Source: Thiobacillus denitrificans
Lineage (GTDB): Bacteria; Pseudomonadota; Gammaproteobacteria; Burkholderiales; Thiobacillaceae
Assembly: GCA_020723405.1 (NCBI GenBank)
Contig: DYIY01000005.1
Coordinates: forward strand, 124,001-188,000
Direction: 5' to 3'
Length of the DNA stretch: 64,000 nt
Shown in pieces: positions 1-64,000 of the stretch (positions are counted from its first letter, which is position 1; every line of letters begins with the position of its first letter). Below the pieces are notes generated by a model. It was given only the letters and a program-made list of their open reading frames with translations, made no database searches and was not told where the DNA came from. Both the position numbers and the translations under genes were made by a program.

Positions 1-2097
1 GACCAGCACAGAGAAGGTCGGGTATTCCGGTGCCAGATCGGTGAAATGGGTGCCCAGGGCCAGGCCGGACGTGACATTGACGATGTCGCGGAAGTTGGCG
101 CGCTCGTCAGGGCCCAGACGCAGCTTGTCGCGCATCGATACGCCCTTGGACCATTCCTGCAGGGTCTTGCTCTTGCCCTGGTAGGTAACCTCGAAGGCGG
201 TCATCTGCTTGTCCTGTAGCCACTTGCTCATGTCGCGCAGAGCATCCTTGGCCTTGTCCAGGTAGACGGCCTTGGCCGCGCCGCTGGCCGTGGATGCCAA
301 CTCTTGCGCGGCGGCGTAGAACGCCAGGTGACGTTTGATGGCGTCGTCCCGGCCCTTCAGCCGGAAGAACACCTCGTCATTCCGGCTTTCGTCGCGGAAG
401 CGTGGCGGCTCGAACGGCTGAATGAAGTAGATGTAGAAGTCGCGCTCTGGCTGGGCGGTGGGACGATCATTAGGGGCGCCGAGGAAGAGATAGCCGTTCC
501 GCTCGACGCGCCGATCCTGCCATTCGACCTGGTGCTGCCAAATCTTGTAGCCGGTGACGTAGGCGTGATCGTCGGTGCATTCCATGAGCTGCATCAGCGC
601 GCTGTAATAGGCGCGATCCAGCGCGTCGTCCGACAAAGCCTCGGCGCGCTTCTCGATCTGGGCGTCGTAGTCGACGTCCTTCTTCAGATCGAGGTAGTAC
701 TGTTCGGTGTCGGGTGCCTTGGAGATGAACTGGCCATTCACCGTTTTGACGATCTCGCGCAGGGTGGTCTGCACGGCAGTCAACAGATCGTCAGCGGGTT
801 CGCCGCCCATGTCTTCGATGCCCGGCTGGTACAGGCATAACGTGTCTCGGAGTTCGTTGGCTGTGGGGCCCACCGGGACGTAGATGTCACCGCCGGTGGT
901 CAGCCGGTATACCGACAGCCCCTTGATCACGCGCATGGCCATCGCCTTGTAGGCTGGCCGCGTAAAAGCCTTCTGCACGCGTTCGCCGAGGACTTCGGCC
1001 ACTTTCAAGACCGGGCCGATGTTCGGATCCGAACGCAGCACTGAATTGGTGGTGACCGTATCCCAGAACTTGTCGAAGCCGATCAGGCCCGGGCGGTCAC
1101 TCGGCACGTCTTCATTCAGGATGGCTTGGATCTGGTCACGCAGGGTCACCAGTGCGCCGCGCTTCTCGGTGAAGATGAGCCGCTCGAAGGTGCCGATGTA
1201 GTCTGGATGCACGGGGAACAAGCGGACGTACTCGTCCATTCGCTCGTTCATATTGCTGTAGAACTTGGCGAATGCAGTCAGGTAGGTGCGAATCTTGTGC
1301 TGTTGGTCGGCCGACTTCTTGAGCAAGCGTTCGGCCACCACAAAGCTCACATCCTGGCGGGCAAGCAGGATTTGGGTGAAGCGTTCATTGACCCGGCGCA
1401 GGCTGTCGGCAACGTGCTGGAAGCGGCTGCTGTCGAAGATGGCTTCCTGTACGCCGGCCACGAAACGGAAGCGCAGATGCTTGGTGACCTCGCCGATTTC
1501 GCGCAGGAATGATAGATCCAGTACGAGGTCGTGGTCCTTGCGTGAGCGCAGGAACTCAAGAAACTCGTCGACGACCAAGAGCACGCCGTGGTTGGGATGA
1601 ACCTCGGCAAAGGCGGCCATCATCTCCTCGAATGCCGCTTTGTTATTCACCACTTTGTCGGCGGGCGGGAAGGAATAGCTGACGCCGTGGCGCTCCAGGA
1701 AACTCTCAAGCTCCTGCGTGATGATGTCGCGCAGGGACATCTGGCTGGAGATTTCAATCCGATGCACCTTGAACTTGCCAGCAATCGCGCCGGCCGCTTC
1801 GGCAACCTTGGGGTGGTGGATCATCGGAACATACGCGCTGTCCTCGGCAATCAAGGACAGTACGGACATCAAGTGCGACTTACCGGTACCGTAATTGCCG
1901 ACCACGAGCACGCCCTTGTGATCGACAGATTCGTCGAACGACATCTGCGGAATCATCTGTTTGGCGATTCGCTCCGCCATATCGTCGGAAATGACGTAGG
2001 TGGCGACGAGCTTCTTCGCTTCGTCGGGGCGATTGGCGTCGAGCAGTTGGATGACTGACTCGATCGGCTCGAATTGAATGAGATCCCCGTAGCGCAT
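1..2097 (-). CDS. brxC: BREX type 3 BrxC/PglY-like ATPase (DUF6079), 3' end outside window
   Basis: The frame starts at the ATG at 2097 ([14 protein letters not shown]) and stays open for 699 codons to the window edge, so the C-terminal part is missing. A Walker A motif (GNYGTGKS, residues 67-74) and a Walker B-like stretch ([13 protein letters not shown], around residue 175) mark a P-loop ATPase. The N-terminus and the two motifs match my memory of the DUF6079 family, the large BrxC/PglY-like ATPase of type 3 BREX phage-exclusion loci, usually about 1,200 residues. It lies 9 bp after brxF in the same direction, the order expected for BREX-3. In such systems pglX, a helicase gene, pglZ and brxA normally follow; they would lie to the left of this window. 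Family assignment is confident; activity is inferred. Confidence 0.88.
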
Positions 2098-2106
2098 GTG
2101 TTCTCC

Positions 2107-2577
2107 CTATTGCTTCATTGTTCCGATTTCGAATGGGACCAACCCGTCCAGGCCGTAGTCCTGATATTCCGGATGTCCCATCTCGGCATAGCTCAAGCGA
2201 CCGTCACGAAGCACGCCCGGCCAACTGGCCACGACACGTTTGGCGTGCGCGTGCCGTTTCAGCTGGTCCAGCGGGTCGAGCTTGAGCGACTGATCGAATA
2301 ACAATTCGATGTTGTCGAGCAGAAGCAAGTCACCGCTGGCGTACTCCTCGGCAAGCTCCCGCATGACCACATTGGCCTGCAGGATCCGCTGGCGCTGCGT
2401 CATCCCCGCCAGACGCGTTCCCAACGCAGCGCCGACATTCATCACTTTCGCGCCTTGCCGAGCGGCCAGGTCAGAGAGCAACGCCGTCTTGCCAGAGCCA
2501 GGGGGGCCGACCAGCAAGACCAGTTTGCTTTGGAGAGCCGCCACCTCGTGGACCAGGGTTTCCAGTTGGTCGACCAC
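2107..2577 (-). CDS. brxF: BREX-3 P-loop protein BrxF
   Basis: A small ATPase of about 156 residues. Walker A is GPPGSGKT and Walker B is DLLLLDNIELLF. Size, motif layout and position directly before the DUF6079 ATPase identify BrxF, a hallmark of type 3 BREX; its role in exclusion is not established. I chose the GTG at 2577 because it follows an AGGA ribosome site and begins 2 bp past the stop of the upstream HTH gene. An ATG at 2622 would add 15 residues and overlap the HTH gene by 44 bp. The C-terminus (FEIGTMKQ) ends 9 bp before brxC, so the genes are almost certainly cotranscribed. Confidence 0.85.
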   Translation of the reverse strand: MVDQLETLVHEVAALQSKLVLLVGPPGSGKTALLSDLAARQGAKVMNVGAALGTRLAGMTQRQRILQANVVMRELAEEYASGDLLLLDNIELLFDQSLKLDPLDQLKRHAHAKRVVASWPGVLRDGRLSYAEMGHPEYQDYGLDGLVPFEIGTMKQ

Positions 2578-2578
2578 G

Positions 2579-2776
2579 TTATTCCTGACTCCCGGTGGTC
2601 TGACTCTTGATCCACTGTTCAATGTCTGATCGCTGGAAGCGCCAAGTGCCCCCTACCTTGAAGGCAGGGATTTTCTTGGCTCCGGCGAGGCGATAAACAG
2701 TCCGCTCGTTAACCTTCAGATAGTCCGCTACCTCTTTAATGGTCAGGATTGAGCCATCGCTAGATTTTGTAGGCAT
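2579..2776 (-). CDS. small excisionase-like HTH protein of the BREX-3 locus
   Basis: A 65-residue protein that is nearly all one MerR/excisionase-type helix-turn-helix. The core LTIKEVADYLKVNERTVYRL is followed by the wing KIPAFKVGGTWRFQRSDIEQW, typical of the HTH_17/excisionase DNA-binding family. It is the first gene of the brxF-brxC transcription unit and lies just downstream of a good promoter, so a role as local transcription regulator is likely. The ATG at 2776 gives the compact family length; a TTG at 2794 would add six residues. An excisionase role for the neighbouring serine recombinase is possible but not supported by distance or operon structure. Confidence 0.75.
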   Translation of the reverse strand: MPTKSSDGSILTIKEVADYLKVNERTVYRLAGAKKIPAFKVGGTWRFQRSDIEQWIKSQTTGSQE

Positions 2777-2802
2777 CTCGGTCGCCGGATACAAAAAACG
2801 TC

Positions 2803-2831
2803 AAGATAGTGCAATCCTGTACAAATGGCAA
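2803..2831 (-). promoter_or_regulatory. sigma-70-like promoter of the BREX-3 HTH-brxF-brxC unit
   Basis: On the minus strand, -35 TTGCCA (2831-2826) and -10 TATCTT (2808-2803) are separated by exactly 17 bp. A start near 2796 leaves a leader of about 20 nt before the ATG at 2776. This is pattern evidence only. Confidence 0.5.
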
Positions 2832-3177
2832 CGTGCAAGAAGCCCTGGTGCTGAAAAAGCAACGAAAAATCAGGCATCGGAGTAAAACTGACCGCTCGGC
2901 TGGTAAAGCTGGCGACCAACTGCCCCTCTTTGGCGGAATTATCCAAGTCCCCAGGCTCAGTAGGTGAGCCTGTGAAAATAGGGGGCCGCTGTTGGTGCAC
3001 TCCCCGCGCCCATGGAAATGCACAGGCCAGCGGCAAGCCTGTCAGCCGTCGCCCCGATCACAGGCAGAAACAGGACATCCGTTTCGGCGGCGACGACCCT
3101 ATTGCATCCGGATTGTTAAAGATCTACGTATCGCCCACACGGGCAGCACTACGACCTTCCGCTGGGAAGGATTTCGC
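2832..3177. other. non-coding gap between BREX-3 and the ParB/recombinase module, with inverted repeat
   Basis: About 345 bp without a convincing gene. It holds a perfect 8-bp inverted repeat, CAGGCTCA (2952-2959) and TGAGCCTG (2965-2972), with a 5-nt loop. On the minus strand it lies downstream of the repB-like gene but has no T-run, so it may be a weak terminator or a protein site. Short open frames cross the gap in several frames without a start, ribosome site or recognisable domain. The break in spacing suggests that the BREX operon and the recombinase operon are separate transcription units. Confidence 0.5.
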
Positions 3178-4059
3178 TCACTGATCGAGAGACGTCGTCT
3201 CGACGATGATTTCGAACTGTTCCAGTACCTCGGGTCGCCGTTGCTTGATGTAGCGGACGACCGATTTGTTATCGAGCAACTTGGCCAGGTAGCCACGGGC
3301 CAGTACGAGGTTGAGAACATCCTCGGCATAGGTCTGCTCGACCAGTTTGTATTGCCCTTGCAGGTTCGCCATCTCGCGCTCCATGCGTGACATCTGTTCT
3401 TGGGTGACACCGTTCAGCTTTGGCGGCTTCTTGCCTTCGACCAGCATCTCGGCCGGCGTAGCGACGAGCAATGCTTCTGCGTAAGAGACGGTGATGTTGT
3501 TGGCTGAGACCATCAGTTCGATGCACTCGACCTGGCGGGTCGGCTTCATTTTCCGGATCACCCGGCTGATCTCGGCGGAGAACTGCCTGTCCTTCAGCAG
3601 ATCGGCGGCCTCAGGACAAATCCCGTCCAGGAGCGTGGCCTTCTTGATGATGTGGCTGACGTCGACGCTTAGTGCCTTGGCAAGGCTTTCCATCGACACG
3701 CCACGCTCGATGGCGCGGCGAATCATGAAATGCTCTTGGATCGTGGACAGGCGGTTGATCCGGCTGTTGTACGTATAGGCCTCATCGTCCTTGGCCACAA
3801 GGCAGGGGGCTTCCTCATAGCCGAGTTCAGCCAGGGCGATCAGGCGCACATGCCCGTCGAGCAGGGTGTGCTGGCCAGTGACCTTGTTCGCCTCGGTGAC
3901 CGACAGCGGTTCAATCAGGCCAATGTGCTCGATGGAGGATCGAATCTGCTTGAACTTGACCGAGGTGATCAGCCCGGTCGGTGTTTTCCGAGAGGGCAGA
4001 ATCTTGTCCAGGGGGACCGATAGTGCATCGGGTATGAAGCCGAGCGGGACGTTGGTCAT
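3178..4059 (-). CDS. RepB/ParB-like protein, last gene of recombinase-ParB-RepB trio
   Basis: 293 residues. The N-terminal half is a ParB/sulfiredoxin-type fold: positioning motif IEPLSVTEANK and DGHVRLIALAELG in the box where ParB proteins carry the GERR-like nucleotide site. A central HTH-like helical region follows (MESLAKALSVDVSHIIKKA). The C-terminal half resembles the RepB C-terminal domain of plasmid partition proteins, ending in a helical and probable coiled-coil region (MSRMEREMANLQGQYKLVEQ). Its start overlaps the stop of the upstream parB-like gene by 4 bp (ATGA), so the two are translationally coupled. No ParA partner is present, so classical plasmid partition is unlikely. The real role is unknown. 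Confidence 0.75.
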   Translation of the reverse strand: MTNVPLGFIPDALSVPLDKILPSRKTPTGLITSVKFKQIRSSIEHIGLIEPLSVTEANKVTGQHTLLDGHVRLIALAELGYEEAPCLVAKDDEAYTYNSRINRLSTIQEHFMIRRAIERGVSMESLAKALSVDVSHIIKKATLLDGICPEAADLLKDRQFSAEISRVIRKMKPTRQVECIELMVSANNITVSYAEALLVATPAEMLVEGKKPPKLNGVTQEQMSRMEREMANLQGQYKLVEQTYAEDVLNLVLARGYLAKLLDNKSVVRYIKQRRPEVLEQFEIIVETTSLDQ

Positions 4060-4958
4060 GCCGAACTCCCTCCGGACCAGACGCGATCGGCCAGGTATTC
4101 GGGCAGGGAGTCCAGTCCCTCGGCACGCAGCAGATTGATGAAATTCTCGTCGGCGAAAAATTGCCGTAAGGCGCTCACCACGAACAAGAGGCGCTGCTGG
4201 GCAAACTCAGCCTTCTTGACGATGATCTTCTGGCGTTCGACTTCCCGTTGGTAGGTGCGGACCAGGCTGGATGTCGACACGTCTACCGGCTTGCGGCGCG
4301 TGGCCCGGGCCATCGATCGTCCGAGGGTCTGCCGGCGCTCGATGATCTTGCGTACCTCCATCAATTGGCGGCCACGCAACTTGCCGCACTCGTAGGCTTC
4401 CTGCAACGCGGCTTGCACGGCCTTGTCGTCATCGCCGGCACCAACAATGGTCAGGGCAGCATTGAGGGGCACTCGTCCTTTCTCGACAGCAACGAGCAGT
4501 CTTTCCTCACCTTGCTGCAACAGCGTCAGGATGCCGGTCACGTAGACCTGAGTGAGCCCAGTCTTGGTGGCGATCTCCTTGGGGTTGTACCCCTTGTCAC
4601 GCAGCTGCTTGATGCCAGCGAGAATCTCCAGCGGCCGGCATTGGCGGCGGGCGATGTTCTCGGCCAGGCTCATGATGAAGGCGTCCTCATCACTGACGGA
4701 GATTACGAGTGCCGGAATGGTCGCCTCCCCGAGATTCCTGAATGCGTTGAGGCGCCCCTCGCCACACACCAGGAGATATCGCTCCTGATCGTCGTCACCC
4801 ATGCGGGGTGTAACGGTGATCGGTTTCTTCAGGCCGATGGCCTTGATGTTGCCGACGATCTCATCGAACACACGCTTGTTCCGGTCGCGCGGATTGAGGA
4901 TATCGATCCGATCGACGGGAATCATGCGGATTTCGCTGTTGCGGTGTTTCGGGGTCAT
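4056..4958 (-). CDS. ParB-like DNA-binding protein, middle gene of recombinase trio
   Basis: 300 residues. A ParB N-terminal domain is clear: IPVDRIDILNPRDRNKRVF, then KPITVTPR and CGEGRLNAFRNLGE. The sequence SLAENIARRQCRPLEILAGI resembles the conserved ParB segment that binds nucleotide and DNA. An HTH follows (NPKEIATKTGLTQVYVTGIL). The C-terminus is basic and helical. It overlaps both neighbours by ATGA junctions (4958/4955 and 4059/4056), so all three genes are made from one message. Two different ParB-like proteins without ParA next to a serine recombinase suggest target-site recognition or synapse control, which is inference. Confidence 0.8.
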   Translation of the reverse strand: MTPKHRNSEIRMIPVDRIDILNPRDRNKRVFDEIVGNIKAIGLKKPITVTPRMGDDDQERYLLVCGEGRLNAFRNLGEATIPALVISVSDEDAFIMSLAENIARRQCRPLEILAGIKQLRDKGYNPKEIATKTGLTQVYVTGILTLLQQGEERLLVAVEKGRVPLNAALTIVGAGDDDKAVQAALQEAYECGKLRGRQLMEVRKIIERRQTLGRSMARATRRKPVDVSTSSLVRTYQREVERQKIIVKKAEFAQQRLLFVVSALRQFFADENFINLLRAEGLDSLPEYLADRVWSGGSSA

Positions 4959-6523
4959 GCCGCTCTCCTCAGTCTTGCACGGGCACCCATGCCGTAGAGG
5001 TAGTCCAAGGTTTCGAAGCGATAGCTCTCGAATTCGATGGCGTTCCGATCGGCCAGGTTGATCCCGGGTTGTCCGAAATCCAATCGCGGTAGCAGGTAGT
5101 AATCGAGCGGCGACCGATTGGCATGATCGAGGCGCACGGCAACAGTGACGTCGGGGCTCAGGCTGGTGTCGAAGCGCACCTTCCAGCGGTGACTGCCGCT
5201 CTCGTTAGTCTGGCACCGCGCCAGCACCAGGGAGACACTGAACTCGTCATTGACGCGCAGAAGGTCGGTGGCCGGATCACGGACTACCAAGCCGCCGATG
5301 GCGCCGATCTCGGCTTCCGTTCGGGCCACGATCTCGGGATGCAGCTGACGAAGGAAACGGTTGACCTCCAGATAGCGGTAATCGCGATCGGGGGTGAAGC
5401 CAACCATCTGGTAGGCGCGAATCAGGCTGCCGAAACGATGAACATAGACCGAGGCCGACGGCATGCCCTCGGTTTCGTCGATGATCAGGCCGGAAAGGAT
5501 GCCTCGATTCTCGTAGAGGCTGCGCAGGCGCTCGATCAACTCCTCGTCGGTGTAGCGCCGGGCACGTGCCCGCATGATCCCTTGGGCGGTGTAGAACAGA
5601 TCGGGCTGGACGATGGCCTCGAAGGCACCTTCCTTCTTGATCCACATATCAGGGGTATTCACCACCCGGGTCTTCTTGAGCTTGAAGGAAATCCGGTTGT
5701 AGACGTTGTTGCCGATGTACTTCTCGTTGGTCAGTACCTCATTGACGGTGGCGCGCGTCCATTCCCGATCAAGGTCAGTGCGTACCTTCATGCCATTCAG
5801 TCGCCCGGCAATTTGAGATTCCGACAGTCCCTCCTCAATGAACCACTGGTAGATCAGATTGACGATACGAGCCTCGTCGTCGGGGCCGGGCATGAGGATC
5901 ACGCGATCGGTCTGTAGGCTTTTGTGCTCGCCACGAGCCAGTTCGCCCTTCATGGATCCGTTCTGGTCGACCAGGATGCGGCGGAGTCCATAACCGGCAG
6001 GGCCGCCCTGGCGGTAGCCGAGTTCGATCAGGCGACATTGGCCGGCGAACACCTTGGCCGACAATTCCCGGCTGTACTCGCCGGCCATGGCCCGCTTGAC
6101 GCCCTTGACGATGGTGGAGACGGGCGAGCCATCGTTCTCGAACTGCTCGGCGCAGTAGGCGACCTGGATGCCGGCGCGGCGGCAGATGTACTCGTAGTAA
6201 GCACTCTCATCGGCATCCTGAAAACGCCCCCAGCGACTGACGTCGTAGACCAGGATGACCTGGAAATCAGCCTGCCCCGACTCGACATCGTGGATCAGCC
6301 GCTGGAGGGCCTGCCGGCCATCGATGCGCAGACCGCTCTTGCCCTCGTCGGCATAGGTCTTGATGATCTCGATGCCACGCCGGGCTGCGTATTCCTTGAT
6401 CTTGTCGGCCTGGTTCTCCGTGGAATACTGCTGGTGCTCGGTCGACATCCGCACATACTGTGCTGCCCGGAATAGGGAGGCTTGGGTCTGTCCATCGCCA
6501 TCTGTGTTTTCTTGTTCTTGCAT
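4955..6523 (-). CDS. large serine recombinase (resolvase/invertase plus recombinase domain)
   Basis: 522 residues. The N-terminal resolvase domain has AAQYVRMSTEHQQYSTENQ with catalytic Ser27 in RMST, then VILVYDVSRWGRFQD and the helix MAGEYSRELSAKV. The recombinase domain follows (GYRQGGPAGYGLRR, then LNGMKVRTDLDREWTRATVNEVLTNEKY split over two conserved blocks). The usual zinc-ribbon cysteines are not evident. Instead the C-terminal 150 residues are a different, family-specific region. It is the first gene of the trio and overlaps parB by ATGA. Large serine recombinases integrate or excise mobile DNA, so this is probably the mobility enzyme of the island, though no attachment sites are obvious. 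Confidence 0.85.
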   Translation of the reverse strand: MQEQENTDGDGQTQASLFRAAQYVRMSTEHQQYSTENQADKIKEYAARRGIEIIKTYADEGKSGLRIDGRQALQRLIHDVESGQADFQVILVYDVSRWGRFQDADESAYYEYICRRAGIQVAYCAEQFENDGSPVSTIVKGVKRAMAGEYSRELSAKVFAGQCRLIELGYRQGGPAGYGLRRILVDQNGSMKGELARGEHKSLQTDRVILMPGPDDEARIVNLIYQWFIEEGLSESQIAGRLNGMKVRTDLDREWTRATVNEVLTNEKYIGNNVYNRISFKLKKTRVVNTPDMWIKKEGAFEAIVQPDLFYTAQGIMRARARRYTDEELIERLRSLYENRGILSGLIIDETEGMPSASVYVHRFGSLIRAYQMVGFTPDRDYRYLEVNRFLRQLHPEIVARTEAEIGAIGGLVVRDPATDLLRVNDEFSVSLVLARCQTNESGSHRWKVRFDTSLSPDVTVAVRLDHANRSPLDYYLLPRLDFGQPGINLADRNAIEFESYRFETLDYLYGMGARARLRRAA

Positions 6524-6689
6524 CGCCGCGTCGTCCCCTTACATGCGAAAAGATGCCTCTCGAACATCGGGCGTCACTTCGCGACGGGTGGTTGGTCAAG
6601 GCATACACGGGTCGAGTCGGATTCGGATGCTCGATAGTTCGAGAACGCACACGCGGGAAGTTAACAGGCGGCAGCGATGTCGCCGAACA

Positions 6690-6860
6690 CGTCCTCATTT
6701 GCAATCACACGTCTTCAGCAGCCGGGATCGCAGTCAGGACAGTAATCTCGACAATCCATGCGTCCTCGCTGGGTGTCCCATCAGTGGAGAGCCGCACCAT
6801 TCGGTAGCGACCGCAAGGCGGCGGACAGAGGGGGCGTGACGCGTCCTCATTTGCAATCAC
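6690..6860. repeat. 19-bp direct repeat at 6690-6708 and 6842-6860
   Basis: The sequence CGTCCTCATTTGCAATCAC occurs twice, 152 bp apart. One copy lies inside the zinc-finger gene and the other spans its stop codon and the start of the gap before the recombinase. The gap also holds CTCGA-TAGT-TCGAG near 6630-6642. A tandem duplication or a recombinase-related site are both possible. Confidence 0.7.
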
Positions 6861-7145
6861 CGATGCCCGGAGCTTCCGGTTTCGCTGTTGCTGTAGAGTT
6901 CGATTGCGTTCAGCGTAGACGGGATTCTCGTCTCGGTACTGTTTCCAGTACGCCGGGTTCTCTGCAGCCCATGCCTTGCTGGCACGCGTATCGTTGTCAC
7001 AGTAGTCGGCGTCGTCACGCCGCTTTTGCTGCTGCCAGCGCCGACGGCGTTCGCGTTGACACTTTGGGTTTGGGCAGTAGGTCTGCTGTCGAATTCTCGG
7101 GTTGGGTTCAAATGCCTGACCGCATGCGGCGCATCGTTTTTCCAT
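6705..7145 (-). CDS. small zinc-finger protein of unknown function upstream of the recombinase
   Basis: 146 residues from the ATG at 7145, chosen because GGAG lies 6 bp upstream; in-frame starts at 7157 and 7184 have no such site. The N-terminus carries CAACG followed by YCPNPKCQ, a four-cysteine zinc knuckle, then a very basic stretch (RERRRRWQQQKRRDDADY). After that comes a Trp/Tyr-rich repeat-like region (AENPAYWKQYRDENPVYAER). I remember similar uncharacterised proteins beside serine recombinases in diverse bacteria but cannot name the family. The composition suggests nucleic-acid binding. It lies 181 bp upstream of the recombinase start in the same direction. A 19-bp direct repeat brackets its 3' end. 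Confidence 0.65.
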   Translation of the reverse strand: MEKRCAACGQAFEPNPRIRQQTYCPNPKCQRERRRRWQQQKRRDDADYCDNDTRASKAWAAENPAYWKQYRDENPVYAERNRTLQQQRNRKLRASVIANEDASRPLCPPPCGRYRMVRLSTDGTPSEDAWIVEITVLTAIPAAEDV

Positions 7146-7296
7146 GACTGACTCCATACGAACAAAAAGTCGTATGGGTGCCATGGGTTTATATCTCGAT
7201 GTTTTTTAAATAAATACAGATGGAATTTTTGGGGGCGGATATGTAAGGGGAAAGAGACGGTCGATGATCTGGTGCTGAACTCGCAGCTTCACAAAA

Positions 7297-7333
7297 TGTC
7301 AACTAGAGTGTAAAGTGTCAAACCGACTGTCAA
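7297..7333. promoter_or_regulatory. three TGTCAA direct repeats before the TIGR04255 gene
   Basis: TGTCAA occurs at 7297-7302, 7316-7321 and 7328-7333, immediately upstream of the ribosome site (AGAGGAGAG) of the gene starting at 7346. The spacing is irregular (19 and 12 bp). These repeats may be an operator for the HTH protein of the same operon. The surrounding 160 bp between divergent transcription units is AT-rich. Confidence 0.3.
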
Positions 7334-7345
7334 GAGGAGAGTGCT

Positions 7346-8149
7346 ATGGGTGAGAAGATGAAGAACGCGCCGGTGTACTTCGCCATCGCCCAAGTTCGCC
7401 ACAATCCTGTGTTGCGCCTTGGCGCATACGCCGACGAGATCCAGGACCGGATGCGGAAGGTTGGTTACCCCGATTTCAAGAAAGGGGTGGCGATGGCCTT
7501 TTCGTTGATGCAGCAAATGGGCGATCAACAACCGAGTCAGCCTCCCGTTGTCGAACGGGTTGAGCGTTTGATGTTTTTCAATTCAGATAACACTCAAGGT
7601 TTCATCGTCGAGCAGAACGCCATTTCCTTCCACACCACTGAATACGATGTCTTCGATACATTCGCAGATGAATTCATGAAGGGTGTCGGGATTGTTCACG
7701 AGTGTGTAACCCTCGCCCATACTGAACGCATCGGCTTGCGATATCTGGATGCCGTAGTTCCTCCAAATGGCGAGGATGGCCTGCCTGACTATTTGGCTTC
7801 CGGTGTCTTGGGCCTTAGCAGCAAGTTGCCTCAAGACATTCAGGTGACGCATTCATTTTCTGAAACTCATTTCAGAACAAACGAATGCGCAGTATTGGCC
7901 AGAACTATCATCCAGGCTGGACCACTGGGGTTCCCGATGGATATTCAACCCATCGGGGTTAAGATTGCCGATAGGTTCCAAAAGATTAATGGCGTCCATG
8001 CGATCGTCGACACTGACGCGTCGATTGAAGGACGCCATTCGATGAATCTGGACGCAGTGAAAAGTCAGCTGAAAACGCTCAGGAGTGGCATTGATGTTGC
8101 GTTTACTGCCATCGTCACCCAGTTAGCATTGGATGCCTGGAAGAGCTGA
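7346..8149 (+). CDS. TIGR04255 family protein
   Basis: 267 residues. The pattern KNAPVYFAIAQVRHNPVL near the N-terminus, the central RLMFFNSDNTQGFIVEQNAI, and ERIGLRYLDAVVPP are typical of the TIGR04255 family. That family is sporadically distributed, of unknown function, and often found in accessory DNA. A second in-frame ATG at 7358 is possible, but 7346 has the stronger upstream AGAGGAGAG. It is followed within 15 bp by the HTH gene and begins a three-gene rightward operon. No catalytic motif is visible. Involvement in host defence is a guess based on location beside BREX. Confidence 0.75.
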   Translation: MGEKMKNAPVYFAIAQVRHNPVLRLGAYADEIQDRMRKVGYPDFKKGVAMAFSLMQQMGDQQPSQPPVVERVERLMFFNSDNTQGFIVEQNAISFHTTEYDVFDTFADEFMKGVGIVHECVTLAHTERIGLRYLDAVVPPNGEDGLPDYLASGVLGLSSKLPQDIQVTHSFSETHFRTNECAVLARTIIQAGPLGFPMDIQPIGVKIADRFQKINGVHAIVDTDASIEGRHSMNLDAVKSQLKTLRSGIDVAFTAIVTQLALDAWKS

Positions 8150-8164
8150 AGACCGGGAGAGATC

Positions 8165-8836
8165 ATGTTTGCACAATACCGGGCACCCGAGCCAACGCGA
8201 CAAGTTCATCGCGCCACGGCGGTAGCCTTTGAGGATGACTTCGATGATCAGCCGACAAGCGTTCGCGAGAATATCGGCGGACGAGTATTGGTTTATTGTG
8301 TAGCTGGAACATTCGGCCTGCTTTTGCCGGCCTATATACAAGCAAGTACAGCAACATCGAATTGGGCAATTAACCAGATTGAAGTAGATGGCGTGCACTC
8401 AGCAGCAGTTGGTGCCGCATCTGCGACAGCCCAGAATATTGCACACATTCGGCAAGCCACGAAAATCTCCGTTACTGAACTTGCCCGGGCGTGCGGCGTA
8501 TCACGGCAAGCGATGTACGAATGGATCAAGGGTGGCCCGCTATCGACAAGAAATGCCCAGCGCATCTCCGATCTAGCGCAGGCAGTTGATGTCATCCTTG
8601 CATCGGGAGTCGAAGCATCGCCACAGACATTGCGGCGCAAAATTAGTGGCGGCACGTCAATTCTGGATGCAGTTCAGGCTGATGGAAAAGTTGTCGATCT
8701 CGCCACGCAGCTCGTTGGTACGTTAGTGCGAGAGTCTGAGCAGAGAAATCGGCTTGCCGCCCGACTGGCTGGCCGCCAGAAGTCTCAACTGTCTTCCACT
8801 GAGTTTGGGGCGCCCCATCTCAATGAAGATGCGTAG
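8165..8836 (+). CDS. protein with hydrophobic segment and C-terminal HTH
   Basis: 223 residues, start supported by GGGAGAG upstream. After an acidic N-terminus, one hydrophobic stretch (GGRVLVYCVAGTFGLLLPAY, about residues 38-57) could span the membrane once. It is followed by a Cro/C1-like helix-turn-helix (ISVTELARACGVSRQAMYEW, about residues 102-121) and then a helical, basic region. HTH proteins of this type next to TIGR04255 genes recur in my memory of bacterial genomes. A DNA-binding protein with a membrane anchor would be unusual; the hydrophobic segment may instead be buried. It may regulate its own operon through the TGTCAA repeats. Confidence 0.7.
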   Translation: MFAQYRAPEPTRQVHRATAVAFEDDFDDQPTSVRENIGGRVLVYCVAGTFGLLLPAYIQASTATSNWAINQIEVDGVHSAAVGAASATAQNIAHIRQATKISVTELARACGVSRQAMYEWIKGGPLSTRNAQRISDLAQAVDVILASGVEASPQTLRRKISGGTSILDAVQADGKVVDLATQLVGTLVRESEQRNRLAARLAGRQKSQLSSTEFGAPHLNEDA

Positions 8837-8847
8837 GAAGTCTGTAA

Positions 8848-9699
8848 ATGGCAGACTCCGGCCGGCAGTTCTCTTGGCGTCAAGGTGACTTACTCACCAG
8901 CGAGGCAGCAGTAGCACTTGGCTACTGTCCCCAGGACGATGCTGACGCCACATTCGTTGTCGTTATTTCGCACGACTGCGACCTGACTGCAGAGATAGAA
9001 AAAGAGCCGCAGGCAGAGCTGATAATTGGTCGGCGCATCGACAAATTGGGTGGTGACTCCTACGGAAAAACCGCGCGACGGCTTCACATCGAATACCAGA
9101 CCCAGGATGGCCCAGTCGTCATTGAGTTGATGGCCACTGCCAAGCGGCTGATCGAAAAGCAGACTCTGTTCGAGTTTTTCCCTCGGACAGATGTAAGACT
9201 GGACGGCCGAGGAATAGGAATTCTCCAGCGATGGCTTGCAGCCCGTTATCACCGAGCTGCTTTTCCTGAAGCATTCGAGAACCGCCTACGATCTGCGGTT
9301 GTTCCCGGCAAGCGTACATTCCTCAAGAAAATTGAAATCATCCTCTCTGACGGCGGCGAACACATACGTGGCCTATTGTTCGATTTGGATGAGGGGAAAG
9401 ATGTTGAGCGCAATGCACCTGACGACGTGTACCAGTTAGGGATCAATGTCTTGTACGACAGCACCAAGGACGAACCCACTGCAGCTGCAGTAGCCGAAGC
9501 GGCTGCGCGCGCACTAGAGGCCCTGTTCAGCACAGCGTTTTACTCGGAACAAGCTGGTTGGCAGAATATTCGTCTCGAGTACTGCGATCCAATATCGGAC
9601 AGTGGAATAACCGTAGCGCAGCGAGAAATGCTCAAGCAATGGAGGCTGGAACATATGAGCCTTCAGGATGACCCGCCGCAGCCGATGATCAGCGCATAA
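8848..9699 (+). CDS. unknown protein with SHDCD motif, third gene of TIGR04255 operon
   Basis: 283 residues with AGGAAG 7 bp before the ATG. The N-terminus reads FSWRQGDLLTSEAAVALG and then TFVVVISHDCDLTAEIEKEP. The Ser-His-Asp-Cys-Asp cluster after a hydrophobic strand looks like an active or metal site and is the only clear motif. The middle is basic and Arg-rich. It follows the HTH gene by 11 bp, so the three genes form one operon. I do not recognise a named family. Proteins with RQGD and S-x-DCD near the N-terminus next to TIGR04255 genes seem to be a recurring, undescribed association. Confidence 0.6.
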   Translation: MADSGRQFSWRQGDLLTSEAAVALGYCPQDDADATFVVVISHDCDLTAEIEKEPQAELIIGRRIDKLGGDSYGKTARRLHIEYQTQDGPVVIELMATAKRLIEKQTLFEFFPRTDVRLDGRGIGILQRWLAARYHRAAFPEAFENRLRSAVVPGKRTFLKKIEIILSDGGEHIRGLLFDLDEGKDVERNAPDDVYQLGINVLYDSTKDEPTAAAVAEAAARALEALFSTAFYSEQAGWQNIRLEYCDPISDSGITVAQREMLKQWRLEHMSLQDDPPQPMISA

Positions 9700-9764
9700 A
9701 TGGTCTAGATCGGAAAATGTCGCGCCCGTCAGATTCCGGAGATATATGCAAAGACGAGGAACGT

Positions 9765-10118
9765 ATGCGATTCAAAGAATTTGCCGGTCTGCAGACGATA
9801 ACGGATGTCGTCATTACCACTGACGGCGGTACGAGTGAGTTACTGCACGAGGGTAAATGGATCCCAGGACGTTTTGACAGAAATATCCGTATTGACCAAC
9901 CGACCCACGGTGCAGGGCAGACTCATGCACATGTGTTGGGCCGGAAGGGCGAAGAAATTGGGGTTGTGAACTTTGACGGGTCAGGCAGTCATGGGACGAA
10001 GTGCCGCTTAAGCAATGACGATGCTGATGCTTTGCGTGCAAGGGGTTTTCAAATTCGTCCTGGAAATATTGTCGAATGGGTCTTCGTTGCTGGAGGTTGC
10101 CGACTATTGCTTGAGTAA
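9765..10118 (+). CDS. unrecognised 117-residue protein
   Basis: The ATG at 9765 follows GAGGA by 4 bp and gives MRFKEFAGLQTITDVVITTDGG; an ATG at 9717 would add 16 unlikely residues. The centre is rich in His and Gly (THGAGQTHAHVLGRKG, then GSGSHGTKCRL). It ends soon after EWVFVAGGCRLLLE. The conserved-looking histidines could form a metal or catalytic site, but I cannot assign a family. It lies 65 bp after the TIGR04255 operon in the same direction and could be its fourth gene or an independent cargo gene. Confidence 0.55.
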   Translation: MRFKEFAGLQTITDVVITTDGGTSELLHEGKWIPGRFDRNIRIDQPTHGAGQTHAHVLGRKGEEIGVVNFDGSGSHGTKCRLSNDDADALRARGFQIRPGNIVEWVFVAGGCRLLLE

Positions 10119-10245
10119 GAACTGTGGTATCTCACAGCGAATTTGATTGTGTATTCCGGAACCGAACTCCAAACCATCGAAACGAGAACTGGCTGGGTTG
10201 AATGATTGAGCTTTCGGTGGGATTTGAGGTGGGCCCTGCCCAAGG

Positions 10246-10527
10246 TCATTGCCTACCGATGCGGAGCCCGGCAACGACATCTTTGATTGTTAGCAATCGG
10301 GCGGGTTGATCTGGCGCTCGCTCATCTAGCGTCGGCAGATCGCGGGGAACCGGTTTGCGCAGACCTTGACGCTCGAATTCGAGAACGTCGCTCATCGCGT
10401 AACGCACCGTTTGGCCCAACTTGAGGAAGGGCGGGCCGCGTCGGATGGTGCGCCACCGCGTCAGGGTCTTGGCGCTCATCTTCCAGCGCGCCGCCAGTTC
10501 TTGCTCGGTAAGGAATTCGTCGGGCAT
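10246..10527 (-). CDS. AlpA-like excisionase/HTH regulator
   Basis: 93 residues from the ATG at 10527, preceded by GGAGGA at good spacing. MPDEFLTEQELAARWKMSAK starts an AlpA/excisionase-type helix-turn-helix with wing PPFLKLGQTVRYAMSDVLEF. Proteins of this kind sit next to the immunity/C4 RNA region in P4-like satellites and control integrase expression. Here a C4-like RNA lies 91 bp upstream on the same strand, which fits that arrangement. No integrase or other satellite genes are visible nearby, so this is probably a remnant or the edge of the island. Confidence 0.75.
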   Translation of the reverse strand: MPDEFLTEQELAARWKMSAKTLTRWRTIRRGPPFLKLGQTVRYAMSDVLEFERQGLRKPVPRDLPTLDERAPDQPARLLTIKDVVAGLRIGRQ

Positions 10528-10617
10528 TTCGTCCTCCAGTGGGTTGCCCCGATGAAGGCGCTGTCCCGCGCCGATAGCAAGAAAAACCAGCGAGTTTCGC
10601 GTACAATCCTCGCCCAT

Positions 10618-10686
10618 TGGTGCTGGCACTCGCCGGTGCAATCCACGCGCAGCCGCAGTCGGTTTCGTGGCGTCGCGTCAGCACCA
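10618..10686 (-). ncRNA. C4 / P4-CI-like antisense RNA
   Basis: On the minus strand an 8-bp closing stem (TGGTGCTG at 10686-10679 with CAGCACCA at 10625-10618) encloses two hairpins. Hairpin 1 has stem CCACG/CGTGG (10670-10666 with 10647-10643) and a loop containing AAACCGACTGCGG. Hairpin 2 is GCAC-CGGCGA-GTGC (10639-10626). This three-way layout, the roughly 69-nt size and the AAACCGACTG loop match what I recall of the C4 antisense RNA family of phages P1/P7 and the CI RNA of satellite P4. These set immunity by pairing with the downstream leader. It lies just upstream of an alpA-like gene. Structure is seen; the family match is from memory. Confidence 0.65.
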
Positions 10687-10696
10687 CCACTTTTTG

Positions 10697-10723
10697 AAGG
10701 CCAGACGCTGCTCTGGCCTTTTT
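10697..10723 (+). terminator. hairpin with T-run
   Basis: AAGGCCAGA (10697-10705) pairs perfectly with TCTGGCCTT (10712-10720) around a 6-nt loop, followed by TTT and C. In the plus direction this is a good intrinsic terminator. On the minus strand the hairpin lies just upstream of the C4-like RNA and could be part of its leader. Confidence 0.55.
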
Positions 10724-10969
10724 CACGTCTGCCCGCCGCGCCAGTGCTGGCGCGGGTTCCCGGATTCGGAGCTGGTGCAGCTTGAGGATGCGGGTGAATT
10801 GGTCCATAGGGGCCTCCAGTAAGCAGCATAGTTGCTTTGTCGCGTCTCCTTTGGAAGCGTGCTGGCGTCACTTGCAGAATCCTGCAAATCCTGGGTATGG
10901 GATGAAAAGACAGGGCGACGAATAGCTGTCCTACAATCACGCCATCGATTGCCAACCAGAGGTGGAGCC

Positions 10970-11527
10970 ATGGGCCTGCCACAAGCGCAAGCCACGCTGA
11001 CCCGAGCCGAGTTCGTCACCTGGGAAAACCAGCAGCCGGACAAGCACGAGTTCGTTGCGGGCGAGGTCTTTGCCATGGTGGGGGCGCGGCGGGCCCATGT
11101 GACGATCTCGCTCAACATCGCGGCCAGGTTGAAGGATCACCTGCGCGGCGGCCCATGCCGGGCCTACATGGCCGACATGAAACTGGAAGTTCAGACCGCC
11201 GACGCCATCTTCTACCCCGACGTGATGGTGACCTGCCATCCCGACGACCTGAAGGCGGAGATGGTGATGCATCACCCCCGGGCCATCATCGAAGTCCTGT
11301 CCGAGAGCACCGCCGCCTATGACCGGGGCGACAAGTTCGCTGCCTACCGGCAAGTGGACAGCCTCCAGGAATACGCCCTGATCGACCCGGACCAGCGCCG
11401 GGTGGAAGTCTTCCGCCGCATGGACAATGGCGACTGGCTGCTGGCGGCCAGTGAAAGCGGCCAGGGGCTGATCCTCAAGAGCCTGGATTTCACCGCCGGC
11501 CTGGACGCGGTTTTCGAAGACATCTGA
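10970..11527 (+). CDS. Uma2 family (DUF820) restriction-endonuclease-like protein
   Basis: 185 residues, start preceded by GGTGGAG. The Uma2 pattern is clear: EFVTWENQQPDKHEFVAGEV, then FYPDVMVTC, RAIIEVLSEST and YDRGDKFAAYRQ. Asp, Glu and Lys fit the PD-(D/E)XK layout of the family. The family is widespread and mostly uncharacterised; many members are solitary, as here. High GC and codon use match the downstream core genes rather than the island. It ends 9 bp before coaBC in the same direction. An inverted repeat (TTGCAG-AATC-CTGCAA, 10872-10887) lies upstream. Confidence 0.85.
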   Translation: MGLPQAQATLTRAEFVTWENQQPDKHEFVAGEVFAMVGARRAHVTISLNIAARLKDHLRGGPCRAYMADMKLEVQTADAIFYPDVMVTCHPDDLKAEMVMHHPRAIIEVLSESTAAYDRGDKFAAYRQVDSLQEYALIDPDQRRVEVFRRMDNGDWLLAASESGQGLILKSLDFTAGLDAVFEDI

Positions 11528-11536
11528 CGGGACATC

Positions 11537-12724
11537 ATGGAACTCAAGCGCATCCTCCTCGGCGTCACCGGCGGCGTGGCCGCCTACAAGGCAGCGGAAC
11601 TGGCCCGGCTCATGGTCAAGGACGGCCTGGACGTGCAGGTGGTCATGACCGAGGCCGCCCGCCACTTCGTCGGCGCCGCCACCTTCCAGGCCATCACCGG
11701 CCATCCGGTGTTCTCCGACCTGTGGGACGAGCGGGTGGACAACGGCATGGCCCACATCGACCTGTCCCGGGGAGTGGACGCCATTCTGGTGGCGCCGGCC
11801 TCCGCCGACTTCCTGGCCAAGCTGGTCCAGGGCCGGGCCGACGACCTGCTCTCCACCCTCTGCCTGGCCCGGGACTGCCCCCTGTTGCTGGCCCCGGCCA
11901 TGAACCGGCAGATGTGGGAAGCGGCCCCCACCCAGCGCAACGTGGCCCAGTTGCAGGCCGACGGCGTGTCCCTGCTGGGCCCGGATTGCGGCGAACAGGC
12001 CTGCGGCGAAGTGGGTTTCGGCCGCATGCTGGAACCGGAGGACCTGCTGGAAGCCGCCCAGGCCCGCTTCCAGCCCAAGCGGCTGGCGGGCCTCAAGGTG
12101 CTCATCACCGCCGGGCCCACCTTCGAGCCCATCGACGCGGTGCGCGGCATCAGCAATTCCAGTTCCGGCAAGATGGGCTACGCCGTGGCCCGGGCGGCCC
12201 TGGAAGCCGGCGCCGAAGTCACCCTGGTGACCGGCCCCACCTGTCTCACCCCGCCACGGGAGGCCGTCACCAAACGGGTGACCAGCGCCCAGGAGATGCT
12301 GGGCGTGGTGGAGGAAGCGGCGGATGGCGCCGACATCTTCATCAGCGTGGCCGCCGTGGCCGACTACTACGTGCTCAACCGCAGCGAGCAGAAGATCAAG
12401 AAGGACGCCCACATCCTCACCCTGGAACTGGCCCCCAACCCGGACATCCTGGCCAACATCAGCAGCCGGCCCAAGCCGCCCTTCTGCGTGGGCTTCGCCG
12501 CCGAGAGCGAGAACGTGGAGGAATACGCCGAGCTGAAACGGCGGCGCAAGCACCTGCCCCTCATCGTGGCCAACGACGTAAACGAGGCCATCGGCAGCGA
12601 CGACGTGCAGCTCATCCTGCTGGACGAAGGGGGCCGGCACGTACTGCCCACCGCCGACAAGCGCAGCCAGGCGCGGCGGCTGATCGCCCATATCGCCATG
12701 CTGTATAACCAGAAGTATCAGTAA
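11537..12724 (+). CDS. coaBC: bifunctional phosphopantothenoylcysteine decarboxylase / phosphopantothenate-cysteine ligase
   Basis: 395 residues, the usual length. The CoaC half (residues 1 to about 190) binds FMN. It shows LGVTGGVAAYKAAEL, the catalytic-His region GMAHIDLSRG, APAMNRQMWE, and the active-Cys loop GPDCGEQACGEVGFGRM. The CoaB half shows ITAGPTFEPIDAVRGISNSS and SGKMGYAVA, with EQKIKKD as the nucleotide-binding lysine region. It makes 4'-phosphopantetheine from 4'-phosphopantothenate for coenzyme A, using CTP. The coaBC-dut order (here with a toxin-antitoxin pair between them) is common in Proteobacteria. Confidence 0.96.
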   Translation: MELKRILLGVTGGVAAYKAAELARLMVKDGLDVQVVMTEAARHFVGAATFQAITGHPVFSDLWDERVDNGMAHIDLSRGVDAILVAPASADFLAKLVQGRADDLLSTLCLARDCPLLLAPAMNRQMWEAAPTQRNVAQLQADGVSLLGPDCGEQACGEVGFGRMLEPEDLLEAAQARFQPKRLAGLKVLITAGPTFEPIDAVRGISNSSSGKMGYAVARAALEAGAEVTLVTGPTCLTPPREAVTKRVTSAQEMLGVVEEAADGADIFISVAAVADYYVLNRSEQKIKKDAHILTLELAPNPDILANISSRPKPPFCVGFAAESENVEEYAELKRRRKHLPLIVANDVNEAIGSDDVQLILLDEGGRHVLPTADKRSQARRLIAHIAMLYNQKYQ

Positions 12725-12755
12725 ACGGGTTCCTCAAGACGCGGGAAGACTATTC

Positions 12756-12980
12756 ATGGATTACCAAGGCATCATCACCATCGAGCCCGGGAAGAGGGGG
12801 GGCAAACCCTGTGTGCGCGGGCTGCGCATCACCGTGTATGAGGTCCTGGAATACCTGGCATCAGGCATGAGCCCGGAGGACATCCTGGGGGATTTTCCCT
12901 ATCTGACCCGGGAAGACATCCTGGCCTGCCTGGCATTTGCGGCTGATCGGGAGAAGCACCTCAGCGCATTGGCAGCATGA
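12756..12980 (+). CDS. DUF433 antitoxin-like protein
   Basis: 74 residues with the DUF433 signature: GKRGGKPCVRGLRITVYEVL, then LASGMSPEDILGDFPYLTREDI. DUF433 proteins have an HTH-like fold and pair with DUF5615 PIN-like partners as probable type II toxin-antitoxin systems. Here the partner overlaps its stop by 4 bp (ATGA). The pair sits between coaBC and dut, which are usually adjacent, so it was probably inserted there. Confidence 0.88.
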   Translation: MDYQGIITIEPGKRGGKPCVRGLRITVYEVLEYLASGMSPEDILGDFPYLTREDILACLAFAADREKHLSALAA

Positions 12981-13309
12981 AGCTGTTGTTCGACGAGAAC
13001 CTGTCTCCCAGGCTGGTTCGGGTCGTGGAAGCCGCTTTTCCTGACTCCGCCCACGTCCATGATCTGGGGCTGGGCAATACGGAGGACATGCAAGTCTGGG
13101 CTTACGCCCGAGATCACGGCTTCGACCTGGTTACCAAGGATGCCGACTACAACGATCTTGGCCTCTTGCGCGGCTACCCGCCGCGCATTGTGTGGATACG
13201 CAGAGGCAACTGTTCAACCGCAGACATCGCGGACCTGTTGACCCGTCGCATTCCCGATATTCAAGCCATGCAGGACGACCCTGCAACTGGCGTTCTGATT
13301 CTGTTCTGA
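12977..13309 (+). CDS. DUF5615 PIN-like toxin
   Basis: 110 residues. KLLFDENLSPRLV, the FPDSAHVHDLGLG strand, and FDLVTKDADYNDLG are the three conserved acidic blocks of DUF5615 (Mut7-C/PIN-like) proteins. The aspartates would coordinate Mg2+ for RNA cleavage. It is coupled to the DUF433 gene by an ATGA overlap, giving the standard antitoxin-toxin order. Toxicity has rarely been shown for this family, so the toxin label is inference. Confidence 0.88.
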   Translation: MKLLFDENLSPRLVRVVEAAFPDSAHVHDLGLGNTEDMQVWAYARDHGFDLVTKDADYNDLGLLRGYPPRIVWIRRGNCSTADIADLLTRRIPDIQAMQDDPATGVLILF

Positions 13310-13324
13310 TCCTACGAGGTACCC

Positions 13325-13771
13325 ATGCTCGTCGAACTGAAAGTCCTGGACGAACGCGTCCGCTCCCAACTCCCCCAGTACGCCACCCCCGGCAGCGCCG
13401 GCCTGGACCTGCGTGCCTGTCTGGAGTCGGCGGTGATCCTCAATCCCGGCGAAACCACCCTGGTTCCCACCGGCCTGGCCATGCACCTGGCCGACCCGGG
13501 CTATGCGGCCATGATCCTGCCCCGCTCGGGGCTGGGCCACAAACACGGCGTGGTGCTGGGCAACCTGGTGGGCCTCATCGACTCCGACTACCAGGGCCAG
13601 CTCATGGTCTCGGTGTGGAACCGGGGCAAGGAAGCCTTCACCATCAACCCCTTCGAACGCATCGCCCAGATGGTCATCGTGCCGGTGGTCCAGGCCGGCT
13701 TCCGGGTGGTGGAGGAATTCGCCGCCAGCGACCGGGGCGAGGGGGGCTTCGGCAGCACGGGCAAGCACTGA
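13325..13771 (+). CDS. dut: dUTP diphosphatase
   Basis: 148 residues, standard for the trimeric dUTPase. The motifs are in order: [36 protein letters not shown], and the Arg/Gly-rich C-terminal arm [10 protein letters not shown]. It hydrolyses dUTP to dUMP, keeping uracil out of DNA and feeding dTMP synthesis. The start is 15 bp after the DUF5615 stop. Confidence 0.97.
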
Positions 13772-13834
13772 TATCCTGCACACCCGGCTCCCGGTCGTCG
13801 GGGCCGACAACCGCAACATCCGCAAGGGAGAAAC

Positions 13835-14425
13835 ATGAAAAACAGATTCATCGCCTGTTCCAGTCTGGTCATCCTGGCCCTGCTGCTTTCGGGCTGCATG
13901 CCGAAATCCTTCGTCGATCCCGGGATGTACACCGGTGGACTCAAGACGGCACCGAAGATCGACAAGCCCATCCCCGTCACCTTGTCGGTCGCCGGGTACA
14001 TCAATGGCAGCGAAAGCAGCATGGCCACGTCGGTGTGGAAGCGCCGGTTCAGCAAGGCCCTGGATGTCGCCCAGGTCCTTGTCCCGGCCGGCGAGGGGCA
14101 GGCCCCCCAGGGCAACCTGAACATCCAGATGGATAACGTGGGAGATATGGGCCAGGCTGTCGGCAAGGGGTTCGTCACCGGTTTCACCCTGGGCCTGGTG
14201 GGTTCGACGGTGACGGACGGCTACGTCATGAAGTCCAGCTACACCACGGCCGACGGACGCAAGAGCGAGCATGAATATCGGCACGCCATCCATTCCATGC
14301 TGGGCGCCGGGGCCAACCCGCCGGAAGGGGTGGAAACCATGAGCCCCATGGAGGCGGTCGATCTGGTGGTGGACGACCTGGTCGCCCAGATGTTGCGGGA
14401 AATGCAAACCGACAAGATGTTCTGA
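13835..14425 (+). CDS. predicted lipoprotein of unknown function
   Basis: 196 residues. The N-terminus is a lipoprotein signal (SLVILALLLSGCMPKSFVDP) with lipobox LLSGC, Cys about residue 24. The mature part has a Gly-rich segment, GQAVGKGFVTGFTLGLVGST, resembling glycine-zipper helices that insert in membranes. The C-terminal half is helical (MSPMEAVDLVVDDLVAQMLR). AAGGGAG precedes the ATG. I do not recognise a family. It stands alone between dut and the convergent lnt gene. Confidence 0.8.
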   Translation: MKNRFIACSSLVILALLLSGCMPKSFVDPGMYTGGLKTAPKIDKPIPVTLSVAGYINGSESSMATSVWKRRFSKALDVAQVLVPAGEGQAPQGNLNIQMDNVGDMGQAVGKGFVTGFTLGLVGSTVTDGYVMKSSYTTADGRKSEHEYRHAIHSMLGAGANPPEGVETMSPMEAVDLVVDDLVAQMLREMQTDKMF

Positions 14426-14438
14426 CGCTGCGCGGCAT

Positions 14439-14458
14439 GGCCCGGCCCGCACCGGGCC
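14439..14458. terminator. GC-rich hairpin between convergent genes
   Basis: GGCCCGG (14439-14445) and CCGGGCC (14452-14458) form a 7-bp stem in the 44-bp gap between the lipoprotein gene and lnt. There is no T-run, so it is at best a bidirectional weak terminator. Confidence 0.35.
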
Positions 14459-14469
14459 GGACCTGCCGG

Positions 14470-15963
14470 TCACTGCGGGCGTCGCCGGCCCGCCCGCGCG
14501 GCCCGCCAAAGCAGCAGGACCGCAAGCAACGCGGCGGGGTAGTTGCCGAACCGCAGATAGGGCGTCAGTCCGCTCCGTCCCTGGGCCTGCCCGTCCAGGC
14601 TCCCGGCAGTGAAGGGCGCCAGGGCGGCCAGGGTCCTGCCCTTGTGGTCCAGGATGGCGGTCACCCCCGTGTTGTTGGCCCGCAGTTGCCAGCGCCCCGC
14701 TTCCAGGGAGCGCAGGGCGCCGATCTGCAGGTGCTGCCAGGGGGCCAGGCTGGCGCCGAACCAGGCGTCGTTGCTGATGTTGACCAGCAGGGTGGCGTCC
14801 CGGGCGGCGTGGATGCGTTCCTCGCCGAACACGTCCTCGTAGCAGATGTTCACCGCCAGACGCTGGCCGGCGGCGGCCAGGGGCGGTTGGTCCGCCTCCC
14901 CGGCGCTGAAGTCCCCCAGGGGGATGGACATCATGTCCACCGCCCAGCGGAATCCGAAGGGCACGAACTCGCCGAAGGGCACCAGGTGGACCTTGCGGTA
15001 AAGGCCTTCCGGGCTGGTGCCCAGGGTCAGGGCGCTGTTGTAGTAGCGTTCCGGGCCGGCGTCTTCGGGAATGCCCAGGAGCAGGTCGCCGCCCCGGGCC
15101 CGGGCGTGGTCCGCCAGCAATTGCAGGTAGTCCGGCGGCACGCTGGAACGGAACAGGGGCAGGGCCGTTTCCGGCAGCACGATGAGGCGGGCCCGGCTGG
15201 CCAGCACGGCCCGGGCGTAATGGTCCAGGGTGGCCTGGAGCTTCTCCGGGCGGAACTTCATGTCCTGGGCGATGTTGCCCTGAACGAGGCTGACCCGGAC
15301 GGGCTCGCCCTCCGGGCGGGTCCACTCCACCTGTTGCAGGGCCCAGGCGGACAGCCAGAGGGCGGCCAGGGTGGCCAGGGCGTAGGCGCGGCGGTTACCC
15401 CCGCCCCCGGCAGAAGGGAGCAGAACCACCAGCAGGCCGGCGCTGAGGGCGGCCAGGAGGCTCAGGCCATAGACGCCCAGCAGCGGGGCGAAGCCGGCCA
15501 GGGGGCTGTCCGGGGCCTGGGAATAGCCCAGGGCCAGCCAGGGAAACCCGGTGAACAGCCAGCCCCGCACCCATTCCAGCAGGGTCCAGGCGGCGGGCAG
15601 GGCCAGGGCCGTCCGGCGCCAGCCCGGCGGGGCCAGGCGGGCGGCCAGGGCCAGGGCCAGGGCGGGCAGCAAGGCCACGAAGGCGCAGAACAGCAGGGTG
15701 GCCAGGGCCGCCACCGGGGCCGGCATGCCGCCGTACACGGAAATGCTCACGTACACCCAGGACACCCCGGCCAGGAAGTGCCCCAGGCCCCAGGCCCAGC
15801 CCAGGCGGAAAGCCCGGCCAGGCGCGGCGTCCCGGGCCAGCAGGAAAAGGCCGGCCAGACCCAGGATGGCCAGGGGATACCAACCCAGGGGGGCGAAGCC
15901 GGCCACCGCCAGGGCACCCGCCAGGGCGGCCAGCCCCGGCCGGGCGAATGAACGCAAGGTCAT
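14470..15963 (-). CDS. lnt: apolipoprotein N-acyltransferase
   Basis: 497 residues, with several N-terminal membrane helices and a periplasmic nitrilase domain. The catalytic triad regions are visible: LPETALP (Glu), KVHLVPFGEFVPFG (Lys) and VNICYEDVFGEE (Cys). It transfers a third acyl chain to the N-terminal Cys of lipoproteins at the inner membrane. It lies 39 bp downstream of the MoaD-like gene on the same strand. No corC/mgtC-type neighbour, common for lnt, is visible here. Confidence 0.96.
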   Translation of the reverse strand: MTLRSFARPGLAALAGALAVAGFAPLGWYPLAILGLAGLFLLARDAAPGRAFRLGWAWGLGHFLAGVSWVYVSISVYGGMPAPVAALATLLFCAFVALLPALALALAARLAPPGWRRTALALPAAWTLLEWVRGWLFTGFPWLALGYSQAPDSPLAGFAPLLGVYGLSLLAALSAGLLVVLLPSAGGGGNRRAYALATLAALWLSAWALQQVEWTRPEGEPVRVSLVQGNIAQDMKFRPEKLQATLDHYARAVLASRARLIVLPETALPLFRSSVPPDYLQLLADHARARGGDLLLGIPEDAGPERYYNSALTLGTSPEGLYRKVHLVPFGEFVPFGFRWAVDMMSIPLGDFSAGEADQPPLAAAGQRLAVNICYEDVFGEERIHAARDATLLVNISNDAWFGASLAPWQHLQIGALRSLEAGRWQLRANNTGVTAILDHKGRTLAALAPFTAGSLDGQAQGRSGLTPYLRFGNYPAALLAVLLLWRAARAGRRRPQ

Positions 15964-16002
15964 CGCTTTATGCGCCCGTCTCCCCGGAGAAGGGCACCCC
16001 CA

Positions 16003-16269
16003 TCAACCCATGGCAAAGGCCACGAAGGCGATCTCGTCGCCCCCCTTCACCGGGGTCGAGGCCTCGGCGAACTGCTTGTTGACGGTGATCTTCATGCTTT
16101 CCCGGGGCTTCTCGAACACCTGGGTCCAGGCGTCGCCCCGGCGGGCCAGGTGGACCATGAGGCCCGCCACGTCCTTGATGGTCAGGGGCAGGAACATGAT
16201 CTCGCTCTCCCGGCCGAGCATCTCGGCCAGGTGGGCGAAGTACAGGATGGTGATCTGCTGGCTGCTCAT
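16003..16269 (-). CDS. MoaD/ThiS-like ubiquitin-fold protein without C-terminal Gly-Gly
   Basis: 88 residues from the ATG at 16269 (MSSQQITILYFAHLAEMLGR). The beta-grasp pattern of MoaD is clear, including KITVNKQFAEASTPVKGGDEIAFVA. MoaD delivers sulfur to molybdopterin through a C-terminal Gly-Gly thiocarboxylate, yet this protein ends in FAMG, with Met in place of the first Gly. Either it is a non-canonical sulfur carrier, is processed, or has another role. No moaE, moaA or other moa gene is nearby. The gene diverges from uvrD and precedes lnt. Confidence 0.8.
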   Translation of the reverse strand: MSSQQITILYFAHLAEMLGRESEIMFLPLTIKDVAGLMVHLARRGDAWTQVFEKPRESMKITVNKQFAEASTPVKGGDEIAFVAFAMG

Positions 16270-16368
16270 GGCAGGGGCCTCAAAAGTCGCAAGTGGCGGC
16301 ATTTTACCCGGGCGGCATGACAATGCCCCGGGTGGGTAGCCCGCCCGGATAGGCGATAATCCCGCCCC

Positions 16369-18504
16369 ATGCCTTCCAGCCAGACCAACCCCCTCCTCGC
16401 CACCCTCAACACCGATCAGCTGACCGCCGTCACCGTGGAGGGCTCGGCCCTGGTGCTGGCCGGCGCCGGTTCCGGCAAGACCCGGGTGCTCACCACCCGC
16501 ATCGCCTGGCTGATCCAGCAGGGCATGGTGTCGCCCCTGGGCCTGCTGGCGGTGACCTTCACCAACAAGGCGGCCAAGGAGATGCTGACCCGGCTGACCG
16601 GCTTGCTGCCCATCAACACCCGGGGCATGTGGGTGGGCACCTTCCACGGCCTGTGCAACCGGCTGCTGCGCACCCACCACCGGGAGGCGGGCCTGCCACA
16701 GCTGTTCACCATCCTGGATTCCTCGGACCAGCTTTCGGCGGTGAAGCGCTGCCTGAAGGCCCTGAACGTGGACACCGAGAAGTACGACCCGCGCAAGGTG
16801 CAGAGCTTCATCAACCAGAACAAGGAAGCAGGCGTGCGGGCCGACAAGGTGGACGCCTGGGATCCCTACACCCGCCGCCTGGCCGAGTACTACGCCGCCT
16901 ACGACGCCCAGTGCCAGCGGGAAGGGGCGGTGGATTTCGCCGAACTGCTGCTGCGCGCCTACGAACTGCTGTCGCGCAACGCCCTGCTCAGGGAGCACTA
17001 CCAGGACCGCTTCCGGCACATCCTGGTGGACGAGTTCCAGGACACCAGCCGCCTGCAATACCTGTGGCTGCGCCTGCTGGCCGGGCCGGGGACGGCCCTG
17101 TTCGCGGTGGGCGACGACGACCAGTCCATCTACGCCTTCCGGGGCGCCAACGTGGCCAACATGAGCCTGTTCATGGAAGAACTGGGCCTGGCCGCGCCCA
17201 TCAAGCTGACCCGCAACTACCGCTCCCTGTCCACCATCCTGGACGCGGCCAACGCGGTCATCGCCCACAACCGGGAACGGCTGGGCAAGGACCTGTGGAC
17301 CGACGCCGGCCAGGGGGAGCCCATCCGCCACTTCCAGGCCTACGACGACGGCGAGGAGGCCCGCTTCGTGGTGGAGGAGATCCAGGCCCGCAAGGCCGAG
17401 GGGGAAGCCTTCCAGGACATGGCCGTGCTGTACCGTTCCAACGCCCAGTCCCGGGCCCTGGAACACGCCCTGTTCTCCGCTGCCATTCCCTACCGGGTCC
17501 ACGGCGGCCTGCGCTTCTTCGAGCGGGCCGAGATCAAGCACGCCCTGGCCTACCTGCGCCTGGCCGCCAATCCGGAAGACGACAACGCCTTCCTGCGGGT
17601 GGTGAACTTCCCCCCCCGGGGCATCGGCGCCCGGTCCCTGGAAAGCGTGGACGGCGACGCCAGGGCGGCGGGGGTGAGCCTGTGGGCGGCGGCTTGCCAG
17701 GGGGGCAAGAAGTTCGCCCCCTTCGTGCAACTCATTGACGGCCTGCGCAGCCAGTTGGCCGGCCTTGCCCTGGTGGAACAGGTGGAACACGTGGTGGCCC
17801 GCTCCGGCCTGCTGGAACACTATCAGGCCGAGAAGGACGGCCAGGATCGCCTGGACAACCTGGGGGAACTGGCCAACGCGGCCGCCGCCTTCGCCGGGGA
17901 GAGCGATGACCAGAGCCTGGAGGCCTTCCTGGCCCATGCGGCCCTGGAGGCGGGGGAACACGAGGCGGCCCAGGGCCAGGACGCGGTACAGATGATGAGC
18001 GTCCACGCCGCCAAGGGCCTGGAGTTCCATTCGGTGTTCATCACCGGCCTGGAGGAAGGCCTGTTCCCCCACGAGAACGCCCTGTCGGAAGACGACGGCC
18101 TGGAAGAAGAGCGGCGCCTCATGTACGTGGCCATCACCCGGGCCCGGCGCCGCCTGACCCTGACCCACGCCCAGTCGCGCATGCTCCACGGCCAGGTGCG
18201 CTACGGCATGCCCTCCCGCTTCCTGGAGGAGATCCCCGAGGGCCTGGTGCGCTCCCTGTCCAACCGGGTGAGCCGGCCCCAGGCGGCCTGGCGGGAGCCG
18301 GCGGCCCACTACGTCCCGCCGGCCCCGGCCCGGGACGAGGCCCGGCCCTTCCCGGTGGGCGCCCGGGTGCGCCATCCCAAGTACGGCGAAGGCGTGGTGG
18401 GGGGCTACCAGGGCCAGGGCCCGGACGCGGAAGTGCGGGTGGATTTCGCCAAGGTGGGGCGCAAGGTGTTCATCCTGGACTACGCCCGGCTGGAAGGGGT
18501 CTGA
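16369..18504 (+). CDS. uvrD: UvrD/Rep-type DNA helicase
   Basis: 711 residues, within the family range. Superfamily 1 motifs appear in order: NTDQLTAVT (Q motif), LAGAGSGKTRVL (Walker A), TFTNKAAKEM (Ia), HILVDEFQDTSRLQ (Walker B), VGDDDQSIYAFRGA (III), TRNYRS (IV), QMMSVHAAKGLEF (V) and YVAITRARR (VI). The C-terminus has the PVGARVRHPKYGEG tail of UvrD proteins. It unwinds DNA 3' to 5' in mismatch and nucleotide-excision repair. It could also be called PcrA/Rep; the tail favours UvrD. Confidence 0.95.
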   Translation: MPSSQTNPLLATLNTDQLTAVTVEGSALVLAGAGSGKTRVLTTRIAWLIQQGMVSPLGLLAVTFTNKAAKEMLTRLTGLLPINTRGMWVGTFHGLCNRLLRTHHREAGLPQLFTILDSSDQLSAVKRCLKALNVDTEKYDPRKVQSFINQNKEAGVRADKVDAWDPYTRRLAEYYAAYDAQCQREGAVDFAELLLRAYELLSRNALLREHYQDRFRHILVDEFQDTSRLQYLWLRLLAGPGTALFAVGDDDQSIYAFRGANVANMSLFMEELGLAAPIKLTRNYRSLSTILDAANAVIAHNRERLGKDLWTDAGQGEPIRHFQAYDDGEEARFVVEEIQARKAEGEAFQDMAVLYRSNAQSRALEHALFSAAIPYRVHGGLRFFERAEIKHALAYLRLAANPEDDNAFLRVVNFPPRGIGARSLESVDGDARAAGVSLWAAACQGGKKFAPFVQLIDGLRSQLAGLALVEQVEHVVARSGLLEHYQAEKDGQDRLDNLGELANAAAAFAGESDDQSLEAFLAHAALEAGEHEAAQGQDAVQMMSVHAAKGLEFHSVFITGLEEGLFPHENALSEDDGLEEERRLMYVAITRARRRLTLTHAQSRMLHGQVRYGMPSRFLEEIPEGLVRSLSNRVSRPQAAWREPAAHYVPPAPARDEARPFPVGARVRHPKYGEGVVGGYQGQGPDAEVRVDFAKVGRKVFILDYARLEGV

Positions 18505-18699
18505 GTCCCCCGGTGGGCCCGGAAGCCGGTCTTTTACTCAAGTATTTCCCCGGCATGGCCGATAGAGCCTTCGAATCCGGAACCAATACAGGGCTGCTTC
18601 CCCAGCCGGCCGGCTCGCCTCCCCAAAGTTGGACCCAAAGTCGGTGGACTCCCTGGGGGCCGGGGCCGGCGGGCCCCAGGGAAGCCCCAACCAGGGAGC

Positions 18700-19611
18700 A
18701 TGAACCCCCATCGTCGCCTGCTGCTCGGCTATACCCTGCTGTCACCCCTGATATTGGCCGGGTGCGGTCGGGATTCGCCCGTCAGCATGCCCGGGTACGT
18801 CGCAGCGCCGGCCCGGCCCATTCCCCCCGCCATCCGTTTCGGCGTGCATCTGGGCCACCATCCCCGCAAGCTCCACCAGGCCTATTCCCCCATGATGGCC
18901 TACCTGAGCCGGCACATTCCCGAAGTCCGTTTCGAACTGGAGGGCTCCCTCAGCTTTTCCCACTACGAGGGCAAACTCCGCCAGCGGCAACTGGACTTTG
19001 CCCTGCCCAACCCCTACCAGGCCGTGACGGCCCTGGATTGGGGCTACCGCATCATCGCCCAGGCCGGGGACAGCGCGGACTTCCGGGGCATCTTCGTCGT
19101 CCGGCGCGACTCCGGCATCCACGCCCCGGCCGACCTGAAGGGACGGTCGGTGTCCTACCCGGCACCCACCGCCCTGGCGGCCGGCATGATGCCCATCCTC
19201 TGGCTGGCCCGACAGGGACTGGACGTGAATCGGGACATCCGCAACCGCTACGTGGGTTCCCAGGAATCGGCCATTCTCAACGTGTATCTGGGGGAAGCCG
19301 CCGCGGGGGCCACCTGGCCGCCGCCCTGGCGGGCTTTCCAGAAGGCCCACCCCAAGGAGGCGGCCCAGTTGCGGATCGCCTGGGAGACGCCGCCCCTGAT
19401 CAACAATGCGGTCATCGCCCGGGACGATCTGCCCGCCGGCCTGGTGGCCCGGGTGGCCGACACCCTGGTGCACTTGCACGAGACGGAAGCGGGACGCAGG
19501 GTGCTGGCGGCCATGGAGACCGCCCGCATCCAACCCGCCGGAAACGCCACCTACCAGGTGGTGCGCCGTTTCATCGATGACTACGAAGCCCTGGTGGGGC
19601 CCCGGCCGTGA
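18700..19611 (+). CDS. PhnD/SsuA-like substrate-binding lipoprotein
   Basis: 303 residues. The lipoprotein signal is YTLLSPLILAGCGRD with lipobox LAGC, Cys about residue 22. The fold is that of phosphonate-type binding proteins: IRFGVHLGHHPRKLHQAYSP, DFALPNPYQAV, GIHAPADLKGRSVSYPAPTA and LINNAVIARDDLP. There are no ABC permease or ATPase genes. Instead the next gene, overlapping by 4 bp, is a membrane PAS/GGDEF/EAL protein. It probably feeds ligand information to that signalling protein rather than to a transporter. GGGAGC precedes the ATG. Confidence 0.85.
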   Translation: MNPHRRLLLGYTLLSPLILAGCGRDSPVSMPGYVAAPARPIPPAIRFGVHLGHHPRKLHQAYSPMMAYLSRHIPEVRFELEGSLSFSHYEGKLRQRQLDFALPNPYQAVTALDWGYRIIAQAGDSADFRGIFVVRRDSGIHAPADLKGRSVSYPAPTALAAGMMPILWLARQGLDVNRDIRNRYVGSQESAILNVYLGEAAAGATWPPPWRAFQKAHPKEAAQLRIAWETPPLINNAVIARDDLPAGLVARVADTLVHLHETEAGRRVLAAMETARIQPAGNATYQVVRRFIDDYEALVGPRP

Positions 19612-22481
19612 CCATGCTGAAGCCCCTGCGCCGCTTCCTGTCCGGCAATCTGCGCCGCCAACTGGTGTTCAGCGTGGCGGCCGTGCACGCCGTGCTGATG
19701 ACCCTGTTCGTCTGGGACCTGTCGGATCGGCAGCGGGATTTCCTGCTGGCCCGCCAGGCGGAACAAAGCCAAGCCCTGGCGGAGACCCTGGCGGTATCCG
19801 CCGCCACCGGCATGCTGGCCCGGGACAGCGCAGGTTTGCAGGAACTGGTGGAAACCCAGGGCCAGTACCCCGGCGCGGTCTTTGCCATGCTCCTGGACAA
19901 CAGCGGCCGGGTGCTGGCCCACAACCAGACGGACAAACTCGGTCTGTTCCTGGCCGAGGCCGATGGCAGCCGCTTCCTGGCCGGCGACCAGACCCGGATG
20001 CTGGCCCGGGATGCCGCCCTGACCGATTTCGCAGTGCCGGTCCGCCTCAATGGCCAACGCATCGGCTGGGCCCGGGTGGGCCTGTCGGCCTCGGAAACCC
20101 GGAACCGGCTGGATGCGGTGACCCGCGACGGCTTTTACTACACGGCCGCCGCCATCTTCATCGGCACGCTGCTGGCCCTGTGGATGGCCCGCCGGCTGAC
20201 GCGCCGGCTCTACGTCATCCGGCGGGCGGCCGAGGCTGTGCGGGCGGGGGACCACAAGGCCCGGGCCAAAGTGTCCGGCGAGGACGAAACCGCCGTGGTG
20301 GCCCGGGGCTTCAACGCCATGCTGGACACCCTGGTGGAACGGGAAAAACAACTCCAGACCGCCCGGGAGACCCTGGCGGCCAGCGAGGAACGTCTGGACC
20401 TGGCTTTGCGCGGCGCCAACGACGGCATCTGGGACTGGGACCTGGGCAGCGGCCGGGTGTTCTTCTCCCCCCGCTGGAAAACCATGCTGGGCCACACCGA
20501 GGACGGGATCGGCGACAGCCTGGATGAATGGTCCAGCCGGGTCCATCCCGACGACCTGCCCGCCGCCCGGGCCGCCGTGCAGGCCCACCTGGCTGGCGAG
20601 ACGCCGGCCTACCAGAGCGTCCACCGCATGCGCCACCGGGATGGCCACTGGCTGTGGATCCTGGACCGGGGAAAGCGACACCTGGACGCCCAGGGCAAGC
20701 CTTGCCGCATGGTGGGCACCCATACCGACATCAGCGAGCGGGTGGCCCTGGAGCGGGCCCTCCACGCCGAGAAGGAACTGGCCCAGGTGACCCTGGCCTC
20801 CATCGGCGACGGCGTGATCACCACCGACCGGGACGGCCGGGTCACCTTCCTCAACCCGGTGGCCGAACGGCTGACCGGCTGGCGGGCCGAGGAAGCCCGG
20901 GACCGGCCGGTGGAGGAGATCATGCAGCTCGTCAACGAACTGACCGGCGAATCGGCCGAGAACCCGGTGCGGCGCTGCCAGGCGGAAGACCAGGTGGTGG
21001 CCATGGCCAACCACACCATCCTCATCAGCCGGGATGGCCGGGAGATGGCCATCGAGGACTCCGCCGCTCCCATCCGCGACCGGGAGGGCGGCCTGGCCGG
21101 GGTCGTGATGGTGTTCCACGACGTATCCGACAAACGGGCCCTGACCCGGGAGATGGCCTGGCAACTGGCCCACGACGGCCTCACCGGCCTGTTCAACCGG
21201 CGGGAGTTCGAACACCGCCTGGGAGAACTCATCGAACAGGCGGGCAACAGCGGGGAAACGTCCCAGCACGCCATGCTGTATCTGGACCTGGACCAGTTCA
21301 AGATGGTCAACGACACCTGCGGCCACCTGGCGGGGGACGAACTGCTGCGCCGCCTGGCCCAACTCATGCAGCACCACGTGCGCAGCGAGGATGTCCTGGC
21401 CCGCCTGGGCGGCGATGAATTCGGCCTGTTGCTGCGCGGCTGCCCCCTGGACAAGGCTCGGGAGATCGCCGAGAAACTGCGCGGGCTGGTCCGGGCCTTC
21501 CGCTTCCAATGGGATGGCCGGGAGTTCGAGATCGGCGTGTCCATCGGCCTGGCGCCCATCCACGGCGCCGGCCAGACCCTGGTGGACGTGCTGGCCGACG
21601 CCGACCTGGCCTGTTATGCGGCCAAGGAAAGCGGACGCAACCGCATCCACGTGCGCCATCCGGACGACGCGGACCTGAACCGGCGGCGGGCGGAACTCCA
21701 TGCCGCCAGCCGCATCCGGGCCGCCCTGGCAGCCAACCGGTTCCGCCTTCTGGCCCAGGAAATCCGTCCCCTGCACGGCAACGGCATCAATCACTACGAG
21801 GTGCTCTTGCGCCTGCTGGACGAGGAAGGGCAACTGCTGACCCCGGACCGTTTCATCCCCGCCGCAGAGCGTTTCGGCCTGATGGGCGAAGTGGATCGCT
21901 GGGTGGTCCGGGAAACCTTCCGGCACCTGGCGCACATGCCCGGAGTCCAACTCTCCATCAACCTGTCCGGCCTGTCCCTCCAGGACGAGGGGCTGGCCGC
22001 TTTCGTGGCCGGCGAATTCCGCAGTCTGGCCATCGATCCGGCCCGGATCTGTTTCGAGATCACCGAAACCTCGGCCATCTCCAACCTGGGCCGGGCCCAG
22101 GCCTTCATGGGCGAAATGAAGGCCCTGGGCTTCCGTTTCGCCCTGGACGACTTCGGTGCCGGCATGTCCTCCTTCTCCTATCTGAAGAACCTGCCGGTGG
22201 ACTACCTGAAGATCGACGGCGCCTTCGTACGTGACATGATCCAGGACCCCATCGACCGGGCCTTCGTGGAAGCCATCAACCGCATCGGCCAGGTCATGGG
22301 CAAGGAGACCATCGCCGAGTTCGTGGAGAACGACGCCATACTGGGAGCCCTGGATCGCATCGGGGTGAACTTCGCCCAGGGCTACGGCATCGCCCGGCCG
22401 GTGCCCCTGGACAGCCTGATGCCCCTCCAGGAAGACGTTACTTCCGCCAGAACACCGGCGTCAGGGTCACCAGCAGGGTGA
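19608..22481 (+). CDS. membrane-bound PAS-GGDEF-EAL cyclic-di-GMP protein
   Basis: 957 residues from a GTG overlapping the upstream stop (ATG at 19614 is equally possible). An N-terminal helix (LVFSVAAVHAVLMTLFVWDL) and a second one (YYTAAAIFIGTLLALWMA) frame a periplasmic sensor. A HAMP-like linker and two PAS/PAC regions follow (LDLALRGANDGIWDWDLGSG; ASIGDGVITTDRDGRVTFLN). The GGDEF core is intact (RLGGDEFGLLL) with an inhibitory RxxD (RSED) five residues upstream. The EAL domain reads EVL but keeps SINLSG, FEITE, ALDDFG, LKIDG, AEFVE and AQGYGIA. Both synthesis and breakdown of c-di-GMP are therefore possible. The gene's 3' end overlaps the convergent trkH gene by 44 bp. Confidence 0.94.
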   Translation: MTMLKPLRRFLSGNLRRQLVFSVAAVHAVLMTLFVWDLSDRQRDFLLARQAEQSQALAETLAVSAATGMLARDSAGLQELVETQGQYPGAVFAMLLDNSGRVLAHNQTDKLGLFLAEADGSRFLAGDQTRMLARDAALTDFAVPVRLNGQRIGWARVGLSASETRNRLDAVTRDGFYYTAAAIFIGTLLALWMARRLTRRLYVIRRAAEAVRAGDHKARAKVSGEDETAVVARGFNAMLDTLVEREKQLQTARETLAASEERLDLALRGANDGIWDWDLGSGRVFFSPRWKTMLGHTEDGIGDSLDEWSSRVHPDDLPAARAAVQAHLAGETPAYQSVHRMRHRDGHWLWILDRGKRHLDAQGKPCRMVGTHTDISERVALERALHAEKELAQVTLASIGDGVITTDRDGRVTFLNPVAERLTGWRAEEARDRPVEEIMQLVNELTGESAENPVRRCQAEDQVVAMANHTILISRDGREMAIEDSAAPIRDREGGLAGVVMVFHDVSDKRALTREMAWQLAHDGLTGLFNRREFEHRLGELIEQAGNSGETSQHAMLYLDLDQFKMVNDTCGHLAGDELLRRLAQLMQHHVRSEDVLARLGGDEFGLLLRGCPLDKAREIAEKLRGLVRAFRFQWDGREFEIGVSIGLAPIHGAGQTLVDVLADADLACYAAKESGRNRIHVRHPDDADLNRRRAELHAASRIRAALAANRFRLLAQEIRPLHGNGINHYEVLLRLLDEEGQLLTPDRFIPAAERFGLMGEVDRWVVRETFRHLAHMPGVQLSINLSGLSLQDEGLAAFVAGEFRSLAIDPARICFEITETSAISNLGRAQAFMGEMKALGFRFALDDFGAGMSSFSYLKNLPVDYLKIDGAFVRDMIQDPIDRAFVEAINRIGQVMGKETIAEFVENDAILGALDRIGVNFAQGYGIARPVPLDSLMPLQEDVTSARTPASGSPAG

Positions 22482-23925
22482 ACATCTCCAACCGCCCCAA
22501 CAGCATGGCGAAGGTGCACACCCAGGTCTGGAAGTCCGTCAGCACCGCATAGGTGGTGGAAGGCCCCACCTGGCCCAGGCCCGGGCCGGTGTTGTTGATG
22601 CAGGCCACCACGGCGGAAAAGGCCGTCACCACGTCCAGCCCGGAGAAGGACAGGATGAAGGACAGGCTCACGATGGACACCACGTACATGAAGAAGAAGG
22701 CCAGCACGGCGTACATGACCTTGTTGGGCACCACCTGCTCCCCCAGGCGGATGGGAGTCTGGGCGTGGGGGTGCAGGAGCCGCACCAGTTCCCGGTACAC
22801 CTGCTTGTAGAGCAGCACCGCCCGCAGCATCTTGATGCCCCCGCCGGTGGAGCCGGCACTGGTGGAAAAACTGCACAGGAAGAGCAGCCAGAGCCCGGCG
22901 AAATAGGGCCAGGCGCCGAAGTCGGCGGTGGCCAGGCCCAGGGTGGTGGCGATGGAGACCACGGTAAAGGTGGTGTCCCGCAGGGCCGCCGGGAAATCCA
23001 GATACACCCCCCGCTGCCAGAGGATCAGGGCCAGCACCAGGGCGCTGCCCACCAGATAGCCCAGATACCAGCGGATCTCCGGGTCGGTCCGGTAGGGGGC
23101 CAGGGAGCGGCCGCGCAGGGCCACGAAGTGCAGGGAGAAGTTCATGCCGGCGATCAGCGCAAACGCCACGGTGATGATTTCCAGGGGCAGGGAGTGGAAA
23201 TAGCCGAAGCTGGCGTCGTGGGAGGAAAAGCCCCCCAGGCCCATGACCGAGAAGGCGTGGACCAGGGCATCCGCCGGGGTCATGCCGAAGGACCAATAGA
23301 GGCCGATGCAGGCCAGGGTGAGCAGGATGTAGACCTTCCACAGGCCCTTGGCGGTTTCCGCCATGCGCGGGGTAAGTTTGTCGTCCTTCATGGGCCCCGG
23401 AGTTTCCGCCTTGAACATCTGCCGCCCCCCCACCCCCAGCAAGGGCAGCACCGCCACCACCAGCACGATGACCCCCAGGCCGCCGAGCCAGTGCAGTTCC
23501 GCCCGCCAGATGTTGATGGAAACAGGCAAACGGTCCAGGCCCGAAAGCACCGTGGCCCCGGTGGTGGTGAGCCCCGACATGGTCTCGAAATAAGCGTCGG
23601 TGAAAGTCAGGCCGGGAAACTGGATGAGCAGGGGCAAGGCGGCGAACAGGGGCGTGGCCAGCCAGGTGAGGACCACCAGCAGGATGCCGTCCCGGGCTTT
23701 GAGTTCCCGCTTCCAGCGGCGCCCCGCCAGCCAGAGCAGGACGCCCGAACCCAGGGTGATGAGCACCGCCTCGTCATAGGCCCGCTGGGCTCCGTCCCGG
23801 GTGATCTCCGACCAGGCCAGGGGCAGCAGCATGGCCAGGCCGAACACGGCGATGATCATGCCCAGCACGTGCAGGATGGGCAGCAGGAAATGGATGCGGG
23901 CCTGGCCCGCCACGCTGAACTTCAT
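22438..23925 (-). CDS. trkH: Trk potassium uptake protein TrkH, second tandem copy
   Basis: 495 residues from the ATG at 23925, overlapping the stop of the first trkH by 4 bp. The four pore loops typical of TrkH/Ktr are visible: SGLTTTGATVLSGL, MGLGGFSSHDAS, FSTSAGSTGGGIKM and NNTGPGLGQVG. Each carries the filter glycine. It is a K+ channel-like subunit gated by the cytosolic TrkA ring encoded upstream. It is closely similar to its neighbour over the whole length, so a tandem duplication is likely. Long-read frames through this gene extend into the upstream gene's region but the TrkH start is clear. Confidence 0.94.
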   Translation of the reverse strand: MKFSVAGQARIHFLLPILHVLGMIIAVFGLAMLLPLAWSEITRDGAQRAYDEAVLITLGSGVLLWLAGRRWKRELKARDGILLVVLTWLATPLFAALPLLIQFPGLTFTDAYFETMSGLTTTGATVLSGLDRLPVSINIWRAELHWLGGLGVIVLVVAVLPLLGVGGRQMFKAETPGPMKDDKLTPRMAETAKGLWKVYILLTLACIGLYWSFGMTPADALVHAFSVMGLGGFSSHDASFGYFHSLPLEIITVAFALIAGMNFSLHFVALRGRSLAPYRTDPEIRWYLGYLVGSALVLALILWQRGVYLDFPAALRDTTFTVVSIATTLGLATADFGAWPYFAGLWLLFLCSFSTSAGSTGGGIKMLRAVLLYKQVYRELVRLLHPHAQTPIRLGEQVVPNKVMYAVLAFFFMYVVSIVSLSFILSFSGLDVVTAFSAVVACINNTGPGLGQVGPSTTYAVLTDFQTWVCTFAMLLGRLEMFTLLVTLTPVFWRK

Positions 23926-25382
23926 CGCCGCCAGAAGGCGGGCGTCAGCACCACCAGCAGGGTGAAAAGTTCCAGGCGGCCCAGCAGCATGGCGAAACTG
24001 CACACCGTGGTCTGGAAGTCCGTCAGCACGCCATAGGTGGTGGCCGGTCCCACCTGGCCCAGACCCGGGCCGGTGTTGTTGATGCAGGCCACGACGGCAG
24101 AAAAGGCGGTGAGCACGTCCAGGCCGGTGAAGGACAGCACGAAGGAGAGGGAGACGATGCTGGCCACGTAGATGAACAGGAAGGCCAGCACGGCATAGAC
24201 GATCTTGTTGGGCACCACGCTGTCCCCCAGGCGCAGGGGCAACTGGGCGTTGGGGTGGATGAGCTTCTTCAACTCCCGGTACACCTGCTTGTAGAGCAGC
24301 ACGGCGCGCATCATCTTGATGCCGCCGCCGGTGGAGCCGGCACTGGTGGAGAAGCTGCACAGGAACATCATCCACAGTCCGGCGAAGAAGGGCCACTGGC
24401 CGTAGTCCGTGGTGGCGAACCCCAGGGTGGTGGCCACCGAGATGGTGTTGAACACCGCGTAACGCAAGGCGCTGGGCAGGTCCAGAAACACGTCCCGCTG
24501 CCAGAGGAGCAGGGCCAGGACGACGCCGCTGACGAGCACGAAGCCGAGGAACCAGCGGATCTCCGGATCGTGGCGATAGACCCCCAGGCCGTGGCCGCGC
24601 AGCACGGCGAAATGGGTGGCGAAGTTGATGCCGGCCACCAGGGCGAAGACGGCCACCGCAACTTCCAGATGCAGGGAATCGAAATAACCCAGGCTGGCGT
24701 CGTGGGAGGAAAAGCCGCCCAGGCCCATGATGGAAAAGGCGTGCACCACGGCATCGAAAAAGCTCATGCCCAGGGCCCACAACACCAGGATGCAAAAGGT
24801 GGTGAGGATCACGTAGACCAGCCACAGGCCCTTGGCGGTTTCCGCCATGCGCGGGGTGAGCTTCTGGTCCTTCATGGGGGTGGGCATCTCGGCCTTGAAC
24901 ATCTGCCTGCCCCCCACGCCCAGCAGGGGCAGCACCGCCGCCACCAGCACGATGACCCCCAGGCCGCCGATCCAGTGCAACTGGGCCCGCCACAGGTTGA
25001 TGGACTGGGGCAGGTCGTCCAGGCCGGAAAGCACCGTGGCGCCGGTGGCGGTGAGGCCGGACATGGCCTCGAAATAGGCGTCGGCCAACGGCAGGTCGGG
25101 CAGATGGATGAGCAGGGGCAGAGCGGCGAACCCGGGCAGCAGGGTCCAGGTGAGCACCACCAGCAGAATGCCGTCGCGCATCTTCAGCTCCTGGCGCCAG
25201 TGCCGGCCCAGGAGCCAGAACGCCATGCCGCTGCTGATGGTGATCAGGGCGGCCAGGTCATAGGCCCGCTGGGCCCCGTCCCGGGACAGCTCGGAAAGGA
25301 GCAGGGGCGCCAGCATGGACAGGCCGAACACGAAGACGATGGCGCCGAAGACGTGGAGGATGGGCAGGATCCGCCGGTGCAT
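23922..25382 (-). CDS. trkH: Trk potassium uptake protein TrkH, first tandem copy
   Basis: 486 residues. Pore loops SGLTATGATVLSGL, MGLGGFSSHDASLG, FSTSAGSTGGGIKM and NNTGPGLGQVGPAT are intact. It starts 12 bp after trkA and overlaps the second trkH by ATGA, so trkA-trkH-trkH is a single operon. The two paralogues differ in many positions outside the pore (for example SINLWRAQLHWIGG here against SINIWRAELHWLGG). They may differ in affinity or form mixed dimers. Confidence 0.95.
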   Translation of the reverse strand: MHRRILPILHVFGAIVFVFGLSMLAPLLLSELSRDGAQRAYDLAALITISSGMAFWLLGRHWRQELKMRDGILLVVLTWTLLPGFAALPLLIHLPDLPLADAYFEAMSGLTATGATVLSGLDDLPQSINLWRAQLHWIGGLGVIVLVAAVLPLLGVGGRQMFKAEMPTPMKDQKLTPRMAETAKGLWLVYVILTTFCILVLWALGMSFFDAVVHAFSIMGLGGFSSHDASLGYFDSLHLEVAVAVFALVAGINFATHFAVLRGHGLGVYRHDPEIRWFLGFVLVSGVVLALLLWQRDVFLDLPSALRYAVFNTISVATTLGFATTDYGQWPFFAGLWMMFLCSFSTSAGSTGGGIKMMRAVLLYKQVYRELKKLIHPNAQLPLRLGDSVVPNKIVYAVLAFLFIYVASIVSLSFVLSFTGLDVLTAFSAVVACINNTGPGLGQVGPATTYGVLTDFQTTVCSFAMLLGRLELFTLLVVLTPAFWRR

Positions 25383-25394
25383 GGAGGGGGACGC

Positions 25395-26768
25395 TCAGAA
25401 GAAACCCAGGCCCACCTGGAAGAGCTTCTCCACCTTGGGAATCAGCCGCTTGTTGGGCACGAACAGGATCAGGTGATCCTCCGCCTGGATCACCGTGTCG
25501 TGGTGGGCGATGATCACCTGGGCATCACGCAACAGGGCGCCGATGCTCACGCCCTCGGGCAATTCCACCTGCTCGATGCGCTTGCCCACCAGCTTGGAGG
25601 ATTTGGCGTCACCGTGGACCACGGCTTCCAGGGCTTCCGCCGCCCCCCGGCGCAGGGAGTGGACCACCGCCATGTCGCCCCGGCGGATGTGGGTGAGCAG
25701 AGGGCCGATGGTGGCCTGGGCCGGTGACAGGGCGATGTCGATCTCGCCGCCTTGCAGCAGGTCCACGTAAGTGGAGCGGTTGATCAGGGCGATGACCTTC
25801 TTGGCCCCCAGCCGCTTGGCCAGCAGGGAAGACATGATGTTGTCCTCGTCATCGTTGGTCAGGGCGCAGAACACGTCCATGTCCTCGATGTTCTCCTGGA
25901 GCAGCAGGTCCTCGTCGGTGGCATCCCCGGTGAGCACCAGGGTGCTGCCCAGGGTGCTGGCCAGGCGCTCGGTGTTCACCTTGTTGCGGTCGATGAGCTT
26001 GACCTCGTAATCCTCCTCCAGGCTCCTCGCCAGGCGCTGGCCGATGTTGCCGCCGCCGGCGATCATCACCCGGCGCACGCTCTTGTCGCCCCGGCGCATC
26101 TCCTTCATGACCGCGCGGATGTTCTCGGTGGCCGCGATGAAGAAGATCTCGTCCCCGTCCTGGATCACCGTGCGGCCTTCCGGCACGATGGTCCGGTCCC
26201 GGCGGAAGATGGCCGCCACCCGGGCGTCCAGGCCCGGCAGGTGGCGTTGCAGGTCGCGCAGTTCGTGGCCCACCAGATGGCCCCCCGCCCGGGCCCGCAT
26301 GGCCACCAGCCGGGCCCGGCCGGCGCCGAAATCCACCACCTGGAGGGCTTCCGGGTAGTCGATGAGCTTGCGCAGGTAATTGGTGATCTCCTGTTCCGGG
26401 GCGATCACGTGGTCCACCCCGAAATGCTCCGGGCTGAACAACTGGGTGTGCTTCATGTAATCCAGGGCGCGGATGCGGGCGATCTTGGTGGGAATGTTGA
26501 ACAGGGTCCCCGCCAGCTTGCAGGCGACGATGTTGGTCTCGTCGTTGAGGGTCACCGCCACCAGCATGTCCGCGTCCTCCGCGCCGGCTGCGCGCAGGAT
26601 GGAGGGATGGGAGGCCTGGCCGCAGATGGTGCGCAGGTCGAAACGCTCCTGGAGGGCGGACAGCTTGTCCGCGTCCAGGTCCACCACGGTCAGGTCATTG
26701 CCTTCCCGGACCAGGTGTTCCGCCAGGTTGGAACCCACCTGGCCGGCGCCGAGGATGATGATCTTCAT
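25395..26768 (-). CDS. trkA: Trk potassium uptake regulator TrkA
   Basis: 457 residues with the expected duplicated layout. RCK/Rossmann domain 1 starts at MKIIILGAGQVGSNLAEHLV and domain 2 at VMIAGGGNIGQRLARSLEED. Each is followed by a TrkA-C domain (DQVSYP-like regulatory beta region around LVGHELRDL and KLVGKRIEQVELPEG). It binds NAD(H)/ATP and gates TrkH. It diverges from kdpFABC across a 190-bp gap, placing the two main K+ uptake systems side by side. Confidence 0.96.
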   Translation of the reverse strand: MKIIILGAGQVGSNLAEHLVREGNDLTVVDLDADKLSALQERFDLRTICGQASHPSILRAAGAEDADMLVAVTLNDETNIVACKLAGTLFNIPTKIARIRALDYMKHTQLFSPEHFGVDHVIAPEQEITNYLRKLIDYPEALQVVDFGAGRARLVAMRARAGGHLVGHELRDLQRHLPGLDARVAAIFRRDRTIVPEGRTVIQDGDEIFFIAATENIRAVMKEMRRGDKSVRRVMIAGGGNIGQRLARSLEEDYEVKLIDRNKVNTERLASTLGSTLVLTGDATDEDLLLQENIEDMDVFCALTNDDEDNIMSSLLAKRLGAKKVIALINRSTYVDLLQGGEIDIALSPAQATIGPLLTHIRRGDMAVVHSLRRGAAEALEAVVHGDAKSSKLVGKRIEQVELPEGVSIGALLRDAQVIIAHHDTVIQAEDHLILFVPNKRLIPKVEKLFQVGLGFF

Positions 26769-26859
26769 GGTTGCCGATGACTTTGCTCTGGGGCGTGGGG
26801 CGCAATGGTAGTCCCACCGGCCCGGCCCGGCTATGCGCCAAACGATGGCCGAGCCCAGT

Positions 26860-26880
26860 CTTTATATCTTCTTAATGCCC
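26860..26880 (+). promoter_or_regulatory. KdpE-box-like site upstream of kdpF
   Basis: CTTTATATCTTCTTAATGCCC lies about 80 bp before the kdpF start. It resembles the AT-rich E. coli KdpE site (TTTATA followed by a T-run and TTTACA). A further element TCTTTACGC (26902-26910) next to CTTGGGGCC (26911-26919) is repeated, in altered order, upstream of kdpD (54212-54232). Binding is inferred only. Confidence 0.45.
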
Positions 26881-26957
26881 GCCAGCCCGGTCTTGCCCTC
26901 GTCTTTACGCCTTGGGGCCTAGTGTTCAGGTCAGCGACAGCCAAGGAGTTGTTACCC

Positions 26958-27050
26958 ATGTCTCCCCTCTACGCCATTGCCCTGGGCCTGGGCCTGGCCC
27001 TATTCGTCTACCTGGTGGCCGTATTGCTGTTCCCGGAGCGCTTCTCATGA
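26958..27050 (+). CDS. kdpF: KdpF small subunit
   Basis: 30 residues, one membrane helix ([20 protein letters not shown]) ending VLLFPERFS, the canonical KdpF end. AAGGAG stands 12 bp upstream. Its TGA overlaps the kdpA ATG (ATGA). KdpF stabilises the KdpABC complex. It is shorter than many annotation cut-offs. Confidence 0.93.
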
Positions 27051-28789
27051 CCGGCCACGCCCTCCTGCAACCGGCCCTCTACCTGCTGGTCCTGCTGCTC
27101 CTGGCCTGGCCCCTGGGGGGATACATGGCCCGGGTGTTCCGGGATGGCCCCATGGCGCGGCCGCCGGGCCCGGCCTGGCTCCAGGCCCTGGAACAAAAAC
27201 TCTACCGCCTGGCCGGCGTCCGCCCCGAGGAAGACATGGCCTGGCCCCGCTACGCCCTGGCCCTGCTGGCCTTCAACCTGCTCGGCATGCTGGCCGTGTT
27301 CGGCCTGCAGCTTGGCCAGGCCTGGCTGCCCCTCAATCCGGAGGGCTTGCCCGGCGTGACCCTGGACTCGGCCTTCAACACCGCCGTCAGCTTCGCCACC
27401 AACACCAACTGGCAGGGGTACGGGGGCGAGACCACCCTGAGCCATCTCACCCAGATGCTGGGCCTGACGGTTCAGAATTTCCTCTCCGCCGCCAGCGGCA
27501 TGGCGGTGCTGGCCGCCCTCATGCGCGGCTTCACCCGCCGGGACTCGGCCGGGGTGGGCAACTTCTGGGTGGACATGACCCGCGCGGTGCTCTACGTCCT
27601 GCTGCCCCTCTCCCTGGTCCTGTCCCTGGCCCTGGTGAGCCAGGGGGTGGTGCAGAACTTCGCGCCCCACGCCGTGGCGACCCTGGTGCAGCCCAGCGAT
27701 GCCGCCACGCAACAGACCCTTGCGGCGGGACCGGCCGCCAGCCAGGTGGCCATCAAGCAACTGGGCACCAATGGCGGCGGCTTCTTCAACGTCAACGCGG
27801 CCCACCCCCTGGAGAACCCCACCCCCCTGTCCAACTTCCTGGAGATGCTGTCCATCCTGCTCATCCCTGCTGCCCTGTGCTTCACCTTCGGCCACCTGGT
27901 GGGCGATCTGCGCCAGGGGGGCGCCCTCCTGGCCGCCATGACGGCGGTGTTCGTGGTGGCCCTGGCGGCCTGCCTGGGAGCGGAGCAGGCCGGCAACCCC
28001 CTGTTCGAGCGGCTGGGCCTGGCCACCCAGGCATCCGACCTGCAGGCCGGCGGCAACATGGAAGGCAAGGAGACCCGCTTCGGGGTGGTCGATTCCGCCC
28101 TCTGGGCCACGGCCACCAGCGCCGCCTCCAACGGCTCGGTGAACGCCATGCACGATTCCTTCACTCCCCTGGGCGGCCTGGTGCCCATGGCCCTGATCCA
28201 GTTGGGCGAGGTGATCTTCGGCGGCGTGGGCTCGGGCCTCTACGGCATGGTGGTGTTCGCCCTGGTGGCGGTGTTCATCGCCGGCCTGATGATCGGCCGC
28301 ACCCCCGAATACCTGGGCAAGAAGATCGAGGCCTTCGAGATGCAGATGGCCGCCCTGGTGATCCTCATCCCGCCCCTGGCCGTGCTGGCCGGTGCCGCCC
28401 TGGCGGTGGCCCTGGAGGCTGGACGGGCCGGCCTCCTCAACCCCGGGGCCCACGGCTTCTCGGAAGTGCTCTATGCCCTGTCCTCGGCCGGCAACAACAA
28501 CGGCAGCGCCTTCGCCGGCCTGTCGGCCAACACGCCCTTCTACAACCTGTTGCTGGGGGTGGCCATGCTGCTCGGCCGCTACGGGGTGATGATCCCGGTG
28601 CTGGCCATCGCCGGGGCCCTGGCGGCCAAGAAGCGCGTGCCCCCCTCCGCCGGTACCCTGCCCACCCATACGCCCCTGTTCGTGTGCCTGCTGATCGGCA
28701 CGGTGCTCCTGGTCGGCGCCCTCACCTTCGTGCCGGCCCTGGCTCTGGGGCCGGTGGTGGAACACCTGCAGATGCTGGCCGCGCGATAA
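27047..28789 (+). CDS. kdpA: potassium-transporting ATPase subunit KdpA
   Basis: 580 residues, about 10 membrane helices. It is the channel-like K+-binding subunit with four degenerate pore loops. Visible filter regions are [38 protein letters not shown] and [13 protein letters not shown]. The start overlaps kdpF. Confidence 0.96.
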
Positions 28790-28798
28790 GGAATTTCC

Positions 28799-30886
28799 AT
28801 GCACAAGAGCCAAACCCTCTACGACGCGGCCCTGCTCAAGGCGGCGGCCTGGGACGCGGTGAAGCGCCTGTCGCCCCGCCACCAGTTGAAGAACCCGGTG
28901 ATGTTCGTGGTCTGGCTGGGCAGCGTGTTCACCACGGGACTGTTCCTCCAGGCCCTGACCGGCCAGGGTGATGCCCCGGCCCCCTTCATCCTGGCCATCA
29001 GCCTGTGGCTGTGGTTCACCGTGCTGTTCGCCAACTTCGCCGAATCGGTGGCCGAGGGCCGGGGCAAGGCCCAGGCGGCGACCCTGCGCGGCAGCCGGCG
29101 CAGCGTGGCCGCGAAACGGCTGCGCGAACCCCGTTACGGCGCCCCGACGGACGCGCTGCCCAGCGAGCAGTTGCGCAAGGGCGACGTGGTGCTGGTGGAA
29201 GCCGGGGACATGATCCCCGCCGACGGCGAGGTCATCGAAGGCGTGGCCTCGGTGAACGAATCCGCCATCACCGGCGAATCCGCCCCGGTGATCCGGGAGG
29301 CCGGCGGCGACTTCTCCGCCGTCACCGGGGCCACCACGGTGCTGTCCGACTGGCTGGTGGTGCGGGTGACCGCCAACCCGGGGGAAGCCTTCCTGGACCG
29401 CATGATCGCCATGGTGGAAGGGGCCAAGCGGCAGAAGACCCCCAACGAGATCGCCCTGACCATCCTGCTGGTGGCCATGACCCTGGTGTTCCTGCTGGCC
29501 ACCGCCACCCTGCTGCCCTTCTCCCTGTACAGCGTAGCCGCTGACGGAACTGGCCAGCCGGTCAGCGTCACCGTGCTGGTGGCCCTGCTGGTCTGCCTGA
29601 TCCCCACCACCATCGGCGGCCTGCTCTCCGCCATCGGCGTGGCGGGCATGGGCCGCATGCTGGAAAAGAACGTCATCGCCACCTCCGGCCGGGCCGTGGA
29701 AGCGGCCGGGGACGTGGACGTGCTGCTGCTGGACAAGACCGGCACCATCACCCTGGGCAACCGCCAGGCCACCGCCTTCCTGCCCGCTGCCGGCGTGGCC
29801 GAAGGGGTACTGGCCGACGCCGCCCAACTGGCCTCCCTGGCCGACGAAACCCCGGAAGGGCGCAGCATCGTGGTGCTGGCCAAGCAGCAGTTCAACCTGC
29901 GCGGCCGGGAGGTCCAGGATATGGGCGCCCATTTCATCCACTTCACCGCCCATACCCGCATGAGCGGCGTGGACCTGGAAGGCCGGGAAATCCGCAAGGG
30001 CGCCGCCGACGCCATCCGCGCCTACGTGGCCGGCCGGGGCGGGCACTTTCCCCGGGATGTGGAAGGGGCCGTGGACCAGGTGGCCAAGCGGGGCGCCACG
30101 CCCCTGGTGGTGGCCGAGTCCGGAGGTACGGAAACCCGGGGGCATGCCCGGGTGCTGGGGGTGGTGGAACTGAAGGACATCGTCAAGGGCGGCATGCAGG
30201 AGCGCTTTGCCGAACTGCGCCGCATGGGCATCAAGACGGTGATGATCACCGGCGACAACCGCCTCACTGCCGCCGCCATCGCCGCCGAGGCCGGGGTGGA
30301 CGACTTCCTCGCCGAAGCCACCCCGGAGGCCAAGCTGAAGCTCATCCGCCAATACCAGGCCGACGGCCGGCTGGTGGCCATGACCGGCGACGGCACCAAC
30401 GATGCCCCGGCCCTGGCCCAGGCCGACGTGGCCGTGGCCATGAACACCGGCACCCAGGCCGCCAAGGAGGCGGGCAACATGGTGGACCTGGACTCCAACC
30501 CCACCAAGCTCATCGAAGTGGTGGAGACCGGCAAGCAGATGCTCATGACCCGGGGTTCCCTCACCACCTTCTCCATTGCCAACGACGTGGCCAAGTACTT
30601 CGCCATCATCCCGGCCGCCTTCGCCACCACCTACCCGGCCCTGAACAGCCTCAACGTCATGCAGCTCGCCACCCCGGCCAGCGCCATCCTGGCCGCGGTG
30701 ATCTTCAACGCCCTGATCATCGTCGCCCTCATCCCCCTGGCCCTGAAGGGCGTGAAATACCGGCCCCTGGGCGCCGCCGCCATCCTGCAACGCAACGTGC
30801 TGGTCTTCGGCCTGGGCGGCCTCATCGTGCCCTTCATCGGCATCAAGGCCATCGACCTGGTCCTGGTCGGCCTTAACCTGGCTTGA
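28799..30886 (+). CDS. kdpB: potassium-transporting ATPase subunit KdpB
   Basis: 695 residues, a P-type ATPase of the IA class. The phosphorylation site is [12 protein letters not shown]. The A-domain motif ITGESAPV includes the serine phosphorylated for inhibition in E. coli. The N-domain and hinge follow ([27 protein letters not shown]). It couples ATP hydrolysis to K+ transport by KdpA. GGAATTTCC precedes the start, 9 bp after kdpA. Confidence 0.97.
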
Positions 30887-30896
30887 GGAAAACCCC

Positions 30897-31502
30897 ATGC
30901 CCGACTCACTCAACTCACTCAAACCCGCCCTGCTGATGCTGGCCCTGATGACCGTCCTCACCGGCGTCGCCTACCCCCTGCTGGTCACCGGCGTCGCCCA
31001 GGGACTCTTCCCCCAACAGGCCAACGGCAGCCAGATCGAGAAGGACGGCAAGGTGGTGGGATCGGCCCTCATCGGCCAGCCCTTCTCCGACCCCGGGTAT
31101 TTCTGGGGCCGCCCCTCCGCCACCGGCCCCGTGCCCTACAACGCTGGCGCCTCCAGCGGTTCCAACCTGGGCCCCACCAACCCGGCGCTGGCAGACGCGG
31201 TGCGCGCCCGCATTGCCGTCCTCCATGCCGCCGACCCGGGCAACACCGCGCCCATCCCGGTGGACCTGGTCACCACCTCCGCCAGTGGCCTGGATCCCCA
31301 CATCAGCCCGGCGGCGGCGGACTATCAGGTGGCGCGGGTCGCCCGGGCCCGGGGCATGGATGCGGGGGCCGTGGCCGCCCTGGTGGCTCGTTACACCGAG
31401 GACCGCCAGTTCGGCGTGCTGGGCGAACCCCGGGTCAACGTGCTCCAGTTGAACCTGGCCCTGGACACTGCGGTGAAGGGGCCTAGCCCGGCTTCTCCGT
31501 AA
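30897..31502 (+). CDS. kdpC: potassium-transporting ATPase subunit KdpC
   Basis: 201 residues, one N-terminal helix ([20 protein letters not shown]) and a periplasmic domain with [32 protein letters not shown] and [16 protein letters not shown]. The family usually ends soon after [11 protein letters not shown]. Here the frame continues as [11 protein letters not shown] and overlaps the convergent next gene by 20 bp. That is consistent with a DNA junction just after kdpC. The kdpDE genes, which usually follow, are 22.8 kb away. Confidence 0.96.
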
Positions 31503-31962
31503 GCATGACGGGCTTGCCGTCCCCGAATCCGTCGTGCACCTGCAAGGTGACCGGGACGGGGTAAGTCCAGCCCCCGGCCTTCCACCAGCATTCGGCAAAC
31601 CAGGCCTTCAGGGCGTTGGCCATGAGGTGGATGCCGCCGAATTTCTCATCGGTGGTGAACCGCCTGTCGAACTGCTCGCAGGCTTGAAACCCCAGGGCCA
31701 GTTCCAGGGACCGGCCTGCATGCAGCGTCGGATCGGCGGCATCCACCTTGTTGTCCTTGCCCAGGTAGTCAATCCAGACGGCGGGCGGATCCGGCTCCTC
31801 CTCGTCGGAGACGAAGATCTTCACCTCCGCCCCCAGGACCCCGTCCTGGATCGGCAAGGCGAAATGGGCGCGAAGGGTCGCGATGGCCGTGGGCGAAGCC
31901 CGGTCGAGACTGCGCCGGTAGCGCTCGGCAAACTGGGGCTGGGTGAGGCGGAAGGGGACCAT
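31483..31962 (-). CDS. unrecognised 159-residue protein
   Basis: No signal peptide or membrane helix. Acidic N-terminal half ([20 protein letters not shown]) and a Trp-rich C-terminal half ([20 protein letters not shown]). No family recognised. It lies 65 bp after the three-gene secreted-protein operon on the same strand and could be its fourth gene. Its stop overlaps kdpC. Confidence 0.6.
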
Positions 31963-32027
31963 GGTGTCCGGGCCTGTGGGGGAGTGAAGGGGAACGGTAC
32001 GCCGGATCTGCCCGGCGCGACCAGCGC

Positions 32028-33887
32028 CTAGCGAGCCTCGATCCGGATATCGCCAAGATAGTATTTCTCGGTATCGCTGTCGCTGCGCGAATGCTTGAAC
32101 TGCAAGCCGTCCAAGCGGACTGACGGGGTCTTGAACGCCTCCGGGATGAACACCACGGGTTGCTGGTTCACCGAGACACCCAGGCTGGCCCCCGATTTTT
32201 CGACGGCGACGGTCACGCCATTGAAGGGCAGGTTGTTGGAGAAGCCCGGCACGGCCTGCTCGCGGCCGAAGGGGGCGACGGCATCGTTCAGGATCGCGGA
32301 ACGGGTGTCGCCATTGGACACCGTCAGCCAGCCCCCCGCGCCATCCGCGCCGGGACGCAACTCGATGGCCAGCAGACGGTCGCCCTTGCCGATAGCGGTG
32401 ATCAGCCGCTTCCCGCCCCAGGTAAAGCCCTTCGGGACAGCCACGTTGTAGGTCAGGCGGAAATTCTCCGGCAGGGGCTTCAGGCCCTTGGCCGTCAGGC
32501 TTTGCCCCTTGATGACCGCCCAGTGGGGATCACCCTCGCCTTGGGTTTCCACCTGGACCATCCGGCCCTGGCCATTGGGGGTCGATGACCAGTTTGCCGG
32601 CGGCTTGCCGGCCGGCGTGGTGGAGAAGTCCTCGAAGAAGTGAACGCCGGCCTCCTGTCTGGCCTTGGCCGCTTTCGCCGAGGGTGCCTGGGCCACGGGC
32701 TTCTCCTCGAAGGCCGGATCGCGGCGGGGTGCGTAGGCCTTGCCGCGCACCTTCTCCGGTGCGAAGAAGTAGTCGTACACGTAATCGAAGTTGAAGTTGT
32801 TCACGATGGATTCATGCATGTGCCTGAATACCGGTTGATTCATCTCGCCCATCAGCCAGCGGATGGTCAGCCACTGGGGCTGGTCGGTCTTGCAGCGGGC
32901 CTGGAGGTCGGGATCGACCTTGTAAACGGGGTGGATCTTCCCCATGGGCGCGTCGATCTCGATCTTCTGGCCAGTGAAAACATCGTAGCCATTGGCCAGG
33001 TCGATCAGCTCGAAATTGCCGTTTTGCAGATAGGCGCCTTCCCCCAGCCGGCCGCGATATTTCGCCCGCAGCTTGGCCAGGGTGGCCTTGGCCCGGTCGA
33101 TTTTTTCCAGCTCGGATTGCGTGTGAAAGGCGGTGTCGCGGGGCATGCCCTGGGTTCTTTCCAGGATCTTCTTCTTCTCCTTCTCCCAATAGACCGGGAT
33201 GGCCGCCTCGGCCTTGTCGAGCACTTCACCCAGGCTCACCTGGATGAAGGGCATCCGCTTGTCGCGGCTCAGGATGACCACGTTCTGGCGCACCGACTGG
33301 CCGAAGTCCGGCACCACCCAGTTGAGGTATTGGCCGATGACCGGGTGTCCCGACAGATCGTAGACCTGCCGATACTCGAACTCCCTGGAGCCAGCCTGCC
33401 TGAGGTGATCCGGATCCATGCCCGGGATGGTGAAGTAATACTGCTTCTCGTTGGTCAGGCCGTGGATGTAGTTCTCCGGCACCTTGTTGGCCACGATCTC
33501 CCAGAGGATCGAATGGGTGGTCTCGTTGACCCACTTTCCGCCCTCCTGCTTCAGGAAGACATAGGTGTCGGCCCGGGCGCCATAGCTGGGGGGCAGGGCG
33601 CTGTTGTAGGTGTTGTACAGGCCGATGCGTTCCAGCGCCGTTTTCCGGACATCCCCCAGCCCACCCTTGGGCAGGTAGCTGGCCTGCATCCAGTTGGCCA
33701 ACTGGCCGGCGATGCTGATCTGGGCCGGCGAATAGACCTTGTCGTCGACTTTCAGCGCTTTCTTGGCCGGGCCGAAGTGGTAGACCTTTTTCCAGCCCAG
33801 GGTCTCGTCCTGGTAGGCGTCATAGGCTGATCCGGCGGCTACCGCCGTTGTCGTGAGGCCCACCAGCAAGGCAAACAGTCTGACCAT
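32028..33887 (-). CDS. secreted protein of unknown function with C-terminal jelly-roll-like domain
   Basis: 619 residues. Signal peptide MVRLFALLVGLTTTAVAAGS, then a long helical and Lys-rich region. The C-terminal 200 residues begin HFFEDFSTTPAGKPPANWSS. That is the opening of a concanavalin/LamG-type beta sandwich, and the domain closes with YYLGDIRIEAR. GGAGAGG precedes the ATG at 33887. It is the third gene of a tight operon with two other exported proteins (17 and 22 bp gaps). No catalytic motif seen; substrate binding at the cell envelope is a guess. Confidence 0.75.
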   Translation of the reverse strand: MVRLFALLVGLTTTAVAAGSAYDAYQDETLGWKKVYHFGPAKKALKVDDKVYSPAQISIAGQLANWMQASYLPKGGLGDVRKTALERIGLYNTYNSALPPSYGARADTYVFLKQEGGKWVNETTHSILWEIVANKVPENYIHGLTNEKQYYFTIPGMDPDHLRQAGSREFEYRQVYDLSGHPVIGQYLNWVVPDFGQSVRQNVVILSRDKRMPFIQVSLGEVLDKAEAAIPVYWEKEKKKILERTQGMPRDTAFHTQSELEKIDRAKATLAKLRAKYRGRLGEGAYLQNGNFELIDLANGYDVFTGQKIEIDAPMGKIHPVYKVDPDLQARCKTDQPQWLTIRWLMGEMNQPVFRHMHESIVNNFNFDYVYDYFFAPEKVRGKAYAPRRDPAFEEKPVAQAPSAKAAKARQEAGVHFFEDFSTTPAGKPPANWSSTPNGQGRMVQVETQGEGDPHWAVIKGQSLTAKGLKPLPENFRLTYNVAVPKGFTWGGKRLITAIGKGDRLLAIELRPGADGAGGWLTVSNGDTRSAILNDAVAPFGREQAVPGFSNNLPFNGVTVAVEKSGASLGVSVNQQPVVFIPEAFKTPSVRLDGLQFKHSRSDSDTEKYYLGDIRIEAR

Positions 33888-33904
33888 GTCCCGCCTCTCC
33901 AAGA

Positions 33905-35305
33905 TCATTTGCTGCGTCCGTACGACGCGAAGATGCCCGACCCCGGATGCCTGGCGTCGTTCATCTTGAGCACGCGACCGCCCTTGATCGCAGTGAAAAA
34001 GGCGTCGTAGAGCTTGGGCGAGCCTTCGATGTCCGAGAACTCGATCTGCCAATTGTTTGGCAGGCGGAACGTGCCGCGGGACCTGGGCTGGCTGGCCTGC
34101 ATGTTGCCGGCGAAGCTGCGCACGAAGATCAGTTCCCATTGATAGGACTTGTCCGACAGAAAGTCGAAGCTCTGGCTCGAAGAGTTGACCTGGGTGCCGA
34201 CGCTGTTGCCGGTGTAGACGTTGTAGTACTCCTGCATGCCGGTGAAGTTGTTGGTCCACTTGCCCCTCAGGTCCGCGGCGCCGACGGCGAACTTGTTGTA
34301 GCCGGACAGCTTTTCCAGGGGCGCCCAAATATCGCTGTACATGGTGTGCTGGATGGCGTGGGGGTCCAGGCCGAAGGCCTGGATAAAGGCCTGCCGGTTT
34401 GGCGCGACGATCTCGATCCAGCCGTCGTCGCGCCGGAACAGGACGACGAAGACATCGCGCCCGCTTTGCTTGTCGGTGACGGTGCCCGAGGAGAGGTAGC
34501 CCCGCGGCATCTCGGTCAGGGTGGGGGCGATGCGGTAGTCGCGCAGATGGCTGTAGCGGGGCGCCACCAGCTTGTCCCAGACCGTGTTGATCAATACCGC
34601 CGGATCAGCGGGGAAAATGGTGCCTTCGCGGGGGTAGTGCAGCAGCGCCCGGATCGGGCCCTTGCTCGCCTCCACCCAGTCCGCCTGCACGGTCGCGACC
34701 CAACCGTCGTCGAATCGGGTGGTGGTGAAGGCGAAGCCATCCTGCTGCGCCGGGGTGACGGCCGGCGAACTGTCGGGCGGGGCGGAGGGAGAGTGGGGCG
34801 GCACATTGGCCTGCGCTGGCGCCGTGGGCTTGGCCAGACGCAGGTTCTGGAAAAAGGCCTCGATCGTGGCTACATGCTCGTCGGTGTTGGTCATTGCCAC
34901 CACGCTGACCGTCTTGCCGTGTCCGGTCAGGTTGGTCAGCATGACCAGAGCCTCGGCGCCGTCGAACGGGAAGGTGCTGCCGGCGGTGGTGATGGTCCAG
35001 CCGTCTGTGGTCCGGGTATGCCTTTGTGGTGTTTCGTCGCGAGCCGCCATGGGGGTGAGCACCAGCAGCTTCCAGTCGCGGGTGAAGTCGGCCTCCACCG
35101 CCCCGGCGCTGTCGATGCTCTTGTACAGGCCGATCTTGCACCAGGTGCGCTTCTTCTTGTGCACGGTCGAGACCGAGAGATGGTTCTTGGCGTGTTCCTG
35201 GTTCCACCCCTGGGGCAGCTCGAAGGTGGCGATGTCGTAGGTTTCCGTCTTCGCGTTGGCCGTCATGGCCAGCAGCGCAATAGCCAGGGTAATGAGCAAT
35301 CTCAT
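33905..35305 (-). CDS. secreted protein of unknown function
   Basis: 466 residues. Signal peptide MRLLITLAIALLAMTANAKT, Pro/Ser-rich linker near residue 170 (APPDSSPAVTPAQ), then a second domain. The C-terminal part (LRGKWTNNFTGMQEYYNVYT, then ELIFVRSFAGN) has a lipocalin-like look. GAGAGGG precedes the start. Second gene of the operon. No named family recognised. Confidence 0.72.
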   Translation of the reverse strand: MRLLITLAIALLAMTANAKTETYDIATFELPQGWNQEHAKNHLSVSTVHKKKRTWCKIGLYKSIDSAGAVEADFTRDWKLLVLTPMAARDETPQRHTRTTDGWTITTAGSTFPFDGAEALVMLTNLTGHGKTVSVVAMTNTDEHVATIEAFFQNLRLAKPTAPAQANVPPHSPSAPPDSSPAVTPAQQDGFAFTTTRFDDGWVATVQADWVEASKGPIRALLHYPREGTIFPADPAVLINTVWDKLVAPRYSHLRDYRIAPTLTEMPRGYLSSGTVTDKQSGRDVFVVLFRRDDGWIEIVAPNRQAFIQAFGLDPHAIQHTMYSDIWAPLEKLSGYNKFAVGAADLRGKWTNNFTGMQEYYNVYTGNSVGTQVNSSSQSFDFLSDKSYQWELIFVRSFAGNMQASQPRSRGTFRLPNNWQIEFSDIEGSPKLYDAFFTAIKGGRVLKMNDARHPGSGIFASYGRSK

Positions 35306-35327
35306 GGCCGGTCCCTCTCACCCATGA

Positions 35328-37550
35328 TCAAAACACACTGGAATTGAAGCCGGCACCGACTTCGCCGCTGACGCCGGAATTCCAGCTCCAGGTACTGTTT
35401 GCCCCGGCCTTCACCGTGGACGAGGACGCGGCCATCTCGGTCTTGCCGATGGTGCTGCTGGCCTTGGCATCGACGCCGGCCTGCACGGAAACATCGGAGA
35501 GGCCGCCCCGATCGAATTCCAGGGTCGCCGTTCCGCTGGCCTTGGCGCCGATCTTGAGGGGGCCGCCCTTCACGTCCGGGCCGATGTCCGCACCCGCCTC
35601 GACGCTGACGGCACCGCTCTTGAAACCGTCCCGGTCAAATTCGCTACGCGCGCTCACGGTGGCCACCTTGATGTCCGCCTCGACCTTCACGCCCCCGCTC
35701 ACCAGGCCACCGTCCTCGAATTCGCCATGGGCGCCCACGGTCACCTCTTCCACCGTGACTTCAGCAGAGGCGCTGACGAGCCGGAGCGTGTTCTGGTCGG
35801 TGATCTCCGTGGTCCAGCTCGCCTCGAAGGGGGCGAAGATGGGATTCATCTTCGCGATGGTCTTGTTGCAGCGGTAATCGATGCTGCCCATGCCCGGCAA
35901 CTCCAGGCGAGTGACGTAGTCGCAGTGGATGTCCTCGAACTTGCTGAGTTTCTGTGCCTGGGCTTTCTTGCCCCCCTTGAAGCAGACCGACCGGGTATAG
36001 GCCAGGCCTTCCGGCAGTGCCACATGGAGCCCTTGCAGGGCGCCCAGGAAGCTCTTCTGGGCGGACAGCTTGGCGGCGTCGAACAGTTCCGGCGTCGGCT
36101 CGACGAACTGGGCCATGTAGGCGGTCTCATTCAGGTGCTTGCGGGTGACTTCCAGCTGGGCGCGCTGCAATTCCTCGAACGGGCCATTCGACTTGTTCAG
36201 GTAGCCGTCGAGCAGGGGGAGCACCTTGCCGCAGGAATATTCACGCTGATAACCGCCCGCCTGGCGGCGATAGGCCTCTTCACCCGCCGCATCGATGGCC
36301 TCCACCTCGCGTTCCAGCTGCTGGAAGGCTTCCGCATCGGCCACTATCGCCTTGACCAAGGCTTCCATGTGCTTGTTCAGTGCCCGGCGGTAATGCTCAT
36401 CGTCCTGGGCCATGGTGTAGGCCGCCTTTTTTGCGAACGGCATGCCCAGGAAAGCCAGGCCGGCTCCCGCCATCCGGCCACCGGCATTCAGGGCGCCATC
36501 CAGGGCGCGCTGTTTCGCATCAAGGTTGGCCACCTGGGCGGCCAGTTGCTCCCGGAAGTGCTTCCATTCCTCAATGGCCACCGGCAATTCCGTGGCCTTG
36601 GTGGGGAAGGCCGGCACCACGAATTTCTCCAGACCCAGGGGATCCTGGGGCATGGGGCGGGTCCAGCGCATGCCGGACTTGGCCAGCTTGCCGCCGGACT
36701 TGCGCAGTAATTCTTCCCGGGTCTGGCTGTAGCCCTGCTGCAAGGCCGCGTTGAGGGAAGCCTGGGCGCCCTGCATGTCGCCCCGGGCCATCTGGATGCG
36801 CGCCTGGGTGGTATTGGCCTGGGGATGGTTGGGCGAGCGCCGGATTGCCGCAGTCAGATACTTCTCCGCGCCGGCACTGTCGCCCAGCCCGTAAAGGGCC
36901 TGGCCGATGTTGTTCAGCAGGGTGGAGTTGTTGGGATAGCGGGCATGGAGGGTATACAGGATGGGCAAGGCCGCGCTTTCCGCATGCTGCATGCTCAGCA
37001 TGGCCGCCAGGTTGTTCAGGTCCTGGGCGGTGCCGGTGCGGGAAGCCACCACGCCGGTCAGATAGATCGCCTCCGGCCAGACGCCCCAGGCCGCCAGGCC
37101 GTTTGCCGCGGCGCCCAGACGGGCAAGGCCGTCGCCGGATCTGCCCAGTTCCGCTTCGATGCGCCTGGCGCGCTGGAGCGCATCCGGTTTGAGCGCTGCG
37201 GCGATCTTGGGCTGCAAGGCCAGCACATGGGCCTTGAGGGCCGCGCTATCCAGGGACCTGGCCGGCACGCTGGTGGTCTTCCGGGGTTTGGCCGGGGGCT
37301 CCGGGGCCTTGGCAGGCAAGGCGCCACGCATCATCTGCTCGAGTTGCCGGCGCATGGCCGGATCGAGATCCTTCATCTCCTCCTGCAGGGCGCGCATGCC
37401 CTCGGCCATTTCCTTCTGCATCTCGGCCATCTCGGCGGCACTGGGCATGGCTTCCGCCTGGGCCCAGGCCGCGTTGGAAGCCAGCAATGACAGGGCTACG
37501 GCCAACCATGACCGGGTCCTTGGGCGGCTTGTGTCTATCGGCTCACGCAT
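35328..37550 (-). CDS. secreted TPR protein with repetitive C-terminus
   Basis: 740 residues. Signal peptide SWLAVALSLLASNAAWAQAE. Next a Met/Glu-rich coiled-coil stretch (MAEMQKEMAEGMRALQEEMK). A tetratricopeptide region follows (NNSTLLNNIGQALYGLGDSA, then NHPQANTTQARIQMARGDM). The last 170 residues are beta-rich imperfect repeats (GAHGEFEDGGLVSGGVKVEA; ARSEFDRDGFKSGAVSVEAG; ATLEFDRGGLSDVSVQAGV). First gene of the operon, GAGAGG upstream of the ATG. The repeats resemble surface or periplasmic beta-helix material. Function unknown. Confidence 0.75.
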   Translation of the reverse strand: MREPIDTSRPRTRSWLAVALSLLASNAAWAQAEAMPSAAEMAEMQKEMAEGMRALQEEMKDLDPAMRRQLEQMMRGALPAKAPEPPAKPRKTTSVPARSLDSAALKAHVLALQPKIAAALKPDALQRARRIEAELGRSGDGLARLGAAANGLAAWGVWPEAIYLTGVVASRTGTAQDLNNLAAMLSMQHAESAALPILYTLHARYPNNSTLLNNIGQALYGLGDSAGAEKYLTAAIRRSPNHPQANTTQARIQMARGDMQGAQASLNAALQQGYSQTREELLRKSGGKLAKSGMRWTRPMPQDPLGLEKFVVPAFPTKATELPVAIEEWKHFREQLAAQVANLDAKQRALDGALNAGGRMAGAGLAFLGMPFAKKAAYTMAQDDEHYRRALNKHMEALVKAIVADAEAFQQLEREVEAIDAAGEEAYRRQAGGYQREYSCGKVLPLLDGYLNKSNGPFEELQRAQLEVTRKHLNETAYMAQFVEPTPELFDAAKLSAQKSFLGALQGLHVALPEGLAYTRSVCFKGGKKAQAQKLSKFEDIHCDYVTRLELPGMGSIDYRCNKTIAKMNPIFAPFEASWTTEITDQNTLRLVSASAEVTVEEVTVGAHGEFEDGGLVSGGVKVEADIKVATVSARSEFDRDGFKSGAVSVEAGADIGPDVKGGPLKIGAKASGTATLEFDRGGLSDVSVQAGVDAKASSTIGKTEMAASSSTVKAGANSTWSWNSGVSGEVGAGFNSSVF

Positions 37551-37767
37551 GGGTTACCTCTCAGTTGGAATCGCCAGCCCATCAGCCAGGCGTATTGCTG
37601 GGGGCGAGCTTCTCCCGCCCATGGAGGGGCGTCAATCAACCGATTGGACGAGGCGAAGGTTCATTCATGAGGGCCTCCACGCCTGGAACCGCCACGGCAT
37701 GGGACAGCAGAAAGTGTCTGGGACTCAAACGGCCCTCCGTGGCCCGCCCGCCTCCCGGACAGACGTT

Positions 37768-38364
37768 TCACCGCGCAATGCGGGGGCGGCGTACCAGCAG
37801 CAGCGCGACCAGCAGACCGCAAGCCAGGGCAGCGGCGGCGGGGAACAGCACCGTGGTCAGGGAGTGCTGGTCCAGGGCGGCGATGATGATTGCGTTACGG
37901 ACCATCAGGATCACGAGAAAACTCATGGACTCGGAATGGGGGCGGGACCAGCTCTTGCGAAAGGTCGGACCAAAACCCAGCAGCTCGATGAAGGTGATCA
38001 GCACGACGGCCCACAGGGGATCGTTGGCCGCCATCCAGACCGGGATGGCCGCCAGGGCCGCCCAGAACATCAGCCAGTCGGAGCGGGTGATGGTGATGTC
38101 GGCACGCTTGAGGTAAGCCAGGCCGGCGACCAGAAAAGAGACCAGGCAGGAAAACCCGATGGGCCAGGCGCCTGCGCCGCCCCGGGCCTGGAGGACCGCC
38201 AGGAAGGCGATGCCCGTGGCCAGGCCCCAGATGATCCAGCTGAACACGTGGGGCCGGGTGCGGCCAAGGAAGATGGAACGCAGGTAAGGCAGGTAGGCCA
38301 GGACCGTCAACCCGTTGGCCAGGGCGCCGAGCAGGGGCTTGTTCAGCGCCACCTGGTGGATCAT
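37768..38364 (-). CDS. small integral membrane protein, PQ-loop-like
   Basis: 198 residues with six or seven membrane helices. NGLTVLAYLPYLRSIFLGRT followed by RPHVFSWIIWGLAT resembles the PQ-loop/SemiSWEET pattern (proline then hydrophobic helix), but no strict PQ is present. It overlaps the NTF2-like gene by 4 bp (ATGA). The transport substrate, if any, is unknown. The 217 bp to the upstream operon hold nothing obvious. Confidence 0.65.
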   Translation of the reverse strand: MIHQVALNKPLLGALANGLTVLAYLPYLRSIFLGRTRPHVFSWIIWGLATGIAFLAVLQARGGAGAWPIGFSCLVSFLVAGLAYLKRADITITRSDWLMFWAALAAIPVWMAANDPLWAVVLITFIELLGFGPTFRKSWSRPHSESMSFLVILMVRNAIIIAALDQHSLTTVLFPAAAALACGLLVALLLVRRPRIAR

Positions 38365-38729
38365 GGCGCCGCCGCGTACAAGGCCTGCCCCCGCACGGCC
38401 AGGCCATCCACGCCGAACTGGAATACTTCGGCGGTCAGCCCGCGATGCCCGCGATAGAGAATCGTCAGGCAGTCCACGCCCGCCAGCACGTCCACCAGTT
38501 CGAAATGCAGGTCAGGCAACCGGGACAGCCCGATCTCCCAATAGGCGCGCACCGCATCCTTGCCGGTGAGGGTGCCGGAGGCTTCGCCGGCGAACTGCCG
38601 GACCAGGGGCGAAGAGAACTGGAAGTCGTCGCTGAAGTGGGCCAGCACCGCGTCGAGATCGTGGCGGTTCCAGGCGTCGACCCAGCTCTGGGCGAATTCG
38701 CGGGGGGTGTGGGAAAGGGATGCGTTCAT
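38361..38729 (-). CDS. NTF2/SnoaL-like protein
   Basis: 122 residues of a single alpha+beta barrel: REFAQSWVDAWNRHDLDAVL, FSDDFQFSSPLV, GKDAVRAYWEIGL and FELVDVLAGVDCLTILYRG. NTF2-like proteins are small ligand-binding or enzyme domains; no catalytic residues are clear. Coupled to the membrane protein downstream. Confidence 0.8.
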   Translation of the reverse strand: MNASLSHTPREFAQSWVDAWNRHDLDAVLAHFSDDFQFSSPLVRQFAGEASGTLTGKDAVRAYWEIGLSRLPDLHFELVDVLAGVDCLTILYRGHRGLTAEVFQFGVDGLAVRGQALYAAAP

Positions 38730-38861
38730 GTTCCTGTCTTCCTGGCTGTACTGCGGGGGTCAAAATGCACCGGGTGGGCCATCCGCCCGCCGGGCACGGT
38801 ATTTTCTCAGGTCGTTTGGCGCCAAGCTCAGCCGCCCAGCACCGCATCGCCGCTTCTCACT

Positions 38862-38965
38862 CCCTCTCCCGCAGGCGGGAGAGGGCCGGGGTGAGGGCGC
38901 ATGCAACCGCCCAGCGCGTTCAAGCCCCCTCATCCCCAGCCCTTCTCCCGCCTGCGGGAGAAGGG
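38862..38965. repeat. REPIN: two inverted REP-like elements
   Basis: The first element is CCCTCTCCCGC-AG-GCGGGAGAGGG (38862-38885) followed by CCGGGGTGAGGGCG. The second, opposite in orientation, is CCCTTCTCCCGC-CT-GCGGGAGAAGGG (38940-38965), preceded by CCCCCTCATCCCCAG. Two palindromes with conserved heads in opposite orientation form a REPIN, spread by RAYT transposases. The 303-bp gap between the NTF2-like and cupin genes contains nothing else. A single related copy occurs at 61554-61576. Confidence 0.8.
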
Positions 38966-39032
38966 TGTTCGGCCTGAGCTTAACTTGGCGCCATGGCGTA
39001 CGGTACTGACTTCATCCCGGCGACGTGGGCGA

Positions 39033-39509
39033 TCAATAGGGCGTGCCGTCCTTGCGGGAAAACAGCCAGGCCCCGTTGACGAATTGGGCGCACAGGTCGT
39101 CGTCCGGGTAGCTCACCTGGTCGCCGTCCGTTCGGTCGCCGATTTCCAGATAGACCACGTCCTCCCGGGATTCATTGAGCAACGAATGGGCATCGCCGGT
39201 CCCCGCCTTGAATCCGGCGCACATTCCGGGCGACAGGAGCCGTTTGCCGGCGTCCGTGTGCAAGGTGGGATGGCCCTGGAGGATGTACACGAACTCGTCC
39301 TGCCTGGCGTGGGCGTGGCGCAGGGACGAGGCCGCACCGGGGGGAAGCCGGGTCAGGTTGACGCCGAAGTGGCTCAGGCCGAACAGGTCCCCCAGGGGGC
39401 GTTTTTCCCGGCCCTTGACCCGGGCGGCCAGCATGGGCGGGTAAACCGATGGCTTGGCGCGCAAGGGCGCGTCACTGGCCAGGAGGGCGACGGGATGGGT
39501 GTTGTCCAT
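39033..39509 (-). CDS. cupin domain protein
   Basis: 158 residues from the ATG at 39509, which follows GAGGAAA; an upstream ATG at 39560 lacks a ribosome site. The cupin metal motifs are SSLRHAHARQDEFVYILQG (H-x-H-x4-E-like) and the second block AGTGDAHSLLNESREDVVYL. It probably binds a divalent metal; substrate unknown. Lies 55 bp from the thioesterase gene, same strand. Confidence 0.85.
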   Translation of the reverse strand: MDNTHPVALLASDAPLRAKPSVYPPMLAARVKGREKRPLGDLFGLSHFGVNLTRLPPGAASSLRHAHARQDEFVYILQGHPTLHTDAGKRLLSPGMCAGFKAGTGDAHSLLNESREDVVYLEIGDRTDGDQVSYPDDDLCAQFVNGAWLFSRKDGTPY

Positions 39510-39564
39510 GGTTTGGGTTTCCTCTTGCTGGATTGGAGATGTGGCGCAGGGATGGTCCATCGGT

Positions 39565-40041
39565 TCAGCGTCCGCTCGCCGCCTCGCCCCGCAGGGTCAT
39601 GACGGTGCCCGCCGCCAGGGCCACCAGCTTGCCATCGTCCCGGACGATCTCGCACTGGTAGTGGGTGACGGTCCGGCCCCGCTGCACCGGCCAGGCCGTG
39701 GCGGTCAGCACGGATTTCCACACCGGGCGGAAGAAGCTGATGCGCAGGTCGATGCTGGTGAAAGTCTCGTCGGCCTCGATGGCCGTCGAGTGGGCGGTGC
39801 CGATGGCGGCATCGGCCAGTTCGCTCAACAGGCCGCCGTGCACCGTGCCCTGCTGGTTGCCGTGGATGGCCGCGTCCGCATCCATTTCCAGCCGGGCCGT
39901 GCCCGCGTCGATGGCGGTCACGCGGAAGCCGAGCAGCCGGGAAATGGCCGTCGGATACTGCATTTCGGTACCGGCTTCGGCTGGCAGGCTGCCGTCGATC
40001 TGCCGGCGCAGGTATTCCAGGGTGGGGAGTCGGATGCCCAT
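39565..40041 (-). CDS. PaaI-like hotdog thioesterase
   Basis: 158 residues, ATG after AAAGGAG. Hotdog fold with the PaaI/YbaW-type core GNQQGTVHGGLLSELADAAI (HGG with the nearby acidic residue) and DLRISFFRPV. It would hydrolyse acyl-CoA thioesters, probably aromatic or phenylacetyl-type. Divergent from lysR across 93 bp, which suggests regulation by that LysR. Confidence 0.85.
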   Translation of the reverse strand: MGIRLPTLEYLRRQIDGSLPAEAGTEMQYPTAISRLLGFRVTAIDAGTARLEMDADAAIHGNQQGTVHGGLLSELADAAIGTAHSTAIEADETFTSIDLRISFFRPVWKSVLTATAWPVQRGRTVTHYQCEIVRDDGKLVALAAGTVMTLRGEAASGR

Positions 40042-40134
40042 GGATGCTCCTTTGTTGGATTGCAGGAAGGCAGCCAATCTATCGGGCCTAGCAATATAAT
40101 TAAATACGATTGTTTTTATTGTCAGCAATAGAAC

Positions 40135-41019
40135 ATGGCTATGCTCAAGACCCAGCACCTGCGCTTCCTGGTGGCCGTCGTCGAATACGGCGGCGTGACC
40201 AAGGCCTCCGAGCGCCTGCACCTCTCCCAGCCCTCCATCTCGGCCGGCCTCAAGGCCCTGGACGAGCAACTGGGCGGTGCGCTGTTCGACCGCAGCGGGC
40301 CCGCCAACCGGCCCTTGCGCCTGACCCCGGCCGGCCAGCGCTTCTACCGCCGGGCATTGGACATCCTGGATCAATGCGACACCGCCCTGAGCGAATTCGT
40401 CGCCCAACCCGCCAGCGGAACCCGACTGCGCCTGGGCGTCCTGAACACCCTGCCCCGGGATCTGGTGGCCAACGCCCTCCGCCAGTTCGAGATCAACGAA
40501 CCCGAGCTACGCCTGGACCTCTGGGAAGGCTCGGCCAGCCGATTGATTGGCTGGTTCGGCCAGAACCGGCTGGATGTCCTGTGGAGCGACGTGGGCGACC
40601 TGACCCCCCATGCGCGGGTGCTCTGGCGGGAACCCCTGGTGGCCGTCATGGCCCCCGACCACCCCCTGGCCCGGACATCCGGCGCCATCCCGATCCGCGA
40701 TCTGGCCAAGGCCCCCTTCGTCCATCGCTCCCACTGCGAACTGGACGCCCTGGGCCGCGCCCGCCTGAAGGCCGCCCGAGTGAAGCTGGACGTGCGCTTC
40801 CGCGCCGAACGGGAAGACCTGGCCTTTCAATGGGTAAGAAACGGGTTGGGCATCACCCTGGCCCCGCGCAGCCTGGTCCCGTCCGACCTGACCATGGTTG
40901 CGGTGACCGGCCTGGATATCGAACGCAGCATCGGCCTGCAATGGCGGGAGGATGTGCTGCCCCAGGTTCCAGAGGCGCTGGGGTCGGCTATTGCCGGTTT
41001 CGTGGATCGATATTCGTGA
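40135..41019 (+). CDS. LysR family transcription regulator
   Basis: 294 residues. N-terminal winged HTH QHLRFLVAVVEYGGVTKASE and RLHLSQPSISAGLKALDEQL, then a two-subdomain effector-binding region. The short divergent gap (40042-40134) is the expected site of control of the thioesterase and cupin genes. Effector unknown. Confidence 0.9.
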   Translation: MAMLKTQHLRFLVAVVEYGGVTKASERLHLSQPSISAGLKALDEQLGGALFDRSGPANRPLRLTPAGQRFYRRALDILDQCDTALSEFVAQPASGTRLRLGVLNTLPRDLVANALRQFEINEPELRLDLWEGSASRLIGWFGQNRLDVLWSDVGDLTPHARVLWREPLVAVMAPDHPLARTSGAIPIRDLAKAPFVHRSHCELDALGRARLKAARVKLDVRFRAEREDLAFQWVRNGLGITLAPRSLVPSDLTMVAVTGLDIERSIGLQWREDVLPQVPEALGSAIAGFVDRYS

Positions 41020-41339
41020 AATGTGCTGTGTTGGTCAGCGGGCAACTAATTCGGGTAGTTTCAGTTTCCCGTTAAGGAATGACTGGTGCTCGGCCGAAGC
41101 GGCCACTGCACTTGAGCGTAGACGCAGGCTGCTGTAGTTAAGTGAGCGGACATTGGCAACGTGCGCCGTTGCAAAGACCTACTTTCCGCTACATCACAAA
41201 GTCGGGGCGCCAAATTCATTGAAACTTGACGAGATCCGAAGGCTACGCCCACGGTTAAGAACTCAACGCCATAGCCGTATTTCTCGCCCCTCGGATATGA
41301 TCGAGCAGAACTTACACGTTCAAAATCAGGGACACACAC
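41020..41339. other. gap before type I RM locus, no gene seen
   Basis: 320 bp. Short open frames cross it, with no ribosome site or recognisable domain. Base composition is less GC-rich than the upstream genes, so the junction of the RM island is probably here. The hsdM start is a TTG at 41340, preceded by a weak AGGGAC. Confidence 0.4.
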
Positions 41340-43538
41340 TTGAACACTGAAACCCACCGCCAGCTTGCCAGCCTCATCTGGCAAATATGCAATTTGCTGC
41401 GCGGTCCCTACAAGCGCAACGAGTATCGCAAGGTCATCCTGCCGCTGACGGTACTGCGCCGCTTCGATTGCCTGCTGGCGCCGACCAAGGCGCAGGCGTT
41501 GGCGACGTTCAACGAGTTCAAGGGCAAGCCGGAAAGTATCATCCGCAGCAAGATGCAGGCCGCCACCGGCTACGAGTTCTACAACCTGTCGAAGCTGGAA
41601 TTCGCGCCGTCGAAGAAGGGCAGAAACTCCTTGTTGGACGATCCCAGCAACCTGGCGCCCAACCTCAACAGCTATATCAACGGTTTCTCGCCCAACGTGC
41701 GCGCCATCATGGAGCGTTTTGCCTTCGACCAGCAGATCGCCAAGATGGCCGAGAAGAATCTGCTGTTCAAAGTCGTCCAGGCGTTCGCGGGGTTCGATCT
41801 GTCCTTCCCCGAAATGCCGCCGGATCAGGCCGCGATGCACATGGGCTACGTGTTCGAGGAACTGATCCGGATCGGCGCCGAGCAATCCAACGAGGAAGCC
41901 GGGGAGCACTTCACGCCCCGCGAGGTCATCAAGCTGATGGTCAATCTCCTGCTCTCGCCCGAACAGGACCTGCGACGCAGCCATGTGGTGAAGACCATCT
42001 ACGACCCGGCCTGCGGCACGGGCGGCATGCTTTCCGTGGCCGAGAAATACATCCGCGAACTCAATAGCGAAGCCAAGCCCTTGCTGTACGGGCAGGATTG
42101 GAACGACGAGGCCTGGGCCGTTTGCCGCTCGGACATGCTCATCAAGGGCGAGAACGCCGACAACATCGCCCAGGGTGACACCCTCACCAGGGATGCCCAC
42201 GCCCGTGACGAGCACGGCCAGAAGATTACCTTCGACTACATGCTCGCCAATCCGCCCTTCGGTGTGGAATGGAAGCAGCAGCAGCGCTACATCGAGCACG
42301 AGAAAGACAATCTCGGTTACGAAGGCCGCTTTGGCGCCGGTACGCCGCGTATCAACGACGGCGCGCTTCTCTTTCTGCAGCACATGATCAGCAAGATGCG
42401 CAGCCCCAACAACGGCGGCAGCCGCATCGGCATCGTCTTCAACGGCTCGCCGCTGTTCACCGGCGACGCTGGCAGCGGCGAATCGGAAATCCGCCGCTGG
42501 ATCATCGAGAACGATTGGCTGGAGGCTGTGGTCGCCCTGCCGGAGCAGCTTTTCTACAACACCGGTATTTCCACCTACATCTGGGTGCTCACCAATCGCA
42601 AAGAGACCCACCGCAAGGGAAAGGTGCAGCTGATCGACGCCCGCAACCACTGGGTGCAGATGGAAAAAAGCCTCGGCAACAAGCGCCGCCGCATCGGCGA
42701 TCCCTCCGACGACAAGCCTAAGGACCCGGACCACATCGGCGACATCACGGCGCTGCATGGTGAGTTCCATGACGGCGCCAGCCGCTGGGTGCTGTTCGAC
42801 CGCGACGGCAAGGTGGTCACCGTGACCAAGGTGGCACCGGCGGGCGACCCGCCCGAGGGGCAGACCTGGAAACCGTTGATCGTAAGCAAAGTGTTCGACA
42901 ACGAGGACTTCGGCTACCACAAGATCACCGTCGAGCGCCCGTTTCGCCTCAATTTCCACGCCACTCCCGAGCGCATTGCCCGGCTGGAGGACGAAACCGC
43001 CTTCAAGAATCTGGCTAGCAGTGCCAAGAAGGACGAGGCCGCGCGCTTGATCGACATCGCCGCCGGCGAGAAGCGGCAAGAGGAAATCCGCCAGTTGCTG
43101 GCCGAATTCGCCAAGCGCCATCCGGAGATGATCAAGGACCGCAAGGTCTTCCTCACCGCCTTGAAGCCCATCGACCGCGAACTGGGCGTGCGCCTGGCGG
43201 CTGCCGAACTCAAGGCCGTCATCAATGCACTGAGCGAACGCGATGAAACCGCCGAAATCTGCCGCGACAAGGAAGGCCAACCCGAGCCCGACGCCGATCT
43301 GCGCGACACCGAGAACGTGCCACTCAAGGAGAGCATCCAGGCCTATTTCGAGCGCGAGGTGCTGCCCCATGTGCCCGACGCCTGGATCGACCACAGCAAG
43401 ACCAAGGTGGGTTACGAGATTCCGCTCAACCGCCACTTCTACCGCTACGAGCCGCCGCGCGAACTGAGCGTCATCGAAGGCGACATCAAGGCGCTGGAAG
43501 AAGACATCGTGCGCCTGCTCAAGGAAGTCACCGCATGA
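41340..43538 (+). CDS. hsdM: type I restriction-modification DNA methyltransferase HsdM
   Basis: 732 residues with a TTG start. N-terminal HsdM helical domain (LASLIWQICNLLRGPYKRNE). The methyltransferase motifs are motif I VKTIYDPACGTGGMLSVAEK and motif IV MLANPPFGVEW, an N6-adenine enzyme. It is longer than the common 500-residue HsdM, with a C-terminal extension (LIDIAAGEKRQEEIRQLLAE). First gene of a six-gene run with overlaps or short gaps. It overlaps the YhcG-type gene by ATGA. Confidence 0.94.
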   Translation: MNTETHRQLASLIWQICNLLRGPYKRNEYRKVILPLTVLRRFDCLLAPTKAQALATFNEFKGKPESIIRSKMQAATGYEFYNLSKLEFAPSKKGRNSLLDDPSNLAPNLNSYINGFSPNVRAIMERFAFDQQIAKMAEKNLLFKVVQAFAGFDLSFPEMPPDQAAMHMGYVFEELIRIGAEQSNEEAGEHFTPREVIKLMVNLLLSPEQDLRRSHVVKTIYDPACGTGGMLSVAEKYIRELNSEAKPLLYGQDWNDEAWAVCRSDMLIKGENADNIAQGDTLTRDAHARDEHGQKITFDYMLANPPFGVEWKQQQRYIEHEKDNLGYEGRFGAGTPRINDGALLFLQHMISKMRSPNNGGSRIGIVFNGSPLFTGDAGSGESEIRRWIIENDWLEAVVALPEQLFYNTGISTYIWVLTNRKETHRKGKVQLIDARNHWVQMEKSLGNKRRRIGDPSDDKPKDPDHIGDITALHGEFHDGASRWVLFDRDGKVVTVTKVAPAGDPPEGQTWKPLIVSKVFDNEDFGYHKITVERPFRLNFHATPERIARLEDETAFKNLASSAKKDEAARLIDIAAGEKRQEEIRQLLAEFAKRHPEMIKDRKVFLTALKPIDRELGVRLAAAELKAVINALSERDETAEICRDKEGQPEPDADLRDTENVPLKESIQAYFEREVLPHVPDAWIDHSKTKVGYEIPLNRHFYRYEPPRELSVIEGDIKALEEDIVRLLKEVTA

Positions 43539-44590
43539 GCGCGCTGACGCCCGCGCAAGACCCGCCGGCCGCCAGCCTGCTGGCCGACATTCGCGCGCTC
43601 ATCGAGCAGGCGCGCCAACAAACCGCCGTCGCGGTCAATGCCGGGCTGACCCTCATGTACTGGCGCATCGGCCGTCGCATTCACGCGGACGTGCTCGGCG
43701 GCGAGCGTGCCGCCTATGGCGAGCAGATTGTCTCGACACTGTCGCGACAATTGGTGGCCGAGTACGGGCGTGGCTTTGCCGAGAAAAACCTGCGCCGCAT
43801 GGTGCAATTCGCCCTAGCCTACCCGGACGAACAGATTGTCGTGACGCTGTTGCGACAATTGAGCTGGAGCCACTTCCTGGCCCTGCTGCCGCTGGACAAA
43901 CCCTACCAACGCGACTTCTATGCCGAGATGTGCCGCATCGAAGGCTGGAGCGTACGCACCCTGCGCGAGCGCATCGACTCCATGCTCTACGAGCGCACCG
44001 CGCTGTCCAAAAAGCCGGATGAACTCATCCGGCAGGAACTGGCCACCCTGCGCGGCAAGAGCGAAGTGGCCCCGGCGCTGGTGCTCAAGGATCCTTACCT
44101 GCTGGATTTTCTCGGCCTCACCGACCGTTTCCTGGAACGCGACCTGGAAGACGCCATCCTGCGCGAGCTGGAAACCTTCCTGCTGGAGCTCGGCGCGGGC
44201 TTCTCCTTCGTCGCCCGGCAGAAGCGCATCCAGCTCGATGGCGACGACTTCTACATCGACCTGCTGTTCTACAACCGCAAGCTCAAGCGCCTGGTGGTGG
44301 TCGAGCTGAAGCAGGGCGCTTTCAAGGCCGAATACAAGGGCCAGATGGAACTCTACCTGCGCTGGCTCGCCCGGCACGAGCAGGAGCCGGACGAAAACCC
44401 GCCCCTGGGCATCATTCTCTGCGCCGGCAAGAACACCGAGCAGATCGAATTGCTGGAACTCGACGTCTCCGGCATCCACGTCGCCGAATACCTCACCGTG
44501 CTGCCGCCGCCCAAGGTGTTGCGACGCAAGCTGCATGAAGCCATCGAGACGGCCCGGGCGCGGATTGAGGCGAAGGGGGGCGAGGTATGA
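43535..44590 (+). CDS. YhcG-type PDDEXK nuclease (DUF1016)
   Basis: 351 residues. N-terminal DUF1016 region (LADIRALIEQARQQ, LTLMYWRIGRRI) and C-terminal PD-(D/E)XK nuclease: GDDFYIDLLFYNRKLKRLVV followed by VELKQGAF, giving D-x(n)-ELK. It overlaps both hsdM (4 bp) and hsdS (4 bp), so it is a fixed member of the operon. YhcG-like proteins are often near RM genes; whether they cut DNA as part of the RM complex is not settled. Confidence 0.9.
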   Translation: MSALTPAQDPPAASLLADIRALIEQARQQTAVAVNAGLTLMYWRIGRRIHADVLGGERAAYGEQIVSTLSRQLVAEYGRGFAEKNLRRMVQFALAYPDEQIVVTLLRQLSWSHFLALLPLDKPYQRDFYAEMCRIEGWSVRTLRERIDSMLYERTALSKKPDELIRQELATLRGKSEVAPALVLKDPYLLDFLGLTDRFLERDLEDAILRELETFLLELGAGFSFVARQKRIQLDGDDFYIDLLFYNRKLKRLVVVELKQGAFKAEYKGQMELYLRWLARHEQEPDENPPLGIILCAGKNTEQIELLELDVSGIHVAEYLTVLPPPKVLRRKLHEAIETARARIEAKGGEV

Positions 44591-45960
44591 AACTGGCCAC
44601 TTACGAAAATTACAAACCCAGTGGGGTTCTTTGGCTTGGCCAAGTTCCAGATCATTGGGATGTATGGAAGGTGGCACATGGATTTCAACAAACGGGCAGC
44701 GGTACAACACCACCGTCAGACAACCAAGAGTGGTACGACGGAGACATTTGCTGGGTTACAACCAGCGAGTTACGTGAGCAATTTATATTCGATACGGAGA
44801 AAAAAATTAGTTGTGAGGCGCTTGAAAGCTTCAGCGCGTTAAAGGTCTTTCCGAAGGGTTCACTGGCCGTGGCGATGTATGGCGCAACGATTGGTCGGCT
44901 AGGCATATTCGGGGTAGAGGCAGCGACCAACCAAGCGTGTTGTGTCCTGTACGGTGAAAAGGCGTTCGACACGCGATTCACTTTTTATTGGTTACAAGTT
45001 TTTCGGGAGCAAATAATCCTTCTGGCATCTGGCGGAGGTCAGCCGAACATTAGTCAGGAGAAAGTTCGCTCAATTCGGATCGCCTGCCCCCCAATCGAAA
45101 AACAACAAACCATCGCCCGCTTCCTCGACGCCAAGACCGCGCAGATCGACACGCTGGTGGCGAAGAAGCGGCAGCTCATCGACAAGCTCAAGGAAAAGCG
45201 TAGCGCCCTGATCGCCCGCACCGTCACCCGTGGCCTGCCGCCCGAAGCCGCCGAGGCGGCCGGGCTGGCGCCGAATCCTGAGATGAAGGATTCGGGTCTT
45301 GGCTGGATAGGCGAAATGCCAGCGCACTGGGGAATCGACAAGTTCTCACGAGAGATTTTCATCGCCGAGGGACAAGTCGATCCTGAGGTTGAACCCTATG
45401 CGTCGATGCTGCTGATTGCCCCGAATCACATTGAATCCGGCACTGGTCGTTTGCTCGCCTACGAAAGCGCAGCAGATCAATCTGCAGAAAGTGGAAAATA
45501 TTATTGTGTCGCTGGCTCCGTCATTTACTCGAAGATCCGTCCAGCACTTCGTAAGGTCGTGATAGCACCCGTGGCATGTCTGTGCAGCGCGGACATGTAT
45601 CCGCTGAACTGCCGGAAAAAGCTCACCAACAAGTACCTTTATTGGCTCCTGCTGTCCGATCAGTTCTCAGCATGGTCTGTCCTTGAGTCGGACCGGGTTG
45701 CTATGCCAAAAATTAATCGGGATACCTTGAACGAACTCCGTCTCCCGATTCCCCCAATTGATGAGCAAGTAGCGATCGTTACTTATTTAGAGGTGGAAGC
45801 GACAAAGCTAGACAAGCTCATCGCGAAAGTTGAAATCGCGCTTGGCCGCCTTACCGAATACCGCCAAGCCCTGATCACCTCGGCCGTCACCGGCAAGATC
45901 GACGTCCGAAACCATGAACATATGGGAGCCACGAGCCATGCGCCTGTTGCACTTTCTTGA
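44587..45960 (+). CDS. hsdS: type I restriction-modification specificity subunit HsdS
   Basis: 457 residues. Two target-recognition domains are separated by the conserved helix (KQQTIARFLDAKTAQIDTLV, then KEKRSALIARTVTRGL). A second conserved helix lies near the end (VAIVTYLEVEATKLDKLIAK). The two recognition domains are clearly more AT-rich than hsdM and hsdR, as expected for fast-exchanging parts. Its stop overlaps the OLD-family gene. Confidence 0.93.
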   Translation: MKLATYENYKPSGVLWLGQVPDHWDVWKVAHGFQQTGSGTTPPSDNQEWYDGDICWVTTSELREQFIFDTEKKISCEALESFSALKVFPKGSLAVAMYGATIGRLGIFGVEAATNQACCVLYGEKAFDTRFTFYWLQVFREQIILLASGGGQPNISQEKVRSIRIACPPIEKQQTIARFLDAKTAQIDTLVAKKRQLIDKLKEKRSALIARTVTRGLPPEAAEAAGLAPNPEMKDSGLGWIGEMPAHWGIDKFSREIFIAEGQVDPEVEPYASMLLIAPNHIESGTGRLLAYESAADQSAESGKYYCVAGSVIYSKIRPALRKVVIAPVACLCSADMYPLNCRKKLTNKYLYWLLLSDQFSAWSVLESDRVAMPKINRDTLNELRLPIPPIDEQVAIVTYLEVEATKLDKLIAKVEIALGRLTEYRQALITSAVTGKIDVRNHEHMGATSHAPVALS

Positions 45961-47746
45961 AATTGAAAACTTCAAGCGCTTCGGCGTAAAGCAGCGCATC
46001 GAGCTCGATCATCCCGCCGTACTGATCGGCCCCAACAATTGCGGCAAGACCAGTGCGATCCAGGCACTCGCGCTATGGTCCCAGGCGGTCAAGACCTGGT
46101 ACGACATCCGCAAGGATTCTTCGGCTAAGGAGCGCACGGCCACGGGACTGAACCGCCTCAACATCGTCGCCGTGCCGGTGCAGCGCACGCGCTTCTTCTG
46201 GCATAACACCCGCGTGCAGCACATCCCGCTCACCATCACGGTGGGGGTCGAATTCAAAGGCGAGGTCGTTCCTTTGACGATGAAGTTCAGCCACCGCGGC
46301 GATGAACTCGTCTATTGCACGCCGGATGCGGATGGCATGCGGAATCTCGATCTGGTCGGCCATGCCGCCGGGATCAGTGTGGAGTTGCTGTACCCGATGT
46401 CCGGCCTGGAGACCGAGGAACCCATTCTGCAACCGGGGCGCATCGACGTGCTGCTCGGGCAGGGGCAGACGGCGCAGGTGCTGCGCAACCTGTGCCTGAT
46501 GGTGGCCAAGAACACACCGGACGACTGGAAGCGCATCGTGCAGTTGATGCAACGCCTGTTCAACGTCAGCCTGGGCATTCCCCTGGAGACCACACGCGGC
46601 GCGATCGAGCTGCGTTACCACCAACCGGGCGTCAAGGATGCGCTGGACGTGTCGTCGTCCGGGCGCGGTTTCCAGCAGATGCTGCTGATCTTCGCCTATC
46701 TGTATTCCCACAAGCGTAGCGTGCTGCTGGTGGACGAGCCGGACGCCCATCTGGAAATCCTGCGGCAAAAGCAGGTGTACGTGCTGTTGCGCGACATCGC
46801 CGCCGAGAACCAGTCGCAGGTCGTGATGGTGACGCACTCCGAAGTCATTCTGGATGAGGCTTTGGACAACAATCTGACGCTGTTGCTGGAGGGCAAGACC
46901 GATGACTTGGCGCGGAAGCCGGAAATCCGCAACAGCCTCAAGCATTTTGGCGCGGACCACTACGTCAAGGCACGCGAGCGGGGCTATGTGCTCTACGTCG
47001 AGGGCGGCACCGATGTCGATATGCTGCGTGCGCTGGCCGAACGGCTGGAGCATCCGGCTGCGAAGTTGTGGGACGAGCGGATCAACTCCTTCTATGTCCA
47101 GAACAACTATCCGGATAAGTCGCTCGAAAGCGAACTGGAGCGGGTGGAGGGCGGGTTCGGCATTACGCCGCGCGACCATTTCAAGGGGCTGCGTGATTTG
47201 TTGCCCGACCTGAGGGGGCTGGCCATCCTGGATAACGACGGCAGGGGTCGCAAAAGCAGCACCGAGGGCGCACTCACGTTGTCGTACTGGCGGCGGTACG
47301 AAGCCGAAAACTACTTTGTCACACCGGATGTCCTGCGTCGGTATGCGCAAACCCAGCTTGCTGACATGGAATTGTTCGGCGGTTTCCGAGGCGAGATCGA
47401 AGAGGTGCTGGAGGCATTGCTCAAGGAGCAGGTGTTCGATTCCATCGAGGCGGATTTTCTGGCCTGGAAGCAGTCCCCTGCCGAGGCCGCTCGCGTCGTT
47501 TGGGAAGCCAAGACGGAGCGGGTAAAGCTGAGCACTGTTGCAGAGGAATTTTTCAGACGGCTGGCAGCCCGTGTCGGCGGTCAGATGTTGCTCAAGAAAG
47601 GCGAGTTGCATCGCCTGGTGGCGCTGGTCGATCCCAAGAGCATCCCCGCCGAGGTGACCGAGAAACTCAATCTGCTGGCGGAGTTGTTTCAGGCGGCCCG
47701 GCCTCCAGAAGCCGTCGACCCGGTCGACAACGGCAAGGCCGGCTAA
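45938..47746 (+). CDS. OLD-family ATPase with TOPRIM domain, embedded in RM operon
   Basis: 602 residues from the ATG at 45938, 9 bp after GGGAG; an in-frame ATG at 45914 has no ribosome site. The ABC-type ATPase part starts LHFLEIENFKRFGVKQRIEL. Walker A is GPNNCGKTS, signature SSSGRGFQQMLL, Walker B LLVDEPDAHLE, and H-loop MVTHSE. The C-terminal half has a TOPRIM-like nuclease region, LYVEGGTDVDMLRALAER and LAILDNDGRGRK. OLD proteins include phage P2 Old and the Gabija GajA nuclease. No UvrD-like GajB follows; hsdR does, with a 1-bp TAATG overlap. Confidence 0.88.
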   Translation: MRLLHFLEIENFKRFGVKQRIELDHPAVLIGPNNCGKTSAIQALALWSQAVKTWYDIRKDSSAKERTATGLNRLNIVAVPVQRTRFFWHNTRVQHIPLTITVGVEFKGEVVPLTMKFSHRGDELVYCTPDADGMRNLDLVGHAAGISVELLYPMSGLETEEPILQPGRIDVLLGQGQTAQVLRNLCLMVAKNTPDDWKRIVQLMQRLFNVSLGIPLETTRGAIELRYHQPGVKDALDVSSSGRGFQQMLLIFAYLYSHKRSVLLVDEPDAHLEILRQKQVYVLLRDIAAENQSQVVMVTHSEVILDEALDNNLTLLLEGKTDDLARKPEIRNSLKHFGADHYVKARERGYVLYVEGGTDVDMLRALAERLEHPAAKLWDERINSFYVQNNYPDKSLESELERVEGGFGITPRDHFKGLRDLLPDLRGLAILDNDGRGRKSSTEGALTLSYWRRYEAENYFVTPDVLRRYAQTQLADMELFGGFRGEIEEVLEALLKEQVFDSIEADFLAWKQSPAEAARVVWEAKTERVKLSTVAEEFFRRLAARVGGQMLLKKGELHRLVALVDPKSIPAEVTEKLNLLAELFQAARPPEAVDPVDNGKAG

Positions 47747-50700
47747 TGCCGCAGACCACCGAAAAAGCCTTCGAGTCCTGGCTCGAACAGATGCTGGTCA
47801 CCGGCGGCTGGCAGCCGGGCGCCAACACCGAGTGGGACCAGGCACGGGCCTTGTTCCCGGCACGGGTGTTCACCTTCATCGAGACAACGCAGCCCAAGCT
47901 CTGGAGCGAGATGGCTGGGCTGCACGGCGATAATCTCCGGCCGATGTTGCTCGATGCGCTGGTGAAGGAACTGGACATCAAGGGCAGCCTGCACGTGCTG
48001 CGCCACGGCTTCAAGTTCTACGGCAAGTTGTTCCGCCTGGCCTACTTCAAGCCGGCCCATGGTCTTTCGCCGGACGTGCTGGAACTCTATGCCAGGAACC
48101 AGATTACGGTGACCCGGCAGGTGCCCTGTCACCCGGGCGACCACAGCACGGTGGACATGGTGCTCGCGGTGAATGGCCTGCCGGTGGCGACCATCGAGCT
48201 GAAGAACCCCGGCACCGGCCAGAGTTGGCGGCACGCGGTGAGGCAGTACCAGTCCGACCGCGATCCGCGCGCGCCGCTGTTCGACTTCAAGAAGCGGGCG
48301 CTGGTGTATTTCGCCGCCGACCCCGACGAAGTCCACATGGTGACGCGACTGGCCAAGGACAAGACCGTGTTCCTGCCCTTCAACCGGGGCAGCCACCCGG
48401 GCCAGGTGCAATGCGGCGCCGGCAACCCGCAGCATAAGAGCGGCTACCGCACCGGCTATTTCTGGGAAGAGACGCTCGCCCGCGACAGCTTTCTCGACAT
48501 CCTCGGCCACTTCCTGTTCATCGAGAAGGACGAGCAGAAAGTGGATGACGGGCGCGGTGGCAAGAAGCTGGTCACCACGGAAAAGATGGTGTTCCCGCGC
48601 TATCACCAGCTGGACGCAGTTCGGGCGCTGATCGATGCCAGCCGTCTTGTGGGGGCCGGGCACAACTACCTGATCCAGCATTCGGCGGGCAGCGGCAAGA
48701 CCAACAGCATCTCCTGGCTGTCGCACCGGCTGGCCAGCCTGCACAACGCCCAGGATCAGAAGGTGTTCGACTGCGTGGTGGTGATCACCGACCGCAAGGT
48801 GCTGGACAAGCAGTTGCAGGATGCGATCTACCAGATCGAGCACGCCCAGGGCGTGGTCAAGGCCATCGACCAGGACGCCAAGCAACTGGCGGCGGCCCTG
48901 ATCGACGGCACCAAGATCGTCATCACCACGCTACAGAAGTTTCCCTTCGTGCTGCGCGGCCTGCTGCACGTGGCCGGCGCGGAAGACCAGGACAAGGCCA
49001 GCGACGAGGAAAGGCAGCAGGCCAAGGGCTGGCAGGCCGCCATCGCGGCGCGGCGCTACGCGGTGATCGTGGACGAGGCCCATTCCAGCCAGACCGGCGA
49101 AACGGCGCGGGAGCTGAAGACGATCCTGGGGGCAGCCGCCCCGGCGGGCAATGGCGAGGAGGAGCCGGATTGGCAAGACCGGCTCAACCAGATCATGGCC
49201 TCGCGCGGCCAGCAGAAGAACCTGAGTTTCTTCGCCTTTACCGCCACACCGAAGGGCAAAACGCTGGAACTGTTCGGCCGCGACGGCGAGGCCTTCCACA
49301 CCTATTCGATGCGCCAGGCCATCGAGGAGGGTTTCATCCTCGACGTGCTGCGCAACTACACGACCTACAGCACCTGGTTCAAGTTCGTGAAGCTGGTGGA
49401 GGACGACCCGAGCATCCCGAAGAAGAAGGGCGCCCGGGCGCTGGCCAAATTCAAGGAATTGCACCCACACAACATCGAGCAGAAGACGGAGGTGATGATC
49501 GAGCACTTCCGCGAGCATGCCCGCCATCAGCTCGGCGGCCGGGCCAAGGCGATGGTGGTGACGGCCAGCCGCATCCAGGCGGTGCGCTACAAACTGGCCT
49601 TCGAGCAATATCTGGCGGAAAACGGCTACACCGACATCCGGCCGCTGGTGGCCTTCAGCGGCACGGTGAAGGACCCGGAGACTGGCATCGAATATACCGA
49701 GCCGGGCATGAACCCGGATGTCGTCACCGGCAAGCCGATTTCGGAGAGCCAGCTGCCCGAGCGCTTCGCCTCCAGCGACTATCAGGTGTTGCTGGTCGCC
49801 AACAAATATCAGACCGGCTTCGACCAGCCCCTGCTGGTGGCGATGTATGTCGACAAGCGGCTGGATGGGGTGCAGGCGGTGCAGACGCTGTCGCGCCTGA
49901 ACCGGAAGATTGCGGGCAAGGACGAGCCCTTCGTGCTCGATTTCGTGAACAAGCCGGAAGACATCTACGCCGCCTTCAAGCCCTATTTCGATTCCACCAG
50001 CCTGCAGGAGTCGGCGAATCCCGAGATGCTGCCGCGCATCAAGCACGAGCTGGATCAGATGCAGGTGTACCACTGGAGCGAGGTCGAGGCCTTCGCCCGG
50101 ATCTTCTACCGCGCACCGGATCGCCAGAACCCGGCCGATCACGCGCATATGCAGCGGCATTTGCAACCGGCGGTAGACCGTTTCAAGGCCATCGAGGACG
50201 AACAGCTGCGCAGCGTCTTCCGCGACAAGCTGGGCGGTTATGTGCGGATGTACTCGTTCCTGAGCCAAATACTGCCCTATGGTGACCAGGACCTGGAGAT
50301 GCTCTACAGCTATGGGCGTTTCCTGCTGCCGCACCTGCCGATGGATCGCGACAACACGGTGGTCAAGATCGGCAACGAGGTGGATTTGCAGTATTACCGG
50401 TTGCAACGCGTTTCCAGCGGGCCGATCGATTTGAAGGTGGGCGAACCCGAGGCGGTTTACAGTCCAACGGAGGTGGGAACCGGCAAGGCCAAGGATGAGA
50501 AGGCGCCGCTGTCGGAGATCATCCAGGTGCTGAACGAGCGATTTGGCACAGCTTTCACCGAGGAGGATCGCCTGTTCTTCGAGCAGATCAAGGCGCGGGC
50601 GACGGCCAACCAGCAGGTGATCCAGACCGCAATGGCCAACCCGCTGGACAAGTTTCAGTTGGGGGTGCGCAAGTTGATCGAAGACCTGATGATTCAGCGC

Positions 50701-50838
50701 ATGTCGGAGAACGACAAGATCGTCACCCGGTACATGGATGACGGCGAGTTCCAGCGCACCGCGTTTCCAATACTGGCGCGGGAGATCTTCGAAACGATCC
50801 GGGCCGTCGGACCTTCCGACGGCCCGGCATCGGCATAG
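47746..50838 (+). CDS. hsdR: type I restriction enzyme HsdR
   Basis: 1,030 residues. N-terminal nuclease region STVDMVLAVNGLPVATIELK. Motor: Walker A HSAGSGKTNSIS, IVDEAHSSQTGET, FTATPKGKT, and QTGFDQPLLVAMYVDKRL. It translocates DNA and cuts at a distance when the site is unmodified. The start is the ATG overlapping the OLD stop. Confidence 0.95.
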   Translation: MPQTTEKAFESWLEQMLVTGGWQPGANTEWDQARALFPARVFTFIETTQPKLWSEMAGLHGDNLRPMLLDALVKELDIKGSLHVLRHGFKFYGKLFRLAYFKPAHGLSPDVLELYARNQITVTRQVPCHPGDHSTVDMVLAVNGLPVATIELKNPGTGQSWRHAVRQYQSDRDPRAPLFDFKKRALVYFAADPDEVHMVTRLAKDKTVFLPFNRGSHPGQVQCGAGNPQHKSGYRTGYFWEETLARDSFLDILGHFLFIEKDEQKVDDGRGGKKLVTTEKMVFPRYHQLDAVRALIDASRLVGAGHNYLIQHSAGSGKTNSISWLSHRLASLHNAQDQKVFDCVVVITDRKVLDKQLQDAIYQIEHAQGVVKAIDQDAKQLAAALIDGTKIVITTLQKFPFVLRGLLHVAGAEDQDKASDEERQQAKGWQAAIAARRYAVIVDEAHSSQTGETARELKTILGAAAPAGNGEEEPDWQDRLNQIMASRGQQKNLSFFAFTATPKGKTLELFGRDGEAFHTYSMRQAIEEGFILDVLRNYTTYSTWFKFVKLVEDDPSIPKKKGARALAKFKELHPHNIEQKTEVMIEHFREHARHQLGGRAKAMVVTASRIQAVRYKLAFEQYLAENGYTDIRPLVAFSGTVKDPETGIEYTEPGMNPDVVTGKPISESQLPERFASSDYQVLLVANKYQTGFDQPLLVAMYVDKRLDGVQAVQTLSRLNRKIAGKDEPFVLDFVNKPEDIYAAFKPYFDSTSLQESANPEMLPRIKHELDQMQVYHWSEVEAFARIFYRAPDRQNPADHAHMQRHLQPAVDRFKAIEDEQLRSVFRDKLGGYVRMYSFLSQILPYGDQDLEMLYSYGRFLLPHLPMDRDNTVVKIGNEVDLQYYRLQRVSSGPIDLKVGEPEAVYSPTEVGTGKAKDEKAPLSEIIQVLNERFGTAFTEEDRLFFEQIKARATANQQVIQTAMANPLDKFQLGVRKLIEDLMIQRMSENDKIVTRYMDDGEFQRTAFPILAREIFETIRAVGPSDGPASA

Positions 50839-50846
50839 CAAGCCGA

Positions 50847-52298
50847 GTGAGCCGTTCTATGCCCCTCGCGGATCACGACCAAAAAGTCATCGATGCATTC
50901 TTCGCTGGGCTCGTCCCCTGGGAGGATGCCTACAAGAAGTTCGCCAGCCTCAGTTACTTCGCGGTGAAGCATGACGGCGCATTTGTCATGGTGCAGGCAA
51001 GGCTGTTTCTGAATACCGTGCCCTCAGATCATCCCTTGACGCATTTTCAAACCGAGAACATCCGCGCAGGGCACTTCCTGATTTCAGATTTGAAAGCAGA
51101 TGCGCAAGGCGTGGTTGGTCAGTTCACCGACGGCAAGCTCTTGTGCCCGGCTGGCGAGCTGTGGTTTCCGCCTGCCGATGGGCGAAGCTATACGGCCTAC
51201 CACATGCCGTTCCATCCGGAGGGGCTGAAAAACGGAAATCGCCTGGATGTGCTGATGTTGACCGGCGCACGACGGACCGAGTACGTAAGCCAGCCGCAGT
51301 TGGATTGGGAAGTCAAAGCGGCTGCTACGCCCTATGACAGCATTGCCGAACTGCTGCTCGAGTACCGTCTTGGCGTATTGCGCAGTGACGGTGCCAATCT
51401 GGAAGTTGTCGCCTTCAACGTAGCGGTTGTCGATCTGTCGTCGATGGTCAGTGGAACCAAGGCCAATCCCGCAGTGCTGCTCGCCGATGAATTGAGTCCT
51501 GACAAGGTGACGCTCGGGTTCCGCGTGTTCAGCCAAGGGCGTGTCGTGCAACGTACCACGATAGCCGGGGCCGCAATGCAATGGGGGCAGCGTAACGCCA
51601 TACAGCGTGGCATCACCGAAATCGATATCCCGCCGGCTGCGGTGCTGCATTGCATCGCCAGCTATGCGGGGATCGCTCAGCACCAGGGCTGGCTGTCCGA
51701 TCCGGCGACCGTACAGAATCCGCAGCGGTCGGTCTATGAGGCATTCGATGACAAGCTGGAAGTGCTCCGCGACTTCCTGGCCAAGTCCCAGGGCAAGGGG
51801 CGCGATGCGCGAGACCTGGAGGCGGGAGTCTCCTGGCTGCTCTGGATGCTCGGCTTCAGCGTGGCTCACCTTGGTGGAACCGATAAGACCCAGAATGCAC
51901 CGGATCTGATTGCGACAACCCCGCGCGGGAATTTTGCGGTGATCGAATGCACGACCGGCCTGCTGAAGGCGGAAAACAAGCTGGCGCTTCTGGTTGATCG
52001 GGCCGAGGCGTTGAGACGACGCCTTGAGGCTTCCGGCAACAGGCACCTTCACATATTGCCGGTGATCGTCACCTCCAAGGCACGAGAAGAGGTCAAAGCA
52101 GATCTGGAACAGGCGGAAAAGCTGGGCGTCGTAGTCTTGACCAGGGAGTCTCTTGAGGAGGCGTTGAAGCGTACCCTCGTCCTACCCGATGCCGAGGCGC
52201 TATTCGCCGAAGGGGAACAGTCAGCCCAAGCGGCGCAGGCGAAATATCAGAATGCCACCCCGTTCGCTGGTGAGGCTAGTGTTAGCAATTTGCTCTAA
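50847..52298 (+). CDS. unrecognised protein with degenerate PD-(D/E)XK-like motif, last gene of RM locus
   Basis: 483 residues from a GTG (an ATG at 50859 is also possible). No membrane segment. The C-terminal third has the layout LEAGVSWLLWMLGFSVAHL, then NAPDLIATTPRGNFAVIECT. The alpha-helix with Glu, PD and E-x-T is a PD-(D/E)XK-like pattern with the usual Lys replaced by Thr; a Lys in LLKAENKL might take its place. It begins 8 bp after hsdR. No known family recognised. It could be an accessory nuclease or an anti-plasmid/phage effector of the RM locus. Confidence 0.65.
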   Translation: MSRSMPLADHDQKVIDAFFAGLVPWEDAYKKFASLSYFAVKHDGAFVMVQARLFLNTVPSDHPLTHFQTENIRAGHFLISDLKADAQGVVGQFTDGKLLCPAGELWFPPADGRSYTAYHMPFHPEGLKNGNRLDVLMLTGARRTEYVSQPQLDWEVKAAATPYDSIAELLLEYRLGVLRSDGANLEVVAFNVAVVDLSSMVSGTKANPAVLLADELSPDKVTLGFRVFSQGRVVQRTTIAGAAMQWGQRNAIQRGITEIDIPPAAVLHCIASYAGIAQHQGWLSDPATVQNPQRSVYEAFDDKLEVLRDFLAKSQGKGRDARDLEAGVSWLLWMLGFSVAHLGGTDKTQNAPDLIATTPRGNFAVIECTTGLLKAENKLALLVDRAEALRRRLEASGNRHLHILPVIVTSKAREEVKADLEQAEKLGVVVLTRESLEEALKRTLVLPDAEALFAEGEQSAQAAQAKYQNATPFAGEASVSNLL

Positions 52299-52430
52299 AC
52301 CGGTCATCGAGTTGTGCTAGTTTCAGCGGCAGGATTGGCCGACTACCGGTCATCGGCCAACGAAACCGCATCAGCCAGAACCGACTATCCCACACGCTGG
52401 CAAAAACAGCGCAAGCCTTACCAGTCGCGT

Positions 52431-52778
52431 TCAGCCCGGTCTACCGGGGCCTGTGTCGGTGTCTTCTTGCAGCCAGGCGGGGATGTCGCGCTGGCCATGC
52501 AACACCCGCCAGATGTCGATGCGATCCGGAAGGTCGACGTAGAAGATGAGGTAGGGATAGCGTTGCAATGGCCAGGTGCGCAGGCCGGGCATATTCAGTT
52601 CGTGGGCATAGCGGGGAGAGCCAGCGGCGGGTTGGCTGGCGATTTGGCGATAGGCGTGCTCCAGCGCTGCAACGAAGCCAAGCGCAATCTGGTCGCCCGC
52701 TTCGCTCAAGTAGAAATCCACCGCATCCTCGACGTCCCGACTGGCGGCCTCGCGCGGGACGATGGGCTTGGACTTCAC
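52431..52778 (-). CDS. parE: RelE/ParE family toxin
   Basis: 115 residues with the ParE fold: EAASRDVEDAVDFYLSEAG, AGSPRYAHELNMPGLRTWPL and YLIFYVDLPDRIDIWRVLHG. Its start overlaps the upstream antitoxin stop by 4 bp. ParE toxins usually inhibit DNA gyrase. Confidence 0.92.
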   Translation of the reverse strand: MKSKPIVPREAASRDVEDAVDFYLSEAGDQIALGFVAALEHAYRQIASQPAAGSPRYAHELNMPGLRTWPLQRYPYLIFYVDLPDRIDIWRVLHGQRDIPAWLQEDTDTGPGRPG

Positions 52779-53014
52779 TCTGGGGCGCGCCGGCGAACGC
52801 GATTTCGCAGATCATCAAAGTACGCCTTGTCCACCGCTTTCCCGGGTGCCGATGCGGCGCCCTGCAGCAACAGTTCTCGCAGTCGGGTACGGTCCTGATC
52901 CTTGCGGATCAGTTCGCGCACATACTCGCTGCTGGTTCCGTAGCCGCGCTGGGTGACCTGTTCGTCCACGAAGGACTTAAGGGCATCGGGAAGGGAGATG
53001 TTCATCGTGGTCAT
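52775..53014 (-). CDS. parD: ParD-type antitoxin
   Basis: 79 residues from the ATG at 53014 (MTTMNISLPDALKSFVDEQV). Ribbon-helix-helix domain, then GYGTSSEYVRELIRKDQDR and a disordered C-terminal toxin-binding arm. It precedes and overlaps the toxin gene, the standard ParDE order. It probably represses its own operon through the palindrome at 53031. Confidence 0.92.
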   Translation of the reverse strand: MTTMNISLPDALKSFVDEQVTQRGYGTSSEYVRELIRKDQDRTRLRELLLQGAASAPGKAVDKAYFDDLRNRVRRRAPE

Positions 53015-53030
53015 GACGTCACAGTAGGAT

Positions 53031-53051
53031 GTTTGCCAAATTTTGGCAAAC
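53031..53051. promoter_or_regulatory. palindromic operator of parDE
   Basis: GTTTGCCAAA and TTTGGCAAAC form a perfect 10-bp inverted repeat with one central base, 16 bp upstream of the parD start on the minus strand. This fits autoregulation by the ribbon-helix-helix antitoxin. Confidence 0.7.
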
Positions 53052-53246
53052 CATGTCATTCGGCGGTCGACCGGTTGCGGCCACTGGCGGCATCGCACCT
53101 CAATGGCCGAATTGGCCGTAGCGTGGATCCTTTGCAGAACCGGCAGCCGCCAGCGCCCGTCAACTCAACACTCCCCCCGGGAGGAGGATGTGACCGCCCG
53201 GTGCGAGGCTTGCGGGTTCACCGCCTGACTCGTCGGGCTTGCCCGC

Positions 53247-54140
53247 CTATTTTGCAGCGCCCCGCTTGAACACCCGCCGGGCCAGCTTCCAGATGCCCCA
53301 CCCCGCAGGCAGCACGAAGACCAGCCAGGGCAGGACCTGGACCAGGAAGAGCAGGGCGGCGCCCAGGCTTTGGGCGAAGGCGTGGCCCACGTCGTGCCAG
53401 GCTTCCACCAGGGGTTGCATGGCGCCGGTTTCGCCCAGGCGGGGGGTGGCGCGGTAGGTGGCTTCCAGCAGGATCTTTTCGGTTTCGTTGGCCAGCACCC
53501 GGCGCTGGGCGGTGATGGCGTCCAGTTCGCCTTGCACCCGGGCCAGTTCCCGTTCGGTTTCCAGCACGTCCTTCAGGGCGCCGGTGCGGGTGGCCAGTAG
53601 GCTGCGCAGGCGGTCGCGCAGCTCGGCCAGATTTTTCAGGCGGGCTTCGGTGTCCACCACCTGCATGGTCTTGTCTTCCCGTTCCACCCGGCGTTCGCTG
53701 ATGCCGGTGTCGCCCATGGCGGTCATGAGCCTGCCGGCGCCGGGGCGGCCCACGCGCAGGAGCATGTGGGCCTGGACGGGGGAGTAGGCGGATTTGCTCA
53801 GGTTGGCTTCCAGCACTTCGCAGTCGGCCTGGCAGAGTTTCATGTGGGCTTGCCAGCGGGGCTCGATGTCGGCTTCCGCGAGTTCGTAGGTCCAGTATTG
53901 GCGTTCGGCCAGGTATTTCGGGGAGGCGTCGGGGGCTGCGTTGGTGGCTTCTCCCGGGGCGCCTTCCGGGACCATGGCGCGCTCGGCCATGCCGGCATCC
54001 ATGGCTTCGGCGGGGCCCGGGGCGCTCATGGGCGCCGACGCGGGCATGGCGGCCTCTTCCTTGTGGCCGCAGCCCGCCAGCAAGGCCAGGGTGAGGGCGA
54101 GACAGGTCAGGCGGGGGGCAAGGGCGGCAAGGCGGGGCAT
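53247..54140 (-). CDS. DUF4349 lipoprotein
   Basis: 297 residues. Lipoprotein signal LTCLALTLALLAGCGHKEEA. A coiled-coil core (VDTEARLKNLAELRDRLRSL and LKDVLETERELARVQGELDA) is followed by a C-terminal membrane helix (LLFLVQVLPWLVFVLPAGWG). This is the DUF4349 layout. Role in envelope structure is presumed. It diverges from kdpD. Confidence 0.88.
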   Translation of the reverse strand: MPRLAALAPRLTCLALTLALLAGCGHKEEAAMPASAPMSAPGPAEAMDAGMAERAMVPEGAPGEATNAAPDASPKYLAERQYWTYELAEADIEPRWQAHMKLCQADCEVLEANLSKSAYSPVQAHMLLRVGRPGAGRLMTAMGDTGISERRVEREDKTMQVVDTEARLKNLAELRDRLRSLLATRTGALKDVLETERELARVQGELDAITAQRRVLANETEKILLEATYRATPRLGETGAMQPLVEAWHDVGHAFAQSLGAALLFLVQVLPWLVFVLPAGWGIWKLARRVFKRGAAK

Positions 54141-54211
54141 GGCGACGGTCCGGCAGGGGAGAGGGGGCAGAATAGTGGCAACGGGACGGGTCTGCCATGG
54201 GCAGCCCTGGG

Positions 54212-54232
54212 GCTTGGGGCCAATCTTTACGC
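54212..54232 (+). promoter_or_regulatory. kdpD upstream element shared with kdpF
   Basis: CTTGGGGCC then TCTTTACGC, the same two 9-mers found upstream of kdpF at 26902-26919 in the opposite order. The following GCAATTTTGTT is AT-rich like a KdpE site. Sharing suggests common control by KdpE; two 9-mer matches are modest evidence. Confidence 0.35.
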
Positions 54233-54315
54233 AATTTTGTTCCTGGTTTCTCTATGCTGAGTCATCGCCGATTCCGAGACGATGGGTCCGCGCCCCGTCT
54301 TTCCGCAACCGCCCC

Positions 54316-57036
54316 ATGCCCGTCAACCTCCCGCCCGACCGTCCCGACCCCGACGCCCTGCTGGCCCGTATAGAAGGCGAGGCGGAGCGGGCTGCCCGGG
54401 GCAAGCTGAAGGTGTTCTTCGGCGCCAGCCCGGGGGTGGGCAAGACCTACGCCATGCTGTCTGCCGCCCGGGTGGCCCGGGACCAGGGGGTGGACGTGGT
54501 GGTGGGGGTGGCGGAGACCCACGGCCGGGCGGAAACGGCCCGGCTGCTGGAGGGGCTGGAGACCCTGCCGGCCAGGCGGGCGGACTACCAGGGCCGCGCC
54601 CTGGACGAGTTCGACCTGGATGGGGCCCTGGCCCGCAAGCCGGCCCTGATCCTGGTGGATGAGCTGGCCCATTCCAACCTGGCCGGCTGCCGCCATCCCA
54701 AGCGTTGGCAGGATGTGGAGGAGTTGCTGGCGGCGGGCATCGACGTGTGGACCACGGTGAACGTGCAGCATCTGGAAAGCCTCAACGACATCGTCGGCGG
54801 CATCACCGGCATCCAGGTGCGGGAGACCCTGCCGGACAAGGCCTTCGAGGCGGCGGATGAAGTGACCCTGGTGGACCTGACGCCGGAGGAACTGCTCCAG
54901 CGGCTGAAGGATGGCAAGGTCTATCTGCCCCAGCAGGCGGAACGGGCCATCCACAATTTCTTCCGCAAGGGCAACCTGATCGCCCTGCGGGAACTGGCCC
55001 TGCGCCGCACCGCCGACCGGGTGGATGCGCAGATGCGGGAGTACCGCACCGATCAATCCATCCGGGATGTCTGGCAGGCCCGGGAACGGCTGCTGGTCTG
55101 CGTCGGGCCGGGGGCCGGCGGCGACCGGCTGGTGCGGGCGGCGGCCCGCCTGGCGGCCAGCCTGAAGGCGGACTGGATCGCCGTGTATGTGGAGACGCCC
55201 CCGCTCCAGCGCCTGTCCGACAGCAACCGGGACAAGATCCTCAAGACCCTGGCCCTGGCCCGGGAACTGGGGGCCGAGACCAGCAGCCTGTCCGGCCAGG
55301 ACGATGCCCCGACCTTGCTGGCCTACGCGGTGAGCCGCAACGTGTCCAAGCTGGTGGTGGGCAAGAGCCTGCGCACCGGCTGGTCGCGCATGCTGCGGGC
55401 GCCCCTGTCGGACCGGCTGTCGGCCCTGGCCCGGGACGTGGACGTGTACGTGGTGGCCCATGAACACGAGGCGCCGCCCACCGACAAGGCCCTGGCCATG
55501 CCCCTGGACCTGGAGCTGGAACCCGGCGGCAAGGCCCGCTGGCAGGGCTATGCCTGGGCGGCCGGGGTGAGCCTGGCCACCACGCTGCTGGCCCGGCTGG
55601 CGTTGCCCTGGTTCGACCTGGCCAACCTGATCATGTTCTATCTGGTGGGGGTGGTCTGGGTGGCGGCCCGCCATGGCCGGGGGCCGGCGGTGCTGGCTTC
55701 GGTGGCCGGCGTACTGGCCTTCGACTTCTTCTTCGTGGCACCCCACTTTTCCCTCACCGTGGCCGATACCCGCTACCTGCTGACCTTCCTGATCATGCTG
55801 GCGGTGGCCCTGACCATCAGCGGCCTGGCCGCCAATCTGCGCTACCAGGCGCGCATCGCCTCCTACCGGGAACAGCGTACCCGGGCCGTCAATGAACTGG
55901 GCCGGGCCCTGGCCGGGGCCCTGCTGGCGGAGCAGATCGTGGAATCCGCCGTGGCCCACCTGAGCGGCCTGTTCCGGGCCCGGGTCTGCGTCCTGCTGCC
56001 GGATGTCCAGGACAAGCTGCACTCGCCCATCCCCCTGCCCGGCCACCAGGACCTGCCCCTGGACCCGGCCATCGCCCAATGGGTGTACGACCACCAGCAA
56101 CCCGCCGGCATGGGCACCCAGAGCCTGGCCGGCGCCCCCATGTATTACCTGCCCCTCAAGGCGCCCATGCGCACCCGGGGGGTGCTGGCCCTGGAGCCCA
56201 GCCGCAAGCGCCTGTTGTTCCTGCCCGAGCAGGCCCGCCTGCTGGAGAGCCTGGCCGGCCAGATCGCCCTGGCCCTGGAGCGGGTGCATTACGTGGAAGT
56301 GGCCCGGGACGCCCTGGTGCGCATGGAATCGGAACGGCTGCGCAACGGCCTGCTGTCCGCCCTGTCCCACGATCTGCGCACACCCCTGACCGTGCTGGCC
56401 GGCCTGGCCGATTCCCTGGCCCTGGCCGGGCCGGCCCTGCCCCCGGCCCAGGCCGAGATCGCCCAGGCCATCCGGGTGGAGGCCCTGCGCACCAGCAGCC
56501 TGGTGAGCAACCTGCTGGACATGGCCCGGCTCCAGGAAGGCAGCCTGCGCCTGAAGCGGGAATGGCAGCCCCTGGAGGAGGTGCTGGGCGCCAGCCTGCA
56601 ATCCCTGGCCGGGCCCCTGGCCCGTCACGCGGTGCGGGTGAACCTGCCCGCCGACCTGCCCCTGCTGGAGTTCGACGCCCTGCTCATGGAACGGGTGTTC
56701 TGCAATCTGCTGGAGAATGCCGCCAAGTACACGCCCCCGGGCAGCCTCATCGAGATCAGCGCGGAAAAGGACGGGGACCGGGTGCTCATCAGCTTTGCCG
56801 ACAACGGCCCCGGCCTGCCCCCCGGCCGGGAGTCGACCCTGTTCGAGAAATTCACCCGGGGCCAGGAGGAGTCGGCGGTCACCGGGGTGGGCCTGGGGCT
56901 GGCCATCGTCCACGCCATCGTCACCGCCCACCGGGGCACGGTGAAGGCGGAGAACCGGCCCGAGGGCGGGGCCCGCTTCGTCATTGCCCTGCCCGCCGGC
57001 GAGCCCCCCGGGGTGCCCGAGGAAGGTCCGCTCTGA
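54316..57036 (+). CDS. kdpD: osmosensitive K+ channel histidine kinase KdpD
   Basis: 906 residues. Cytosolic KdpD domain with Walker A GASPGVGKT (residues 36-44), then a universal-stress-like domain. Four close membrane helices follow (LATTLLARLALPW to FLIMLAVALTISGLAANL), then a GAF-like region. The kinase core has SALSHDLRTPLTVLAGLADS (catalytic His), the N box ENAAKYTPPG and G boxes DNGPGLPPG and GVGLGLAIV. It senses K+ and osmotic stress and phosphorylates KdpE. It overlaps kdpE by ATGA. It is 22.8 kb from kdpFABC. Confidence 0.96.
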   Translation: MPVNLPPDRPDPDALLARIEGEAERAARGKLKVFFGASPGVGKTYAMLSAARVARDQGVDVVVGVAETHGRAETARLLEGLETLPARRADYQGRALDEFDLDGALARKPALILVDELAHSNLAGCRHPKRWQDVEELLAAGIDVWTTVNVQHLESLNDIVGGITGIQVRETLPDKAFEAADEVTLVDLTPEELLQRLKDGKVYLPQQAERAIHNFFRKGNLIALRELALRRTADRVDAQMREYRTDQSIRDVWQARERLLVCVGPGAGGDRLVRAAARLAASLKADWIAVYVETPPLQRLSDSNRDKILKTLALARELGAETSSLSGQDDAPTLLAYAVSRNVSKLVVGKSLRTGWSRMLRAPLSDRLSALARDVDVYVVAHEHEAPPTDKALAMPLDLELEPGGKARWQGYAWAAGVSLATTLLARLALPWFDLANLIMFYLVGVVWVAARHGRGPAVLASVAGVLAFDFFFVAPHFSLTVADTRYLLTFLIMLAVALTISGLAANLRYQARIASYREQRTRAVNELGRALAGALLAEQIVESAVAHLSGLFRARVCVLLPDVQDKLHSPIPLPGHQDLPLDPAIAQWVYDHQQPAGMGTQSLAGAPMYYLPLKAPMRTRGVLALEPSRKRLLFLPEQARLLESLAGQIALALERVHYVEVARDALVRMESERLRNGLLSALSHDLRTPLTVLAGLADSLALAGPALPPAQAEIAQAIRVEALRTSSLVSNLLDMARLQEGSLRLKREWQPLEEVLGASLQSLAGPLARHAVRVNLPADLPLLEFDALLMERVFCNLLENAAKYTPPGSLIEISAEKDGDRVLISFADNGPGLPPGRESTLFEKFTRGQEESAVTGVGLGLAIVHAIVTAHRGTVKAENRPEGGARFVIALPAGEPPGVPEEGPL

Positions 57037-57740
57037 TGCCTGAATCCCGCCCCCCTGCGCCCAGCATCGTCATCATCGAGGACGAGCCCCAGATCCGCCG
57101 CTTCGTGCGCACGGCCCTGGAGGCCGAGGGCTGTGCCGTCAACGAAGCGGAAAATGCCCAGCGGGGCCTGGTGGAGGCGGGCACCCGCAAGCCCGATCTG
57201 GTCATCCTGGACCTGGGCCTGCCGGACCGGGACGGGGTGGAGGTGATCCAGGACCTGCGCGGCTGGAGCGGGGTGCCCATCCTCATCCTGTCGGCGCGCA
57301 GCGACGAGGCGGACAAGGTGGCGGCCCTGGACGCCGGGGCCGACGACTACCTGACCAAGCCCTTCGGGGTGGCCGAACTGCTGGCCCGGGTGCGGGCCCT
57401 GCTGCGCCGCCGCCGGGCGGCCACGGACGACGGGCCCCTGGTGGTGTTCGGCGAGGTGGCGGTGGACCTGGCCCGCCGCCAGGTGACCCGGGGCGGCGAG
57501 GAACTCCATCTCACCCCCATCGAATACCGGCTGCTGGCCCTGCTCATCGCCAATGCCGGACGGGTGCTGACCCACCGGCAATTGCTGCGGGAAGTGTGGG
57601 GGCCCAGCCACGGCGAGGACACCCACTATCTGCGGGTCTACATGACCGGCCTGCGGCGCAAGCTGGAGGATGATCCGGCCCGGCCCCACCACCTGCGCAC
57701 GGAAACCGGCATCGGCTACCGGCTGGTGCTGGAGGGATGA
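57036..57740 (+). CDS. kdpE: KdpE response regulator
   Basis: 234 residues. Receiver with IIEDEPQIRRF, phosphoacceptor LVILDLGLPD and LILSARSDEADK, LTKPF. OmpR-type winged helix LTPIEYRLLALLIANAG and VLTHRQLLREVWG. It activates kdpFABC. Overlaps kdpD by 1 bp (TGATG). Confidence 0.97.
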   Translation: MPESRPPAPSIVIIEDEPQIRRFVRTALEAEGCAVNEAENAQRGLVEAGTRKPDLVILDLGLPDRDGVEVIQDLRGWSGVPILILSARSDEADKVAALDAGADDYLTKPFGVAELLARVRALLRRRRAATDDGPLVVFGEVAVDLARRQVTRGGEELHLTPIEYRLLALLIANAGRVLTHRQLLREVWGPSHGEDTHYLRVYMTGLRRKLEDDPARPHHLRTETGIGYRLVLEG

Positions 57741-57752
57741 GGCGGTGACCCG

Positions 57753-57772
57753 GCAGCGATGCGGATCGCTGC
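57753..57772. terminator. hairpin after kdpE
   Basis: GCAGCGAT (57753-57760) and ATCGCTGC (57765-57772) form a perfect 8-bp stem with a 4-nt loop, 12 bp past the kdpE stop. No T-run follows. It may end kdpDE transcription or be part of a dispersed intergenic repeat. The gap to 58075 holds nothing else recognisable. Confidence 0.4.
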
Positions 57773-58074
57773 GCTCACCCCATCCTACGCCTCCCCCCTC
57801 CGCAGGCTGTGGTGGGCGCAGTGGTCCGCATCGTGCTTATGAATGCCCCCCGGCCAACGCATCAAGCCTTACTCGGCACAGGCGGGAAGACCCCAAAGAC
57901 CCCCAAATCCATGCCGTACTGAAAGCATCCCCCCAAGACCACCATGACCAGCCCCCCTTGCGTCCCAACTCCCTTTTTTAACGGCTTGTGAACACGGGAA
58001 CTTGTTGTCGGAACGCTTCCAGTGCGGCCTTCCCGGTCGCTGGCATCCATTTGTACAACTCAACGGACAAGTCC

Positions 58075-58235
58075 ATGCGCAGCGTCAGCTTCTCCGATGC
58101 ACGCAAGCAATTGAAGCAGGTCATCGATCAGGTGATTGCCGACGCCGACGTGGCCGTGATCACCCGGCGCGACGCTCCCGATGCCGTCGCGTGATGTCCC
58201 TGGAAACCTTCAGTGCCTGGCAGGAATCCGTCTGA
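58075..58235 (+). pseudogene. broken YefM/Phd antitoxin remnant
   Basis: MRSVSFSDARKQLKQVIDQV and then DADVAVITRRDAPDAV match the YefM/Phd antitoxin N-terminus (about 40 residues). After this the frame hits a stop. The expected continuation, MSLETFSAWQESV, is in another frame a few bases later and soon ends, so a frameshift and truncation have killed the gene. The remaining C-terminal part and a YoeB-type toxin are absent. Decayed antitoxin beside a kdp locus is probably debris from a lost toxin-antitoxin element. Confidence 0.7.
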
Positions 58236-58319
58236 CTGCTGATCCAGGACGCCCTGGCCATCGTCGCCTGCCGCCATCACAACGACCCCTGACGCGGCCG
58301 ACCATACCACCCGCCTTTC

Positions 58320-59174
58320 TCAACGCGCCCAGCGCCACTGATCCATCTGGCGCTTCATGGACTGCTCTTCCTCCTCGATGGTGGCCGCAGTGGAATCCGG
58401 AGGGCAGCCTTCCGGGGGCGGCGGACGGTGTTTGCGCGGCTCCGGGTCCGGGGGCGGCGAGGTGCCGTTCCAGGCCCAGGGGTTGGTGAAGGGTTCCGGC
58501 TCCGGCAGGCAATCCAGTTGGTAGCTGGGGGGCCAGCCGGTCTCGTGGGGCAGGAAGGAGATGGTCTGCTCGAAGATGAGGGGCTTGCCGTTGGGGGGGG
58601 GCGGGGTGGGGGGGAAGTTGCGGATGGCCTTCCAGGCCAGCTCCGACGCCTTGGCGGAGGTGGACCACAGCTCCTCCACTTTGGCGATCCTGCCGTCCGG
58701 GGCGATTTCGATGCGGAAGCGTACCTGGCCCTGGTCCGGGCCTTCCACCGCCGTGCCCATCATGCTGCGCACCTGCTGGCCCCAGGCGTTGCGATAGCGC
58801 TTGGCGTTGCGCGGGGCGTAGGTGGAGGCCAGCTGCCATTCCTCGGCGGACGGGGCGGGGGGCGCAGCGAGAGAGGCCAGGGGTTTTTGCGGCGGGGTTT
58901 TGGCTTGCTGATCGGCGGGGGCCGGCGGGCGGGTCTTCACCACCCGCTTCCGTTCCGGCGGCGGGGGCGGAATTTCCACCAGCCGGGCGTCCATGGGCTT
59001 GGGTTTGGGTTGGGGCGGCGGGCTCTCCGCCATGAAGCCCGCCAGACCCCAGAGGCCGGCGAAACCGATCAGCAATGCACCCGGCAGAGTCCAGGGCAGG
59101 CGCCGCCAGGGGCTGTCCAGGCGCCAGTCGAACCCGACCCCGGACGTCCCCTCAGCGGCCATCGCCGGCGCCAT
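58320..59174 (-). CDS. tonB: TonB-like energy transducer
   Basis: 284 residues. One N-terminal membrane helix (LPGALLIGFAGLWGLAGFMA), then a Pro/Lys-rich linker (PPPQPKPKPM; PPPPPERKRVVKTR), then a TonB-C domain (GQVRFRIEIAPDGRIAKVEE; ELAWKAIRNFPPTPPP). After it comes an unusual tail of about 90 residues that is Pro- and Glu-rich (NPWAWNGTSPPPDPEPRKHR) where TonB proteins normally end. It is the last gene of the exbB-exbD-tonB set, and the exbD stop overlaps its start. Confidence 0.88.
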   Translation of the reverse strand: MAPAMAAEGTSGVGFDWRLDSPWRRLPWTLPGALLIGFAGLWGLAGFMAESPPPQPKPKPMDARLVEIPPPPPERKRVVKTRPPAPADQQAKTPPQKPLASLAAPPAPSAEEWQLASTYAPRNAKRYRNAWGQQVRSMMGTAVEGPDQGQVRFRIEIAPDGRIAKVEELWSTSAKASELAWKAIRNFPPTPPPPNGKPLIFEQTISFLPHETGWPPSYQLDCLPEPEPFTNPWAWNGTSPPPDPEPRKHRPPPPEGCPPDSTAATIEEEEQSMKRQMDQWRWAR

Positions 59175-59592
59175 GCTCCACGGCGATGAGGAAGTGCTGC
59201 ACGCCCCCTTCCCGGGCCCGGAGCATGGCCTGGACGATGATGCCGTTGGGCGCCGCGTCGTCGGCGGCCACCACCAGGCTGGGGTCGGCGGGGTCCAGCC
59301 GGTTCTTCAGGGTGGGGGCCAGGCTGTCCAGCTTCACTTCGGTCTTGTCCAGGAACAGCTTGCCGTCCGGGGTCACGCTGAGGGTCACCGGGGGCTTCTT
59401 CTCCAGGCGCTCGGCGGCTCCCTTGGGCAGGTTCACCTTCACCGAATCCAGGCTCTGCTGGGTGAGGGAAGCCAGCATGAAGGTGGCCAGCAGGAAGAAC
59501 ATCACGTCGATCATGGGGATGATCTCGATGCGGCCCCGCTTGGCCTGGCGCAGCCTACGCAGCTTCACGGCCGGCTCCGGCATCCTGGGCAT
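59152..59592 (-). CDS. exbD: ExbD/TolR biopolymer transport protein
   Basis: 146 residues. Basic N-terminus, single helix with the proton-path Asp (IEIIPMIDVMFFLLATFMLA), then a periplasmic domain. It overlaps exbB by 38 bp and tonB by 23 bp. The start could be a few residues later (GTG at 59568). With ExbB it powers TonB. Confidence 0.9.
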   Translation of the reverse strand: MPRMPEPAVKLRRLRQAKRGRIEIIPMIDVMFFLLATFMLASLTQQSLDSVKVNLPKGAAERLEKKPPVTLSVTPDGKLFLDKTEVKLDSLAPTLKNRLDPADPSLVVAADDAAPNGIIVQAMLRAREGGVQHFLIAVEHGAGDGR

Positions 59593-60208
59593 CCAGGCGG
59601 ATGTGATCCACCAGCCGGGTGCCCAGGCGCTCCATCTCGTCCAGGGTCTGGGCCTGGGCCCGGGTGAGGAAGTTGTAGCCGAACAGGGCCACCAGGGCGA
59701 TGAGCAGGCCCAGGGCCGTGGCGATGAGGGCCTCGGCCACCCCGGCGGTGACGCCCCCCGGGTTCACCAGCCCGGCGGCACCGATGAGCTTGAAGGACTG
59801 CATCATGCCCAGGATGGTGCCCAGCAGGCCCAGCAGGGGCGCGGCGGTGACCACCGTGTCCAGCACCCACAGGCCCCGGCCCAGGGATTTCTCGATCTGC
59901 TGGGCCTCGTCCCCGGCCCGGGATTCCACCCACCAGGCGGGCTTGCTGCGGTTGTCCATGATGACCCGGAAGAAGCGGCCGAAGTAGTTGCCCGGCCCCA
60001 GGGCCTGCAACTGCCGCTCCAGGTCCTCCCAGGCAAAGCCGTAGGTTTCCACCAGCTGGCGCAGGGACTCGGGCAACCGGGCGTGGCGGTGATAGGCCAG
60101 GGCCTTGTCCAGCATGACCACCAGGGCCGCCAGGCCCAGGGCCAGCAGGGGGTAGACCATGGCCCCGCCGTATTGGAGGGCGTCGATGGCATTCAGGATG
60201 TCTTGCAT
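59555..60208 (-). CDS. exbB: ExbB/TolQ/MotA family proton channel
   Basis: 217 residues with three helices: MVYPLLALGLAALVVMLDKA, LWVLDTVVTAAPLLGLLGTI (the conserved A-P-L-x-G-L-L-G-T motif) and VAEALIATALGLLIALVALF. It forms the inner-membrane channel with ExbD for TonB. First gene of the set. No TonB-dependent receptor gene is adjacent. Confidence 0.92.
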   Translation of the reverse strand: MQDILNAIDALQYGGAMVYPLLALGLAALVVMLDKALAYHRHARLPESLRQLVETYGFAWEDLERQLQALGPGNYFGRFFRVIMDNRSKPAWWVESRAGDEAQQIEKSLGRGLWVLDTVVTAAPLLGLLGTILGMMQSFKLIGAAGLVNPGGVTAGVAEALIATALGLLIALVALFGYNFLTRAQAQTLDEMERLGTRLVDHIRLDAQDAGAGREAA

Positions 60209-60247
60209 CTGATGCTTCCATGTTGGTTGGTGTGGACCGGCAAAGCA

Positions 60248-61531
60248 TCACTCCAGGGCCGGGTTCAGTCGGGGCAAAGTTTCCTCGGACACGAGCTGGA
60301 CCACCAGACCCGAAACTACCATGGCGCCCGCCACCAGCCAGAAGGTGCTGTCCAGGGAGCCGGTCAGGGTGGCGGTGAGGCCCACCAGCCCGGCGCCCAC
60401 GGCGTAGCCGAAGTCCCGCCAGAAACGGTAGATGCCGATGGCCGAGCCGCGCCAGTCCGGATGGGCGATGTCGGCCACCGCAGCGGACAGGTTGGGATAG
60501 AGCAGGGCCATGCCGAATCCGGCCAGGGCGGCGCTGCCCAGCAGCCAGGCCTGGCCCTCCCCCAGGGGCATGAGGCCGATGCCCACGCCGCACAGCAACA
60601 TGCCCCGGACGATGGGCTTCTGCCGGCCGATGCGGTCCGACAACCGGCCGGTCCAGAACTGGGCCACCCCCCAGGTGATGCCGTAGGCGCCGACGATCCA
60701 GCCGATGCCGGTCAGGGGCACCCCGCGCTGATACAGCCACACCGGGGCGATCACCCACATCCAGGCATCGACGAACTTCTCCACCAGCCCGGCCTGGCAC
60801 AGGGCGGCCATGCGCCGGTCCCGCCAGGACATGAGGGTGAACATCTCCCAGGTGCCGGGCCGGGCCGACACGTTCTGCGGATAACGGGGCCTGGGCCCCG
60901 TGGCCATGGCATGGCGGGCGGATTCCAGGCGGGCCCAGGGCAGGGTTTCCTTGACCCAGAGCAGGGTGGCCAGGCCCGCCACCGCCACGGTGGACAGGCC
61001 GAACCACAGCAGGCCGGCCCGGGCCCCCAGATGTTCGGCCAGATAGGCGGTGACGATACCCGCCACCGCCACCCCCACGTAGCCGGCGAATTCGTTGGTG
61101 CCGATGGCCAGGCCCCGCTGGTTGCCGTGGGCCAGGTCCAGCTTGCTGGTCTGGGTCATGGACCAGGTGAAGCCCTGGTTCACCCCCAGCAGGATGGTGG
61201 CGGCCACGATCCAGTTCCAGTCCGGCGCATGCCAGATCATCAGGGGAATGGGCAGGGCCGACAGCCAGCCCCAGAACAGCACCCGGCGCCGCCCCACCCT
61301 TTCGGACAGCCGGCCGGCCACGAAGTTGAGGCTGCCCTTCACCACCCCGAAGGCCACCACGAAGCTGGAAAGGAGCAGGAAGGAGCCCCGGGCCACGCCG
61401 AACTCCGCTTCCGACAGGGCCGGCACCACGGTGCGCATCATGCCCAGGGTCAGGCCCACGAAAAATACCTGGGCCACCTGATGGGCGAACTGGCCTCGAT
61501 TGGCACCGATGCCGTGACTCAGCGTATTCAT
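60248..61531 (-). CDS. MFS transporter
   Basis: 427 residues with about twelve helices. The loop 2-3 motif appears as VAGRLSERVGRRRVLF and repeats as WTGRLSDRIGRQKPIV, the A-motif of major facilitator superfamily porters. Sequences such as GLTLGMMRTVVPALSEAEFG mark the N-terminal half. Substrate unknown. It ends near the tonB set, which does not by itself imply iron uptake. Starts 40 bp upstream of exbB on the same strand. Confidence 0.85.
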   Translation of the reverse strand: MNTLSHGIGANRGQFAHQVAQVFFVGLTLGMMRTVVPALSEAEFGVARGSFLLLSSFVVAFGVVKGSLNFVAGRLSERVGRRRVLFWGWLSALPIPLMIWHAPDWNWIVAATILLGVNQGFTWSMTQTSKLDLAHGNQRGLAIGTNEFAGYVGVAVAGIVTAYLAEHLGARAGLLWFGLSTVAVAGLATLLWVKETLPWARLESARHAMATGPRPRYPQNVSARPGTWEMFTLMSWRDRRMAALCQAGLVEKFVDAWMWVIAPVWLYQRGVPLTGIGWIVGAYGITWGVAQFWTGRLSDRIGRQKPIVRGMLLCGVGIGLMPLGEGQAWLLGSAALAGFGMALLYPNLSAAVADIAHPDWRGSAIGIYRFWRDFGYAVGAGLVGLTATLTGSLDSTFWLVAGAMVVSGLVVQLVSEETLPRLNPALE

Positions 61532-61553
61532 GGGCCAGTCCCGCCGCCTTTCT

Positions 61554-61576
61554 CCCTCCCCCTCGATGGGGGAGGG
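61554..61576. repeat. single REP-like palindrome
   Basis: CCCTCCCCC-TCGAT-GGGGGAGGG followed by CCGGGGAGGGGGTG, matching the head and tail pattern of the REPIN copies at 38862-38965 but single. It lies in the 85-bp gap between the MFS and dioxygenase genes. Confidence 0.6.
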
Positions 61577-61616
61577 CCGGGGAGGGGGTGGACGGCACCC
61601 GGCCTGCGATTGCCCC

Positions 61617-62366
61617 TCACCCCGCCCTCCCCAGATTGACCTGCACCATCCGCGCCATCTCCGCCGGCCGGGGTGGAATCTCCCGGGTCAGGGCCGCGAC
61701 GAAGTCCTCCCGCCCCAGCTTCAGCATGGGGTTCCAGCGCTTCTCGAAGCCGAGGGTGGAAGCCGGTTTGCCGGAAATGCCGGCGCCGCACACGCTGCCC
61801 GCCACGTGGCCGGCATAGATCTCGATCTGGTCGGGCAGGGAGAGCAGCTTGCCGTGGACGCTGTCCCAGATCTGCCCGGCCATCTCCCTTTCCTGGCCGG
61901 CCAGGTCCGGCCGGCCGATGGCCCCCACGAACAGGGTGTCGCCGGTCACCACGAACCAGGGCTCGGGCGGGGCATCGCCCATGCGCCGCCTGTCCGTCAC
62001 CAGCAGGCAGATGGAATCCGGCGTATGGCCCGGGGTGTGCAGCACGTCGAGGAACACGTTGCCCACTTGGATGCGTTGGCCGTCCTTGAGGGACTCGAAG
62101 GGAAAGGCCACCCGCCCGGCATTGGACTCGTGCAGGCAATAGAGGCCGCCGCATTGCCGGGCCAGTTCCCGGCCGCCGGAATAGTGGTCGGCGTGGACGT
62201 GGGTGTCGATGACGTGGGTGATCTTCACGTTCTGTTTCGCGGCCTCGTCGAGAAACCAGGCCTCATCCCCCAGTACCGGATCCACGGCCACCGCCACGTT
62301 GCAGGAGCCGCAGCCGAACAGGTAGGACAGGGTGGCCTCCCGGGTGGCCAGTTGACGGAAAAACAT
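61617..62366 (-). CDS. ETHE1-like persulfide dioxygenase (metallo-beta-lactamase fold)
   Basis: 249 residues from the ATG at 62366. The metal motif is THVHADHYSGG (H-x-H-x-D-H), then HTPGHTPDSICLL and GDTLFVGAIGRPDLAG, the pattern of ETHE1-type persulfide dioxygenases. These oxidise glutathione persulfide with one Fe(II). The neighbouring DsrE and rhodanese genes support a sulfide/persulfide role. The exact substrate is not certain; a glyoxalase II-like hydrolase is the main alternative. Confidence 0.82.
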   Translation of the reverse strand: MFFRQLATREATLSYLFGCGSCNVAVAVDPVLGDEAWFLDEAAKQNVKITHVIDTHVHADHYSGGRELARQCGGLYCLHESNAGRVAFPFESLKDGQRIQVGNVFLDVLHTPGHTPDSICLLVTDRRRMGDAPPEPWFVVTGDTLFVGAIGRPDLAGQEREMAGQIWDSVHGKLLSLPDQIEIYAGHVAGSVCGAGISGKPASTLGFEKRWNPMLKLGREDFVAALTREIPPRPAEMARMVQVNLGRAG

Positions 62367-62398
62367 GGGGATCTCCTCGCAGGAATGGGATGCAGACT

Positions 62399-62749
62399 TC
62401 AAAAATTCAGGATGCGGTCGGCCCACAGGGTCCAGTCGGTCAATTCCTCCAGGGTGCCCTTGTGCACCCCCGCCGCCAGCATGTCCGGGGTCAGGCCCCG
62501 GGCCTCCATGCAGGTGCCGCAGACCCCCACCTGGCCACCGCGCAGCACCGGTTTCAGCATGCGCTCGATGTTGTAGTAGCCCTGGGGCGTGGTCTGGCCC
62601 GCCTTGGCGCACATCACCGAATCCCCCAGGAGGAACACCCGGACCTCGGCGCCCTCCCGGCGGGCCAGGGAATCCGCCAGACGCAGGCCGTTGTAACTGC
62701 GCTCCGACCCGTAGGGCGCATCGTTCAGGATCAGCAGAATGCGGAACAT
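62399..62749 (-). CDS. DsrE/DsrF-like sulfur-carrier protein
   Basis: 116 residues with an alpha/beta DsrE fold (MFRILLILNDAPYGSERSYN, VRVFLLGDSVMCAKAG). Cysteines in SVMCAKAG and VCGTCMEARG could carry persulfide. GGAGAGC precedes the ATG. Lies between the dioxygenase and the regulator, same strand, gaps of about 30 bp. Confidence 0.82.
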   Translation of the reverse strand: MFRILLILNDAPYGSERSYNGLRLADSLARREGAEVRVFLLGDSVMCAKAGQTTPQGYYNIERMLKPVLRGGQVGVCGTCMEARGLTPDMLAAGVHKGTLEELTDWTLWADRILNF

Positions 62750-62779
62750 GGGGGCTCTCCGGACAGCGGCGCGTCGGGA

Positions 62780-63445
62780 TCAGACCACCACGGGCAAGCC
62801 GCCGGCGCGCCACTCGGCCACCCCGTCATCCAGGCGGAGGGCCTGGAACCCTTCCTTGCGCAGCAGTTCCACCGCCTCCTTGGCCATCAGGCAGAAGGGG
62901 CCCCGGCAATAGGCCACCACCGGCCGGTCCTGGGGTACTTCAGCCAGGCGCTTGTGCAACTCCTCCACGGGCATGGAGCGGGCATAGGGCAGATGGCCGG
63001 CCTGGAATTCCGTCTCCGGACGCACGTCCAGCACCGTCACCTCGCCCCGCCGGGCCTGGGCCAGGAGGTCCTCCCGGCTCACCGGCGTCAGTTGCCGGGC
63101 GTCCTCGGCCAGCCCCAGCAGGGCCGCGCGCAGTTCCAGCAAGCGGTCCTCCGCCAGGGCCCGGATGGCCACCCAGAAATCCGCCACCCCCTCGCTGGTG
63201 AGCCGGTAGAAGACGTTCTTGCCCTCCCGCCGGGTCTCAACCAAGTGGGCCTGGCGCAACTCCTTCAGATGGGCGCTGGCCAGCTTCAGGGAAATGGCCG
63301 CCTCCCGGGCCAACTGCTCCACCGGCTTCTCGCCCTGGCACAGCAGTTCCACCAGTTCCAGGCGCTTGGGACTGGCCATAGCCTTGCCCATGCGCGCCAC
63401 CTGGCCGTAGAGCATGTCTTTGATCTGTCTTCCGGACTGTTCCAT
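62780..63445 (-). CDS. ArsR-type repressor fused to a rhodanese domain
   Basis: 221 residues from the ATG at 63445, which has GGAG 8 bp upstream. Residues 1 to about 95 are an ArsR-type winged helix (KLASAHLKELRQAHLVETRR as recognition region). Residues 110-221 are a rhodanese domain with active site VAYCRGPFCLMAKEA (Cys180 and Cys185). The HTH part has only one Cys (Cys36), unlike the Cys-pair persulfide sensors BigR/SqrR. It probably represses the dioxygenase operon and the divergent rhodanese gene in response to sulfane sulfur. Confidence 0.88.
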   Translation of the reverse strand: MEQSGRQIKDMLYGQVARMGKAMASPKRLELVELLCQGEKPVEQLAREAAISLKLASAHLKELRQAHLVETRREGKNVFYRLTSEGVADFWVAIRALAEDRLLELRAALLGLAEDARQLTPVSREDLLAQARRGEVTVLDVRPETEFQAGHLPYARSMPVEELHKRLAEVPQDRPVVAYCRGPFCLMAKEAVELLRKEGFQALRLDDGVAEWRAGGLPVVV

Positions 63446-63446
63446 C

Positions 63447-63488
63447 GAATACTCCAAGGATCGTTAGATCAATATACACGGCGTATTC
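63447..63488. promoter_or_regulatory. probable operator of the ArsR-rhodanese regulator
   Basis: GAATAC (63447-63452) and GTATTC (63483-63488) are inverted copies. Inside the second half lies ATATAC-ACGGC-GTATT, a 5-nt-spaced palindrome like many ArsR-family sites. It sits directly before the regulator start. Confidence 0.45.
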
Positions 63489-63633
63489 TGTTTGGGCAAA
63501 GGGAAGTGAATGGTCTTTGCGTACCGCCCAGAAGCCCCACACCTTCACTGGCGAAGGGAAAAAGGCGAGGCGTCAGCGATGGGGCGTAGTCCCCCTGCTC
63601 TTCCTCAATCCTGGCTATTAATAAATTTTACTG

Positions 63634-63661
63634 TTGCCCATATAAAATTCGTTCATACAAT
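63634..63661 (+). promoter_or_regulatory. promoter of the partial rhodanese gene
   Basis: TTGCCC (63634-63639) and TACAAT (63656-63661), 16 bp apart, in the AT-rich divergent gap. A leader of about 145 nt follows before the ATG at 63814. It contains short stems (CCCC-GCAA-GGGG; CGTT-GATCC-AACG; CACGGC-TTTG-GCCGTG) and no known riboswitch that I can recognise. Confidence 0.4.
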
Positions 63662-63813
63662 GAAGGCAGAGGATGGAGACAAGGATGTCCATGAGCAGGC
63701 TGTTCCAGCCCCGCAAGGGGGCGTTGATCCAACGATGTCGCAGGCAGGCTGACTGATACCGGTTTGCCCCACGGCTTTGGCCGTGTCTGCCCCATCCATC
63801 GTCGGAGACTGTC

Positions 63814-64000
63814 ATGAAGCATCTCACCCCGCTTGAAACCGCCGCTTTCCTGAAAGAGAACCCGGACGCGGTGTTCATCGATTGCCGCTCGGAATGGGAA
63901 TTCCTGTTCGTCGGCCATCCCAAGGATTCCCTGCTCATCCCCTGGTACGAGGGCACGGACTGGGACCTGAACCCACGCTTTCTCGGCGAAGTACGCATGG
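63814..64000 (+). CDS. rhodanese-like protein, 3' end outside window
   Basis: 62 complete codons (MKHLTPLETAAFLKENPDAV) with a rhodanese N-terminal pattern (FIDCRSEWEFLFVGHPKDSL). The catalytic cysteine is beyond the window. TCGGAGACTGTC precedes the ATG. Divergent from the ArsR-rhodanese operon, with which it probably shares control. Confidence 0.82.
   Translation, partial: MKHLTPLETAAFLKENPDAVFIDCRSEWEFLFVGHPKDSLLIPWYEGTDWDLNPRFLGEVRM

Follow-up and report, generated by a model that had tools for sequence, protein, structure and literature searches.

A probable serine-recombinase integration module with two ParB/RepB-type genes beside BREX-3 in Thiobacillus denitrificans

The window (the whole stretch of 64,000 nucleotides that was analysed) contains genes for a small zinc-finger-like protein, a serine recombinase and two ParB/RepB-type proteins, here referred to as ParB1 and RepB2 (Table 1). 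An earlier note on this DNA had placed these four open reading frames on the minus strand next to BREX-3, with two ATGA overlaps, and all were found at the same positions; the overlaps join the recombinase gene to ParB1 (4955-4958) and ParB1 to RepB2 (4056-4059). A conserved non-coding tail at about 2977-3177 is left out of the span given in that note (3178-7145). The neighbouring BREX-3 system, of which BrxF and part of BrxC lie in the window, has genes for the BrxH helicase, PglZ and a BrxA-like protein to the left. It runs leftwards, and beyond it the same contig carries a prophage whose genes include those for terminase, portal, head and tape-measure proteins. The module is present in one copy in this genome.

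Table 1. Coordinates of the module genes, associated sequence features and neighbouring genes in the window.
Feature	Coordinates	Strand	Remarks
znf, small basic four-Cys (zinc-finger-like) protein, 146 aa	6705..7145	-	First gene of the block
Serine recombinase, 522 aa	4955..6523	-	Resolvase and Recombinase domains, then a helical and then a beta-rich C-terminal part
ParB1, 300 aa	4056..4958	-	ParB_N and RepB-type; CG(E)GR and ENxARR motifs kept
RepB2, 293 aa	3178..4059	-	Diverged ParB-fold protein; conserved LDGHxR, DDE..TYN and QEH motifs
Conserved non-coding tail	2977..3177	-	Ends at the downstream boundary of the block; homology with six loci and in alignment A4
Presumed boxA-like motif CTTTAACA	3114..3121	-	At most 600 bp from RepB2 in 18/158 loci
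Imperfect palindrome GCCGCTG...CAGCGGC	2985..3034	-	At the boundary; conserved in alignment A4
Inverted repeat CCATACGA..TCGTATGG	7154..7177	.	Just upstream of the zinc-finger start; read from the sequence
Start of the BREX-3 operon (HTH, BrxF, part of BrxC)	1..2776	-	Neighbour, outside the module

The recombinase contains both the resolvase catalytic Ser/Arg domain and the Recombinase (RD) domain of large serine recombinases, with Pfam matches to Resolvase (5e-24) and Recombinase (PF07508, 7.8e-23). The residues R25, S27, D94, R97 and R100 are at least 95% conserved among 134 sequences, with the motifs YVRMST and DVSRWGR, and the conservation of these catalytic residues suggests that the enzyme is probably active. 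A zinc-ribbon domain with a coiled coil gave no Pfam match at an E-value of 0.01, a result that is compatible with a diverged version of this domain, and residues 324-376 show a weak resemblance to HNH_repeat, below the Pfam family cut-off. In the predicted model (mean pLDDT 81.9, pTM 0.46), the C-terminal half is helical and then beta-rich. Its best Foldseek matches, which extend over about 327 columns, are to serine integrase-att complexes.

Both ParB1 and RepB2 match the RepB family (PF07506) as well as ParB_N, the ParB_N score of RepB2 being under the Pfam cut-off. The term RepB-like, previously applied to the product of the third gene, is thus supported by the PF07506 match, and it fits ParB1 equally well. 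The nearest solved relatives of ParB1 are Spo0J, Noc and ParB, and its motifs CG(E)GR and ENxARR, which we take to be the CTP-binding motifs, are conserved in 141 sequences, the E of CGEGR less so. By these motifs, ParB1 is a candidate CTP-dependent ParB clamp. RepB2 does not have the EN..R form; instead, LDGHxR, DDE, TYN and QEH are conserved in 157 sequences, and its predicted fold (mean pLDDT 81.7, pTM 0.53) is similar to Noc and ParB. The zinc-finger-like protein has no match in Pfam or NCBIfam at an E-value of 0.01. In an alignment of 90 loci, conservation of its four cysteines is 90% or higher.

The trio of recombinase, ParB1 and RepB2 was recovered complete and in order at 128 of the 131 loci with sufficient room, with genes predicted by a custom codon-usage script. 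The impression recorded in the earlier note that the trio recurs in unrelated genomes thereby holds, and the search that it had proposed, in which neighbours and element ends are tabulated, returned a conserved unit with sharp boundaries and defence-rich neighbours. Among at most 131 loci, the recombinase gene ends in ATGA in 89 and ParB1 in 99, counts that concern the end of the upstream gene alone and not the position of the next start codon. In one plasmid copy (L004), the two partition genes form a single open reading frame of 594 aa. Among loci with room for it, the zinc-finger gene precedes the trio at all 72 in genome contigs, at 10 of the 45 in viral contigs and at 3 of the 9 others, and its low frequency in the viral contigs shows that it is not an essential partner across the whole family. 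In four copies that were inspected (L008, L009, L010 and L131), another small gene on the opposite strand, with no Pfam match, occupies its position.

In genome contigs, a search with the RepB2 alignment gave 591 candidate stretches and, among them, at least 573 relatives; the best 80 of these relatives were analysed as the genome-contig loci, a selection that leans towards the window's own group. RepB2 relatives were also identified at 76 loci in viral contigs and in one of the 50,697 records of a phage collection. The recombinase matched 222 plasmid records, 60 of them over at least 80% of its length. Strong matches were found in 2 (G000 and G022) of 61 genomes searched, including the genome of the window, and 13 had weak generic matches only.

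The part common to the copies is a block of about 4 kb with sharp limits; its flanks differ and often contain defence genes. In an all-against-all comparison, homology between diverged copies ended near one point downstream of RepB2 in each group. For the window's group this point lies about 200-270 bp past RepB2, and for a Burkholderia group within some tens of bp, whereas in a third group, which has one extra gene, the distance is about 1,360-1,530 bp. In the window, homology stops at 2977-2985 in comparison with L012, L015, L059, L065, L072 and L097, and at 3005-3023 in comparison with other loci. The left limit of the block is located just upstream of the zinc-finger start, where the inverted repeat, which has CCATA/TATGG versions in several relatives, is a possible operator or left boundary. 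The motif at 3114, which we presume to be boxA-like, was found within 600 bp of RepB2 at 18 of 158 loci, largely belonging to one related group, and at none at 600-3000 bp, as compared to fewer than one expected from the background rate.

Within the window's own group, comparison of the two block ends showed no convincing direct repeat. Several other candidates for features of the block ends were rejected. The region 2970-3060 around the palindrome folds no better than shuffled sequences (z 0.42), and the groups share only CGAAC-like end fragments, which are too weak to claim a universal end motif. Targeting of tRNA genes was not supported, as ARAGORN identified such genes in just 4 of 60 sources, 58 of these sources being trio loci. 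A search against Rfam gave no match in positions 1-13000 of the window at an E-value of 1 and none at the gathering score in five relatives; a single further hit was at chance level. The all-against-all comparison gave a first hint of an integron-like cassette array downstream of the trio, but the 15 insertions inspected have no shared junction sequence, and as far as can be told they represent ordinary gene gain or loss.

Signs of movement of the block were seen in plasmids of Agrobacterium. With the C58 plasmid copy and its flanks as the query, the 40 of 150 records that were listed contain three separable parts, all of which break at the same two places. The 3.9-kb block is present alone in a second plasmid context (96.9%), and in plasmids without the trio the AbiE flank ends, and the Fic flank begins, at the edges of the block. 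Both break places contain a site of about 20 bp in the same orientation, with the form CCTTGANNNRRRTYGAACC, which in our judgement resembles the T arm of a tRNA read backwards. Genes for AbiE, Fic and VapBC are also bounded by the same site where the trio is absent, and further sites of this type are located between metabolic genes. The junctions look like hybrids of half-sites: their left and right halves are similar to different partners, which is what exchange within the site would produce. A complete empty site, with AbiE and Fic joined at one site, was not present among the 40 of 150 records listed.

Seven plasmids (3.28 Mb) together contain 36 copies of the site with at most one mismatch, as compared to 2 occurrences of the reversed pattern. 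The orientations per plasmid are 0+7, 5+0, 1+1, 4+1, 0+3, 2+7 and 0+5, such that four of the seven plasmids have a single orientation. Internal homology endpoints fell on the site in both copies in 18 of 40 cases, where about 0.8% per copy would be expected. Two sites also enclose a VapBC segment (about 890 bp, 99% identical), which is found in this arrangement at three places, distributed over two plasmids; one of its right-hand sites has two mismatches, and the right flank is common to two of the three places. The stretches in these endpoint and VapBC comparisons were picked because they hold the site, a choice that would not in itself cause homology to end there.

We also surveyed the Agrobacterium-type site in a wider set of genomes. 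Among the trio loci scanned, the exact site was found at the trio ends in L008 only, and six other loci have single matches with 3 mismatches each. A scan of 398 genomes of the phylum identified 19 genomes with the exact site and 2 with the reversed control. One family (f95), which we guess to be the Rhizobiaceae, had the exact site in 7 of its 16 genomes and accounted for 12 of the 25 sites. The three genomes of this family that are richest in exact sites (4, 2 and 2) contain no recombinase relative at an E-value of 0.001, and none of the seven genomes that encode a full-length relative has more than one site. Thus, either the trio acts in trans and is quickly gained and lost, or another enzyme uses the sites. 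Exchange at short sites is well supported in this one clade, Agrobacterium, and we infer it for the window. A segment with terminal inverted repeats in a Roseomonas neighbourhood is probably an unrelated insertion sequence.

In the beta-proteobacteria, the AbiE pair adjoining the trio at locus L065 has some match in 72 of 399 genomes searched. Two AbiE copies without the trio, L223 and L222, end within about 10 bp of the left boundary of the trio, the match to L221 ends some 50 bp earlier, and the remaining matches end earlier still. L223 keeps the full sequence TCGCCACGGTCAGTGGCGG (about 20 bp) that adjoins AbiE in L065, L222 keeps its right half, and in L239 the same sequence lies beside other DNA. 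Among the matches listed, one exact copy of this AbiE-end site was present in 8 of 17 genomes, with a maximum of one per genome, and looser matches in the 17 genomes numbered 158, as compared to 83 in the control; dispersed cassettes are therefore not demonstrated in the beta-proteobacteria. We also looked for the far end of a larger element in this group and did not find one: the DNA beyond the L223 site was not recovered at the far end in any of the trio-bearing genomes searched. Apart from the L223 genome itself, one other contains this DNA, and four trio-bearing genomes share just 29 bp at the site.

To characterize the neighbours, we collected the products of the first two genes downstream of the trio. 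In total, 136 proteins were called; removal of 22 that represent the extra gene of one group left 114, which were cut to at most 450 aa. These matched 393 PADLOC families, a number that counts families, many of them per protein, and the highest numbers of members were obtained for WYL (8) and DrmD (5). In Pfam, the same proteins matched WYL (8), Recombinase (6), DUF499 (6) and JetD (2), both tallies covering the first 25 families. None of the 29 proteins in a small control matched PADLOC; they were taken from 41 proteins called at loose-pattern places in 17 genomes, 12 of which were dropped because of locus ends or frame errors. A common transcription unit with the cargo is not indicated, since the first downstream gene is on the plus strand at 44 and on the minus strand at 31 of 75 loci, the plus count including copies of the extra gene of one group.

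Our interpretation is that the block from 2977 to about 7190 is probably a self-contained site-specific recombination module and a mobile unit of about 4 kb. We favour, with some confidence, the reading that it is an integration module based on a serine recombinase, that it moves as a discrete unit, and that it may also mobilise cassettes next to it; the ParB pair would control the choice of site or the direction. The recombinase would cut at short sites, such that the module is inserted or excised by conservative strand exchange, sometimes with neighbouring cassettes carried along. Because no zinc-ribbon domain was detected in the recombinase, we suggest that ParB1, with its putative CTP-binding motifs kept, and RepB2, with its altered pocket, may bind near the ends and help to choose or synapse the sites, or set the direction. 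The zinc-finger protein may repress the operon or be a clade-specific accessory factor. A regulatory role in recombination for the ParB pair and the zinc-finger protein, as suggested in the earlier note, is compatible with the data. The location of the module in defence islands might be explained if such recombination assembles and exchanges these loci.

A possible, though doubtful, alternative is that prophages or larger islands use the trio as their integration module, with the recombinase as the integrase and the ParB pair serving the excised form. It draws on the 76 viral-contig loci with RepB2 relatives, in some of which the trio points at genes that we take to be tail genes. In addition, the available part of a study of Paracoccus prophages describes a large cluster of serine recombinases with integration sites that were not identified (PMC6536676), and we suggest that these enzymes may belong to the family of the trio's recombinase. 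Yet RepB2 matched only the single record in the phage collection, the prophage next to BREX-3 has a candidate recombinase of its own (L183 7531-8898, called from its N-terminal sequence only), and in Agrobacterium the 3.9-kb block moves alone.

It seems unlikely that the trio is instead a passenger cassette that is moved by a different recombinase, with its own enzyme acting locally in regulatory inversion or resolution. The dispersal of the sites on plasmids and in genomes where no recombinase relative was found, and the use of the same sites by VapBC, AbiE and Fic segments, would fit such a passenger; on the other hand, the trio has a site at both ends, and its recombinase is the only site-specific recombinase named in the annotated site-bearing plasmid segments viewed, in which IS transposases and an "excisionase" are also present.

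We consider it very improbable that the trio is a defence system in its own right, in which ParB clamps and the recombinase act against invading DNA. Its neighbours are often defence genes, but none of the four module genes has a confident PADLOC match, the only one being a weak match of RepB2 to PDLC03229 (5e-4), and the sharp mobile boundaries and the copies in viral contigs also argue against it. Regarding the earlier description of a mobile or defence module, the mobile part is thus borne out by the boundaries and the exchange in Agrobacterium, and nothing points to the trio itself as a defence system. An ordinary plasmid-partition cassette beside an unrelated recombinase is hardly credible: both ParB1 and RepB2 match the RepB plasmid-partitioning family, but no ParA-type ATPase was matched in Pfam among the four genes, as the argument from two ParB proteins without ParA had anticipated, many copies are in genome-assembly contigs of hundreds of kb to Mb, and the recombinase is fixed in the operon.

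The integration module favoured here could be part of a larger scheme, which we regard as speculative and improbable as a whole. In this scheme, the module would be an equivalent of the integron that relies on a serine recombinase: toxin-antitoxin, abortive-infection and other genes would form a family of mobile cassettes, each bounded by sites of about 20 bp in the same orientation, and a CTP-switch ParB clamp and a diverged RepB would provide site choice and synapsis, also in trans on replicons without the module.

If the integration module favoured above is right, a widespread, unnamed trio would contribute to the shuffling of defence and toxin-antitoxin genes among bacteria, with ParB-type DNA clamps serving recombination rather than segregation. 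The recombinase, in which the usual zinc-ribbon domain was not detected, could then choose its sites in a new way, and the module may help to transfer bacterial immunity genes between genomes.

We finally compared the module to known systems. Integron gene cassettes and pdif modules are single genes or operons, often toxin-antitoxin, that are exchanged at short repeated sites by tyrosine recombinases, whereas the present module has a serine recombinase and other, dispersed sites, with no array demonstrated. Phage large serine integrases (SPbeta, phiC31, Bxb1) share the catalytic and recombinase domains and gave the best Foldseek matches. They have small directionality factors as partners; the recombinase of the window differs in its C-terminal half, in having no zinc-ribbon detected in Pfam and in its ParB-type partners. 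Cassettes of the staphylococcal cassette chromosome (SCC) are inserted at short repeated sites, with rlmH as the target, and to our knowledge contain no ParB pair. The best NCBIfam match of the recombinase is to CcrB of these cassettes (7.9e-17, residues 19-178), but with 61 bits against a cut-off of 900 it is not a member of that family, and the module has no rlmH target. RepB, Noc and Spo0J are similar in their ParB_N, HTH and RepB domains, Noc and Spo0J being the nearest solved relatives, whereas the module has no ParA and the nucleotide-pocket region of RepB2 is conserved but altered.

In agreement with the earlier note, which knew of no functional account, none describing the trio was found in open-licence full texts, preprints excluded. 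The word recombinase is absent from the accessible part of a BREX survey (PMC12839542), and the trio is not described in the accessible parts of PMC10853773, PMC9203015 and PMC4231840. A close likeness is to the ssrA islands of Dehalococcoides, which differ in their cargo and, according to the accessible part of PMC3146451, have at their edge a syntenic integration module that combines DsiB/DsiA with a ParB-domain gene. There, as in the window, a serine recombinase is accompanied by a ParB-domain protein; the Dehalococcoides enzyme is about 540 aa long and was termed a CcrB homolog (PMC3146451). According to the same part of that source, the Dehalococcoides module differs in having a second, smaller serine recombinase, RecF-like, Mom and other genes, and attachment in ssrA (PMC3146451), whereas the module in the window has two ParB/RepB-type proteins, no DsiA, a zinc-finger gene and intergenic sites. 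As far as that part of the source goes, a serine-recombinase module with a ParB-domain gene is a kind already in print, and the present module is a variant of it.

Downstream of RepB2, the last gene of the recombinase-ParB1-RepB2 trio, L130 and 23 other loci share a structured element, conserved in sequence and roughly 115 nt long; of these loci, L007 is a Sphingobium plasmid and the remainder are viral contigs. In the alignment of these sequences (A5), 9 of the 26 base pairs were changed on both sides. The covariation score exceeded that of all 500 shuffles, but the number of pair types was reached in 39 of the 500, both figures being derived from sequences that are related to one another. 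A search against Rfam gave no match at the gathering score. The element may be an RNA, or the module may have a folded end here.

Within one group of module copies, the trio is directly followed by a boxA-like antitermination motif, present in the window and in the tails of 17 other loci; the genes past it are frequently on the opposite strand. The module of another group includes an extra gene of about 410-450 amino acids, without a Pfam match, and ends at a repeat-rich ATTTCGCT tail. One or two additional diverged serine recombinases are located near the trio in L006, L022, L036, L054, L074 and L076. In L061, a 2.8-kb segment is inserted directly at the downstream end of the module. In the window, the zinc-finger gene has its 3' part spanned by a direct repeat.

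The contig also holds, left of the window, a complete-looking prophage, which carries its own recombinase-like gene and the end of which is adjoined by the BREX-3 operon.

Coordinates of features in and around the module and its relatives
Feature	Position	Remark
Structured element	L130 918-1080	
boxA-like motif	window 3114-3121	
Extra gene	L044 10886-12250	and relatives
17-bp direct repeat	L061 12341-12357 and 15165-15181	on both sides of the 2.8-kb segment
22-bp direct repeat, 95%	window 6687-6708 and 6839-6860	copies 152 bp apart
Prophage	L183 ~7000 to L181 ~5141	L183 and L181, stretches of the window's contig
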